Shown: positions 1-64,000 of the stretch, one piece after another
How positions within the stretch are numbered: the first letter of the stretch is position 1
How the letters are laid out: every line of letters starts with the position of its first letter
Assembly: GCA_949361645.1 (NCBI GenBank)
Contig: OX442436.1
Location: forward strand, 6,674,862-6,738,861
Length of the DNA: 64,000 nucleotides
Direction of reading: 5' to 3'
From: Spongilla lacustris
Taxonomy: Eukaryota; Porifera; Demospongiae; Spongillida; Spongillidae
Program-made: the position numbers and the translations under genes
Notes under the pieces: generated by a model
Seen by the model: the letters and a program-made list of their open reading frames with translations, nothing else
Databases searched by the model: none
What the model was told of the DNA's origin: nothing

Positions 1-350
1 CTCTCCCTCCTCCCTCCCTCTCCCTCCTCCCTCCCTCTCCCTCCTCCCTCCCTCTCCCTCCTCCCTCCCTCTCCCTCCTCCCTCCCTCTCCCTCCTCCCT
101 CCCTCTCCCTCCTCCCTCCCTCTCCCTCCTCCCTCCCTCTCCCTCCTCCCTCCCTCTCCCTCCTCCCTCCCTCTCCCTCCTCCCTCCCTCTCCCTCCTCC
201 CTCCCTCTCCCTCCTCCCTCCCTCTCCCTCCTCCCTCCCTCTCCCTCCTCCCTCCCTCTTCCTCCTCCCTCCCCTCCCTCTCCCTCCCTCTCCCTCCTCC
301 CTCCCTCTTCCTCCTCCCTCCCCTCCCTCTCCCTCCCCCCCTCCCTCCAG
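1..350. repeat. Pyrimidine-rich minisatellite (CTCTCCCTCCTCCCTCC-type)
   Basis: Direct reading shows about twenty near-perfect copies of a 17-bp C/T unit, degenerating after about 255. The array ends exactly at an acceptor (ctccctccag, 341-350) in front of the first visible phosphatase exon. It therefore acts as an unusually long polypyrimidine tract for that exon. Confidence 0.95.
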
Positions 351-2097
351 GGGTACATGGCCAAGGCTGCCTACATTGCTACTCAAGGTACATGCTTAGC
401 AGCTGCATTACGTGGTAGCCAGCCATTCCTCCTCCTCCCCAGGCCCGCTCCCGGAGACAGTGGCAGACTTCTGGCAGATGGTGTGGGAGGCAAACTCTCA
501 CACGATAGTGATGCTGACCAACGTGCAGGAGAGGGGCAAGCCGAAGTGTGCTGTGTACTGGCCTCCCAGTGCAGGGTCCACGGTGCTCCATGGGAACATC
601 GAGGTCACCATGACTAACCTGACACAGCTGGCTGACTACACCACCAGGACCTTTGTTATCAACAAGGTCATTGTCTAGGCCACACCCACCACCACACCTA
701 CCCCCACTACACACCCTCACCCTCATACTACTGTTGGGAGGGGCAGTCACCATGGTTACATTCCAGCACTTGTAACACATAATTTTCAAACTGCGAGCTA
801 TAATTTACTGCTTCTACCCACACTACACATACCACACACACACAACACACACATACCACACACGCACATACCACACACATACCACACACACCCACACAGA
901 TTGGCTTTGGCAAGATGGAGCCCCATGATGTCTGTCAGTTCCACTTCACCTCCTGGCCTGACCACGGTGTGCCCCAATATGCCACAGCCATGCTGGCTAT
1001 GTGCAGGCGTGTGCGCACCTACCACCCCAACAGAGGCCCCATTGTGGTCCACTGCAGTGCTGGTAAGGCATTGTTGCCATGGTAGTGTCATGGCTACACA
1101 GCCCCTCCCCCCCTCAGGTGTGGGTCGTACGGGTACCTACATGGCCATAGATACAATGGTGGAGAGGCTGAAGAACAATGAGACCATGGTGGACATCTTT
1201 GGCTACATCAGCCTGCTGAGAAACCAGCGCAACTATATGGTGCAGACTGAAGTAAGCTATTCTGTACTCCATTTGAATGCAAGTCAAATCTTCTCCCCTC
1301 TCCCTCCCTCTCCTCTCTCGCCTGCTCCCTCCCTCCTCCCCTCTCCACTCTCTTAGGACCAGTACTTCTTCATCCATGAGGCTGTGGCTGAGGCCATCTT
1401 GTGTGGCCAGACCGAGGTCACTGTACATGCTCTGGCCAGCTACATGGAGGAGCTGCACAAGCCCAACGAAAGTGACACCACACGAATTGAAGTTGAGTTC
1501 AAGGTAAGTCGGGCTTTCCCTAGCTCATGTGATCACCCTCATGGTCATCACATGATCACCACCCTCATGAAGCCACCTCTATGGGTACATGCTCATGTGA
1601 TCACCCTCATGATCACCACCCTCATGAAGCCACCTCTAGGGTACATGCTCATGTGATTACTCTCATGATCATCACATGATCACCACCCTCATGAAGCCAC
1701 CTCTAGGGGGTACATTTCATTCTCACCTGTTGTAGTCAGCTCACAATGACATACCAGTGCCCAGGCCCACTTCCATCATGCTATGTGTCTCCCTCCTCCC
1801 CCTCCCAGCGGCTGCTCATCGATAAGACAGACCCGTACAGGTTTGCCAGTGCGCTCAAGGACATCAACAAACCAAAGAATAGATTTGTTAATGTCCTCCC
1901 ATGTGAGTCCCCTTGCACTTACCTGGGCATGCTTGTGCACTTCTGTACATCTTTACGTACTATTGTGCACTTCTGCATACCCCTGCGTGCCTGTGTTCGC
2001 TGCAGATGAGACCAATCGTGTGTACCTGGAGTTCATTCGCGCAACAGAAGGGTCCGACTACATCAACGCAAGTTATGTGGATGTGAGTGCTCTGAGA

Positions 2098-2150
<53 letters not shown>

Positions 2151-5100
2151 ATTTTTTGTGGGTGTTTGTGTACAAAACATGTGTGCTGTGTACAATCATA
2201 AGTTTTACAGTTTGTGTTTAGTCGTGTGACAGCCTCACAGGGAAATGTTGCACAATACCAGGAGTTGTTTTTGTAAGGGATTGCTTTGAGTGCAGAATGA
2301 TTGCCCCTCCCCCAAGATGGCGTGGGGTCACTATGTAGGGGCTTCAGTCTAGCCCCTCCCCCAAGATGGCGTGGGGTCACTATGTAGGGGCTTCAGTCTA
2401 GCCCCTCCCCCAAGATGGCGTGGGGTCACTCTGTAGGGGCTTCAGTCTAGCCCCTCCCCCAAGATGGCGTGGGGTCACTCTGTAGGGGCTTCAGTCTAGC
2501 CCCTCCCCCAAGATGGCGTGGGGTCACTCTGTAGGGGCTTCAGTCTAGCCCCTCCCCCAAGATGGCGTGGGGTCACTATGTAGGGGCCCAGTCTAGCCCC
2601 TCCCCCAAGATGGTGTGGGGTCACTATGTAGGGCTTCAGTCTAGCCCCTCCCCCAAGATGGCGTGGGGTCACTCTGTAGGGGCTTCAGTCTAGCCCCTCC
2701 CCCAAGATGGCGTGGGGTCACTATGTAGGGGCCCAGTCTAGCCCCTCCCCCAAGATGGCGTGGGGTCACTATGTAGGGGCTTCAGTTTAGCCCCTCCCCC
2801 AAGATGGCGTGGGGTCACTCTGTAGGGGCTTCAGTCTAGCCCCTCCCCCAAGATGGCGTGGGGTCACTATGTAGGGGCCCAGTCTAGCACTCTGATTTGA
2901 GCCGTTAGCTACAACCAAGCTGTGTTATTGGGGCTGCTTCAAGTCAGCATACTTTGGCATATTGACGCACCCACTATGTGTAGTGCCACACCCACTGTGT
3001 TGCTGTAGGTGTAGGGCCACACCCACCGTGGTGCTGTAGGTGTAGGGCCACACCCACCATGGTGCTGTAGGTGTAGGCCACACCCACTGTGTTTGTAGGT
3101 GTAGGGCCACACCCACCGTGGTGCTGTAGGTGTAGGGCCACACCCACCATGGTGCTGTAGGTGTAGGGCCACACCCACCGTGGTGCTGTAGGTGTAGGGC
3201 CACACCCACCATAGTGCTGTAGATGTATGCCACACCCACCGTGGTGCTGTAGGTGTAGGGCCACACCCACCATAGTGCTGTAGGTGTATGCCACACCCAC
3301 TAGTGCCACACCCCTAGCCTATACGACCTGCAAAGGCACTGATAAACAGGGTTTTTATAAACAGGGTTTCTGATGCTGTGTTCCTCTATGTTTTGCACAA
3401 CACCACTTTGCACTACATGTACGTGTCATTGTTTACCTTTCCAAATATCATTACAACCCATGAACCATATGACCATACCTTCTTGTAAAGATTCATAGGT
3501 CACACACACACTGTGGCTTGCACAACCACAATTTATTGTTAACCACTTCCGCTGAACCCTCACTAAATCAAAATCCACTTTTTAAAAACTATCTACAATG
3601 TCCATGCATACATGTGTATGTCTAGCTGCCTCCGTTTTTAAAAAACTATCTACAATGTCCATGCATACATGTGTATGTCTAGCTGCCTCTGTGCAACCTT
3701 AGCTAAAGGATATGGGCAGCTGTGATATCCCGCCCGTCATGATGTCGGGTCTCCAGACTATGACATACCTTCCCCTATGTGAAGATACAACTGGCCACAC
3801 CCCCTACATCAGTCCACACCAAATCTGTGCGTGATTTGTAGGCCCACATTATCAAGCATAATAGTCTTTATCTGTACCAGTGGGGGTGTGGGGGTGTGGG
3901 GGTGTGGCACTTCTCAACCATTGCCATTGGCACCTGTTCCTCCCCTCTCCAGAGCTACCGTCGGCAGAAAGCCTTCATAGCCACCCAGGGCCCTCTGAAC
4001 AGAACCCTGGTGGACTTCTGGAGGATGGTAAGGCAGTACAAGTGTGCCGTGATCGTCATGCTGACAGAGCTGGTGGAGAGGGGACAGGTAAGGAGGGGGA
4101 GGGGGTGGGGAGCTCCTCCCATCGACTCCACCCCCCACAGGAGCGGAGTGCCCTCTACTGGCCGAGGGAGGTGGGAACTCCCCGGGCATTTGGAAACCTT
4201 ACAGTGGAGCTGACCAAACAGAAACCTTCTCCCACCTACACACACAGGGAATTGACCCTCACCAATACGGAGGTGTGGTTATTATGGGTGTGGTCGTGGT
4301 GGTATGTAGAGGGAGGGGTCAGTATTAAATAGCTTGGGTGCAGGATGGGTCCAGGTGAGGATTTAAAAACATGTGTACACATGATGGGTGGGATGTTGTG
4401 GTGAGGGGGAGGGAGTAAGTGGGGAGGAGTAGTGGTTAAGTGAGGGGGAGGGATTAAGTGGGGAGGAGTAGTGGTTAAGTGAGGGGGAGGGAGTAAGTGG
4501 GGAGGAGTAGTGGTTAAGTGAGGGGGAGGGAGTAAGTGGGGAGGAGTAGTGGTTAAGTGAGGGGGAGGGAGAGGGAGTAAGTGGGGAGGAGTAGTGGTTA
4601 AGTGAGGGGGAGGGAGTAAGTGGGGAGGAGTAGTGGTTAAGTGAGGGGGAGGGAGTAAGTGGGGAGGAGTAGTGGTTAAGTGAGGGGGAGGGAGTAAGTG
4701 GGGAGGAGTAGTGGTTAAGTGAGGGGGAGGGAGAGGGAGTAAGTGGGGAGGAGTAGTGGTTAAGTGAGGGGGAGGGAGTAAGTGGGGAGGAGTAGTGGTT
4801 AAGTGAGGGGGAGGGAGTAAGTGGGGAGGAGTAGTGGTTAAGTGAGGGGGAGGGAGAGGGGTAAGTGGGGAGGAGTAGTGGTTAAGTGAGGGGGAGGGAG
4901 AGGGGTAAGTGGGGAGGAGTAGTGGTTAAGTGAGGGAGAGGGGTGAGTCTCTCTCTCCCTCTCAGACTGGGCAACGTCACGAGGTCCATCACTTCCAGTA
5001 CCATGGCTGGCCAGAGCAAGGCATGCCTGTGTCTGGTCATGGCTTCATCCACTTCATCCAGGAGGTGAGGAACTTCTACACCTCCCTCAACGTGACCTCC

Positions 5101-6008
5101 CCCATGGTGGTCCACTGCAGGTGAGCCACGTCCCCTGCTGGCTCCACCCACTATACACGGCAAATATGTGCACACACATACACACATGCACACACACATG
5201 CACACACACCACATGCACACACACATGCACACACACCACATGCACACACACATGCACACACATGCACACACACACATGCACACACTCACACGTGCACACA
5301 CACACATGCACACACACACATGCACACATACAAACACTCACTCACACATGCACACACACACACATGCACATATACACGCACACACACACACACAGCAATG
5401 GGGTTGGTCGCACAGGTGTCTTCATAGCCATGCACATCATACTGGAGAGGATGATGGTGGAGGGAAGAGTTGATGTCTTCCAGACAGCCAAGTCCCTGAG
5501 GATACAGCGTCCAGCCATGGTCCAGACACTGGAGCAGTACGCCTTCTGCTACGACATCGCTCTGGACTTTGTGGAGTCATCAGGGTTACTGCAACAGCCA
5601 CTCCCCACAGAGCAGCGTGTCCGTGGCAACTCTAATGCAGGCGATATCAAGAGAAAGAACTCTTCAAGAAACAGTATAAGTGTCCCCAAGGGTGACGTGT
5701 ACACAAGACGCTGCTCTGTGAGGTTGGCACCAGCCACAAGCATGTCGCATAGCGTCATAGCAGCAGAAGATCAGAGTGAGACCCCTGCCTCCCCCACCCC
5801 TGATGCTTCAATGCTTGCCTCAATCAATGAGACCTCCAGGCTCAGTTCCGTTCCAGAAGTTGTGATCATCACCGACGATGGATCAAGGCACAGTTCCGTA
5901 CCAGACATGGGTACCTGCCAGGCAGCTGACACCTCCCAGCTCCTCTCTCCACCCCCTGCCTCCAACACACTGACACTAGACTTTGACCCTAATTCAAGCG
6001 AGGCATAG
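351..6008 (+). CDS. Receptor-type protein tyrosine phosphatase, C-terminal part with tandem PTP domains
   Basis: Eleven exons join in frame: 351-387, 443-666, 900-1062, 1118-1251, 1357-1503, 1809-1902, 2006-2082, 3953-4087, 4141-4272, 4966-5120 and 5396-6008 (stop TAG). The gene enters from the left, so the ectodomain and membrane segment lie outside the window. The membrane-proximal domain D1 has [16 protein letters not shown], the general-acid loop WPDHG and the catalytic loop HCSAGVGRTG, so it should be active. The distal domain D2 has [17 protein letters not shown], but WPEQG in place of WPD and [10 protein letters not shown] with Asn in the P-loop. Loss of the WPD Asp is the usual state of regulatory D2 domains in LAR-like receptors, so D2 is probably weak or inactive (inference). 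A ~150-residue Ser/Thr-rich tail follows D2. Introns 7 and 9 hold large minisatellites. The gene converges on the RNF170-like gene. Confidence 0.9.
1525..1715. repeat. Three-copy direct repeat in phosphatase intron 5
   Basis: A ~65-bp segment with the words gatcaccaccctcatgaagc and cacctct is repeated three times inside the intron 1504-1808. No coding content is visible. Confidence 0.8.
2096..2150. repeat. (GT)n microsatellite just 3' of a splice donor
   Basis: About 25 GT dinucleotides begin 17 bp after the donor of phosphatase exon 7 (2082|gtgagt), on the sense strand. Confidence 0.95.
2290..2890. repeat. 49-bp minisatellite, ~12 copies
   Basis: The unit contains agcccctcccccaagatggc followed by gtggggtcactatgtagggg. 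Copies differ mainly at one position (ctatg or ctctg) and by short indels. The array lies in phosphatase intron 7 (2083-3952). Confidence 0.95.
2980..3310. repeat. 31-bp minisatellite, ~10 copies
   Basis: The unit is cacacccaccgtggtgctgt plus aggtgtagggc, with alternating accgtggtg, accatggtg and accatagtg variants. It sits downstream of the 49-bp array in the same intron. Long open frames across it on the minus strand are periodic artefacts. Confidence 0.95.
3576..3690. repeat. Direct duplication (~57 bp, two copies)
   Basis: A segment starting tttttaaaaactatctacaa and ending tctagctgcctc occurs twice back to back in phosphatase intron 7. Confidence 0.85.
4395..4948. repeat. ~39-bp G-rich minisatellite with a GTAAGT in every unit, ~13 copies
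   Basis: The unit is gagtaagtggggaggagtag followed by tggttaagtgagggggagg. It fills the intron between phosphatase exons 9 and 10 and ends about 15 bp before the acceptor ctctccctctcag (4965). Each unit carries a 5'-splice-site-like gtaagt. Confidence 0.95.
5166..5395. repeat. CA-rich microsatellite running into a splice acceptor
   Basis: Imperfect (CA)n with interspersed atg occupies nearly the whole intron 5121-5395. The last cacacacag provides the acceptor of the final phosphatase exon. Confidence 0.95.
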
Positions 6009-6276
6009 CCAACTGCCAAGTTAATAACATTAGAATTAACCACTGTGCTCATACCATGTGTGTGTGTGTGGCGCACTTGACATGTGTTTGTGTGTGTGTC
6101 TGTGTGTGCACTGGTACACGTGTGAATATTAATTACACCCCTACCCCCATACCCTCCCCTCCCCTAGACCCACATCTTTTTTCTCTCTATTGATCCTTTT
6201 AAATTCAATGCTCCACAATGATGATGTATATATAAACAGAATGGAGGGGAGGAGGAGAGGACTGGGGACTTTCAGG

Positions 6277-9200
6277 CTATAGTCTGGACATATGTGCTCT
6301 GTATATGATGGTCACAAACACCAACATTAGCAAGATGACGGCCAGATCATCCAACAGTCCCAGCAGGCCAAATACAGACTCTGGTACGAGGTCCAGAGGT
6401 GACAGAAGGTAGAGAATCATGATGAGGAGGAGGAAGAGGAGGTGTAACCTGGGGAGGAGGAAGAGGAATGTGTAGTCTGGGGAGGAGGAAGAGGTGTAGT
6501 CTGGGGAGGAGGAGGAGGTGTAACCTGTGGATCATCCGAAGCCCTCCTACACTGAACAGGTCTCGGACGAGATGGCGTAACAGGACAGGCAGGTCGTACA
6601 GGTAGTGCATCAGCTGTAACCATGGGAACACACATGGTGAACTAATAACTTATATCACACGCAAGCTTACCGGCCGTCTCTCCCCTGACATCCTCAAGTT
6701 GTAGTCCCTCAGCTGGGGGTGAAGGTCACTGGTGTGTGCTGAGGGGCTCAGTAGGACCAGGGTGACCTGTGTGTGTGTGTGGGGGGGGGGGGGGGGGGGC
6801 ACAGGAGGACAGACATACAGGGTAAGGGAGAAGCTCCATATGCATGTGGAATGCACTTGACATGGTGTCCTATGGCAACAGCACATGTTGGGTGTGTGAT
6901 GTACAATGGAAGCCCTACTCACCACACCACAAAAGAACACTTAGTTTAAAATTGATTTTTGAATAGAGCAAGGGAACCTATTAAGGAACAACTAACCTCC
7001 CTTGACTGATGCAGACAAACTATGCAGGCTAGAGAGATAATTCAAACACTGTTGGATAGAGAATTTAACGTAGATTACAACTATGCTAACCATAGGAAAT
7101 GTTTCATGAATCCTGGTACTGAAAACTCACTTTTCGGCAAACATACCTCAATGTATGGGAAAGGTACCAAATAAGGAATAACCACATCAAAGGGTTGTTA
7201 TATAAACACTCCACCGCATGGGGTTTGCTTTGGGGAGGGGGGCGGATGCTACTTGCTAAAAAATGAAATGTCTATCCTCTGGTAGCTTAATTATGGCCTA
7301 TAAACGACAGGCCTGTCTCCACTACGTGGGGGTAGATGCTCTTCCTGAAGACATGCATGGTTGGACCCCATGATGCAATCATGGCATCATGTGGTGTGTC
7401 AGGGGCAGCACTTTCTGATAAAAAATTTGTAAGCTTTATTGAGGATGGTGTGGCACAAGAGGTGAAGAGGCGGGTTGATCTCAAGGCTGCTGCAATGACA
7501 ACAGAAGAAGATCTGCAGTTATGCCTGAAATTGTCAATTCAGTATCACTCCATCTATGTGGCTGCATGTGCAGTACATCCTGAGCAGGTACAACATGCTG
7601 AATGGACCTCTTCTCAAAGTTCAGAAAGTACCACTGATAATTCAGATGGAGAAAGCTTAGATCCACAGGACAACGCTATCCCTACTACAAGTACTCAATT
7701 TAAGCATTTGAAAGGTTCAGCTCAGTGCATGACTTCAGCACAATGGATTGATGAATTTAAGGATATGAAGAGGGGAGAGATAGCTGAGAAAGAAGAGCAA
7801 CGCAGAATAGAGCGCATGAAAGCTATAATGAAATCACAAGGTTGCAAAGGAGCACAATGCTGCTATCCTAGCTTGCCAAATGCTAGTGGAGAATTTTATC
7901 AGCATTGAACATCATCACTAGACTATCCTTTATGTCATATACTTATCCAACAACTAGTGGGTCAATTAGATTCATTGATTTGCATCATTTGCAAACCCAT
8001 AACTTTGATTAAATTTTTTTATGAGATTTAGTGTTCCTTAATAGCCCCCCCCCCCCCCCAAGTATATTAGGCATAGAATAACAAACACTATTTTAAGGCA
8101 ATATGAAGTAGTTTTCAAGTTTGATTAATTTTGTTTCAATCACATATGCTGAGACCTTAGCAGCTGCATATATAGAAAACACTCAAATGCATCAATTGTG
8201 CAACTCTGATATGTTTAGCAGGACAAGGTTATTCAACATTTTTAAAAGCTACACAAGATATGATACTTTTTGCCAAAAGAATGTGCCGGTATCAGGTACG
8301 TCAAAAGACTTCCTACAACCATCTCTGCAACCAGAGGCCAAAGTTAAAGTGGAACCACAGCTATGGCAACAGTACACTGTAGCCACATGTAGTTATGGCA
8401 ACTGGATGCATGTGAATAGGTGTATTATGAAGTACCCATCTTTGCTTCGTTAGGGGTGTCATGCTTTGACTGGCACTGTAATCAATATAACTGCTAAAGT
8501 TTTAATCCTCTGTATACCTCAATACACCTATTGCTCCTCTACTAAAGCTTTCACGACAAGCAAAAGAAAGGTAATAAAGTGGACAGCTTATTACAGTGCC
8601 TATTGGACGTGGATGCTGCATACTTGTAGGAACTAGTGACTTTCTTGGACACTGACCTCGTGCGACTCAAATCATGAAATTGTGACCACATATTCAAGAT
8701 TAAGGTTGAGTTACATCATTTTAATAAATGACACACAGACATATAACAAACCGCTCTTCGACAAACAGGACACCGCGCTGCATTAGGCCATCGATCATGT
8801 CTCCAGTAGGTAAGGAAACACTGGGCACAGTAGGTGTGGCCACAAGTTGCCTCTATGAGGTGGACAGCTGGCCCAAGGCAGACAGGACAGTCACTGGGGT
8901 CGTCCCTTTGAGAGGCCTCTCTAACACCAAGAGCTTCTCTGGTGTCATGAACTGAGTTGGTCTAAAGAAAGAACCATACTATATTACATCACCCCTTAGC
9001 TTTATGCCACACCCACATCGGTATATAATTAGCGGGCCACACCCCCTGATCTTCCACTGCAGACTTTGCTAGCATGCTATAGACACTAGAACCACGTATA
9101 ACTTTGGTATCAACGGACGTATGTGCATGTACGTGGTTTTGCAGTTTGTATAACCATAGCCTGCTTGCAGTGATCTCTGCTGTGTAGTCCTGGGTGACAG

Positions 9201-9278
9201 CAGTAGGTCATTAGATATGGCCACTCCAGTACAGCCCTCTGTGTCTTGTCCTCACACATACACACCTCACACGCACAT

Positions 9279-9325
<47 letters not shown>

Positions 9326-9497
9326 CCTGGCCTGGATGAATACCGCTCTGTATAGGTTTCAACAAGATGTATCCTACAGCCGTTAGCAGGGCAGTTCCAA
9401 GTATGAAAGCGATGCCTGCTACTACTTCATCCCCCACCCCAGGGAACAGGGTACCTGTATCCGGTATTACGACTGTATAATCCATATAGCCAGCCAT
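6277..9497 (-). CDS. RNF170: RNF170-like membrane E3 ubiquitin ligase (RING + DUF1232)
   Basis: Five minus-strand exons join in frame to 245 residues: 9327-9497, 8752-8961, 6671-6766, 6525-6613 and 6277-6448. Human RNF170 is about the same size. Exon 1 gives an N-terminal membrane segment followed by IHPGQ. Exon 2 is a C3HC4 RING (CPVC, CGHTYCAQC, CPVC) with the family-typical YWRH spacing. Exon 3 has DYNLRMSG. Exon 4 has DLPVLLRHLVRDLFSVGGL. Exon 5 has hydrophobic segments around YLLSPLDLVPE and FGLLGLLDD, the DUF1232 signature of this family. RNF170 is known as an ER E3 ligase acting on IP3 receptors; that role here is by homology. The 2-kb intron 2 contains a TIR element (6981-8041). The last intron (6449-6524) resembles a duplicated exon start. 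Confidence 0.9.
6449..6524 (-). repeat. RNF170 intron made of near-copies of the following exon's start
   Basis: Read on the minus strand, the 76-bp intron is three to four imperfect units of (g/a)(t/c)tacacctcttcctcctccccag. The downstream exon starts gttacacctcctcttcctcc. Both splice sites lie in the same AG|GTTACACCTCC context. Confidence 0.85.
6768..6799. repeat. (TG)n(G)19 tract
   Basis: On the coding (minus) strand this reads poly-C followed by (CA)n ending in cag, forming the acceptor of RNF170 exon 3. Confidence 0.9.
6981..8041. mobile_element. TIR element inside RNF170 intron 2, TA target-site duplication
   Basis: The left end ttaaggaacaactaa and the right end (reverse complement ttaaggaacactaaa) are inverted repeats of about 15 bp with a one-base offset. 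Both are flanked by TA (6979-6980 and 8042-8043). The 1.06-kb size and TA duplication suggest a Tc1/mariner/pogo-like element or a relative, by inference. It carries one 190-codon frame, and no DDE motif was recognised. Confidence 0.6.
7336..7908 (+). CDS. Unidentified 190-residue ORF inside the TIR element
   Basis: This open frame lies wholly within the TIR element and on the strand opposite its host gene. The product has an Asp/Glu/Ser-rich middle and a charged, probably helical C-terminal stretch (DEFKDMKRGEIAEKEEQRR). I recognise no family. It could be the C-terminal remnant of a transposase or an element-borne accessory protein. Codon structure is open for 573 bp in an AT-richer context than the flanks, which suggests it is or recently was coding. 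The start is uncertain and there may be upstream coding sequence, because the 350 bp to the left TIR show short open stretches broken by stops. Confidence 0.35.
   Translation: MLFLKTCMVGPHDAIMASCGVSGAALSDKKFVSFIEDGVAQEVKRRVDLKAAAMTTEEDLQLCLKLSIQYHSIYVAACAVHPEQVQHAEWTSSQSSESTTDNSDGESLDPQDNAIPTTSTQFKHLKGSAQCMTSAQWIDEFKDMKRGEIAEKEEQRRIERMKAIMKSQGCKGAQCCYPSLPNASGEFYQH
9270..9320. repeat. (CA)n microsatellite in RNF170 intron 1
   Basis: On the coding (minus) strand it is (GT)n starting about 15 bp after the donor of exon 1 (ccag|gtatatat). Confidence 0.95.
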
Positions 9498-10385
9498 ATT
9501 GGCTTTAACCCTAAATTAGTTAATTAACTGATTAATATAATACGTACGTATGTATGTACTATGTATATGTATACATGTACATGTATAAATACTATTAACA
9601 TAATCATTACATGTATACACATAGCCCGCGCTGGCGCGGCGCACATTAGTTTCGTGCCCAGATCCAAGCACTGATCAATAGCAAGCGTATACAATGTAAT
9701 CCGCCATCATTTCTAAACCATGTACCATAACGCTCCAACTAAATGTCCAGCCGCAAACAGCCATGGCATGTCATCAATACATGTACTACGCTTTCCACTG
9801 GCCTCGTTTAATAAAAGCATACGCCGTTACGTCATCTCGAGCATATGTTAAAGAAGAGCGAGTTGCATTGAGCTGCCAATTTTCTCACAGGTACGTTCGA
9901 CAAGAGGCAATGTTCAGGTAAAAGGTTTATGTCATTCACTTAAGTGCGGCCGGCAGTACAGTTTCGAGCTAACACTAAACAGGCTGCTTATTTTGATGTG
10001 GTTGTTGGTGAATAACCACCCCGGCGGCCAAGTTCAGCTGCACTGCAGAGTGTGTGCAAAAGAGACAACAAAACAACACCACATACGTACCAGTGTGAGG
10101 CATATATTCAAGCCTTGCAGAAGGGTATAGCTGAGCTCAATAAGGATGCAACAGTGTGACCCACAAGCCTTGCAGCTCATGCTAGAGTTCCCTTCAAATG
10201 GCAGCAGTGTAGGTGTTGTGTGACTGAATTTCAGTGGCAAACACATATGAATGAATCTTGCATGGACTCCAGTATGCTCATATTGATGTCTTTTAATGTA
10301 TGCACTGAACATTTCATGTCCACTCAGCAAGTGGGAAGGCCACCCAATAACATTCACCTAGCTATAGTAAGATGTGCTAATTTAC

Positions 10386-10399
10386 ATCACACATGCACA

Positions 10400-10460
<61 letters not shown>
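10386..10460. repeat. (CA)n microsatellite
   Basis: About 35 CA dinucleotides in intergenic sequence. Confidence 0.95.
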
Positions 10461-10462
<2 letters not shown>

Positions 10463-10859
10463 GTTATTTCCCAAAGCCACTGTACCATAAAAATGCATAT
10501 TTTTGAAGACCACAGTGTGGCAGGGTTTGGCCGTTTCCTTGGATAACAAGGAGCCACATGTATACAAAAAGTTGCAGCATCAAAACAATAGTCCTATACA
10601 TTAGCACACATTGAGGATGGGATGTTTAAAATTCATGTGCTAAATATAGGACTTGTTTGTTTTTCCTTATTACTAGACCCTTGTTTCCCTGCCTTCAAAT
10701 CCTATACATGTACACCACCAACTTTCTCACAGAGAATGTTTATGTTTATTTGTTTACATGTTAGTTTGTGCTTGAAATTATAACGAAAATGTACATGCAA
10801 TCATTATAATCATATGCTTAGCATACATTTAATTTAAATATTGAAGGCAGCTGTCTTGG

Positions 10860-11095
10860 CTGTTGCCCAGTTAGTCAACAGAAGATCAGCAGGGTGGGTG
10901 TGGCTGTGATGGGCTATGAGGTCATTGCCAGCTTCCACCTGGATGCCAAGATGGGCCTTGTGGCACACTTCAGCCAGAACAGCGCATGAAGGGTGTTGTG
11001 TCCTGCCACAACATCACCCCCACTCTTACAATTGATGGCATGATGCCCAAGGGGGTCAGGGCAAAGTGCACACTGGAACCCCTGCCATACCATTA
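10860..11095 (+). pseudogene. Possible decayed gene fragment
   Basis: The segment is GC-richer than its flanks and translates to protein-like text in two frames with a switch near 10990: KISRVGVAVMGYEVIASFHL in one, then KGVVSCHNITPTLTIDGMM in the next. No start, splice sites or family were recognised. It may be a relic with a frameshift or a chance feature. Confidence 0.25.
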
Positions 11096-11334
11096 CTTTA
11101 ATAAATTGATTTAATTTACTTTTTTTTTTTAATAGGCGACACCTTTTTATGTTTTAGCAGTTAAACAAAATAGAGGACATACAGAAGTAAAGAAACCTCC
11201 AGCAGCCGGCATCAGGGATCATTATGGCGCTGGCATTATTACTGAAGCTAATCAATTAATTAAGTTCTTGTGCCTTATTAATGTAAAAGTTATTTAACAA
11301 CAATACGTCAATAAGTAAAGTAACATACAATGCA

Positions 11335-13947
11335 ATGGTGGGTGTCCGTTTACGGTTGTTATCGATACTAACTATTCAACAGTTCAGTAAGTGCTTTGAG
11401 ATTTTGTGGAAGGTGGGGGGTTCATTGATGACTTGTGGTGCCAACAGCGCTCGCTAGGAGCCTGCTGTGTCCCCCCGGCAGCCTGCCTTACCCGCCAACC
11501 TCGTGCGCCAGCTTTGGAGAGGAACCCAACGGTTTTGGTGCAGCTCAAGCACGGTGCGCGTTAGATGGAGGTGCACTGCTGTCTGTTGGCAATTCGGTAC
11601 AATTGACGGTGGCATTACGGTACGTAGAATCGCTGGGACAAGTGGAGTCCGCTTATTGGATTAATGTTAGCGGCGCACTGGCATCTCAAGGGGGGCAGTG
11701 TGCCGCCATTCGAAATGCAACACTTCTTACCACGGTAAATTGCAGCCAACCTCTGTCAAGACTCTGTCAAATCAACTATACAGGTAACGATAGAGGGCAA
11801 TGGTAATATGTGCCGCTACTGTGTGTGTGTCCACCTAGCCACACCCACCGTCTCCATGAGGGCCACGCCTACTAGCCCTGTGGCGGGCGCAGCTGTTACG
11901 CTGACCTGTTCCTACAGTAACAGTACCTCAGTCAGCTTGCAGAAGGATGATGTGCCCGTCAACACCTCCACTGTCCCCCTTAATGCCTCCTCATCACAGC
12001 TCAGCCTAACACTGGCCAGTATCCAGGCTGGCCGCTATGACTGTGTGGCTAGTAACCCTCTGGGAGCTGTGAAGTCCAACGCCATAGTCATACCAGCAGG
12101 AGGTATGGAAGAGGGAGATTGCATGCTTTAGTTTAACCCCTTAACCACCTCAGGTTCTACCACCATTGCTCCCATCACCTTAACGCTGAATGGTGCTACC
12201 ACAAACACCTTACCTCTTGGTACCATCTTCAACATCACCTGCTCCACCTCATCCTCTGTCTCCTGGACCTGGTTCAGAAATGGTCTCCCTCTCTCCCCCT
12301 TCTCCCCCTCCTCCCCTAGCTCCATCACTGTGATTGACTTCACCACATACGACACCTCTGGATTCTACCAATGCAGGGCTTTGGACCCCTCCTCCAACAG
12401 TAATATCATTGCACATATCCTGGTTCTGGCTACAGGTGAGCTCCCATTAGAACTGGGTTATCTTACATGTTTTCTCTAACAGGTGGTATCCCAGCGATAG
12501 TGGATGATGTACTTGTGGAGGCGTGGTCCCGATCTGAGCTGCAGGTTCTGTGGTACCCTCCCTATCGACCCAACACAGACCTGGCTCTCCTGCGCTATCA
12601 GTTCCTCTATGGGGTGGGGTCTCCAGACATCACCAGTTTTTCTAACGGATCGTTCCTGAAGCCATCAAACAGTCTCCCCCTCAATGGTACCATCCAGGGA
12701 CTGCTTCCTGGCACAACATACAAAGTAGTTGTGCTTGTCTGCTCAGAGATTGGTTGTGACTTTTCCCATTTGTTGCCTACCATGGCCATGACCTTTGGAC
12801 TAGGTTGGTTGCAATGGCTGTGCATGAATATAATTATATTCATGCACATATACATACATGTGCTTGGCTCTGCAGTTATTTTTATTCAGTGGTGGGGAGG
12901 GGGAGGAGGGGGCAATGATACATTGATGTACAAACTTGAAATTGCACGTTTTTCTAAATGACAACATCACGTGATGATTAGCGCTTGGTCAGCATGGTTT
13001 GTGAGGGGGTGGAGGGGACATGTGAGGGGGTGGGGGACATGTGAGGTGGTGGGGGTGGAGGGGACATGTGAGGGGGTAGGAGCATCTGGGGGTGCCCTCA
13101 TACCTCTCCACCCCTCACGTGTAGCTTATAACTCTACCGTGCAAGGTGTGATGCTGTCCTATGATGGAGCAGGGGGGGTATTTGTGGCCTGGGCACCCCT
13201 CATCCCCCATCCTCCTGAGGGGGCGGTGGCCTTCTACGAGGTGCAATATGGCAGCAGCTCCTACGATGAGGCAGTCACAGTGTACCCACCTTCCAACAGC
13301 GTGCATCTAATTGGTGTCACAGATATTTACAAGGTCAGTCTTGTCTTGCCCCGCCCCCTGCTCCACCCCCTCCCCACCACACCTAGGCTAGGGTGAGGGC
13401 AGCTGTGAAGGTGAGGGTGGAGCCGGAGACGTATGACTACAATCAGTGGAGCCAGTGGGTGGAGCAGCCAACGGGGGCGTGGTCAGCAACCACCCCTAGT
13501 GCCGGTACTAAGGCCTGTCTTCTGACTGGTATGCTTTTATCTGCTGCCATTTTAACCCCTTAGTGCCCACAGGTGAGTGCACCATGCCCGCGGGCTATAG
13601 TTGCTAAGGAACCTGTTGCTGTCCTCTCCAGTCCAACCTGTGCCCACCACTGGGGGCGAGGCAGTCAGTCCACCTGTGGGTGTGGTCATTCCATCAGTGG
13701 TGGTGCCTGTAGTGGTGGTGATAGGTGTGTTAGGTGTGGGCGTGGCACTCCTAATTTGGTGCTATCGGCAGAGAAAAAACAGGTGGGTGTGGCAATGTAA
13801 TTTGATAACCATTTTGATGTTCATACATCAATTAATAGCACTGATCTAAACAATGATGTCATTGATGGCCCAACCAATGATGATGTCATTGATGACCCAA
13901 CCAATGACAAAGCTGTGCTGACCACCACTGGCACCACGAAGCTCTAA
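11335..13947 (+). CDS. Receptor A: CTLD-like + 2 Ig + 2 FN3 + TM + acidic tail
   Basis: Ten exons join in phase to 616 residues: 11335-11386, 11448-11783, 11839-12102, 12154-12435, 12483-12803, 13125-13333, 13387-13504, 13564-13572, 13632-13782 and 13839-13947. Exon 1 is a short N-terminal signal-like segment. Exon 2 is a C-type-lectin-like domain (LLCPPGSLPYPPTSCASF near its start, GGQCAAI and SRLCQINY at its end). Exons 3 and 4 are Ig-like domains (LTCSYSN and GRYDCVASN; NITCSTSS and GFYQCRA). Exon 5 and exons 6-7 are FN3-like, the second containing QWSQW. Exon 8 is a predicted 9-nt microexon. Exon 9 is a strongly hydrophobic TM followed by RQRKN. The tail has two DDVID/NDVID repeats. A surface adhesion or recognition role is inferred from domains only. 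The exon 7 donor could instead be at 13528, in the same phase. Confidence 0.75.
12838..12980 (+). mobile_element. MITE-like element, copy 1 (intron 5 of receptor A)
   Basis: About 140 bp containing cttggctctgcagttatttt and aaacttgaaattgcac. A close copy lies in opposite orientation at 13955-14105. No clear TIR or target duplication was seen. Confidence 0.55.
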
Positions 13948-13954
13948 TCATCAC

Positions 13955-14105
13955 TCATCACGTGGTGTTATCATTTAGAAAAACATGCAATTTCAAGTTT
14001 GTACAACCATGTATCATTGCCCCCCTCCCCCTCCCCCTCCCCCCCACCCCACCACTGAATAAAAATAACTGCAGAGCCATGCACATGTATGTATATGTGT
14101 AGAAG
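13955..14105 (-). mobile_element. MITE-like element, copy 2 (3' flank of receptor A)
   Basis: Inverted relative to the copy at 12838-12980. It shares cttgaaattgca, the poly-G/C core and ctgcagttatttttattcag. It starts about 8 bp after the receptor A stop codon, so it is probably in the 3' UTR. It contains aataaa near 14058 on the plus strand. Confidence 0.6.
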
Positions 14106-14347
14106 CAGATATAACTTCACAGCTACAATTTGGTGGGCATACGTCACTAGTCGTTTAGTGATGTGGAAACCATCATTGCTGCCAGCTAGAGCCACGTATT
14201 GGCGTTAATTAAATTACAATAGATCGCTCATTGTGCTATGTGAGGAGTGGATTAGACCTAATTGTGTTATACATCAATGGATATAGTTAATAGATATGAT
14301 TACAATTCCTGCATCTGGTATTTGTCCGTCTGTCACCAAACAATTCC

Positions 14348-17020
14348 ATGATCTCGCTGGTAACGCTTATACTCGCTATCTCTGTGGTGTCACAATGGAA
14401 AGGCGGTAAGTACACGTAGGCACAAGTACGTGTCCATTGTATCTTTCTGGTTCCCCTAAACAAATCTAAACACACGCACATGCGTACACAATTAACAGCG
14501 GCCGGCCTGACATGCCCACCTAGCTACAGGCCCAACGGCTCCACGCGGTGTGTCTACGTCGTTAACAACCAAACAGCCAGTGCTACAGCCGCGGCCGCCG
14601 CGTGTGGTCCGAACCCTCTGGTGGACGTCCAGGACCTAGTCCAGTATACTAACCTTAAGCTATACCTTCAAGTCCAGGGCACGCCCCTCGCCTCCTACTG
14701 GACGCAGTACAACTACAACGCGGGGGTCCTTACACCCTCCTCCGCCATTGTGGGCAACGCAAGTAACTTCAATGGCAGTTCCAGCGGTAGTATGGGCCAG
14801 TGTGTGGCCATTCAGCAACAGGGTCTGTTTGTTCTCACCCCATGTTCAAATACCCTTCCCTTCATCTGTGTCGGCGATACCCAAGGTACTGCAGTGGAGG
14901 TGTACAGGTGTGGGGATAACTGGCTTAAATATTATAATACCTTAATTCTCTGCAGCTCTAACCACACCCACCGTCTCCATAATTGCCACGCCCACTATGC
15001 TGACCTGTTCCTACAGTAACAGTACCTCAGTCAGCTTTCAGAAGGATGATGTGCCCATCACCACCTTCACTGTCTCCCTTAATGCCTCCTCATCAGTGCT
15101 CAGCCTAACACTGGCCAGTATCCAGGCTGGCCGCTATGACTGTGTGGCTGGTAACCCTCTGGGAGCTGTGAAGTCCAACGCCATAGTCATACCAGCAGGA
15201 GGTATGGAAGGGGGAGATTGCATGCTTTAGTTTAACCCCTTAACCACCTCAGGTTCTACCACCATTGCTCCCATCACCTTAACGCTGAATGGTGCTACCA
15301 CAAACACCTTACCTCTTGGTACCATCTTCAACATCACCTGCTCCACCTCTTCTTCTGTCTCCTGGACCTGGTTCAGAAATGGTGTCCCCCTCTCCTCCTC
15401 CTCCCCCAGCTCCATCACTGTGGCTGACTTCACCTCATACGACACCTCTGGATTCTACCAATGCAGGGCTTTGGACCCCTCCTCCAACAGTAATGTCATA
15501 GCACAGATCCTGGTCCTGGCTACAGGTGAGCTCCCATTAGAATCTCCCTGCTCCACTGGATAATGCTCTCCTCTCAGATGGTGTACCTGGGCCTGTGGAC
15601 TCCGTGTTTGTGTCCCCCTCCTCCCAGACTGGCATGGTGGTGAACTGGGTCCCTCCCTCCAATCCTAACACTGACCAATCTCTGCTCAGATATACCATCA
15701 CATGGTGTAACTCCACCTCTCCACTGTGCATTACATCACCAGGGGTGGCCCCTGTGGCCAGTCTAGACCCCACCTTTGGTATAACCACACCCTTCCCAGG
15801 CCAGATGACCATCTCACAGCTGCAACCTGGTTCCCAGTACACAGTGCAGGTGGGTGTGGCCTCACCTGCTGGGGGTGTTGTAGCTCCTTTGTACAATGCA
15901 ACCATAGCAACATTTGGTACAGGTGGGTATTAAATAGGGTGTATAGTTTATGTGACCAGTTTCCACTATGTTCCTAGTTCCCAATGCCACTGTTCAGATT
16001 TACAATGTCTCTCGGACACAAGACAACACAACCATTGTAGCTTATTGGCAGCCATTGGTGACCACGCCCCCAGTTGGTCAGATAGTGCGGTACTATGTGG
16101 AGTACAGGGATGCCACCAAGGGGACATCCAACACTGTGTATGTGTCCAGTTCATACACCTACATTGTTCTCCAGAATCTAATGAATGCAAATAACTATGA
16201 GGTAATGGAGGCATGGCATGGGATGGCATTTAACCCTTTAGTGCCTAGATACGTGTGCAAGCAGCAGTCCAGACCTCATCCAATCCAAACACCTTTGGAT
16301 TGACCACACCCACCAATTGGACTGTCTCATCAGGAATAGCTCCCTTCAGTCAGTCCTGGTAGCCATGGTGACATGTATAGCTACTAATATGCCTCTCTTC
16401 ATACACACACATTTTTCTCTCCCTTAACCCAAATCACGCCATCCCCACACACATCCTCTCCACACATCCACACACCATCTCCACTCCACATACCATACTG
16501 ATATTTACCTATTCTCAACATCATACACACACCTTGTATGCCACCTTCACATGATCACCTTCACATGATCACATCACATGCACGCCTCATCACATGCGCA
16601 CCTCATCACATGCACACCTCATCACATGCACACCTCATCACATGCACACCTCATCACATGCGCACCTCATCACATGCACACCTCATCACATGCACACCTC
16701 ATCACTCTGTCTTCAGTACCCATCAGTAAGTACATACAGTTGTGCACACAATAAAACATGTAATAATGTTGTACCTCTCATCTTACAACCACTTCCACAT
16801 ACTGCAGTACCACGTAAGGGTGATTTAGCAGATAGTACTATGCACATGACACACACACACATACACACACACACACACAAACACACATACACACATACAC
16901 GCACACATCATCCTCTCCATATATCCAGCCACTGGGGGCAATTCCCACCAAGACAAGGTGCAAGTGCTCTCTTGGATGCTCTTCCTGTGTGCTTTCATCG
17001 CCTCGTTGTATTTGCTATGA
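14348..17020 (+). CDS. Receptor B: CTLD-like + 2 Ig + 2 FN3, predicted GPI-anchored
   Basis: Eleven pieces join in phase to 579 residues: 14348-14405 (signal peptide MISLVTLILAISVVSQ), 14499-14885 (CTLD-like: LTCPPSYRPNG, GQCVAI, CSNTLPFICV), 14956-15201 and 15253-15525 (Ig), 15578-15922 (FN3), 15978-16201 plus 16249-16348 (FN3), microexons 16717-16725 and 16808-16813, and 16929-17020. The last exon ends in a hydrophobic run (VLSWMLFLCAFIASLYLL) directly followed by TGA, with no basic stop-transfer and no cytoplasmic tail. This is the form of a GPI-attachment signal (inference; a tail-less TM is the alternative). Compared with A and C, Ig1 lacks a 24-bp in-frame stretch (SPVAGSAV). Confidence 0.75.
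16560..16708. repeat. 16-bp minisatellite before a microexon
   Basis: The unit is catcacatgcacacct, about nine copies. The array stops 8 bp before the acceptor ctgtcttcag of the 9-nt microexon in receptor B. Confidence 0.95.
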
Positions 17021-17312
17021 ACTTTGTGTGTGTGGAGGGGGGGGGGGGGAGGGGGGGGAGGAAATAAGAAATTACAATTACATATTTGTTGGATGAAAGA
17101 AAGGAGGGGATTGGGGGATCATATTTGAAGTGATATAAGAGCATTCAAGATTAATTCTGGTTCAGTAGCTAGAGGTACATACGTTAATCACGAATTAATT
17201 CGGCATGCGCGCGCGCATGGTAATATTTTAAAGTTAATTAATTGTTTTGCCGCTTATCGTATATACCGTATATATGCAGTAATATTGCTAAAATGATAGC
17301 TATATTATTACA

Positions 17313-20300
17313 ATGACACGTACACACAGATCCTTAGCACTGATAATTCTTGCTGCACTTTGGAAAGAAGGTAATTTATTTTAAAAACTTAGTTGTTATG
17401 TGTTTAATTGCCATTTTTCTACATAACTCACACGAACCACGGTAGCCATTGGCCTGACATGCCCACCTAGCTACAGGCCCAACGGCTCCACGCGGTGTGT
17501 CTACGTCGTTAACAACCAAACGGCCAGTGCTACAGCCGCGGCCGCCGCGTGTGGTCCGAACCCTCTGGTGGACGTCCAGGACCTAGTCCAGTATACTAAC
17601 CTTAAGCTATACCTTCAAGTCCAGGGCACGCCCCTCGCCTCCTACTGGACGCAGTACAACTACAACACGGGGGTCCTCACACCCTCCTCCGCCATTGTGA
17701 GCAACGCAAGTAACTTCAATGGCAGTTCCAGCGGTAGTACGGGCCAGTGTGTGGCCATTCAGCAACAGGGTCTGTTTGTTCTCACCCCATGTTCAAATAC
17801 CCTTCCCTTCATCTGTGTCAGCGATACCCAAGGTACAGTGGCTTAAAATATAGTTTCTCATGCCATGACATAATGTATAGGGCATCATGGCACGAGACTA
17901 GCTTAAATATAATACCTTCTCTGCAGCTCTAACCACACCCACCGTCTCCATAAGTGCCACGCCCACTAGCCCTGTGGCGGGCTCAGCTGTTACGCTGACC
18001 TGTTCCTACAGTAACAGTACCTCAGTCAGCTTGCAGAAGGATGATGTGCCTGTCAACACCTCCACTGTCTCTCTTAATGCCTCCTCATCACAGCTCAGCC
18101 TAACACTGGCCAGTATCCAGGCTGGTCGCTATGACTGTGTGGCTGGTAACCCTCTGGGAGCTGTGAAGTCCAACACCATAGTCATACCAGCAGGAGGTAT
18201 GGAAGAGGGAGATTGTATGCTTTAGTTTAATCCTTTAACCACCTCAGGTGCTACCACTATTGCTCCCATCACCTTAACACTGAATGGTGCTACCACAAAC
18301 AGTCCAGTCACCTTACCTCTTGGTACCATCTTCAACATCACCTGCTCCACCTCTTCTTCTGTCTCCTGGACCTGGTTCAGAAATGGTGTCCCCCTCTCCC
18401 CCTCCTCCCCCAGCTCCATCACTGTGGCAGACTTCACCTCATACGACACCTCTGGATTCTACCAATGCAGGGCCTTGGACCCCTCCTACAACAGTAATAT
18501 CATAGCACAGATCCTGGTTCTGGCTACAGGTGAGCTCCCGTTAGAATCTCCCTGCTCCACTGGATAATGCTCTCCTCTCAGATGGTGTACCTGGGCCTGT
18601 GGACTCCGTGTTTGTGTCCCCCTCCTCCCAGACTGGCATGGTGGTGAACTGGGTCCCTCCCTCCAATCCTAACACTGACCAATCCCTGCTCAGATACACT
18701 ATCACATGGTGTAACTCCACCTCTCCATTGTGCATTACATCACCAGGGGTGGCCCCTGTGGCCAGTCTAGACCCCACCTTTGGTATAACCACACCCTTCC
18801 CAGGCCAGATGACTATCTCACAGCTGCAACCTGGTTCCCAGTACACAGTGCAGGTGGGTGTGGCCTCACCTGCTGGGGGTGTTGTAGCTCCATTGTACAA
18901 TGTAACCATAGCAACATTTGGTACAGGTGGGTATTAAATAGGGTGTGTAGTTTATGTGACCAGTTTCCTCTATGTTCCTAGTTCCCAATGACACTGTTCA
19001 GATTTACAATGTCTCTCGGACACAAGACAACACGACCATTGTAGTCTATTGGCAACCATTGGTGACCACGCCCCCAGTTGGTCAGATAGTGCGGTACTAT
19101 GTTGAGTACAGGGATGCCACCAAGGGGACATCCAACACTGTGTATGTGTCCAGTTCATACACCTACATTGTTCTCCAGAATCTAATGAATGCAAATAACT
19201 ATGAGGTAATGGAGGCGTGGCATGGGATGGCATTTAACCCTTTAGTGCCTAGATACGTGTGCAAGCAGCAGTCCAGACCTCATCCAATCCAAACACCTTT
19301 GGATTGACCACACCCACCAATTGGACCTTCTCATCAGGAATAGCTCCCTTCAGTCAGTCCTGATAGCCATGGTGACATGTATAGCTACTAATATGCCTCT
19401 CTTCACACACACACATGCCCCACCCTTCACACACACATGCCCCACCCTTCACACACACATGCCCCACCCTTCACACATATGCCCCACCCTTCACACACAT
19501 GCCCCACCCTTCACACACACATGCCCCACCCTTCACACACACATACCCCACCCTTCACACATATGCCCCACCCTTCACACACATGCCCCACCCTTCACAC
19601 ACATGCCCCACCCTTCACACACATGCCCCACCCTTCACACACACATGCCCCACCCTTCACACACACATACCCCACCCTTCACACACATGCCTCACTGATC
19701 ACACACATGCCCCACCCCTCACACACGTCTTCACATTCAGTACCATCAAGTAAGTCTTTTCCCATGTCTCCTTCCTGGTCCTTACCTGCATTCCTCCTCC
19801 CCACTCCTTACCTGTGACCCTGCTACCTGCCTTCTCTTCCTGTAGTACCACGTAAGTGTTCCATTGAATGGTACCCTTCCCCCATAGCTACTAATGGTAC
19901 CCTTCCCCCATAGCTACTAATGGTACCCTTCCCCCATAGCTACTAATGGTACCCTTCCCCCATAGCTACTAATGGTACCCTTCCCCCATAGCTACTAATG
20001 GTACCCTTCCCCCATAGCTACTAATGGTACCCTTCCCCCATAGCTACTAATGGTACCCTTCCCCCATAGCTACTAATGGTACCCTTCCCCCATAGCTACT
20101 AATGGTACCCTTCCCCCATAGCTACTAATGGTACCCTTCCCCCATAGCTACTAATGGTACCCTTCCCCCATAGCTACTAATGGTACCCTTCTCCCATAGC
20201 TACTAATGGTACCCTTCTCCCATAGCTACTAATGATACCCTTCCCCCCATAGCTACTAATGGTACCCTTCTCCCATAGCTACTAATGGTACCCTTCCCCC

Positions 20301-21587
20301 CATAGCTACTAATGGTACCCTTCCCCCCATAGCTACTAATGGTACCCTTCCCCCATAGCTACTAATGGTACCCTTCCCCCATAGCTACTAATGGTACCCT
20401 TCTCCCATAGCTACTAATGGTACCCTTCCCCCCATAGCTACTAATGGTACCCTTCTCCCATAGCTACTAATGGTACCCTTCTCCATAGCTACTAATGGTA
20501 CCTTTCTTCCATAGCTACTAATGGTACCCTTCTCCATAGCTACTAATGGTACCCTTCTCCCATAGCTACTAATGGTACCCTTCTCCATAGCTACTAATGG
20601 TACCCTTCTCCATAGCTACTAATGGTACCCTTCCCCCATAGCTACTAATGGTACCCTTCTCCATAGCTACTAATGGTACCCTTCTCCATAGCTACTAATG
20701 GTACCCTTCCCCCATAGCTACTAATGGTACCCTTCTCCATAGCTACTAATGGTACCCTTCCCCCATAGCTACTAATGGTACCCTTCTCCATAGCTACTAA
20801 TGGTATCCTTCCCCCCATAGCTACTAATGGTCATAGCTACTAATGGTACCCTTCTCCATAGCTACTAATGGTACCTTTCTTCCATAGCTACTAATGGTAC
20901 CCTTCCCCCATAGCTACTAATGGTATCCTTCCCCCCATAGCTACTAATGGTCATAGCTACTAATGGTACCCTTCTCCATAGCTACTAATGGTACCTTTCT
21001 TCCATAGCTACTAATGGTACCCTTCCCCCATAGCTACTAATGGTACCTTCCCCCATAGCTACTAATGGTACCCTTCCCCCATAGCGACTAATGGTATCCT
21101 TCCCCCATAGCTACTGGTACTGGCTCTAATGGTGGTTTAGGTACTCCAGTGGACAGTAGTGTGGTGGCTCCTGCAGTGATTGTGCCTGTGGTTGTCGTGG
21201 CAACCGTGGTAGTGGTAGCCATAGTAGCAATCATCATTTGGCTTAAAAGGAAATCAAGGTGGGTACTAATTAGAATGTAGCCAGCTGCACCATTATTTCT
21301 GCATGTTCTGTTATCTAGATACAAACATTTGGTAGTGTTTTAGGTTACATGTCATTGTTTTTGTAACCTAGCTATGACAAACGCTTGTACAGTATCTAAC
21401 GGAACATGTATGGTTTGCTTCATAAATCGAACATGGGGAAAGAAAAAAAAAAATCTACTGATGCCATGGACCATCACATACATAATTTGCCCCCCACTTT
21501 AGTGTCTATCACACCAGCAAACCATCTGATGCTACTGATGGAGCTTACGACATAAAACTCATGCCAGCTGATAACGAGGGAGACTAG
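17313..21587 (+). CDS. Receptor C: CTLD-like + 2 Ig + 2 FN3 + TM + short tail
   Basis: Twelve pieces join in phase to 637 residues: 17313-17370 (signal peptide MTRTHRSLALIILAALW), 17446-17832 (CTLD-like), 17927-18196 and 18248-18529 (Ig), 18582-18926 (FN3), 18982-19205 plus 19253-19352 (FN3), microexons 19741-19749 and 19846-19851, 21111-21258 (TM: long Val/Ile run ending IIIWLKRKS) and 21503-21587 (tail with YDIKLMP, stop TAG). Most exons and even the short introns are nearly identical to receptor B, indicating recent duplication or gene conversion. The intron before the TM exon is filled by a splice-acceptor satellite (19865-21107) that could yield soluble forms. Function is not known; the tail Tyr residues could be docking sites (speculative). 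Confidence 0.75.
19395..19735. repeat. ~22-bp minisatellite before a microexon
   Basis: The unit is cccttcacacacatgcccca, about fifteen copies with small length variation. It ends 10 bp before the acceptor tcacattcag of the 9-nt microexon in receptor C. Confidence 0.95.
19865..21107. repeat. 26-bp splice-acceptor satellite, ~47 copies
   Basis: The unit is gctactaatggtacccttcc followed by cccata (25-27 bp). Each unit has the branch-point-like TACTAAT, a pyrimidine tract and CATAG. The array ends exactly at the acceptor of the TM exon of receptor C (tcccccatag, 21101-21110). The exon itself starts CTACTGGTACTGG, resembling the unit. Confidence 0.97.
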
Positions 21588-21670
21588 TGTGGTGGGTGCA
21601 GACACGCCATGTATACACAATCTCAGTTCAAGAAAGGAAACCTTTGTGTGTGTTATGATAATCTAGTCAC

Positions 21671-22294
21671 TTATAAATCTGTATTGGTATTGCTTTGCAA
21701 CAATTGAGCTATTGCATAGGTAATATATTCAAACGGTTCATTCTGCGTGAAGAACTGTTTCACGTGACCATCCTTATCCACCAAGTATTTGCAGAAATTC
21801 CACTTGGGGGTGTTGCCGCTTGACCCCGTAAGAAATTCATATACGGAGCTAGCGCGCTCACCCGTGACATCTATTTTGCTAAAAAGCGGGAATTTTGCCC
21901 CGTAATTCTCCGCAAACTGAATTATTTCCCTCATTGTGCCCGGTTCCTGGTCGCCAAATTGGTTGCAGGGAAAGGCCAGAACGGTAAAGCCTTGTGCATT
22001 GAACTTGCGCTGCAGCTGGACGAGACCTCTGTAATTGACATCAGTGTAGCCACACTGACTGGCTACGTTTACGACTAGAGACACCTGCGCGGGATATATA
22101 TGCATATTAAGTGCACGTGCCAGCCAGGCAATTAATAATAAAATTACCTTTCCTCTGTATTGTTCTAGAGATACCACGTTTCCGAAGGCGTCGTGAGCCG
22201 TTAGCGAGTAAAAGTCTACTGCGTGAGAAGCAGTGGACATAAATACGAGCAGTACTACATGAGTTATGGACTTCATAATTGTAGACAATGACAA
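21671..22294 (-). CDS. Secreted/ER glutathione peroxidase, Cys type (GPX7/8-like)
   Basis: Two minus-strand exons join at phase 0: 22148-22276 (ATG at 22276; an alternative upstream ATG at 22294) and 21671-22084, giving 180 residues from the second Met. An N-terminal hydrophobic signal (HVVLLVFMSTASHA) is followed by the GPx fold. The peroxidatic Cys is in NVASQCGYTD, the Gln in AFPCNQFGDQEPG, and the Trp-Asn in KWNF, so the C-Q-W-N tetrad is complete with Cys instead of selenocysteine. The absence of the dimer loop and the signal peptide fit the GPX7/8 group, whose known members reduce peroxides in the ER. The C-terminus NTDL only weakly resembles a KDEL-type retrieval signal. The gene is divergent from the JmjC gene, about 100 bp between starts. 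Confidence 0.9.
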   Translation of the reverse strand: MSLSTIMKSITHVVLLVFMSTASHAVDFYSLTAHDAFGNVVSLEQYRGKVILLLIAWLARALNMHIYPAQVSLVVNVASQCGYTDVNYRGLVQLQRKFNAQGFTVLAFPCNQFGDQEPGTMREIIQFAENYGAKFPLFSKIDVTGERASSVYEFLTGSSGNTPKWNFCKYLVDKDGHVKQFFTQNEPFEYITYAIAQLLQSNTNTDL

Positions 22295-22395
22295 TGCGTG
22301 ACGTCACAATGTACCGCGCGTACATGTAATTGGGAAAAGTATTTAAGTATATTAATATCTGGTGGGCGTGTGTGTTGTTTGAAATCCCCATCAAC

Positions 22396-24666
22396 ATGAA
22401 ACGTAAACACAAGCCAAGTGTCAGAAGGCCGACAGACGAGGCGTCTGTGCCGCGTACGGACGACAGCAGCGAGTCAAGTCGACGAAACTGGAAAGCACCC
22501 GTTACAGCAGTCTTAGTGGTTACAACTCTTCTAGTAGCTATGTTCTGGGCTTTTCCTGACTACACCGGACCTCGGCACAGCAACGAAGCAGACATGGAGC
22601 ACGAAAGCAGAGCACCAACCGTGGATAGCGGTGTCAGCTGTGCGGTGCTGATGGACCATGCGCGGGCCAATTTTCGATAGACACCCAGTTCCCAATGCCG
22701 AGTGGGACAAGGGTCTGGACCTTCTGGCCACGTGTGCCGTACAAGAGCCAGATAATCCCTCTCCCAAATGGGAGCTCGCTGTCGGACCTGATGCAGATGG
22801 GACGCGTGGAAGATGCCATTGCGTTCCTCGACGAGGCGGTCGGTCCTACGGGAAAGAACATAGACTTGTTGAAATCCGGCGGAAACAATGTTCGCCACTC
22901 TTGGCTACCATGCAGAGGCCATCAGATGCCCTAGAAGCGTACTTGGCGTTTGTCCTAAGCGCGCCATCGTGGGAGCAGTTGCTGGTCAGTATACTCCAGC
23001 AGTCCAGCGACCAGTGGGCGTTCCTTTAATGACGCAGGGCGGGGACGTGGTGAGCACACTGGAGCTACTGCTTCATTCTTACCTCCAGGGCGTTTCCCTG
23101 GTGAAGGCGGGCTATTTGTATAGGGTTATTATTGGGCTGAGAGGTCCTGAAAAGAGTATGGAGTTGCTGTTAAGCGTATTCATCTTTCGCTTTTGGTTTG
23201 GGGCGACCTTTCGACGGGGATCAAGTACCTCCGCACGTACACTGAGCTGCCAGTACATATCAGAAGGTTACGGGGGGCAAATGGAGGGCATACGAGGTTG
23301 TGGCTGCGCATTCCCTGCGGCTGTTAATGGCGGGGGGCAGACTCACACATCATTCTCATCAGTAAAAACCTGCTCCACTTTGGCCAACCAGTCTGGGAGG
23401 AGTTGGTGTACAACTGCGCGCTCGGAGACAATGACGTAATCGACTTCAAGGTTGCAGTCAAAACTGACCCAGGTGAAAGCTATATATCTGAAATGCCTCT
23501 CTGCTCAGAAACTCCTTGGTAACCTTGGTGATGAGGGAGCTGTGGCATACTCTGAGAACAGATTTGGATGGACACCGTTTCTTCATGCTGCAGCTCTGGG
23601 GGGACAGCAAACTTATCAGCAGGCTATTGAACCTCAATGCTGATCCCCAGACCCGCACAAACTGTTGGCCACACCTCCCTGCATGTGGCTGCAATAAGAG
23701 GCTCATATGAGGTGGTCCCATCTCTGCTTCAGAGTGGAGTGCAGGCTGGGGACCAGGGACTATTTCAACAGGACAGCGTTAGATGTGGCTTGTCTTCATC
23801 GCTGGTCTGCTGCCGGTTATGACACATGTCCTGGGGACCAGGATGCCTGATAACTGCCCCTCTGCCCCCCTTGTATTGCTCCCCCCATCAGACTCATGCA
23901 GGGGGGGCTGGCTGGGCAGTGGGAGTGTCCTCCCAAGTGCACTGACCAATGAACGATGTGATATCGATGTAATGGGCACGCCCACCAATGACACCTCCTT
24001 CATCTATGACTACTTATCTTTGGGCCGGCCTGTGTTGGTCCGTAACGCTAGCAACAGTCATGTGATGAAGGAACTGTACCAGCATTGGCAGAGGGTCAAG
24101 ATGGAGGGAGAGTACGGCTCCATACTGCTGCACAGACTTCACACCTCTCACTGGGAAGGGAGCGTGGCTCTCTGAAGGGCTTCATGGGAGCCATGAAGCG
24201 CACGTTTGAAGCCCACAAGGAGGTGGGCAAGGCGGAGAGCATACCTTCCCCGGAGTATGTCTTTGAGAGGCTTGAAGGGGATTCCCCACTTCTGGCGCAC
24301 TTTGAGCTTCCATCTATACTCAACCCAAACCACACCCACATCCTGCCAACACATACATACCTCTACATGGGCCCCAGCCTCGCGGGGGAGAATGTGTACT
24401 TCCACAAGAACTCGTGGAGTCTCCTCATCTATGGACAGAGGCGATTGTTCCTACTACCGCCTACCAAGGCTTTTTATTCCAAGCAGCTCATATGGGATTG
24501 GTGGAAGGACCACCACGGCCATAGCCAAGGCGTTTTGGAGTGTGTGCAGTATCCTGGAGATCTTGTCTTTGTGCCGGACATGTGGGCGGCTGGAGCCATC
24601 AATGTCAGAGAAAGTGTTGGTCTGAAGTCCGAATTTGTGTATGGAGCTTCTGAGTTCTCCATTTAA
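22396..24666 (+). pseudogene. Frame-broken TM-TPR-ankyrin-JmjC (cupin) gene
   Basis: The apparent start is ATG 22396 (MKRKHKPS), followed by one TM segment (VTAVLVVTTLLVAMFWAF). TPR-like text (GRVEDAIAFLDEAV, FATLGYHAEAIRC), ankyrin-like text (GWTPFLHAAALG, GHTSLHVAAIRGSYEVV-like) and a JmjC/cupin-8 domain (LSLGRPVLVRNAS, HTYLYMGPSLAGENVYFHKN, VQYPGDLVFVPDMWAAGAIN) follow, ending TAA at 24666. The text jumps frame at least eight times. Several jumps are explained by one extra base in a short run, for example six Gs at about 23596-23601. Almost no introns are visible. It is either a decaying, possibly retrocopied pseudogene or a locally error-rich assembly of a real gene. The JmjC part (24180-24666) is open and well preserved. 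Confidence 0.6.
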
Positions 24667-24965
24667 ACATACATGTGCTTGTGTATCTGTGTGCATGTGT
24701 GTGTGTGTGTGTGTGTAGTGGGCAATTATGACTGACATGTGACATGTTATGAGTGACATGTGACATGGAACAAACAAACCATTAAAATGACAATACAAAA
24801 ATGGTGTCAATTATGTACAGCATGTAATATATATATATATATATAAACAAATTCCATAAGAAGCACACCTGAGCAGATCACATGAAGCCACCAAAGGAAT
24901 GAAGAACTGTATAATGGGTCATATGTTATCTAGATAACAAATCACACACACACACACCACACATG
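24667..24965. other. Short spacer
   Basis: It contains (GT)n at 24698-24716, (AT)n at 24829-24843 and (CA)n at 24945-24958. Nothing coding was seen. Convergent 3' ends meet here. Confidence 0.6.
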
Positions 24966-26516
24966 TCACACAAAATGAGGAATTCTCTTGCGTCTTGTCC
25001 TGGGGCTCGGTTTGTCTTTGTCCCTGCCCACATCTGGCTCCGCCCCCGGCTTTCGCCGGCTGTCAACAGCTACTACCACAGTGGGGGACAATGGAGAGCT
25101 GGTGCGAGGGCTGCTGGTGTGAGGGCTGCTCGACTGCTTGATAGACATGACAGTGATCCTCTTGTTAGATTGGGTGTGGCCGTGAAGGCTGTCACTCCCT
25201 GTGCTCAGGCTGTTCACAAATGACTCGTGTGTGTGTGACCTCTTCATGTTAGCAGCCTCGTCCACTGGAGGCCTCACCTCCTCCGGACTGACCATGCGGA
25301 TGCGCGATCGCTGCATCGCTCGCTTCTCTTCGGGAGTGTAGTCCGATGTGGGGGAGGGGGGTGTGGCCTTTAAGGTCCTGATCCTTACGGTAGGTGATCT
25401 TGAAACTGAAGTACGATTGAATGGGGAAGAGGTGGTTATTGTGAGAGGCTCGGTGAGTGATTGGGGCATTGTTGGTATGGCATCGGACCATACCAACCTG
25501 TCGGCTTCCTGTCTATCAGTTTCCATAGTTTTTATATTGTTGGCTTCTATAGTCAGGCGGGTATCTTGTACTGCAGTCAACACTTCGTCACTTTTACCTG
25601 TCTGAGTGGATTCAATGGTGAAAGATAATTCAGCTCTTTCTGCCCCTACAGTCATCGTGGATTGGTCAGATTGCACACATGTTTGCTGTGCTAAAGAAAT
25701 ACACTCAGGTGACCTTACAGACACCTCTTGGTCAGGTGACATTACATCTTGGTCATGTGACCTTACAGACACCTCTTGGTCAGGTGACCTTACATCTTGG
25801 TCAGGTGACCTTATATCTTGGTCAGGTGACCTTACATCTTGGTCAGGTGACCTTACAGATACCGCTTGGTTTCTAAGGACTTCTGTTTGACCTTCCTCCA
25901 TTGGGTGTTGAGGTAAGTTCACTACTGTACTTGGTTGGCCGCTTACTACAACAAAATTCCCTCTCAGTTGATCACTCCCTTCCTTGGTCACAACAGGTAT
26001 GGTTTGATCGCTTGTTGGTGTTGTATGTGGTACAGTCAAACCTTGGTCACATGCCTGGTCACATGCCAGAGTAGTGTCCTTTAAGAGCTCCTCTTTGTCA
26101 GACAAAGACTGTTCATCAAACAAAGATTGTTTCTTTACTATACCAGTAGAAATCATGACAGGGGAACTCCCTAGGTCATGACCATGGAACAGTGAGTGGA
26201 CACGAAAAGGTCTGGAGGCAGAGTCATCTGGAAGGGGAGGAGTGTCGTCATTGCTGATCAGTACTTCAGAAAAGGAAACAGCTGCTTGGTCGTCAATGGA
26301 AACAGCTGCTTGGTCGTCAATGGAAACAGCTGCTTGGTCGTCAATGGAAACAGCTGATTGGTTGTCCACGGAAACAGTTGATTGGTTGTCCACGGAAACA
26401 GTTGATTGGTTGTCCATGGGAACAGCTGCTTGGACATCAGGGGAAGGAACAATGTCACGGTCATCAATGGAGGAAACAGTATTCTGGTAGTAGAAGGCAT
26501 TGTCTGGTAGAACATC
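24966..26516 (-). CDS. 3' part of a large disordered protein (unidentified)
   Basis: One open minus-strand frame of about 517 codons runs from the assembly gap to a stop at 24966-24968. The product is hydrophilic and rich in Ser, Asp and Gln, with no recognisable domain. It contains two internal tandem repeats: (VDNQ/IDDQ)-(S/A)(T/A)VS at about 26270-26420, and (V/I)RSPDQ(D/E) at about 25720-25870. The C-terminus is basic (PRTRRKRIPHFV). The frame is intact over repeats and unique sequence alike, which supports real coding. The 5' part is lost in the 200-N gap, so size and identity cannot be judged. Confidence 0.6.
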   Translation of the reverse strand, partial: DVLPDNAFYYQNTVSSIDDRDIVPSPDVQAAVPMDNQSTVSVDNQSTVSVDNQSAVSIDDQAAVSIDDQAAVSIDDQAAVSFSEVLISNDDTPPLPDDSASRPFRVHSLFHGHDLGSSPVMISTGIVKKQSLFDEQSLSDKEELLKDTTLACDQACDQGLTVPHTTPTSDQTIPVVTKEGSDQLRGNFVVVSGQPSTVVNLPQHPMEEGQTEVLRNQAVSVRSPDQDVRSPDQDIRSPDQDVRSPDQEVSVRSHDQDVMSPDQEVSVRSPECISLAQQTCVQSDQSTMTVGAERAELSFTIESTQTGKSDEVLTAVQDTRLTIEANNIKTMETDRQEADRLVWSDAIPTMPQSLTEPLTITTSSPFNRTSVSRSPTVRIRTLKATPPSPTSDYTPEEKRAMQRSRIRMVSPEEVRPPVDEAANMKRSHTHESFVNSLSTGSDSLHGHTQSNKRITVMSIKQSSSPHTSSPRTSSPLSPTVVVAVDSRRKPGAEPDVGRDKDKPSPRTRRKRIPHFV

Positions 26517-26716
26517 NNNNNNNNNNNNNNNNNNNNNNNNNNNNNNNNNNNNNNNNNNNNNNNNNNNNNNNNNNNNNNNNNNNNNNNNNNNNNNNNNNNN
26601 NNNNNNNNNNNNNNNNNNNNNNNNNNNNNNNNNNNNNNNNNNNNNNNNNNNNNNNNNNNNNNNNNNNNNNNNNNNNNNNNNNNNNNNNNNNNNNNNNNNN
26701 NNNNNNNNNNNNNNNN
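26517..26716. other. Assembly gap (200 N)
   Basis: A run of exactly 200 N, the usual placeholder length, so the true size is unknown. Frames that appear to span it are meaningless. Confidence 1.
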
Positions 26717-26754
26717 AGTGGGTGCAAGACATTACACGCTCCGGTAAGTGGGAC

Positions 26755-26895
26755 TGCGCTGGTGGGAGGTGGGACTGCTGGTGGGAGGTAGGACTGTGCT
26801 GGTGGGAGGTGGGACTGTGCTGGTGGGAGGTGGGACTGCTGGTGGGAGGTGGGACTGTGCTGGTGGGAGGTGGGACTGTGCCAGTGGGAGCTGGG
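26755..26895. repeat. ~21-bp minisatellite right of the gap
   Basis: The unit is ggtgggaggtgggactgtgc with short variants, about seven copies. The repeat probably caused the neighbouring gap. Proline-rich minus-strand text across it is periodic. Confidence 0.9.
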
Positions 26896-27281
26896 ATATG
26901 CCAGTATAGGTGGGGCAGATGTGCTGAACAGTGGGGGGAGGTGGGGCAGACAGGGAGGGGATTGGTGGTATTGGAGAACAATTAGAAATTATTGACCCTG
27001 TGACCTTATTGTTTTGCATCTGGCAGCGCGTTGCTGTTTCCCTTTCCGTGTTTGTGTTGTAACAGCTGCTATGCATACATTGTGACCTCACAGAACATAT
27101 CTTCATCCAAGGGACTTTCCCTCTGTTCCCAAATTCTATCTGCACTGATAATGTCTTTTTGGGTGTGCTATGATGAAGTAATATAGGTAGTATGATGTAA
27201 TAGGAGGATCACTACACACTCACACACATCACCTGTGACCAGCAGTAACTAGGTGGGTGGTGCTTTTGCCTTCCACCACAG

Positions 27282-29844
<2,563 letters not shown>

Positions 29845-30053
29845 AATGATAATTTGAGTACCCTGCACTTGCGGGTGGCTGGGTCTCTACCTCACCAAAG
29901 GGATGACATGGGTTGCTGTGAGGGTTTTTAATTCATCTTATTTCACTCTTCAGTTCATATATATATGTGTGTGTCTTATGTGTTTGCTTTGAAACATGAT
30001 GTCGTCTGTGTACCGTCTTGTACCCATGTCACTGTGAGAACATTATAACAATC

Positions 30054-33000
30054 CTATGTTATCCCTGCCGTGGGAATGACAAAGTCCTTCAAAAATGACG
30101 TGATGTCGTCTGCATCCAAGTCCAGTTCCAAGAACCTACTTACCACTGCTTCACACCTATGTGGGGGAGGGGAAGGGGTGAATGATGTGGTGTGGGAGAG
30201 CTGTTGGTTTTATAACGAACACTTGTAGCTGTCTCTTCAGCCCAGGGCCTCCCACCTGCCCTATGGGTTTGTTCCCTCTAATCAATTCAGAAACCTTTTG
30301 AAGGGAAAAAGGTAGATGATCACACTTCTCGTGACCACACCCCCAGCACCTCTGCTGCCCGCTTGACTATGTTGGCCGGCAGCCCTACATGAGCAGCTAT
30401 GTGACATGCATAGCTGATGTCTGACAGGCCAGGGATAAGCTGGTAGAGAAAGATGAGGTCATCCCCGTCACGCAGTGTGTCCATGGTCTGGGGAGGAGTA
30501 AGCACCCATAACTAAACCTCTGAAGGAGCCACTAGTCTTCCACACACAAGATATTCAACAAGCTCCGTGTCAGGCAGAAGTTTCTGTTTCACAAGTCCAT
30601 GGAAGTGTGTGGAGATGAGGACAGCTGGACACAGAGGTCCCTTGGCCACCCAGTGTCTCAGAGAGGCTGTCAAGAGGGCCAGTCCATCAACCTTCAAGGG
30701 GCACCAGTGTCAGTGGTGCAGGACTGAAGGCTGCAGACCTACTGTGGCTGTTCCCTTGCCATACTCGTCCAACAAGATCAGTGATTTCTCAGAACTCTCC
30801 CGTAGAGCTGCAGCCACCTTGTCAATAATGGAAGCTGGTGCTACCATATTTGGTCAACATCATCATTATGCTCGTACTTGGTTTAGGTCTACCATGAATG
30901 TTGACAAGCCGACTGACACTGTCTCTCTAGTCCGAATTCGTGTAAATATACGATCCACCATTCCAATTAGTGCTACCTCAGCGGGGACAAAGCTACCAAG
31001 GTGTGCCATGAACACTAACAAGCCAACCTGAAGGAGGGGGAGGAGCAAGCTTAGGTCAATGCATTGGCACATGTGGTCCCAGCTAGCTAGTCTGCTGTGG
31101 TCCCAGCTAGCCTACCTGCTTCAGATAGACACTCTTCCCACTAGCATTAGGACCAGTCAGAATCTTCATCCGGCCACGTTTGAGGTCAATACATGTGTCA
31201 TTTGGGACAAAAGTCGTCACACACAGCTCCTGGAGAGGATGTCTGTGGGCAGGAAGGTAAGCCTATCTCAGTGTGCTAGCACCACTGGATGCTTACCTCC
31301 CTGCCTTGATGTACACACCAGGGTCTTCTCCTAACTCTGGCCTAACACAATTGTTTTCTCGAGCAAACATAGCGAGGGCCAAGAGACTGAAGCAATGATC
31401 ACCAACAAGTCAGGTCACCTCCCCCCTCCCCCCCCAACGCTAGTCCACATCCACCCTACCCACATTCCATACCGACTGGGTCCCTACCCACATTCCATAT
31501 CAGCTGGGTACCCACATGCCATACCAGTCCAGTTCAGCACACAGCTCCACTGTGCTTAAGAGAATGTTGGTCTGTTCCAATATCACTGTTTGCAGTCTAT
31601 GCATAATCATAGTTTCCCGATCTTGGGGTAGAGAGACGAAAGGTCACTACACCCACTACACATGTCCCCTGGTCACTACACATGTCCCCTGGTCACTACA
31701 CATGTCCACAGGTCACCTCATGTACGAATAACAATACAAATACATTATAATTATAGGTACACGTTATGAATGCAAGCCATTAGACAAGTTGTTAGATAAT
31801 TCACCTGTGATTTCACACTGTGTGTCTCCCAGCTGTGCATCAAGCTCTTTGGTGTGGTTAGTTTTATAATGAACCATGTTGTTGGACAGGAACTGTGCGG
31901 GGGGGGGGGGGGGGGGGGAGGGGGGGAAGAGAAATATATAATATGGCTACACACCAAACACACGTACCACAAACTCCAGACCTGGCACCACGAAGTCCCT
32001 CTCCTCTACCATGTTCTCAGCCCTTGGTATGGCCAGAAGGAAGCCAAGCTGTGGTGTGTGGGGAGGTAGATAAAATGAAAAAAATCTAGTTGCCACGGTT
32101 ACCTGGGGGACATAGATGATGGTACACTGAGTGATGTCATCAGGTAGCTTGGCTAGCTCCTCCTCTGCCACCTGCGTCATCAGGTCTGGAAGGCCATTGT
32201 ACAGCCACTTCTCTGAAGCATGCAGTCATGTGATGGGTCATGTGATCGGTGATGTGATGGTCATTTGATGAAGGATCATGTGACGTATTATTATATGTTG
32301 TGCGACTAGTAAAGATCACAGTATGTGGAATATGAAGATAACTTACTCTCATCCAGCTCAGCATCGATGTTTGGTTTTACTACAAATCGGTTATGAAGAG
32401 TTGACTCATCAAAGTCTATCTGGTGATGTGGAGGATGAGTGAGGAGGGAGGGTGATGAAGTGAGGAGGGAGGGTGATGAAGTGAGGAGGGAGGGTGATGA
32501 AGTGAGGAGGGAGGGTGATGAAGTGAGGAGGGAGGTGATGAATTGAGGAGGGTGATGAAGTGAGGAGGAGGGTGATGAAGTGAGGAGTTGAGTAACAATA
32601 TTAAGTTATTTTTGGAGGCAATATTATTGCAATGGAAATTACATGCAGACAGAGGGGATTGGGTACCCAGAGGGGGCAGGTATGGGATTGGGTACCCAGA
32701 GGGGGCAGGTATGGGATTGGGTACCCAGAGGGCAGGATTGGCTTACAATCTGGCTGATAAGGCTAGCCACTCTCGGCAGTTCATCTGAAAAGGTCACTGC
32801 TATCTATGTGCAAAGATAAACTAAGTACTGGAGCGTGCATGACAAGAGGCCACACCCACACCCTTCAGAATACATACCCTTCTAAAGATGGAAATGTTTT
32901 CAGGTAGCCCTCGGCACATGTCACCAATGAAGATCGCATTGTACACTGTCTGCAAAGGCATGTGGAGGAGGGGTCATGGCATGGGGTCGCATGAAGGGGT

Positions 33001-34622
33001 CACATGAGCACATCAAAGGTCACATGGGCACATCAAGGGGTCACATGGGCCTGGGGAGGATCAGTGGGTGGAGTCACCTTATAAAGGGCCTGCCAATCGT
33101 TGATGGAGCATTGCGCAGTCTCCATGCGTGCCAATATCCTCTGTGGGTTACCATGGCTACCATCAAGCTCCATACTGCATTTAGATATGTGCTCTCACAG
33201 GTATATTCTTGATGTGCTTAAGACACTCCTGTATGTTATTGGCCAGTTCCGTGTTCCTTGGCAGTGCAAGAAAGCCCACAGCATCAAGCCGCTGTTGGAG
33301 CGATGGTATGTCCCTGAGAGGCCTCTGGAACCAGAGCCTGCCCAGGGTGGTATTGGAACTGGGTAAAGGTCTACACCCACTTGACCGCACCCCCTGACCT
33401 TAATGTCCTTGCACCCAAAGGAGATTTGGTCTTGTTCATAATGCCTGAAAGTGGGTGGGGCAGTGGGCATTAAAAAGGGTGCGGCATATCAGGGCATCAA
33501 ATTTACCAAACAATGACAGCCCTTCTTTGGCCCCGCCCCCTTCCTTGTAGACTGAAGGATGTGACTCCTTTTGGAATATCTGCAGTGCACTGTGTGTGGT
33601 GTGTGGGTGGCATGTGGGATGGTTATGCAACACATCACATGGCACAGCTGCTCACGTATAAGAATTTTCATCCATGACTACAAGCTGGTCCCTGTGGTGA
33701 TTAGAGAGGTGTGGTGAGAGGGCGTGGTTTTGATGGGCGTGGCTTACAGAGAGAAGGTACGCAGTGCCAGGATGGGGACCGGTACAGAGGTGTCCTCCAG
33801 CTCAACGCCAAGCCTCTTCTTCTCTACGTACTTGAGCAGGACCCCAACACTGCGTATCTGCGGCAACGTCACATTACGTCACTCATCATCACACTGCCCC
33901 ACCCATTCACCATATTCTCACTCTCCATGCAAAGAAGGCTGGACACGAGGACATGACGTTGATCAGCCGTGGCGTGCACAGGCACGCCCGGCAAGTTGGC
34001 GGCAAACACTCGATGTTTGCACGTCTCCAACTCTTCAGAGGATGACACGCGCTAAATACCAAAAGCGTTATTTGTTCAAGCACTTACTGAAGTCTGAACT
34101 GGGAAGGATTTCAACTTTGGCGGCACGACTACTAGTATCACCTGTCCCTTCCTCCGGTGTTTCTGGAAATAAATTACCCGATTCGAGCGCAGTGCGCACT
34201 AAACCGCCATACCGTAAGCTCGAAGAATACGGAGCAGTCTCTCATCCACTTTGGAGCTCACTACTACGACTTTAGGCTCCACTTGAGCGAGGACTGTGGG
34301 CTATACGACCTAGCCACGCGCAGTGCACATGAGATAAAGACTCACCTCGCTTCATCAGACCAAAATCTTCAGCCTCGGCAACGTCACACATGGTGTGGAG
34401 GTAGCCAGTGTCCACGGAGTAGAAGGAAAGACCCAGTTTGCACCCTCCCCATACCACACACATTACGACCTCTTCGACCGTATCTCCCTCCGTTTCCATG
34501 TCGTGTAGCCGAGCGCTATGTGACAGAACGTCGCTTTCAGCCATAGTGAAGGCATCTCCGTTGTCTTCCGGCTTTCTGTTAGCTTCATTATTCACATTGG
34601 TGCAGATGGCTGTGGCAGACAT
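30054..34622 (-). CDS. MSH5: MutS homologue 5 (meiotic MSH5)
   Basis: Many short minus-strand exons follow the human MSH5 order. Exon 1 is 34346-34622 (from MSATAICTN) and exon 2 is 34213-34300 ([18 protein letters not shown]). Later pieces are [18 protein letters not shown] near 33780-33860, [10 protein letters not shown] plus [11 protein letters not shown] near 33490-33590, and [13 protein letters not shown] near 33250. [13 protein letters not shown] lies near 32200-32350. The Walker A GPNASGKS is near 31130-31155, [19 protein letters not shown] near 30950-31000, and the Walker [12 protein letters not shown] near 30750-30790. The last exon is 30054-30156 ([18 protein letters not shown]). 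MSH5 pairs with MSH4 in crossover formation (family knowledge). I did not trace every exon; no frame break was noticed. Introns carry minisatellites at 32420-32590 and 32650-32735 and a C-tract acceptor. Confidence 0.9.
31900..31926. repeat. Poly-G tract (poly-C on the MSH5 strand)
   Basis: About 19 Gs. On the coding strand these are Cs leading into the acceptor gcacag of the exon beginning [11 protein letters not shown]. Confidence 0.9.
32420..32590. repeat. ~21-bp minisatellite in MSH5 intron
   Basis: The unit is gtgatgaagtgaggagggag, about eight copies with length variants. On the MSH5 strand it is pyrimidine-rich and lies just upstream of the acceptor of the [12 protein letters not shown] exon. 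Confidence 0.9.
32650..32735. repeat. 29-bp repeat, three copies
   Basis: The unit contains gggattgggtacccagaggg. It lies in an MSH5 intron. Confidence 0.85.
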
Positions 34623-35376
34623 CTGTGGACTTTTCGATCCTTTCCGAGCAGCTGTAGATGCGCATGCGCCTATTCTTAGACGAAGGAATTAATACAACAC
34701 CTATTAAAATACAAAACCAATAAATAAAAGATTGCACGGTGGACAGCATTGGCCCTCACTACTAGTAATGAAAGGTTCGGTCCTGAAGATGGCAAACTTA
34801 GCTAGCCTTCTGCTTACGCATATCATATGTATTTAATTACGTTATAATGTTTACAGCTTAGCACCAGGAAAAAAAAATTTCTGTGAGTACTTATATATTA
34901 TCTCTGGTAAAACACTTATGCATTTAGGTTGCGGGAAAAAATTTAAACGATAGTGACTTTTTACAGCGGATTTAGCTTCACCAGATAATGACTTAGGACA
35001 CGAAGGAACTATTATGGACGGCTCAGTATCATTACTATTGTGGGCTAGATAAATGTTACGTAATACAGGGCAGAGCTATTTTTGCTAGTACATATAGCTG
35101 AATGTTTCTTTGGTGAAAAGATAGCTTACACAGCAGAGAAATTAAAGTACTATCGACAGATGTGTAAGATGCTTCTCTTTTGATGGAAATCAGGTAGACC
35201 AGATGTTATTGCTCTTACAAACAACCAAAAATCTTTTCCCGTAGCAGCACGTGATGTTAATTGTGTAGGTATATTTGAATATGCATGGAGTGAAAATATA
35301 TATGTATTTCTGTAATGAGAACACCTAGATGATAAATCAATGTTAGGTCTGTCATCTAAATTATTGAGTAACAAAA
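34623..35376. other. AT-rich spacer between MSH5 and the EGF/LamG gene
   Basis: No exon chain was recognised. It should hold the MSH5 promoter (near 34623-34800) and the 3' UTR of the EGF/LamG gene (left of 35377). Confidence 0.6.
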
Positions 35377-36564
35377 TTAACTACACTGTTTGACTTGATA
35401 TCCAGTGATGGCTGTATCAAGTGGAATGGACATAGCACCACTCTGTGACCCTATGCTTAGACTTGTGACACACCCAGCAACACCTGCTGGTAGGATCCCT
35501 CTTGTCACACTTGGCACATTAGGTGCACCACCTGGGCATCAATTGCAAACAGTGAAAATGCATTAATGAAGAGGGAGGAGCCATCACATTACCTAGATAC
35601 ATGACATCATTTGAGCCTATGTCAAGAGAGTAGTCAGGTGGGGGGGAACTTCCAATGACATCACTCTGACCGCTCACAGACACTGTGCCTTGGCTTAACA
35701 TCCTGAATAATGGCCAAGATTTAGTGGGTGCACTGTTGTCATGCCAACATACCTGCTACATGTGATGGTGTACTGCTGTCCAATGATCAGTGGTTGTGAG
35801 GAAAAAATGGGTGTGGTAGAGGATCCAAGGTTATAGCTGCAGGGAAGTGAGAAATGCATCAGTGTGTGGAAGCTAACATTGTCATTGTTCCCCTCAGCAC
35901 TTATGGACCCTAACACTTATCCTCACCCCCTCAGCACTTATGGACCCTAACACTTATCCTCACCCCCTCAGCACTTATGGACCCTAACACTTATCCTCAC
36001 CCCCTCAGCACTTATGGACCCTAACACTTATCCTCACCCTCTCAGCACTTATGGACCCTAACACTTATCCTCACCCCCTCAGCACTTATGGACCCTAACA
36101 CTTATCCTCACCCCCTCAGCACTTATGGACCCTAACACTTATCCTCACCCCCTCAGCACTTATGGACCCTAACACTTACCCTCCCTTTTTGTCTGTATGC
36201 CAAACCATACACTAACCTAAATATTACACTTCCATCGCTCAGTCCAATGAAAAGATAGTCCCCAATGCTATCAGGTGGCTGAAGAGAATAGAGTATCCAA
36301 TAGTATACAATGGTATCCAACAATTAAAAAAAGTACTTACAGGACCAATATAGACAAGCAGTCCATTAGGTGACTCTGGTGTGAATACCACCTGAACATC
36401 TGTTGAAATAGCCAAGTTCTTGGGAGCAGGATACCTCAGATATCCAAGTGACGAAAAGTTGGCAGTATTGAAGGTAACCTCTGTTCAAGGCAGAGTGGGA
36501 GATAATTAGCATATTCCATCCAGAACATGTAGAGTACCTCCACAGTGAAGCCAAGTACACACAT

Positions 36565-36595
<31 letters not shown>

Positions 36596-36666
36596 TACAT
36601 ACACACACACACATACATACACACACACACCACATACCACATACCACATACACACTCACACACTGT

Positions 36667-36708
<42 letters not shown>

Positions 36709-39700
36709 GACTCACTTTGGCTACAGGTATCTCCTCCACCATAAGGCAATGAACACACACAGCTCTGTCCCAGAGCAGCACTTGCGTTGACCAAACACTG
36801 CCCACCATTCAAACACAAGCTGCCTGTAAGCTTATTACAAGGTGTCATCTCACAAAGACTACCAGAGAATCCTGGAGAACACAAGCATGCGCCCATGTTG
36901 CTGGTGTTAGAGGTACATGTTCCTCCATTGAGACATGGCTGTTTGGGACAGGAACACTCACCCACGCCCATTCCCCCTAATGCCCCACCCACTAGGTCCA
37001 ATGGTTGGGGGGGACTTCCAAGGGTCACAGTTCTGATGCATCCATAGAAGCCATTACCCACTCCCACCTGCTTGATTACAGTGGAGTAATTGGCCACACC
37101 CCCTAAGTAGAGGCTGTTCCCAAGCTGTAGGCTAGTGAAGGATCCGGGGGAGGTGCCCATCTGGGGGAGGGCACCATCCACAATCAACTGGCCGCTCTTT
37201 CCCTGTCTATAGGCCTCAATGGTGTGCCAATCATTCAGAGTTATGGGGGTGGAGCTCTGAATGGCTACTGGGCCCGTTCCCAGGTCAAACTGAAACTCAA
37301 CTATTCCAGCTTTCAGAACAAGGGCAATGAAATCCTTCTCCTTCAGTACCTGTGTGCTGTACAGAATCAATCCAGTGTCATTGATTGGTCGTATCTGAAG
37401 GGACAGTGATGTTATGGCAAATGCATTGGACAGTGGGGGGTAGGTGACATATGAGTCTCCCGAGAAAAGAGGTGTGGTGATGGCTGTGGAGGTAATGGTA
37501 ACATGAACACACACACATACGGATGAGGTATACCATACCTGATGCACAAGTTTTCCCAACATAGCCAAAGGGACATACGCAGTTGAAATCATATCCTATC
37601 TCTTGGCATGTTGCGTTTTGAGAGCATGGGGACCCGACACAGGGATGGAGGTGATACTCACATATATCCCCAGTGTAGCCAGGAGGGCAGTAACAGGAAA
37701 ATATATCATCCTCAAACCACTCACATGTGCCTCCATTCTGACACACCATACCACCACAATCACTAACATTAATGTGGCAAAGTGTTCCATTGAATCCTGG
37801 AGCACAGTTGCAGGTGAAATTGTTGAGTAGGTTAACACATGTGCCTCCATTCTGACATGTAACACTGGCACATTCATTGATGTTGAATTGGCAAAGTGGC
37901 CCACTAAATCCTGGAGCGCAGTTGCAGGAATAATTGTTGAGTAGGTTAACACATGTGCCTCCATTCTGACATGTAACGCTGGCACATTCATTGATGTTGA
38001 ATTGGCAAAGTGGCCCACTAAATCCTGGAGCGCAGTTGCAGGTGAAATTGTTGAGTAGGTTAACACATGTGCCTCCATTCTGACATGTAACGCTGGCACA
38101 TTCATTGATGTTGAATTGGCAAAGTGGCCCATTAAATCCTGGAGCGCAGTTGCAGGAATAATTGTTGAGTAGGTTAACACATGTGCCTCCATTCTGACAT
38201 GTAACACTGGCACATTCATTGATGTTGAATTGGCAAAGTGGCCCACTAAATCCTGGAGCACAGTTGCAGGAATAATTGTTGAGTAGGTTAACACATGTGC
38301 CTCCATTCTGACATGTAACGCTGGCACATTCATTGATGTTGAATTGGCAAAGTGGCCCACTAAATCCTGGAGCACAGTTGCAGGAATAATTGTTGAGTAG
38401 GTTAACACATGTGCCTCCATTCTGACATGTAACACTGGCACATTCATTGATGTTGAATTGGCAAAGTGGCCCACTAAATCCTGGAGCACAGTTGCAGGTG
38501 AAATTGTTGAGTAGGTTAACACATGTGCCTCCATTCTGACATGTAACGCTGGCACATTCATTGATGTTGAATTGGCAAAGTGGCCCACTAAATCCTGGAG
38601 CGCAGTTGCAGGAATAATTGTTGAGTAGGTTAACACATGTGCCTCCATTCTGACATGTAACACTGGCACATTCATTGATGTTGAATTGGCAAAGTGGCCC
38701 ACTAAATCCTGGAGCGCAGTTGCAGGTGAAATTGTTGAGTAGGTTAACACATGTGCCTCCATTCTGACATGTAACGCTGGCACATTCATTGATGTTGAAT
38801 TGGCAAAGTGGCCCACTAAATCCTGGAGCGCAGTTGCAGGAATAATTGTTGAGTAGGTTAACACATGTGCCTCCATTCTGACATGTAACACTGGCACATT
38901 CATTGATGTTGAATTGGCAAAGTGGCCCACTAAATCCTGGAGCACAGTTGCAGGAATAATTGTTGAGTAGGTTAACACATGTGCCTCCATTCTGACATGT
39001 AACGCTGGCACATTCATTGATGTTGAATTGGCAAAGTGGCCCACTAAATCCTGGAGCACAGTTGCAGGAATAATTGTTGAGTAGGTTAACACATGTGCCT
39101 CCATTCTGACATGTAACACTGGCACATTCATTGATGTTGAATTGGCAAAGTGGCCCACTAAATCCTGGAGCACAGTTGCAGGTGAAATTGTTGAGTAGGT
39201 TAACACATGTGCCTCCATTCTGACATGTAACGCTGGCACATTCATTGATGTTGAATTGGCAAAGTGCCCCACTAAATCCTGGAGCACAGTTGCAGGTGAA
39301 ATTGTTGAGTAGGTTAGCACATGTGCCTCCATTCTGACACACTGCCTGGCTGCATGGCTCAACACACTGTGTGGCCCCAAACCCTCCAATTGAATCAGCA
39401 ATGAGGTTCACTGCGAGCCCATTTATGGCCAAGCTTGCAACACACCCATCAAATCCATATGATGTCCCCACCAGAGGTGAAATGGCTGTGTAGTTCTCCA
39501 CACCTCCTAGCTGCACATCAGAGTACACGTTCAGCTGGGTCAGAGGATTTGGGGATTTCCCAGTGACAGTACTGTTTCCCACAGTAAGGCGGCCTTGCAT
39601 GAGGTTTCTGGCGGCTATAATGGTGTACCAACGGCCAAGGATGAGAGGTTTTGCGCTCTTCAGCTCAGCTGTACCTGAGCCTAGATTGAACCTGTAGTCC

Positions 39701-42700
39701 ACATAGCCACCAATGAGAGCAATGGAGACATAGTCATTAAAGGTGGTATTGGTGGTACTGGCAAACAGAATGAGGCCATCAGGGGAATATGGCTTAACCG
39801 TGACAGAGATATTGAGAGCAAAGAGAGGGTCTGCTATAGGCGGGTAAATGATGGATGACTTCTGATCAAAGTAGGCAGTGGTGATGTTCACTAGTAAGGA
39901 AAGACAGATCATCAATATCACCATGACAGCAAATATTGATGAGGATTCCAATTTTAAAACAAGCCTTGTGGGAATTTGTTTTCATCATGCTCACATGATG
40001 CCCCAGTTATAACTGGTCATGCTCACATGGCTACTTCTGCCACCCTCCCCCACATCAAGGCTATGTGATAATGTACTGGGGAGGAGGATATGGGGGGGGG
40101 GGGGGGGGGGGGGGGGAATTGCATGACCACATACAGAAGCATAACTCACCTATTTCATTACATGTTGGACCTTGACGACCAGAAACACACTTGCAGCTGA
40201 AGGTATCATTCACCACAGAGCAAATCCCGCCAAAAAGACAGGGGTTTGAAGCACATGGAAAGGCTAGAATCTCACACAAAGCCCCCTTGAAGCCATATGC
40301 ACAGTCACATACATATGTTCCCATGGCCATATTAACACACAGTCCACCATTTAGGCAAGTGACATTGTAGCAAGGCGGGGGAACACAGGGGCTTATGTCC
40401 ACCCCATACAAGGCATCTGAAACTATGCCGATAGCCTGCGCATTGATCCCCAGGTCCCTCATACACCCCATGAACCCAACACTGGTGCCTGTGGGGAGAG
40501 TAAGGTTAGAGCCACTGGGCACACCCCCCAAAAAGAGATGGGACGCAAGGTTAAAGGTCTGAGATGACGCCTGAGGGGTGGAGGCTCCGTCCACTTGGAG
40601 AACTCCCTCCTCCCCCTGCCACATCACTGTGATCGTATGCCATTTGCTGTCATTCACAGGTCCGGAGCTCGAGATGTGAAGGGTGCTGCTCCCTGAGTTT
40701 AGCACGAACACTGCACGCCCATCCTTCACCAAGATACATGCGTAACCACGGTTACCCGAAGCATAAAACACCACACCCGTTGGGGAAGATGTCAAAATAG
40801 TTATATTGAGCTCAAACGTGTTCTGGTTGGTGGTTGGAGGTGGTGTGTACACCAGGTATGAACTGCCGCTGAAGGATGGGGTGGAGATGGTGATTTCTGC
40901 AAAGCGTGAGAGAAGCAGGTTAGCAAGATGGCATCCGGCACGGTATGGCCCTCACCTTGCTCACACATGGCCCCTGTGTACCCCAGGGGACACAGGCAGA
41001 GGTACCCCTCTATGGATGATGGATCATCTACACACACTCCGTCCCACAAACAGGTACCAGGGACACAGGCGCCTCCCATGCAGGAAGTGATCTGGTTCCC
41101 AGCAACAGCACTCTGTGCAAGGGATACAACATTGCCTTCAAATGAGAAGTTGGCGATGCACCCAACAAGTCCAGGGAGGTGAGAAACAGAAGGGTTAAGA
41201 ATCGAGCTGTTTGCAGCCCCTCCCACCAATAGGAAAGGAATCACTGTCAGGTCCTGGGGCACAAGGATGGAAGCCTCAAAGGTCACCTGGGAGTCAATGC
41301 TCAGGTATATCTGGCCATACTCCATCCACACATAGATGTGATGCCAGGAGCCATCGCTCACAGGGTAGTCAGTGCTTTGAACTGCTATGGGGCCTGAACC
41401 TATATCAATCTGAAACCTGACTTGGCCACTGTTGAGGTACACACTCAAGTAGTCACCCGTGGAGGACTGCTGAGAGTACAGGATGAGGCCACTGTACTGT
41501 GACGTACGCAGCCAGAAGTCAAAGTAAAATTCGTACTGAACATCCATTGGATTTAGTGGCAGCACCAGATAGGAGGACCCTGCAAAGGCTGGGGCACTGA
41601 TAACTGGATGTGTACAGCAACGATATGATGTAAAGCATTGTTGTGTGTGATGTGGTGCATAGTGAAAATGAATGGGTATTAGTTATGAAAGGTGTTAGGT
41701 ATGAGTGAGGTTATGAAAGATGTTAGTTATGAGTGAGGTTATGAAAGATGTTAGTTATGAGTGAGGTTATGAAAGATGTTAGTTATGAGTGAGGTTATGA
41801 AAGATGTTAGTTATGAGTGAGGTTATGAAAGATGTTAGTTATGAGTGAGGTTATGAAAGATGTTAGTTATGAGTGAGGTTATAAAAGATGTTAGTTATGA
41901 GTGAGGTTATGAAAGGTGTTAGTTATGAATGAAGTTATGAATGGGTTTTAGTTACAAATGGATGTGAGGTTGTGATGCAGTGCATGTTGTGATGTGTGGA
42001 TGTCAAGGTATGTTCATGAGGTGGTAGGATAAAGACAAAACAAAACATGATTGTTAGCGGCAAAGGAGAGGTTGCTAACCTACCTTGTGAGCAGTCCTGT
42101 CCACTGTACCCTAGTGTACACAGACACTGGTAGCCAGATGGCACAGCAAGTCCCTCCAAACAGGTACCACTGTTGTGACAAGGGTTTGACGAGCAAGGAG
42201 ATGGGAGCATGGACTCACAGTTCACACCAGTAAAACCAGCTTTGCAGGTGCAGATGTGACCAGTCATCGTATTAGAACAGGTGCCATTATTACTGCAGAC
42301 ACCTGGGGAGCAGAAGTTTGACTGCTGGCAGCTGGTACCATTGTACCCAGGGGCACAGAGGCAGCTGTAGCCATTGGATTGGTTAGATGATGCAATGCAA
42401 GAGGCCCCATTATAACAGGGCATGGAGGCACAAGGGTTGTACACCTCACACATAAGGCCAGTGAAAGGGTACGGGCAGGTACAGTTCACACCAAAAGGAG
42501 AAGTTGGTGTGCATGTAGCACCATTCTGACAAGGGTTGTGCGTCAGACAGAGATTCACAGACGACTCACAGTAGATGCCAGTAAATAGACTGGTACAGTT
42601 GCACTGAAAGCTGTTGAGAAGGTTAACACATGTGCCTCCATTCTGACATGTAACACTGGCACATTCATTGATGTTGAATTGGCAAAGTGGCCCATTAAAT

Positions 42701-45700
42701 CCTGGAGCACAGTTGCAGGAATAATTGTTGAGTAGGTTAACACATGTGCCTCCATTCTGACATGTAACACTGGCACATTCATTGATGTTGAATTGGCAAA
42801 GTGCCCCACTAAATCCTGGAGCACAGCTGCAGGAATAATTGTTGAGTAGGTTAACACATGTGCCTCCATTCTGACATGTAACACTGGCACATTCATTGAT
42901 GTTGAATTGGCAAAGTGCCCCACTAAATCCTGGAGCACAGTTGCAGGAATAATTGTTGAGTAAGTTAACACATGTGCCTCCATTCTGACATGTAACGCTG
43001 GCACATTCATTGATGTTGAATTGGCAAAGTGCCCCACTAAATCCTGGAGCACAGTTGCAGGAATAATTGTTGAGTAGGTTAACACATGTGCCTCCATTCT
43101 GACATGTAACACTGGCACATTCATTGATGTTGAATTGGCAAAGTGCCCCACTAAATCCTGGAGCACAGTTGCAGGAATAATTGTTGAGTAAGTTAACACA
43201 TGTGCCTCCATTCTGACATGTAACGCTGGCACATTCATTGATGTTGAATTGGCAAAGTGCCCCACTAAATCCTGGAGCACAGTTGCAGGTGAAATTGTTG
43301 AGTAGGTTAACACATGTGCCTCCATTCTGACATGTAACACTGGCACATTCATTGATGTTGAATTGGCAAAGTGCCCCACTAAATCCTGGAGCACAGTTGC
43401 AGGTGAAATTGTTGAGTAGGTTAACACATGTGCCTCCATTCTGACATGTAACACTGGCACATTCATTGATGTTGAATTGGCAAAGTGCCCCACTAAATCC
43501 TGGAGCACAGTTGCAGGTGAAATTGTTGAGTAGGTTAACACATGTGCCTCCATTCTGACATGTAACACTGGCACATTCATTGATGTTGAATTGGCAAAGT
43601 GCCCCACTAAATCCTGGAGCACAGTTGCAGGAATAATTGTTGAGTAGGTTAACACATGTGCCTCCATTTTGACATGTAACGCTGGCACATTCATTGATGT
43701 TGAATTGGCAAAGTGGTCCACTAAATCCTGGAGCACAGTTGCAGGTGAAACTGTTGCCTTCTTCAATGCAGTCTCCTCCATTGTAGCAAGTTACATTAGA
43801 GCATGAATCGTTGTTCATCTTCTCACACAAAGCTCCCATGAACCCCAGTGGGCATAAACAGTTGAAGGTGCCAACATTGCCAGGATCAATACATGTTCCA
43901 CCATTTAGGCAAGGATGTTGATCACACAGGTTAGCTACAATAGTGCAGTTCTTTCCAGTGTATGCAGAGGGGCAAGTACAGCTGTAATCATGAACAAGGT
44001 CAGTACAACTTCCACCATTAGCACAGGGACTGGGCAGACAATCATTAATGTTTATTTGACAGTTTAGACCAGTGAACCCTGTAGCACACAAACACTCGTA
44101 GTTAGTGGGAAGAGGCACACAGAGCCCTCCATTGCTACACACTACTCCGTCACAATACGAGGTGTTACACAGTGGTCCTGTGTACCCAGCTTGGCAGCTG
44201 CAGGTATAGCTGTCTGCTGTCTTTGAACAGTTCCCATACACGCAGGGACTGGAAGCACAGGGGTCAACCGTGACCTGACACATAGCACCAGTGGTATGAG
44301 GTGGGCACACACACACAGGTCCCAGCAGGGACTGATTTGTGCAGGTACCACCATTTTGGCAGGGAGCTGATGCACAGTAATCGATCTGCTCAGAACAGGT
44401 TTGGCCAGTGTAACCTGCCTGACAGGTGCATTGGAAGCCGCTGACACTGTTAGCGCATAACCCTTCATGCTGACAAGGATTGCTGCTGCAGTCGTTGGTG
44501 GTAACATTGCAGCTGTCCCCAGTAAGCCCAGGTGGGCAAACACACCGGTGCATCCCCGATAGGGCAATGCATGTGCCACCATTCGTGCAGGGGTTACCAG
44601 CACAGTCTGTGATGTCACACTGACGCCCGCTGATGCCCTGTGGACATGTACAGGTGAAGTTATTAATTTGGTTAGTGCAGGTTGCTCCATTGTGGCAAGG
44701 CCCAGAGAGACAGTTGTTAACTATCACACTGCAGTTATTACTGAAGTAGCCTGGTGAGCAGGTACAACTGTAACTTCCCACTGTGTTGCTGCAGGTACCG
44801 CCATTCAGACAGGGGGTGGCTAGGCACTCATTCACGTCTTGGCTGCAGTTATAGCCTGTGAACCCAGGACTACAAGTACAGCTATAAGTAGGCCAGTTCG
44901 AATTACACGTGCCCATGTTCTGGCATGGACTGGAGAGACATGGGCTTTGTTGTACACTGCAGTTCTGCCCGGTATAATGTGGCGGGCACGTACAATTGTA
45001 ACCACCTGGTCCACTAGTACAGGTGGCATTGTTTGCGCAGGGACTGCCTATGCAGTAGTTCACTAGCTCGCAATTCCTCCCAGAGAATCCGGGAAGACAG
45101 CTGCAGCTGTAGTTTCCAACTGCATTTAAACACGTCCCGCCATTAGTACACGTGCTTACGTCAAGGCAGTTATTAACGATTATATCGCAGTATTTACCAG
45201 TGAAGCCATTCTTGCAGTAACATTGGGAGTTCGCGCATACTCCACCATTCTTGCAGGCGATTGATGCACATGGATCAGCGACGACGTCACACTGTGCACC
45301 AGTGTATCCAGGGGGACACATGCAAAGGTAGCTATTCACAAGCTGAACACAAGTGCCGTTGTTACAAGGGTTCGGCAAACAATTGTTGATCAGAATTTCA
45401 CATCTTGTCCCCGTGAAGCCAGGAGAACATGTGCAGGTAGCCGATTGGTTGGCTAATACGGTGCATATCCCATTGTTTTGGCAATAGCTGTTGCATGGCG
45501 ACGTGGAAGATATATTGCAAGTAGGACCACGAAACGCAAGCGGGCACACGCAAGTGTACTGGGCGATAAGGTCGACACAAATCCCCCCGTTTTGACACGC
45601 TCCGACGAAGCAGTCGTTGATATTGACCGCACACTGGGCCCCGGTGAAGCCTATTGGGCAGGTGCACTTGTAGCTGCCGACCGTGTTCGTGCATGTTCCG

Positions 45701-46426
45701 TTTCCGCACGGATTGACGACCGCGTTGCATTCGTTGATATCCGACTGGCACTGTCGGCCGTAAAAGCCGGGAGCGCAGCTGCAGACGAACCCCGTAGGCA
45801 TGCTAGTGCAGCTGGCACCGTTCAGACAAGGTGCCGATTGGCAAACGTTAAAGATTTGATTGCACGTGGTACCCGTGTATCCGTAGGTGCATTGGCACGA
45901 AAAGGTCCCATTGAGTGAGGAACACGAGCCACTGTTCTGACACGGGTTCAGAATACAAAAATCTGTTGTGTACAAGGATATCAATGATATTCATGCATGG
46001 GCCACCCACGACTAACGGTGCGGGCGGGCGGGTACATGTAATATTTTTTTATTCAATGTACACATAAACGCACACGTACACACCCCGTGCGCAACGTTAG
46101 GGCTAGTTACGGTACCTTCTGAGCATATGCTGCCTATGTCCGCACAGCAGTCAAAACCTAAGTAGCAACTCTGGTCGCAGAAGCATCCTGACGACAGCGA
46201 GCAGTTTTGATCTGCTCTGATTATACAGCAGCTTGCAAACCCTGCATCCACGCACGAGTCGGCTGCAATACCTGAGGAAAACACGGAGCAATATGAGGGC
46301 GTGTCTCAGACCCTCCCCTCAATTATGTAACTCATTTGCAGCTCAACTGCACGTACCTCTACATGATGCCAAGCAGCTCAAAAACAGCAGAACTGCAGGA
46401 TACAGCCACGGCAATCTCCTGGCCAT
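35377..46426 (-). CDS. Giant secreted somatomedin-B/EGF/laminin-G matrix protein (3056 aa)
   Basis: Twelve minus-strand exons close in frame: 46357-46426, 46116-46271, 42084-45962, 40956-41603, 40150-40896, 37539-39890, 36716-37483, 36341-36480, 36217-36278, 35753-35836, 35593-35702 and 35377-35531. Exon 1 is a signal peptide (LPWLYPAVLLFLSCLASC). Exon 2 is a somatomedin-B-like domain (GCFCDQSCYLGFDCCADIG). Exon 3 (3.9 kb) encodes over 30 EGF domains, first diverse and then ten near-identical. Exons 4, 5, 6, 7 and 8-12 each start a laminin-G domain; those of exons 4-7 are followed by EGFs, and exon 6 has thirteen more near-identical EGFs. The last LamG ends GYQVKQCS and stop, with no TM. Most EGFs have the O-fucose pattern C-x4-(S/T)-C. 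Role: extracellular matrix or basement-membrane component, agrin/perlecan-like in style (inference). Confidence 0.9.
35895..36182. repeat. 37-bp minisatellite, ~8 copies
   Basis: The unit is ctcagcacttatggacccta followed by acacttatcctcacccc. It lies in the intron between exons 9 and 10 of the EGF/LamG gene. Confidence 0.95.
36550..36705. repeat. CA/TACA microsatellite
   Basis: On the coding strand it is GT-rich and begins just after the donor of EGF/LamG exon 7 (gtgagtccagtgtgtgtg). Confidence 0.95.
37790..39345 (-). repeat. 114-bp EGF-coding tandem array, block 2 (13 near-identical units)
   Basis: Each 114-bp unit encodes a 38-residue EGF (INECASVTCQNGGTCVNLLN, then N(F/Y)(T/S)CNCAPGF). 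Third-position differences are few. Two unit types, NYS and NFT, are interspersed. Confidence 0.97.
40092..40116. repeat. Poly-G tract
   Basis: About 24 Gs in the intron after EGF/LamG exon 5, about 35 bp past the donor; poly-C on the coding strand. Confidence 0.9.
41690..41945. repeat. 28-bp minisatellite, ~9 copies
   Basis: The unit is gatgttagttatgagtgagg followed by ttatgaaa. It lies in the intron between EGF/LamG exons 3 and 4. Confidence 0.95.
42610..43750 (-). repeat. 114-bp EGF-coding tandem array, block 1 (10 near-identical units)
   Basis: The unit is the same 114-bp unit as at 37790-39345, but most copies end GFSGALCQFN rather than GFSGPLCQFN. It lies inside exon 3. Confidence 0.97.
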
Positions 46427-46637
46427 GACTTGCTTATTTCGTAACAGCCAAGCCGTTCAATGTTTAAAAGCGCTCATCACGTGACGCATCGGCGCATTTC
46501 ATAATCATTTATAATCAGCGTAATGAATGAAATCTGAACTGGAACATTTACAGGATACTGCACAACGAACACACACAAGTGGTCTGACACGAAAGTGTAC
46601 AAAGCTACATCAGGTACCCAGACCCTTCCACAGGTAC

Positions 46638-47348
46638 TCAGAATGACGAGAAGCCCCAAGAGTCCTCTTCCCTGCCAAAGACAATAAAGTATGTGTACAC
46701 AGTGCCAAAGACAAAGAGGTTGGCTGCTGCTATCAGCCCTGCTGATGCTGCCTGGATCTGTGAGAAAATGCGTTAACATGCACACATGTCCCCACACACA
46801 CACCCATCAAGGAAGTGTGCACACATCCATCTCTTTCACTCACCACTGCCTTTCTTGCCAGCACTGCAGGTAGTCCTACAAGCAACACATGCTTGTGAAG
46901 TGCCAAGCACTAAGTAAAGAGCTTACCAAAACCACTGACTACTACGCAAGCAGACAGGAAGTAACAGATCTCAAAAACGACAGCTCTGTATAAAAAGATA
47001 ATAGTTGTAAACAACGAAACACAGCTGGCGGTTGATCATACAAGCTTTCTGAGGATAAACGGTCGGTAGTTTTCAGTCTCCTTGCAAAGGCCAGTGGCAC
47101 CGGTGATAACAGGTAGAAGATCACTACGGAGGGGGGGGGGGGGGGTTGACATATTAGCGAAACTCGAATTTAAGTGTGTTACTCACATACAAACATCCCC
47201 CACCAGTTAATAATATTGCTGTTGAAAGATGATTATAAGGTCAACCCATAATAAGTGCTGGTCTTCACACAACGTACGCGTTGCCAGGGTAGTGTAGCGC
47301 ACACCCAAGAAACAGCAAACAAACACCCAGTGCTGCCGTCAGCGCCAT
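46638..47348 (-). CDS. LEPROT: LEPROT/Vps55-family endosomal membrane protein
   Basis: Six exons join in frame to 131 residues, the same length as human LEPROT: 47278-47348, 47187-47218, 47042-47123, 46927-46985, 46844-46875 and 46638-46757. Four hydrophobic segments are visible. Family text: MALTAALGVCLLFLGCAL, FVLIFYLLSPVPLAFARR, FEICYFLSACVVVSGFGLPA, and near the end GTVYTYFIVFGREEDSWGF. Vps55/LEPROT proteins act in late-endosome-to-vacuole/lysosome traffic and in receptor surface levels (family knowledge). The junction of exons 3 and 4 was chosen by phase and is the least certain. The gene is divergent from PRMT3, with 195 bp between starts. Confidence 0.9.
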
Positions 47349-47543
47349 TATGATAAGCCTGTGGGTACCGACGGTCTAAAGATTTTAACGGATACAAGTT
47401 GAACCTACGAGATAAAAGTCTTGTTCTTCTCCATCTCGTCGTACTCTTAGATTCAATGACGTCAGTCACATGATGCGGAATTGCATTGGAATTATTAATA
47501 TTAGCTACGCCATGTGCAGTATAATAGTTTAGCAGCATCAGGC

Positions 47544-51224
<3,681 letters not shown>

Positions 51225-51260
51225 CATTTCATTTGAACTTTTAATTTATTTTCCCGCGCT

Positions 51261-52980
51261 ATGGAAAAGAGTTTCATCAACGTATTGGAAAGAAGAAAGG
51301 TTAGCGTATTGATGCAGTGAGTGACGGTTGCGTAATGAGGTGTTCCAGACTGAGCAATGTGCGGCCAAAATCAACGCCCTGCTCGCCTCTGTAATTACCT
51401 TCACGACCATCAATCTTGATGACATACTGGATCCAGACAGAACATTAATGGATGGGTGAGCATCATTTAGAGCAAAGCCCGTTCGAGACTGATCTCCAAC
51501 CTCGTCTGCCCGTTGCAGCCATGTCATTCTAGGTTTCACGCGGAACGGGCAGCATCTGATCTCGTACCAGTGTCACATCGACGCTCTTCACACGTACTCA
51601 CTTCATTGGTGGCGCTTCGATCTGCGCTCACCACTACGTCATGCGCACCGCGAAGAGCTGTTCCGCGGTGAGAAGATTGAACACGATTTGCATTTGATCA
51701 TCTGCCAGACGCCAGACGACGGGTTTGTTATTGTTCTGGGCGCAGCGTTAGGACGCGTCGAGGACGATTGTAGACCTTGCTACGTCAGTGTTCTTCCATC
51801 CTGCAACGTCGAAGCCACCACACGTAAAAAAGAGTGTACCTTTCACTTCAAATTCGAACTCCTTCCACCCTACCCCCCGTTTGCTCCTTCGTTGAGTCTA
51901 TCATTGCCAGGTGCCCATCCCCCTCTGTCACAAGTGCACAAGTCACGCCCATCCCGCAGGCTGCATCGTGTTGAACACTGGGGACACCCTCGTGGCTCTC
52001 CACTACGCTGCAAATACGTGCGCAAGAGTATCCCAAAGTGTCTCCTCTACCCATACTCACCAGCTGTTTATTGACCCTTCTGAAAGCCTCACCATGTCAC
52101 CTGGATACAGTATGGCACGATGATTGTTAGCATGCTGTGTTCTACGAGGTTATCTGTCTGCACACACACACACGCACACACACACACAGGTATCAGTCCC
52201 TCCCAGCTCATATTACCAGTGGAAGTGTGCTGTAGTGACCAGTACTGGGTGTTGACATCCAGGAAACAGGAGGTATTGCAATGGCACTCTTAACTTTGCA
52301 CTGCACCATGTCTGCTCACACAGGGATGCATTGAATTTTGCCAGACCACCCTGGACATAGAACTGTGGCTAAGTACCCTGCTGCACACAGAGCTAGGGAA
52401 GCAGGGTGTGGTCTTTAACTCTGTCAACGACTATGACATGCAGCTAGTAGAGGTGTCTCCAAATGGGTGTGTTGTTTTTATGGTAACTGTGGTGCTTGAA
52501 GCGTGCAAGCCTTCCTGTTGCCTGTAAGTCAATATGGCTGCTGTGTGCACTCCCTCATGCTTGGAAGGTCACAGGGCAGAACCCTTGACTACATTGATTG
52601 CGGCTGTGTGGGACATGCACACAGGACTAGCACATTGCATTGAGTTTGAAGAGCTAAAGCAAGTATGTCTGCCTCACAGAACGTGAGTACTCCCATCAAA
52701 GTATGTGCAGCAACACCTACACTACCCAGGCCATTCCACCTCAGATGTGGCACAACTTCCTCCATGGCCCTGGAGCTACGTAAGATGTGGCACACCCCCG
52801 TCTCAATGTGGGGCAGCGTTAGGGCATTCTCAAATCATACAGTGTTCACCGGCAAGTGCATGTTATATGTATGTAGATATGGCGATGTTCATTTGGCTTA
52901 TCTCTGCAGGCAAGTCACTGCACTCCATCTCCCACCCTCTTCTGCCCCTGGCTGTTGTGTTCAAAGCTCGTCAGTCATAG
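51261..52980 (+). CDS. DCAF15: DCAF15-like CRL4 substrate receptor
   Basis: The start ATG 51261 begins a 13-codon exon (MEKSFINVLERRK, donor 51300). Next come an exon ending LDPDRTLMD and then GHVILGFTRNGQHLISYQCH with HTYSLHWWRFDL and DDGFVIVLGAALG. The 'HLYWWEF'-type segment and the GH-LGFT-G start are typical of the DCAF15 N-terminal domain. C-terminal pieces near 52240-52450 (LDIELWLSTLLHTELGK, NSVNDYDMQLVEVSPNG) par DCAF15's FDYVI/SDYDIVILEV region. The end is GKSLHSISHPLLPLAVV and the stop at 52978-52980. DCAF15 with DDB1/DDA1 recruits proteins to CUL4 (family knowledge). Identity rests on sequence resemblance recalled by eye. Internal exon borders in 51800-52850 were not all resolved. 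The last 10 bp of CDS overlap the CDS of the opposite EF-hand gene. Confidence 0.7.
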
Positions 52981-53549
52981 TTGAAAATACACGTTTTAAG
53001 CATCACTTCTACAAACTCTTGTTCGCTGACCATTCCGTCTCCATTCTTGTCCGCTTCACTGATCATGTTCTGTTTTAATAGGAAGTACTTCATGATGGGG
53101 GGGTGTGACGTCTCTTGTTTACATACCTGCAAGTCTCTTCTCTTTATCTTCAGTCCTGCATCCCTACTCGACATGCAGAGGTCTTCCACTGACAAATAAC
53201 CATCTCTGTCTTTGTCCATAATCTTAAAGCACTGTTGTGTATGTGAGTATAATGTAACATATTATAACAAAGCTACGAGTACCTGTGTAATCTCTTCATG
53301 AACGTCAAAGTCACTTCCCTGAAGTATGCTGATTAAGTTAGTAAAGACATCAAATTGGACGTCTTTCTTGCCGCTTGTGTTCACCTTTTGCAGAAGTTCC
53401 AGTATCTCTTCTGCAGTCGTCTTGAATCCAAGCAACCTTAGAGCTTTGCAGGCTTCATTATCGGTGATTAGTTCTCTGTTGTTAGAAAATAGGTCGAACA
53501 CCATGCGCAAGTCCCTCAGCTCTTGCTCTGTAAAACGCTCAACGGACAT
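52971..53549 (-). CDS. EF-hand calcium-binding protein, centrin/calmodulin-like
   Basis: Three exons join in frame to 156 residues: 53283-53549, 53127-53231 and 52971-53069. Four EF-hand units are arranged as in centrin/calmodulin. The first two loops are degenerate (DLFSNNRELITDNEA, NTSGKKDVQFDVF). The third and fourth are canonical (DKDRDGYLSVED and DKNGDGMVSEQE), so two Ca2+ sites are expected. I could not assign an orthologue; it resembles centrins more than EFCAB proteins. An in-frame upstream ATG at 53573 could add eight residues. The start lies 85 bp from the divergent acetyltransferase gene. The 3' end overlaps the DCAF15-like stop. Confidence 0.85.
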
Positions 53550-53634
53550 TTCAAAATGATATAGACCAAGCAAATAATCACCATGGTAACGTAAAAAAAA
53601 AGCCCATCATAACTGCGTATTAATTAGAAAGTTC

Positions 53635-54785
53635 ATGGAACTAACGAAGGACTGTGAATTTAGCCCTATCAAGCACGGCCAGTGCAAGTGCAAATCAATT
53701 GTAGTAAATTTTAGAAGGCTTGAAAGCTTGGAAATGAATGGTGGAGACCAGTGGGTAAGCCCAAACGTTGAGAAACGTCCAATGTTATGTTTTTATCATG
53801 TCTGTATCGACTCAGTGCCCCCCGGCTGCTGACCTATTGCATGTAGTGGCTGGACTTTGCACCTCCGCGCTCCCCGATATGGAGATGCATACTATATACT
53901 CGTGCCTGACTGGAGCTGGGAGCAAAGTCATAGTAGTGATTAGAGAATGCGAAGGTGTGTAGTACAACGGGAGATATACATGTATACTTTTTTTTTTTTT
54001 TTTACGTGCGCATGCGCGTGCAGGAATTATAGAGGAAAGAAAAAAGCTGCTCAATGGTTTAGGAGAACACCGGATCTCACAGGCTTCAGTTTCCCCTAAA
54101 ACCCAATCTTCACTTTGCACCTCAGCAGCTGATGTCACAGAGGAACCACCAGGTCCACTTACTGACCTCTTCACTGACACTGAGTCAGAAGAGAGCTCTG
54201 AAGAAGAGTTGGGTGATGCCAGTATATCTTTGTACATCTGGATGAAGTTTTTATTTCATCCATAGCAATGATGCTTGGTGCAAGTCAAGGCTGGAGTTTG
54301 CTGAAAGAGCTCAGCTTAGACGTACTACAGACCAGTTAGGTACGCTCTTCAGATATGTTAAGGCAAAGTGTTCAATGTCCTTGCATGTTAGCGGCAGACT
54401 CTGTTGGGGCAGAACATCGAGTGGTGGGCTGTGCAGCCTTCACAAGGCTTTCAAGGTCAGCCTTACCCCTCTAGGGTGGTGCTTGGGATGGTAACTAACT
54501 ACTCCTCTGCTCGCAGCAAGCCCAGTGCCACTGCAGTACAGTTGACCCTCCTTGCCGTACGTAGAAGCTTTCGGCAAGCTGGTGTGGGGAGTTACCTGCT
54601 TGAGGTGGGTTGGTGATTTACATTGGATCATGTGAGGTCATGTGAGGTCACATGAGCAGTGCTGCAAAGACCCAGCAGTGGTAGGAGATTATGATGTACT
54701 GTTGACCTTTGCTGATCACAAAGCTGAAGCATTCTTCACACACCAAGGGTTCACTGATGATCCAATCATTGCATCGAGATATAGG

Positions 54786-54836
<51 letters not shown>

Positions 54837-54857
54837 GTGTGTGTGTGTGTGTGTGTG

Positions 54858-54921
<64 letters not shown>

Positions 54922-55620
54922 ATGATAACTGTTTTTAATTTTAATTCTAAGGGCTATTGCTGACGTATATCAGAACAGCACTTTGATGTGTTACATAACT
55001 CCATTTTCAGGTTTGATTGGTTATGGTGACTAGATATATTCCACAATCTGTCGTGCTCACTTCACTGTAGGTCCAGGCCTATCATTGGACATACTGACTG
55101 CACTAAAGCAAGCTAACCTTCACATGAGTGCATGGTCAGTAAACTTTTGCATGGCCATTGCATGGTCAGTAAACCTTTGCATGGTCAGTAAACCCCTTCA
55201 GTGCATGGTCAGTAAACCTTTGCATGGTCAGTAAACCACGGTCTAAACCCACTCCTTACCCTCATCCCCACCTCGTCCCCCTGTTGGTACAGGAGGGAGC
55301 AGGCCACAGATGCATACTGGCACCAGCTTACCTTCATGGAGCGGCTGAGGCATGAGCTACTGGTGGTCCATGGTAAGTGTGAGTCTCAGGAGGAGATGAT
55401 CGCAGAGCTCAAGTCCCAGCTGATGAAGGCACGTGAGGAAAAGGCTTTGGTAGAAGGAGAATTCCTGGCATATAGGAAACAGACACAAGTAAACATACAA
55501 AGGGGTGTGGTTATGTGGTTAGGGTGTAGTTGACTAATACCTCACTTTGTGCAGAAGCTGCTGTGTGAACTAACTGCAGCAAGAGCCGAGCAATGGTTAG
55601 CTGAAAATGAACAATTGTAA
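53635..55620 (+). CDS. GNAT-family acetyltransferase with C-terminal coiled coil
   Basis: Eleven exons join in phase to 406 residues: 53635-53754, 53816-53954, 54024-54246, 54266-54339, 54392-54455, 54517-54604, 54657-54784, 54952-55010, 55071-55134, 55293-55488 and 55555-55620. An N-terminal ~80 residues of unknown type is followed by an acidic Ser-rich linker (TDTESEESSEEELGD). The GNAT core follows: HRVVGCAAF, then VQLTLLAVRRSFRQAGVGSYLLE, which is motif A with R-x-x-G-x-G/S, and FFTHQGF. The C-terminal ~100 residues are charged heptad-like helix (EEMIAELKSQLMKAREEKAL). The substrate is unknown. The donor of exon 7 opens directly into a (GT)n tract. Confidence 0.75.
54786..54918. repeat. 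(GT)n microsatellite at a splice donor
   Basis: About 65 GT units broken by two TGTTG interruptions. It starts at the donor of acetyltransferase exon 7 (atatag|gtagtgtgtg). Confidence 0.97.
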
Positions 55621-55765
55621 ATATACGACATCAATAACACTGTTAGATCGCTGTATAACTAGGTAACATCAAGCTGGAAATTTTAATTAAACACTGATGA
55701 GATTATAATTTAAAAATTCAACTCCACCCAAGCAATTAATTTCAGCAGGGAGAGCTGTGCATAAG

Positions 55766-56746
55766 ATGGTGAGAATAACAGGCTTTGGACCGTTGGTTAC
55801 TGACATACCCAAATAGAGATATTCGTTGCAAATAAAGGCGTCGTTAGAAAATGTCACAGACCTACGCCCAAGCGGAGAGGATTTCCGATGGTTCCTCAAG
55901 GTACGTGCATCTAGTCGCCGCGCTGGTTGGTGACACCGCTTCAACAGCTTATGTGCGTCAACTGTCGAGAAGTGACGTCCAACTGGGTGTCAGCGTGCTT
56001 GCTGGTAAGTTAATTTGGACTAGCGCGGTGTAACATACATGTAAGGGAAAACTATTTTATTAAAACAATTATCGCTGATCCGTGTTTAGGAGAGGTTGCC
56101 CACGAAAGGGGACAAGGGTGCTGCTTGCATTGTGGCCAAGTGCAAGATGTGTTCGCGCGAGAACACACTTGGTATGATTGATACATGGTTGATAACCACA
56201 GCTGTTCTCAACTTCTCATTGCTTTTAGACATCATCCCAGAGTCGATCGCACCATACACAGTGAGTGAGCCACTCTCACACACAGCACGCACAACTACAC
56301 TACTACCTTGCACCCGATTAATACTGAGGTCAGGCTGATGACAGTGGCGCATTTAAGACCATTGTTGTATTTGAGTGTAGAGGAATGGAGCCAGTGAATT
56401 TTGAACCACGTGTAAGTATGTGCACCCTGCAGTTGGTGTGTGGGCGGGGCTTGTGATGCTGTTCCTATGTGGGCGGGGCTTATGGTGCTGTTCTATGTGG
56501 GTGGGGCTCATTGCGCCCTCATATACGTGTGGGCGGGTCCTCATTGCAGGATGGCTTTTGTGCTGTAGGAAAGGACAGTGGGACAATATTTGGAGATATT
56601 GACCTGACAGAGAAGGTACAATACACACATAAGTGGCACACATACAACACCCTTGTCCACCTTAGGACTGGACAGAATATGACGAGATTGCCCAACAACA
56701 AGTCAACATTCTGGACCTTGAGCATCAGTTTACTAGGGGAGGGTAG
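55766..56746 (+). CDS. CZIB: CXXC-motif zinc-binding protein (CZIB/C1orf123, DUF866)
   Basis: Eight exons close in frame to 160 residues, the size of human CZIB: 55766-55768 (ATG only), 55817-55900, 55948-56004, 56090-56171, 56229-56260, 56334-56411, 56550-56615 and 56666-56746. Family text: [44 protein letters not shown] and LTEKDWTEYDE. The two CxxC pairs form the zinc site known for this family. Molecular function is poorly defined, with a proposed zinc-chaperone-type role. The exon consisting only of the start codon is inferred because the frame upstream of 55817 hits TAG. It is preceded by ataag and followed at once by gtgaga. The stop is 12 bp from the convergent gene's stop. Confidence 0.88.
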
Positions 56747-56758
56747 CGCTCCCATGGG

Positions 56759-59193
56759 TCATGGCATGTGGGGGTTGTTGCTGTGTTGCTGTTTGATGCA
56801 CTCCTCCAGTTCATCCAAAACCAACAACAAACTGTTCGTTTCCTCAATACCACTAGAGCACTTGCACACATCACGTACATCACCCATCCATCTGATGACC
56901 TTGGCTAGCAGCTTGGTGCTCACCCACTGTACACCAACCTGGCGCAGGAGTGCCACCTGCACCTCGCTAATGCTCTTGGGATGACGCTCTACTTGCAGCC
57001 ATTGCACCAGGAGTAGCAGACACATGGTCTGGTGACCCGTACATATGGTCTGGGGACCCTCTCCATGACTACAAACACAACTGTAGTAGCTATCGAGCAG
57101 CGATCCCCAACTAGAATCAAGTAGCTCTGTCCTGAGGTTATGTTTACCACTGAGGCAGTATGATAGCACATCCAGCACACGTCTCTGATCCTTCCATGCT
57201 TGGAGCCTGATAGTCCGCTGCCAAGGGGAATACCCTTCTCCTTTCCTCCTGCTCTTCTCCTGCTCTTTGGTGGCCAAAATTCTGTTCAGCTCTTCGTCTG
57301 ATACTCGTAAAATTGGCGTATTGTTTGAGTCCATATAAAGCACACCCACTCGTCCACAGTCTGGTATCCTATATGCCAACACAGTCAGCCAATGGTTGGT
57401 GACACCCAACACCACTGCCATGCTCACTGGATGTGTGGCACTGCAGAACACATCAATCTTGTCCTGGAGTTCGCAAATGCTTGCTACGCTGCTGTTAAAC
57501 TGTCCGTACGCATACTGCAACACATCAAAGATGTCAAATGTGACATGTGGACCTGCAAGTGGCTCACCTGCAACACATTTATCAGCTTAGCCCCACCCAC
57601 AAACTGGCTATGGGAGTCCTCACTCAACAGGTACCACATGTATGACCGCTCCATGTCGCCCTGTACCACACCATCACGTGTCCATGGCCACCAGCTCTCT
57701 CCCCCCATCCTGCGCACATTTGCCATCAGCTCCTCCACAGACAACCAGTACCGTCTCCAGAAAGGTCCTGTCCGGTCCAACTCATCCAAGTAGCCGAGCA
57801 CAGAAGCCTGAGAAGCGCTTCTGCATAGCTCAAGACCGCACAAGGCGTAGTAGAGTGCATAGTGACCACAGTACCCTGTGCATGTGAGCAGTGCATAGTG
57901 ACCACAGTACCCTGTGCATGTGAGCAGTGCATAGTGACCACAGTACCCTGTGCATGTGAGCAGTGCATAGTGACCACAGTACCCTGTGCATGTGAGCAGT
58001 GCATAGTGACCACAGTACCCTGTGCATGTGAGCAGTGCATAGTGACCACAGTACCCTGTGCATGTGAGCAGTGCATAGTGACCCAGTACCCTGTGCATGT
58101 GAGCAGTGCATAGTGACCACAGTACCCTGTGCATGTGAGCAGTGCATAGTGACCACAGTACCCTGTGCATGTGAGCAGTGCATAGTGACCACAGTACCCT
58201 GTGCATGTGAGCAGTGCATAGTGACCACAGTACCCTGTGCATGTGAGCAGTGTGTTGTACCATAGATTATAGTGTAGAGGGAGTGGTCACGTGCTCCATG
58301 GCCCATCGTCGTTGGGATGGGTAGCACCTTTAATGAGGTCACGGCGTGCTGACCTTTTGGTAGTAGAACCTTTGAAGCTGTTTATATGTTAGTCTGGTTG
58401 CCTACGAGGTAGGGTTGAGGTACAATAGCTCTAAGCTTTGGTTGTTTTTTAAAAATTGGGTGCAACGTTTTAAGAATCAGTGGTTGAGTAAAAAAAAACT
58501 TGAGCAGGTCTTATGTACGTACACATGTTTGATGTATGACGAATGGGCCAGTTTATATCCAATGTTCTCCTTTCGTATGCCTGTACACCTCGTATGGACC
58601 TTTCCTCCATACGAGGTGTACAGGCGTATGAAAGGAGAAGATTGGATATAAACTGGCCCATTCGTCATACATCAAACATGTGTACATACATAAGACCTGC
58701 TCAAGTTTTTTTTTACTCAACCACTGATTCTTAAAACGTCACACCCGATTCTTAAAAGCTAAGAGCTATTGAAAGCACATAGACCTCAGCCCTACCTCGT
58801 AGGCAACCAGACAAAAGTTCACTGGATATCAACTACTACCAGATAATATATACAAGCGCCGTGATCTCATTGATGGGCCATTGAGCACGTTTCCAATCCT
58901 ATAATCTATGGTTGTACGTACGTACCTGATTCCTTCTGATCAACGCATTTGAGTTGAAGGACTTCAGTCCTGCTTTTTAGAGAGTAGCTCGCGAGTACCC
59001 TGGCCGGAACTGTCGCTCTAATAATCGAACATAAGTCAAACTGAGGTCCGTTTACGACTAACTCCATCAACGAACTTCTGGCAGCAGTTGTTCTCTTGAG
59101 AGATCTGGCCTTCATCGTGATATCCCACTCGCTGTAGTGAGCTACCGCATCCAGCAATTCATGCAGAATCTCGTGTGCGACTTGCACGGCCAT
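56759..59193 (-). CDS. Unidentified conserved-looking protein with NHW motif
   Basis: Visible minus-strand exons are 58926-59193 (start ATG, MAVQVAHEILHELLDAV), about 57568-57820 (ASVLGYLDELDRTGPFW, MERSYMWYLLSEDSHSQFVGG) and 56759-57514 (stop TGA). Phases of exons 1 and 2 do not match, so an exon is probably missed or one border is wrong. The last exon has VVLGVTNHWLTVLAYRIP and then VLYMDSNN. The HW plus downstream Asp arrangement recalls the His/Asp half of papain-like deubiquitinases or ULP-type proteases, but I see no matching Cys motif, so this is only a hint. No family was recognised. Intron 1 contains an 11-copy minisatellite and a foldback element. The 53-bp last intron has 11-bp direct repeats at its two ends. 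The gene is divergent from YIPF by 141 bp. Confidence 0.6.
57855..58254. repeat. 36-bp minisatellite, ~11 copies
   Basis: The unit is gtgcatagtgaccacagtac followed by cctgtgcatgtgagca. Copies are almost identical; one lacks two bases near 58080. It lies in intron 1 of the unidentified gene, abutting the foldback element. Confidence 0.97.
58260..58911. mobile_element. 652-bp foldback (palindromic) element with 5-bp target duplication
   Basis: The ends are ccatagattatag and ctataatctatgg. Arms are about 320 bp, best conserved toward the centre (58391-58605 against 58613-58814) around a ~7-nt loop (cctttcc). TTGTA at 58255-58259 and 58912-58916 is a likely target-site duplication. No transposase is visible, so it is nonautonomous. 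Confidence 0.85.
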
Positions 59194-59334
59194 TAATAGC
59201 TTAGTAAAATAGATGACGCGCCAGATATCAGATCATATGTATCATGTCGTCATGTGATTTATTAATACACTGCCATGACGTAATGCATCTATGATTGTAT
59301 ACATGTTGCGCTTTAATTAGCACACAAGGACTAC

Positions 59335-60658
59335 ATGTCGCACACAGCCCTAACGTTGGAAGAAGGGGTAAGGTCTATATTAGTATGACAATATTACAGG
59401 GCTTTGTACTTGAATTTAGGACAATGCTACCTTAGCAGGAGAATTTAAAGGTGAGCTTACTGCACGCACGTACAGGCCTATATCATCATATTACGGCTTC
59501 ATGCATGGTGCTAGATTATCACCCACTGTTGGAGCCTGGTGTTATTGAGACCGAGCAGGAACACGGTAAGCGTATGTCGCCGTTCATACAGGTATACTGA
59601 CTAAACCAATTCTGCAGAGTCAAAGACGAAGCGGGTTAGCGTATGGACTGTGGTAGTGGAAGGAGCATGTAGGCATTTTGGTCTCATTAATAGCTAGAAG
59701 ACGAGCCCGGTACCAAGCCAGCCTCATGGTCAGCTTTTCTGTCTCTGGAATATTATCAAAACTTCTTTGACGTTACGACATCAGAGGTACAGATGGGGGT
59801 TGGGGGAGGGTGCACTTGACATTTTGTGCACACGTAATGATCTCCTGTAGGTAATGTATCGCGTGTTGGCAGGGATGGTCCCTGTTCGTTTCAGCCTAGC
59901 AGATGCTGTCAAAAGCAAACCTGACCTCTATGGACCCTTCTGGCTCTGTATGACTCTTGTCTTCACAGCTGCCATTTCGGGTAATATTGCCAAGTTCTTT
60001 AGGTGAGCAGAAGACATATGGCATACAATGGCTTTTGTTAACGTCCATCATCTGTTTAGGTCTGGAGTGGCTTGGCAGTTTCATTTCAGGGAAGTAACCA
60101 TGTTGGGCACAGTGCTATATGCATACACATGGCTTATACCGCTGGTGCTGTGGTCTGTGATGTGGTGGAGGGGTAACCAGACCAGGTACTCACTTCTTGA
60201 ACTTCTCTGTATCTATGGCTATTCTGTAGGTGTGTTTATTCCTGTAATGGTAAGCCTGCCTTAAAGGGAGGCACCCATGCTGACAGTGTACCTGCCCCTC
60301 CCCCAGGTACTCTGGATAGTGAACATTGTTTGGCTCCAATGGCTGCTGCTATGCGTGGGGGCCGTGGTGTCGGGCGCCTCCCTCGTATTGGCAGTATGGA
60401 CTCCTCTTAAAGTTGAAACAAAAAAGGTTACATCTACTGTCATGTGGTCATGTGTGTACACACTGCACAACACCACACCACAATAGGTAGCTTTAATGGT
60501 ATCATGTCTGCTGTTCCTTTTGCACACGGGACTCGCTGTGGGTTTTAAGGTAGGTTCCATCATTCGTTCCATGAAAACTTTTTCAACCATCGTTTCTATT
60601 TCTACAGTTCTATTACTTCAGCGCGTTGGCACCAAACGCAACAAAACCGGGAAATTGA
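59335..60658 (+). CDS. Yip1-family Golgi membrane protein (YIPF1/2)
   Basis: The start ATG 59335 begins a short exon (to 59367), followed by 59420-59450, 59515-59565 and further short exons with the text YHPLLEPGVIETEQE and SLEYYQNFFDVTTSEV. The membrane part is DLYGPFWLCMTLVFTAAISGN, LYAYTWLIPLVLWSVMWW, ELLCIYGYSVGVFIP and VLWIVNIVWLQWLLL, ending with the final exon FYYFSALAPNATKPGN and TGA. DLYGPFW, ELLCIYGYS and five hydrophobic segments are the Yip1-domain signature, closest to YIPF1/YIPF2. These proteins sit in Golgi membranes and bind Rab GTPases (family knowledge). The stop is 101 bp before the KDM4-type start, leaving little room for a promoter. Confidence 0.88.
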
Positions 60659-60759
60659 GCGTATTCATTTTGTGGTGACGTAGTTAGTTTACACGTTGAC
60701 GTGAATAATTATATGGCGGAAAAGTGATACTGAGTGAACTGCTGTCATAAACGAATATA

Positions 60760-64000
<3,241 letters not shown>

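Follow-up and report, generated by a model that had tools for sequence, protein, structure and literature searches.

The closest described counterparts of the arrangement reported here are the "mirage" minisatellites of the amphioxus Adh3 and globin genes, in which tandem copies span an intron-exon boundary (PMC3087553). In Adh3 the minisatellite-like units measure 10-72 bp, while in BflGb6 the copies include the 3' end of the intron together with the 5' part of the exon; copies within a cluster evolve in concert, and splice signals recur in many units. RT-PCR suggested that regular splicing is left undisturbed there (PMC3087553). Human genes provide two further parallels. The VNTR in intron 18 of ABCA7 has a unit of 25 bp, with a reference copy number of 23.7, and begins exactly at a splice site; the repeated site is usable, giving a premature stop. 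However, it is the donor that is repeated there and not the acceptor, and the described effect of array length on splicing is skipping of exon 19 (PMC5954066). In human segmental duplications, minisatellite expansion in exons and at exon-intron boundaries alters gene structure, and the resulting internal tandem repeats can activate cryptic splice sites; these differ from the array described below in having a mean 30-bp unit in four copies, half of them in coding sequence (PMC2812944). Our literature search, whose reach left out most subscription papers, found no comparable array in a sponge.

Here we describe such an array in intron 9 of a receptor gene (receptor C) of Spongilla lacustris, located in a window of 64,000 nt, the whole stretch of DNA analysed. 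As in the mirages, it is built of tandem minisatellite units, and the unit joins the end of the intron to the start of the exon, a feature that depends on the gene model and involves a short exon part. The mirage kind is known from amphioxus; new here are the copy number (48 units versus 6 and 3 in two BflGb6 haplotypes; PMC3087553), the retention of an AG and a branch-like motif by all units, and a position before the membrane anchor such that every decoy is predicted, from sequence alone, to remove it. We consider it probable that the array is a mirage-type boundary minisatellite that offers many competent-looking decoys, allows some leakage and did not evolve as a switch. The features of the locus are listed below.

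Table. Features of the receptor C locus and of the intron 9 array (positions in the window)
Feature	Position	Strand	Basis or remark
Paralogue B	14348-17020	+	near-identical ectodomain, same 6-nt microexon, last exon with what we read as a GPI-type hydrophobic end
Receptor C exons 1-7	17313-17370, 17446-17832, 17927-18196, 18248-18529, 18582-18926, 18982-19205, 19253-19352	+	in-frame joining, Pfam, alignment with E. muelleri P0001 and P0002
Intron 7 of receptor C	19353-19740	+	contains AG-free 20-bp satellite (19408-19726) reaching the acceptor
Microexon 8, 9 nt, stalk residues IPS	19741-19749	+	phase preserved; gapless alignment to E. muelleri VPS
Microexon 9, 6 nt, TACCAC	19846-19851	+	same microexon in paralogue B at 16808-16813; aligns with E. 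muelleri
Intron 9, 1259 nt, nearly all array	19852-21110	+	gene model
Incomplete first unit; use of its AG would make a 36-nt intron	19867-19887	+	
48 tandem units, 16-27 bp each	19888-21110	+	
Eleven identical 26-bp units, donor-proximal end	19888-20173	+	
120-bp five-unit block, two copies	20794-20913, 20914-21033	+	unit string FGBEA FGBEA
Transmembrane exon 10, modelled authentic acceptor at 21110	21111-21258	+	start resembles array unit; E. muelleri alignment
Cytoplasmic tail exon 11, TAG at end	21503-21587	+	in-frame reading with exon 10

Three receptor genes are arranged in tandem at 11432-21587: A and C, which end in a transmembrane (TM) segment, and B, which has a GPI-type end. Receptor C comprises 11 plus-strand exons (17313-21587) that, when joined, read in frame for 637 residues. 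Its N-terminus is read by us as a signal peptide, and exons 1-7 carry a C-type-lectin-like exon, two Ig and two FN3 domains. In the joined protein, Pfam fn3 (52.1 bits, two stretches) and Ig_2 (49.8 bits, two stretches) score above their cut-offs, and Lectin_C stays below its cut-off of 22.6, with 17.9 bits in the whole protein and 22.2 from the lectin-like exon alone. The second FN3 domain is completed by exon 7, which the original prediction had left out: with this exon joined, fn3 reaches 31.4 bits against a cut-off of 25, and the preceding ORF taken without it matched no Pfam family. Exon 7 runs from phase 0 to phase 1, the two microexons preserve the phase, and the TM exon opens with the two bases left over from the split codon. 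The phase and the TM exon originally assigned to receptor C are right, and exons 10 and 11 read through in frame. An alternative poly(A) site within the array or close to it was rejected, the signals AATAAA and ATTAAA being absent from 19205-21700. A minus-strand ORF at 21671-22303, which by its motif we take to resemble glutathione peroxidase, faces receptor C in tail-to-tail orientation, with fewer than 100 bases separating it from the end of that gene.

The nearest relatives of the receptor C protein are the Ephydatia muelleri predictions EMCRGX_G018890, G018892 and G018893. Genes A, B and C are matched by these three (G018893, G018892 and G018890), all of them predicted models, compared at the protein level. 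The receptor C stalk IPSIPPTG aligns without gaps to VPSMPPTG of the predicted E. muelleri protein P0002, which likewise runs into a TM segment, so that the residues of the microexons, like the junction at 21110, are externally supported. Paralogue B and E. muelleri P0001 both end in a short hydrophobic tail, which we read as a GPI signal. Paralogues outside this locus were rejected by genome searches, in which the FN3 exon preceding exon 7 matched only B and C (E up to 1e-4); the search with the TM exon (E up to 0.01) matched only receptor C. Tandem gene clusters with variable introns are described as numerous in the Ephydatia genome (PMC7385117), and the tandem receptor locus fits this pattern.

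Altogether intron 9 contains 49 copies of CATAG between 19883 and 21110, which bound 48 units; the array of about 47 copies originally placed between the microexon and the TM exon holds in coordinates and structure. Most units are 26 bp long (29 units), and the others measure 25 bp (11), 27 bp (6) and 16 bp (2). They fall into ten types, of which the commonest accounts for 19 of the 48. The predicted composition of the unit, TACTAAT followed by a pyrimidine tract and CATAG, is borne out almost throughout, with CTAAT and CATAG in all 48 units and TACTAAT in 47; the tract lies between the branch-like motif and CATAG and is shortened in two units. The distance from the branch A to the AG, predicted as about 19 nt, is 19 nt in 29 units, 18 in 11, 20 in six (18-20 nt in 46 of 48) and 9 in the remaining two. 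In the gene model the TM exon has the last CATAG, at 21110, as its acceptor, in agreement with the expected end of the array.

The two ends of the array differ in character. The eleven identical donor-proximal units are probably its youngest part, and the acceptor-proximal part is varied and includes the duplicated 120-bp block; both features fit ordinary minisatellite turnover. The core CTACTAATGG is preserved in 46 of the 48 units and is more constant than the pyrimidine tract. Such a constant core could hint at constraint, but homogenisation explains it equally well, there being ten unit types, several of which differ by indels in a C run. Selection on the branch motif and AG is not supported by the variation among units, which offers too few independent variants. 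A 23-base unit core has 38 exact hits in the 248.6-Mb genome, all within this array, and a dispersed repeat family was rejected on this ground. The 16-base junction, with at most one mismatch, has 80 genome hits (65 forward, 15 reverse), including 48 in this array; one exact match lies elsewhere, on C21. A coding array was also rejected, with 30, 35 and 32 stops in the three forward frames, as was a chain of tiny exons, since the array contains neither a GTAAG nor a GTGAG donor. An alternate haplotype of S. lacustris (GCA_949361655.2) and public PolyA RNA-seq (ERR12708738) are named in the literature (PMC12141999).

The array was probably born by duplication of the exon boundary, as its unit takes in the opening bases of the exon. 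The start of exon 10 scores 7.0 against the unit, a value reached by one of 400 random stretches of gene C, and none of the exon starts at the remaining 18 acceptors of B and C exceeds 4.0. The shared exon bases are short: five exact ones, then five more past a 3-base gap. The Tandem Repeats Finder (TRF) array extends to 21115, 5 bases inside exon 10. Slippage or unequal exchange would have duplicated the intron end together with the first exon bases, and the array would then have grown mostly at its donor-proximal end. Its surroundings are rich in minisatellites, with 20 arrays covering 6038 of the 64,000 bases of the window and satellites filling 81 overlapping rows of the repeat listing. 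Elsewhere in the window, near-identical 114-bp tandem repeats occur at 37775-39339 (13.7 copies) and 42612-43745 (9.9 copies). A minus-strand ORF within the former reads as what we take to be EGF-like repeats, which suggests recent expansion inside coding sequence.

To describe site quality we used a rule of branch, tract and AG for a complete acceptor, defined post hoc after the array had been seen. Under this strict rule, 45 of the 48 decoys and the true site are complete, in line with the original prediction of complete acceptors in nearly every unit. The three poor decoys are the first AG, with its 36-nt intron, and the two sites with 9 nt between branch A and AG. Among the remaining 18 acceptors of B and C one satisfies the rule, and with the TM acceptor counted the tally is two of 19. 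In the 380 kb of control strand there are 41 complete sites (0.108 per kb) versus 46 in the 1.26 kb of intron 9, true site included. For estimating chance, the unit counts as one event because the units are copies: a shuffled unit yields a comparably complete acceptor in 209 of 20,000 trials. Two of 50 minisatellites (20 from the 64-kb window and 30 from 19 control stretches of 10 kb) carry a complete acceptor in at least half of their copies, where 0.17 would be expected from shuffled units.

Other measures are less flattering to the array. A small weight matrix trained on these other 18 acceptors, among which many are near-duplicates shared by genes B and C, gives array units -0.7 to 9.6, the real site 7.5 and training sites 3.1 to 13.5. 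The array is ordinary under this matrix, with most sites middling or low; at the matrix cut-off only six array sites counted, and the array was not the one of 43 that passed. By a simple pyrimidine score, 36 of the 49 array sites reach 5.1, 11 reach 3.5 and two -1.2, compared to a range of -2.8 to 6.7 for the 18 other acceptors. Judged by sequence, then, the decoys appear about as good as typical true acceptors and are not exceptional on every measure, and they include competent-looking alternative acceptors of the kind that belongs to a regulated acceptor switch.

The second minisatellite with complete acceptors lies at 35890-36183 (37 bp, 7.9 copies). It sits amid minus-strand ORFs, with its acceptor-like set on the plus strand; presumably its host gene is EGF/laminin-G-like. 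This array is probably antisense to the host gene and without splicing meaning, so acceptor-bearing units appear to arise without a splicing role as well. What points to the boundary origin in intron 9 is the position of the array at the modelled acceptor together with the unit-like exon start, and not rarity.

Which of these acceptors would be chosen is predicted differently by different rules. During scanning, the AG taken is the first one downstream of the branch point, and AGs closer than about 12-15 nt are sometimes bypassed (PMC1431707), so that a branch inside the array would select a decoy, the AG of its own unit. Among alternative sites collected in a database, competition between acceptors at least 20 nt apart favours the upstream one, a preference that is strong when the flanking introns are short and weaker when they are long (PMC9225289). 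The expectation for receptor C is mixed, because seven of its ten introns measure 47-96 nt and intron 9 measures 1259 nt, a length that may favour exon definition and so weaken the upstream preference. Introns with long AG exclusion zones and distant branch points (PMC1431707) obey the same scanning logic, and intron 9 is their opposite: 49 AGs lie ahead of its acceptor, compared with counts of 1-9 for the remaining introns of B and C. The exclusion-zone pattern is fitted by intron 7 of B (16349-16716) and of C. The two introns share their first part and then continue into unlike satellites of 16 bp and 20 bp, respectively, and the AG-free run up to the microexon acceptor is 334 nt in B and 354 nt in C, making both candidate distant-branch-point introns.

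Under the explanation that we prefer, in which the array is a leaky boundary minisatellite, some leakage into decoys is expected because they look the same as the true site, while enough transcripts would still take the last AG for the membrane receptor to be retained. At least some use of the last acceptor is to be presumed, since the TM and tail exons are intact and E. muelleri P0002 also reaches a TM segment. It is possible, but rather unlikely, that an array of the same boundary origin is inert filler, wholly passed over through exon enhancers, exon definition or structure; this reading overlaps with the preferred one, and the probabilities that we attach to the readings do not sum to one. 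The amphioxus precedent (PMC3087553) and the frequency of satellites across the window speak for it. Against it, first-AG scanning predicts that a branch point within the array is paired with its own unit's AG (PMC1431707), and six-unit folding is unremarkable (z -1.14, matched or bettered by 30 of 200 shuffles), so that structure concealing the sites was rejected as an obvious explanation.

Should a decoy be taken, the reading frame would close before the membrane helix in every case (48 of 48 upstream AGs), as had been predicted for a receptor cut short of the membrane. The proposed ending, PTNGTLPP followed by TAG in most units, stands in part: the TAG of the unit itself closes 29 of the 48 frames, and the exact peptide appears in 19 of these. 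Eleven decoys, in 25-bp units, stop at the TAA of the next unit, six stop after read-through of 27-bp units and two arise from 16-bp units. Contrary to the original prediction, the 27-bp units do not shift the frame; they keep it and run into the next unit. Nor is truncation tied to the phase set by the microexon. With 1, 2 or 0 nt carried in, the frame closes inside the array in 48, 48 and 47 of 48 cases, and no special phase is needed because the unit contains both TAG and TAA.

A stop far upstream of the last exon junction exposes an mRNA to decay, a rule established in vertebrates. The decoy stops lie 148-1345 nt upstream of that junction, which makes the decoy mRNAs candidates for nonsense-mediated decay and not straightforward sources of the soluble receptor first proposed; from the sequence, decay seems as likely an outcome as a soluble product. 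In the leaky-minisatellite explanation, leaked mRNAs would mostly be destroyed or would yield a little truncated ectodomain.

These consequences bear on whether copy number might set the rate at which splicing stops at decoys, and with it how much membrane receptor is made relative to truncated or decayed product. We regard such a length-tuned switch as improbable. Truncation by all 48 decoys, the short size of seven of the ten introns and the correlation of human ABCA7 VNTR length with exon 19 skipping (PMC5954066) are in its favour. Yet the decoy mRNAs carry the early stops described above, the 1259-nt intron may relax the upstream preference, amphioxus mirages reportedly leave splicing undisturbed (PMC3087553), and in ABCA7 the one-unit donor decoy stays at about 2%, independent of VNTR length (PMC5954066). 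More speculative, and in our estimate quite improbable, is a splicing rheostat that is inherited and may be unstable in the soma, in which each added unit supplies one more upstream acceptor, length sets the membrane share of C, and receptor dose differs between individuals or clones.

It is similarly doubtful, with only a small chance in our view, that receptor C is a hypomorph in which decoys nearly always win and membrane C is largely lost, its function being carried by B, with its GPI-type end, and by A, with its own TM segment. The 45 upstream sites of good geometry that precede the true acceptor would suit such a loss, and B is 95-98% identical to C across exons 2-7, gaps excluded. But exons 10 and 11 of C have plausible open frames, and their counterpart is present in one of the proteins predicted for E. 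muelleri; decay would be expected of a dead exon, though the loss could be recent. Across paralogues, in a comparison of conservation confined to B, the array is missing: the last intron of B differs from intron 9 of C, having (CA)n and no 26-bp array.

We thus favour a boundary minisatellite whose array did not evolve as a switch, and treat a regulatory role of the array, including tuning by length, as a possible hypothesis. With about 45 near-equal acceptors between one donor and one exon, the array represents a natural competition experiment and poses directly the question of how the spliceosome picks among identical sites. It would extend the mirage kind from amphioxus to sponges. Should the ratio of anchored receptor indeed depend on array length, receptor C would clearly exemplify control of a cell-surface protein by the length of a repeat.
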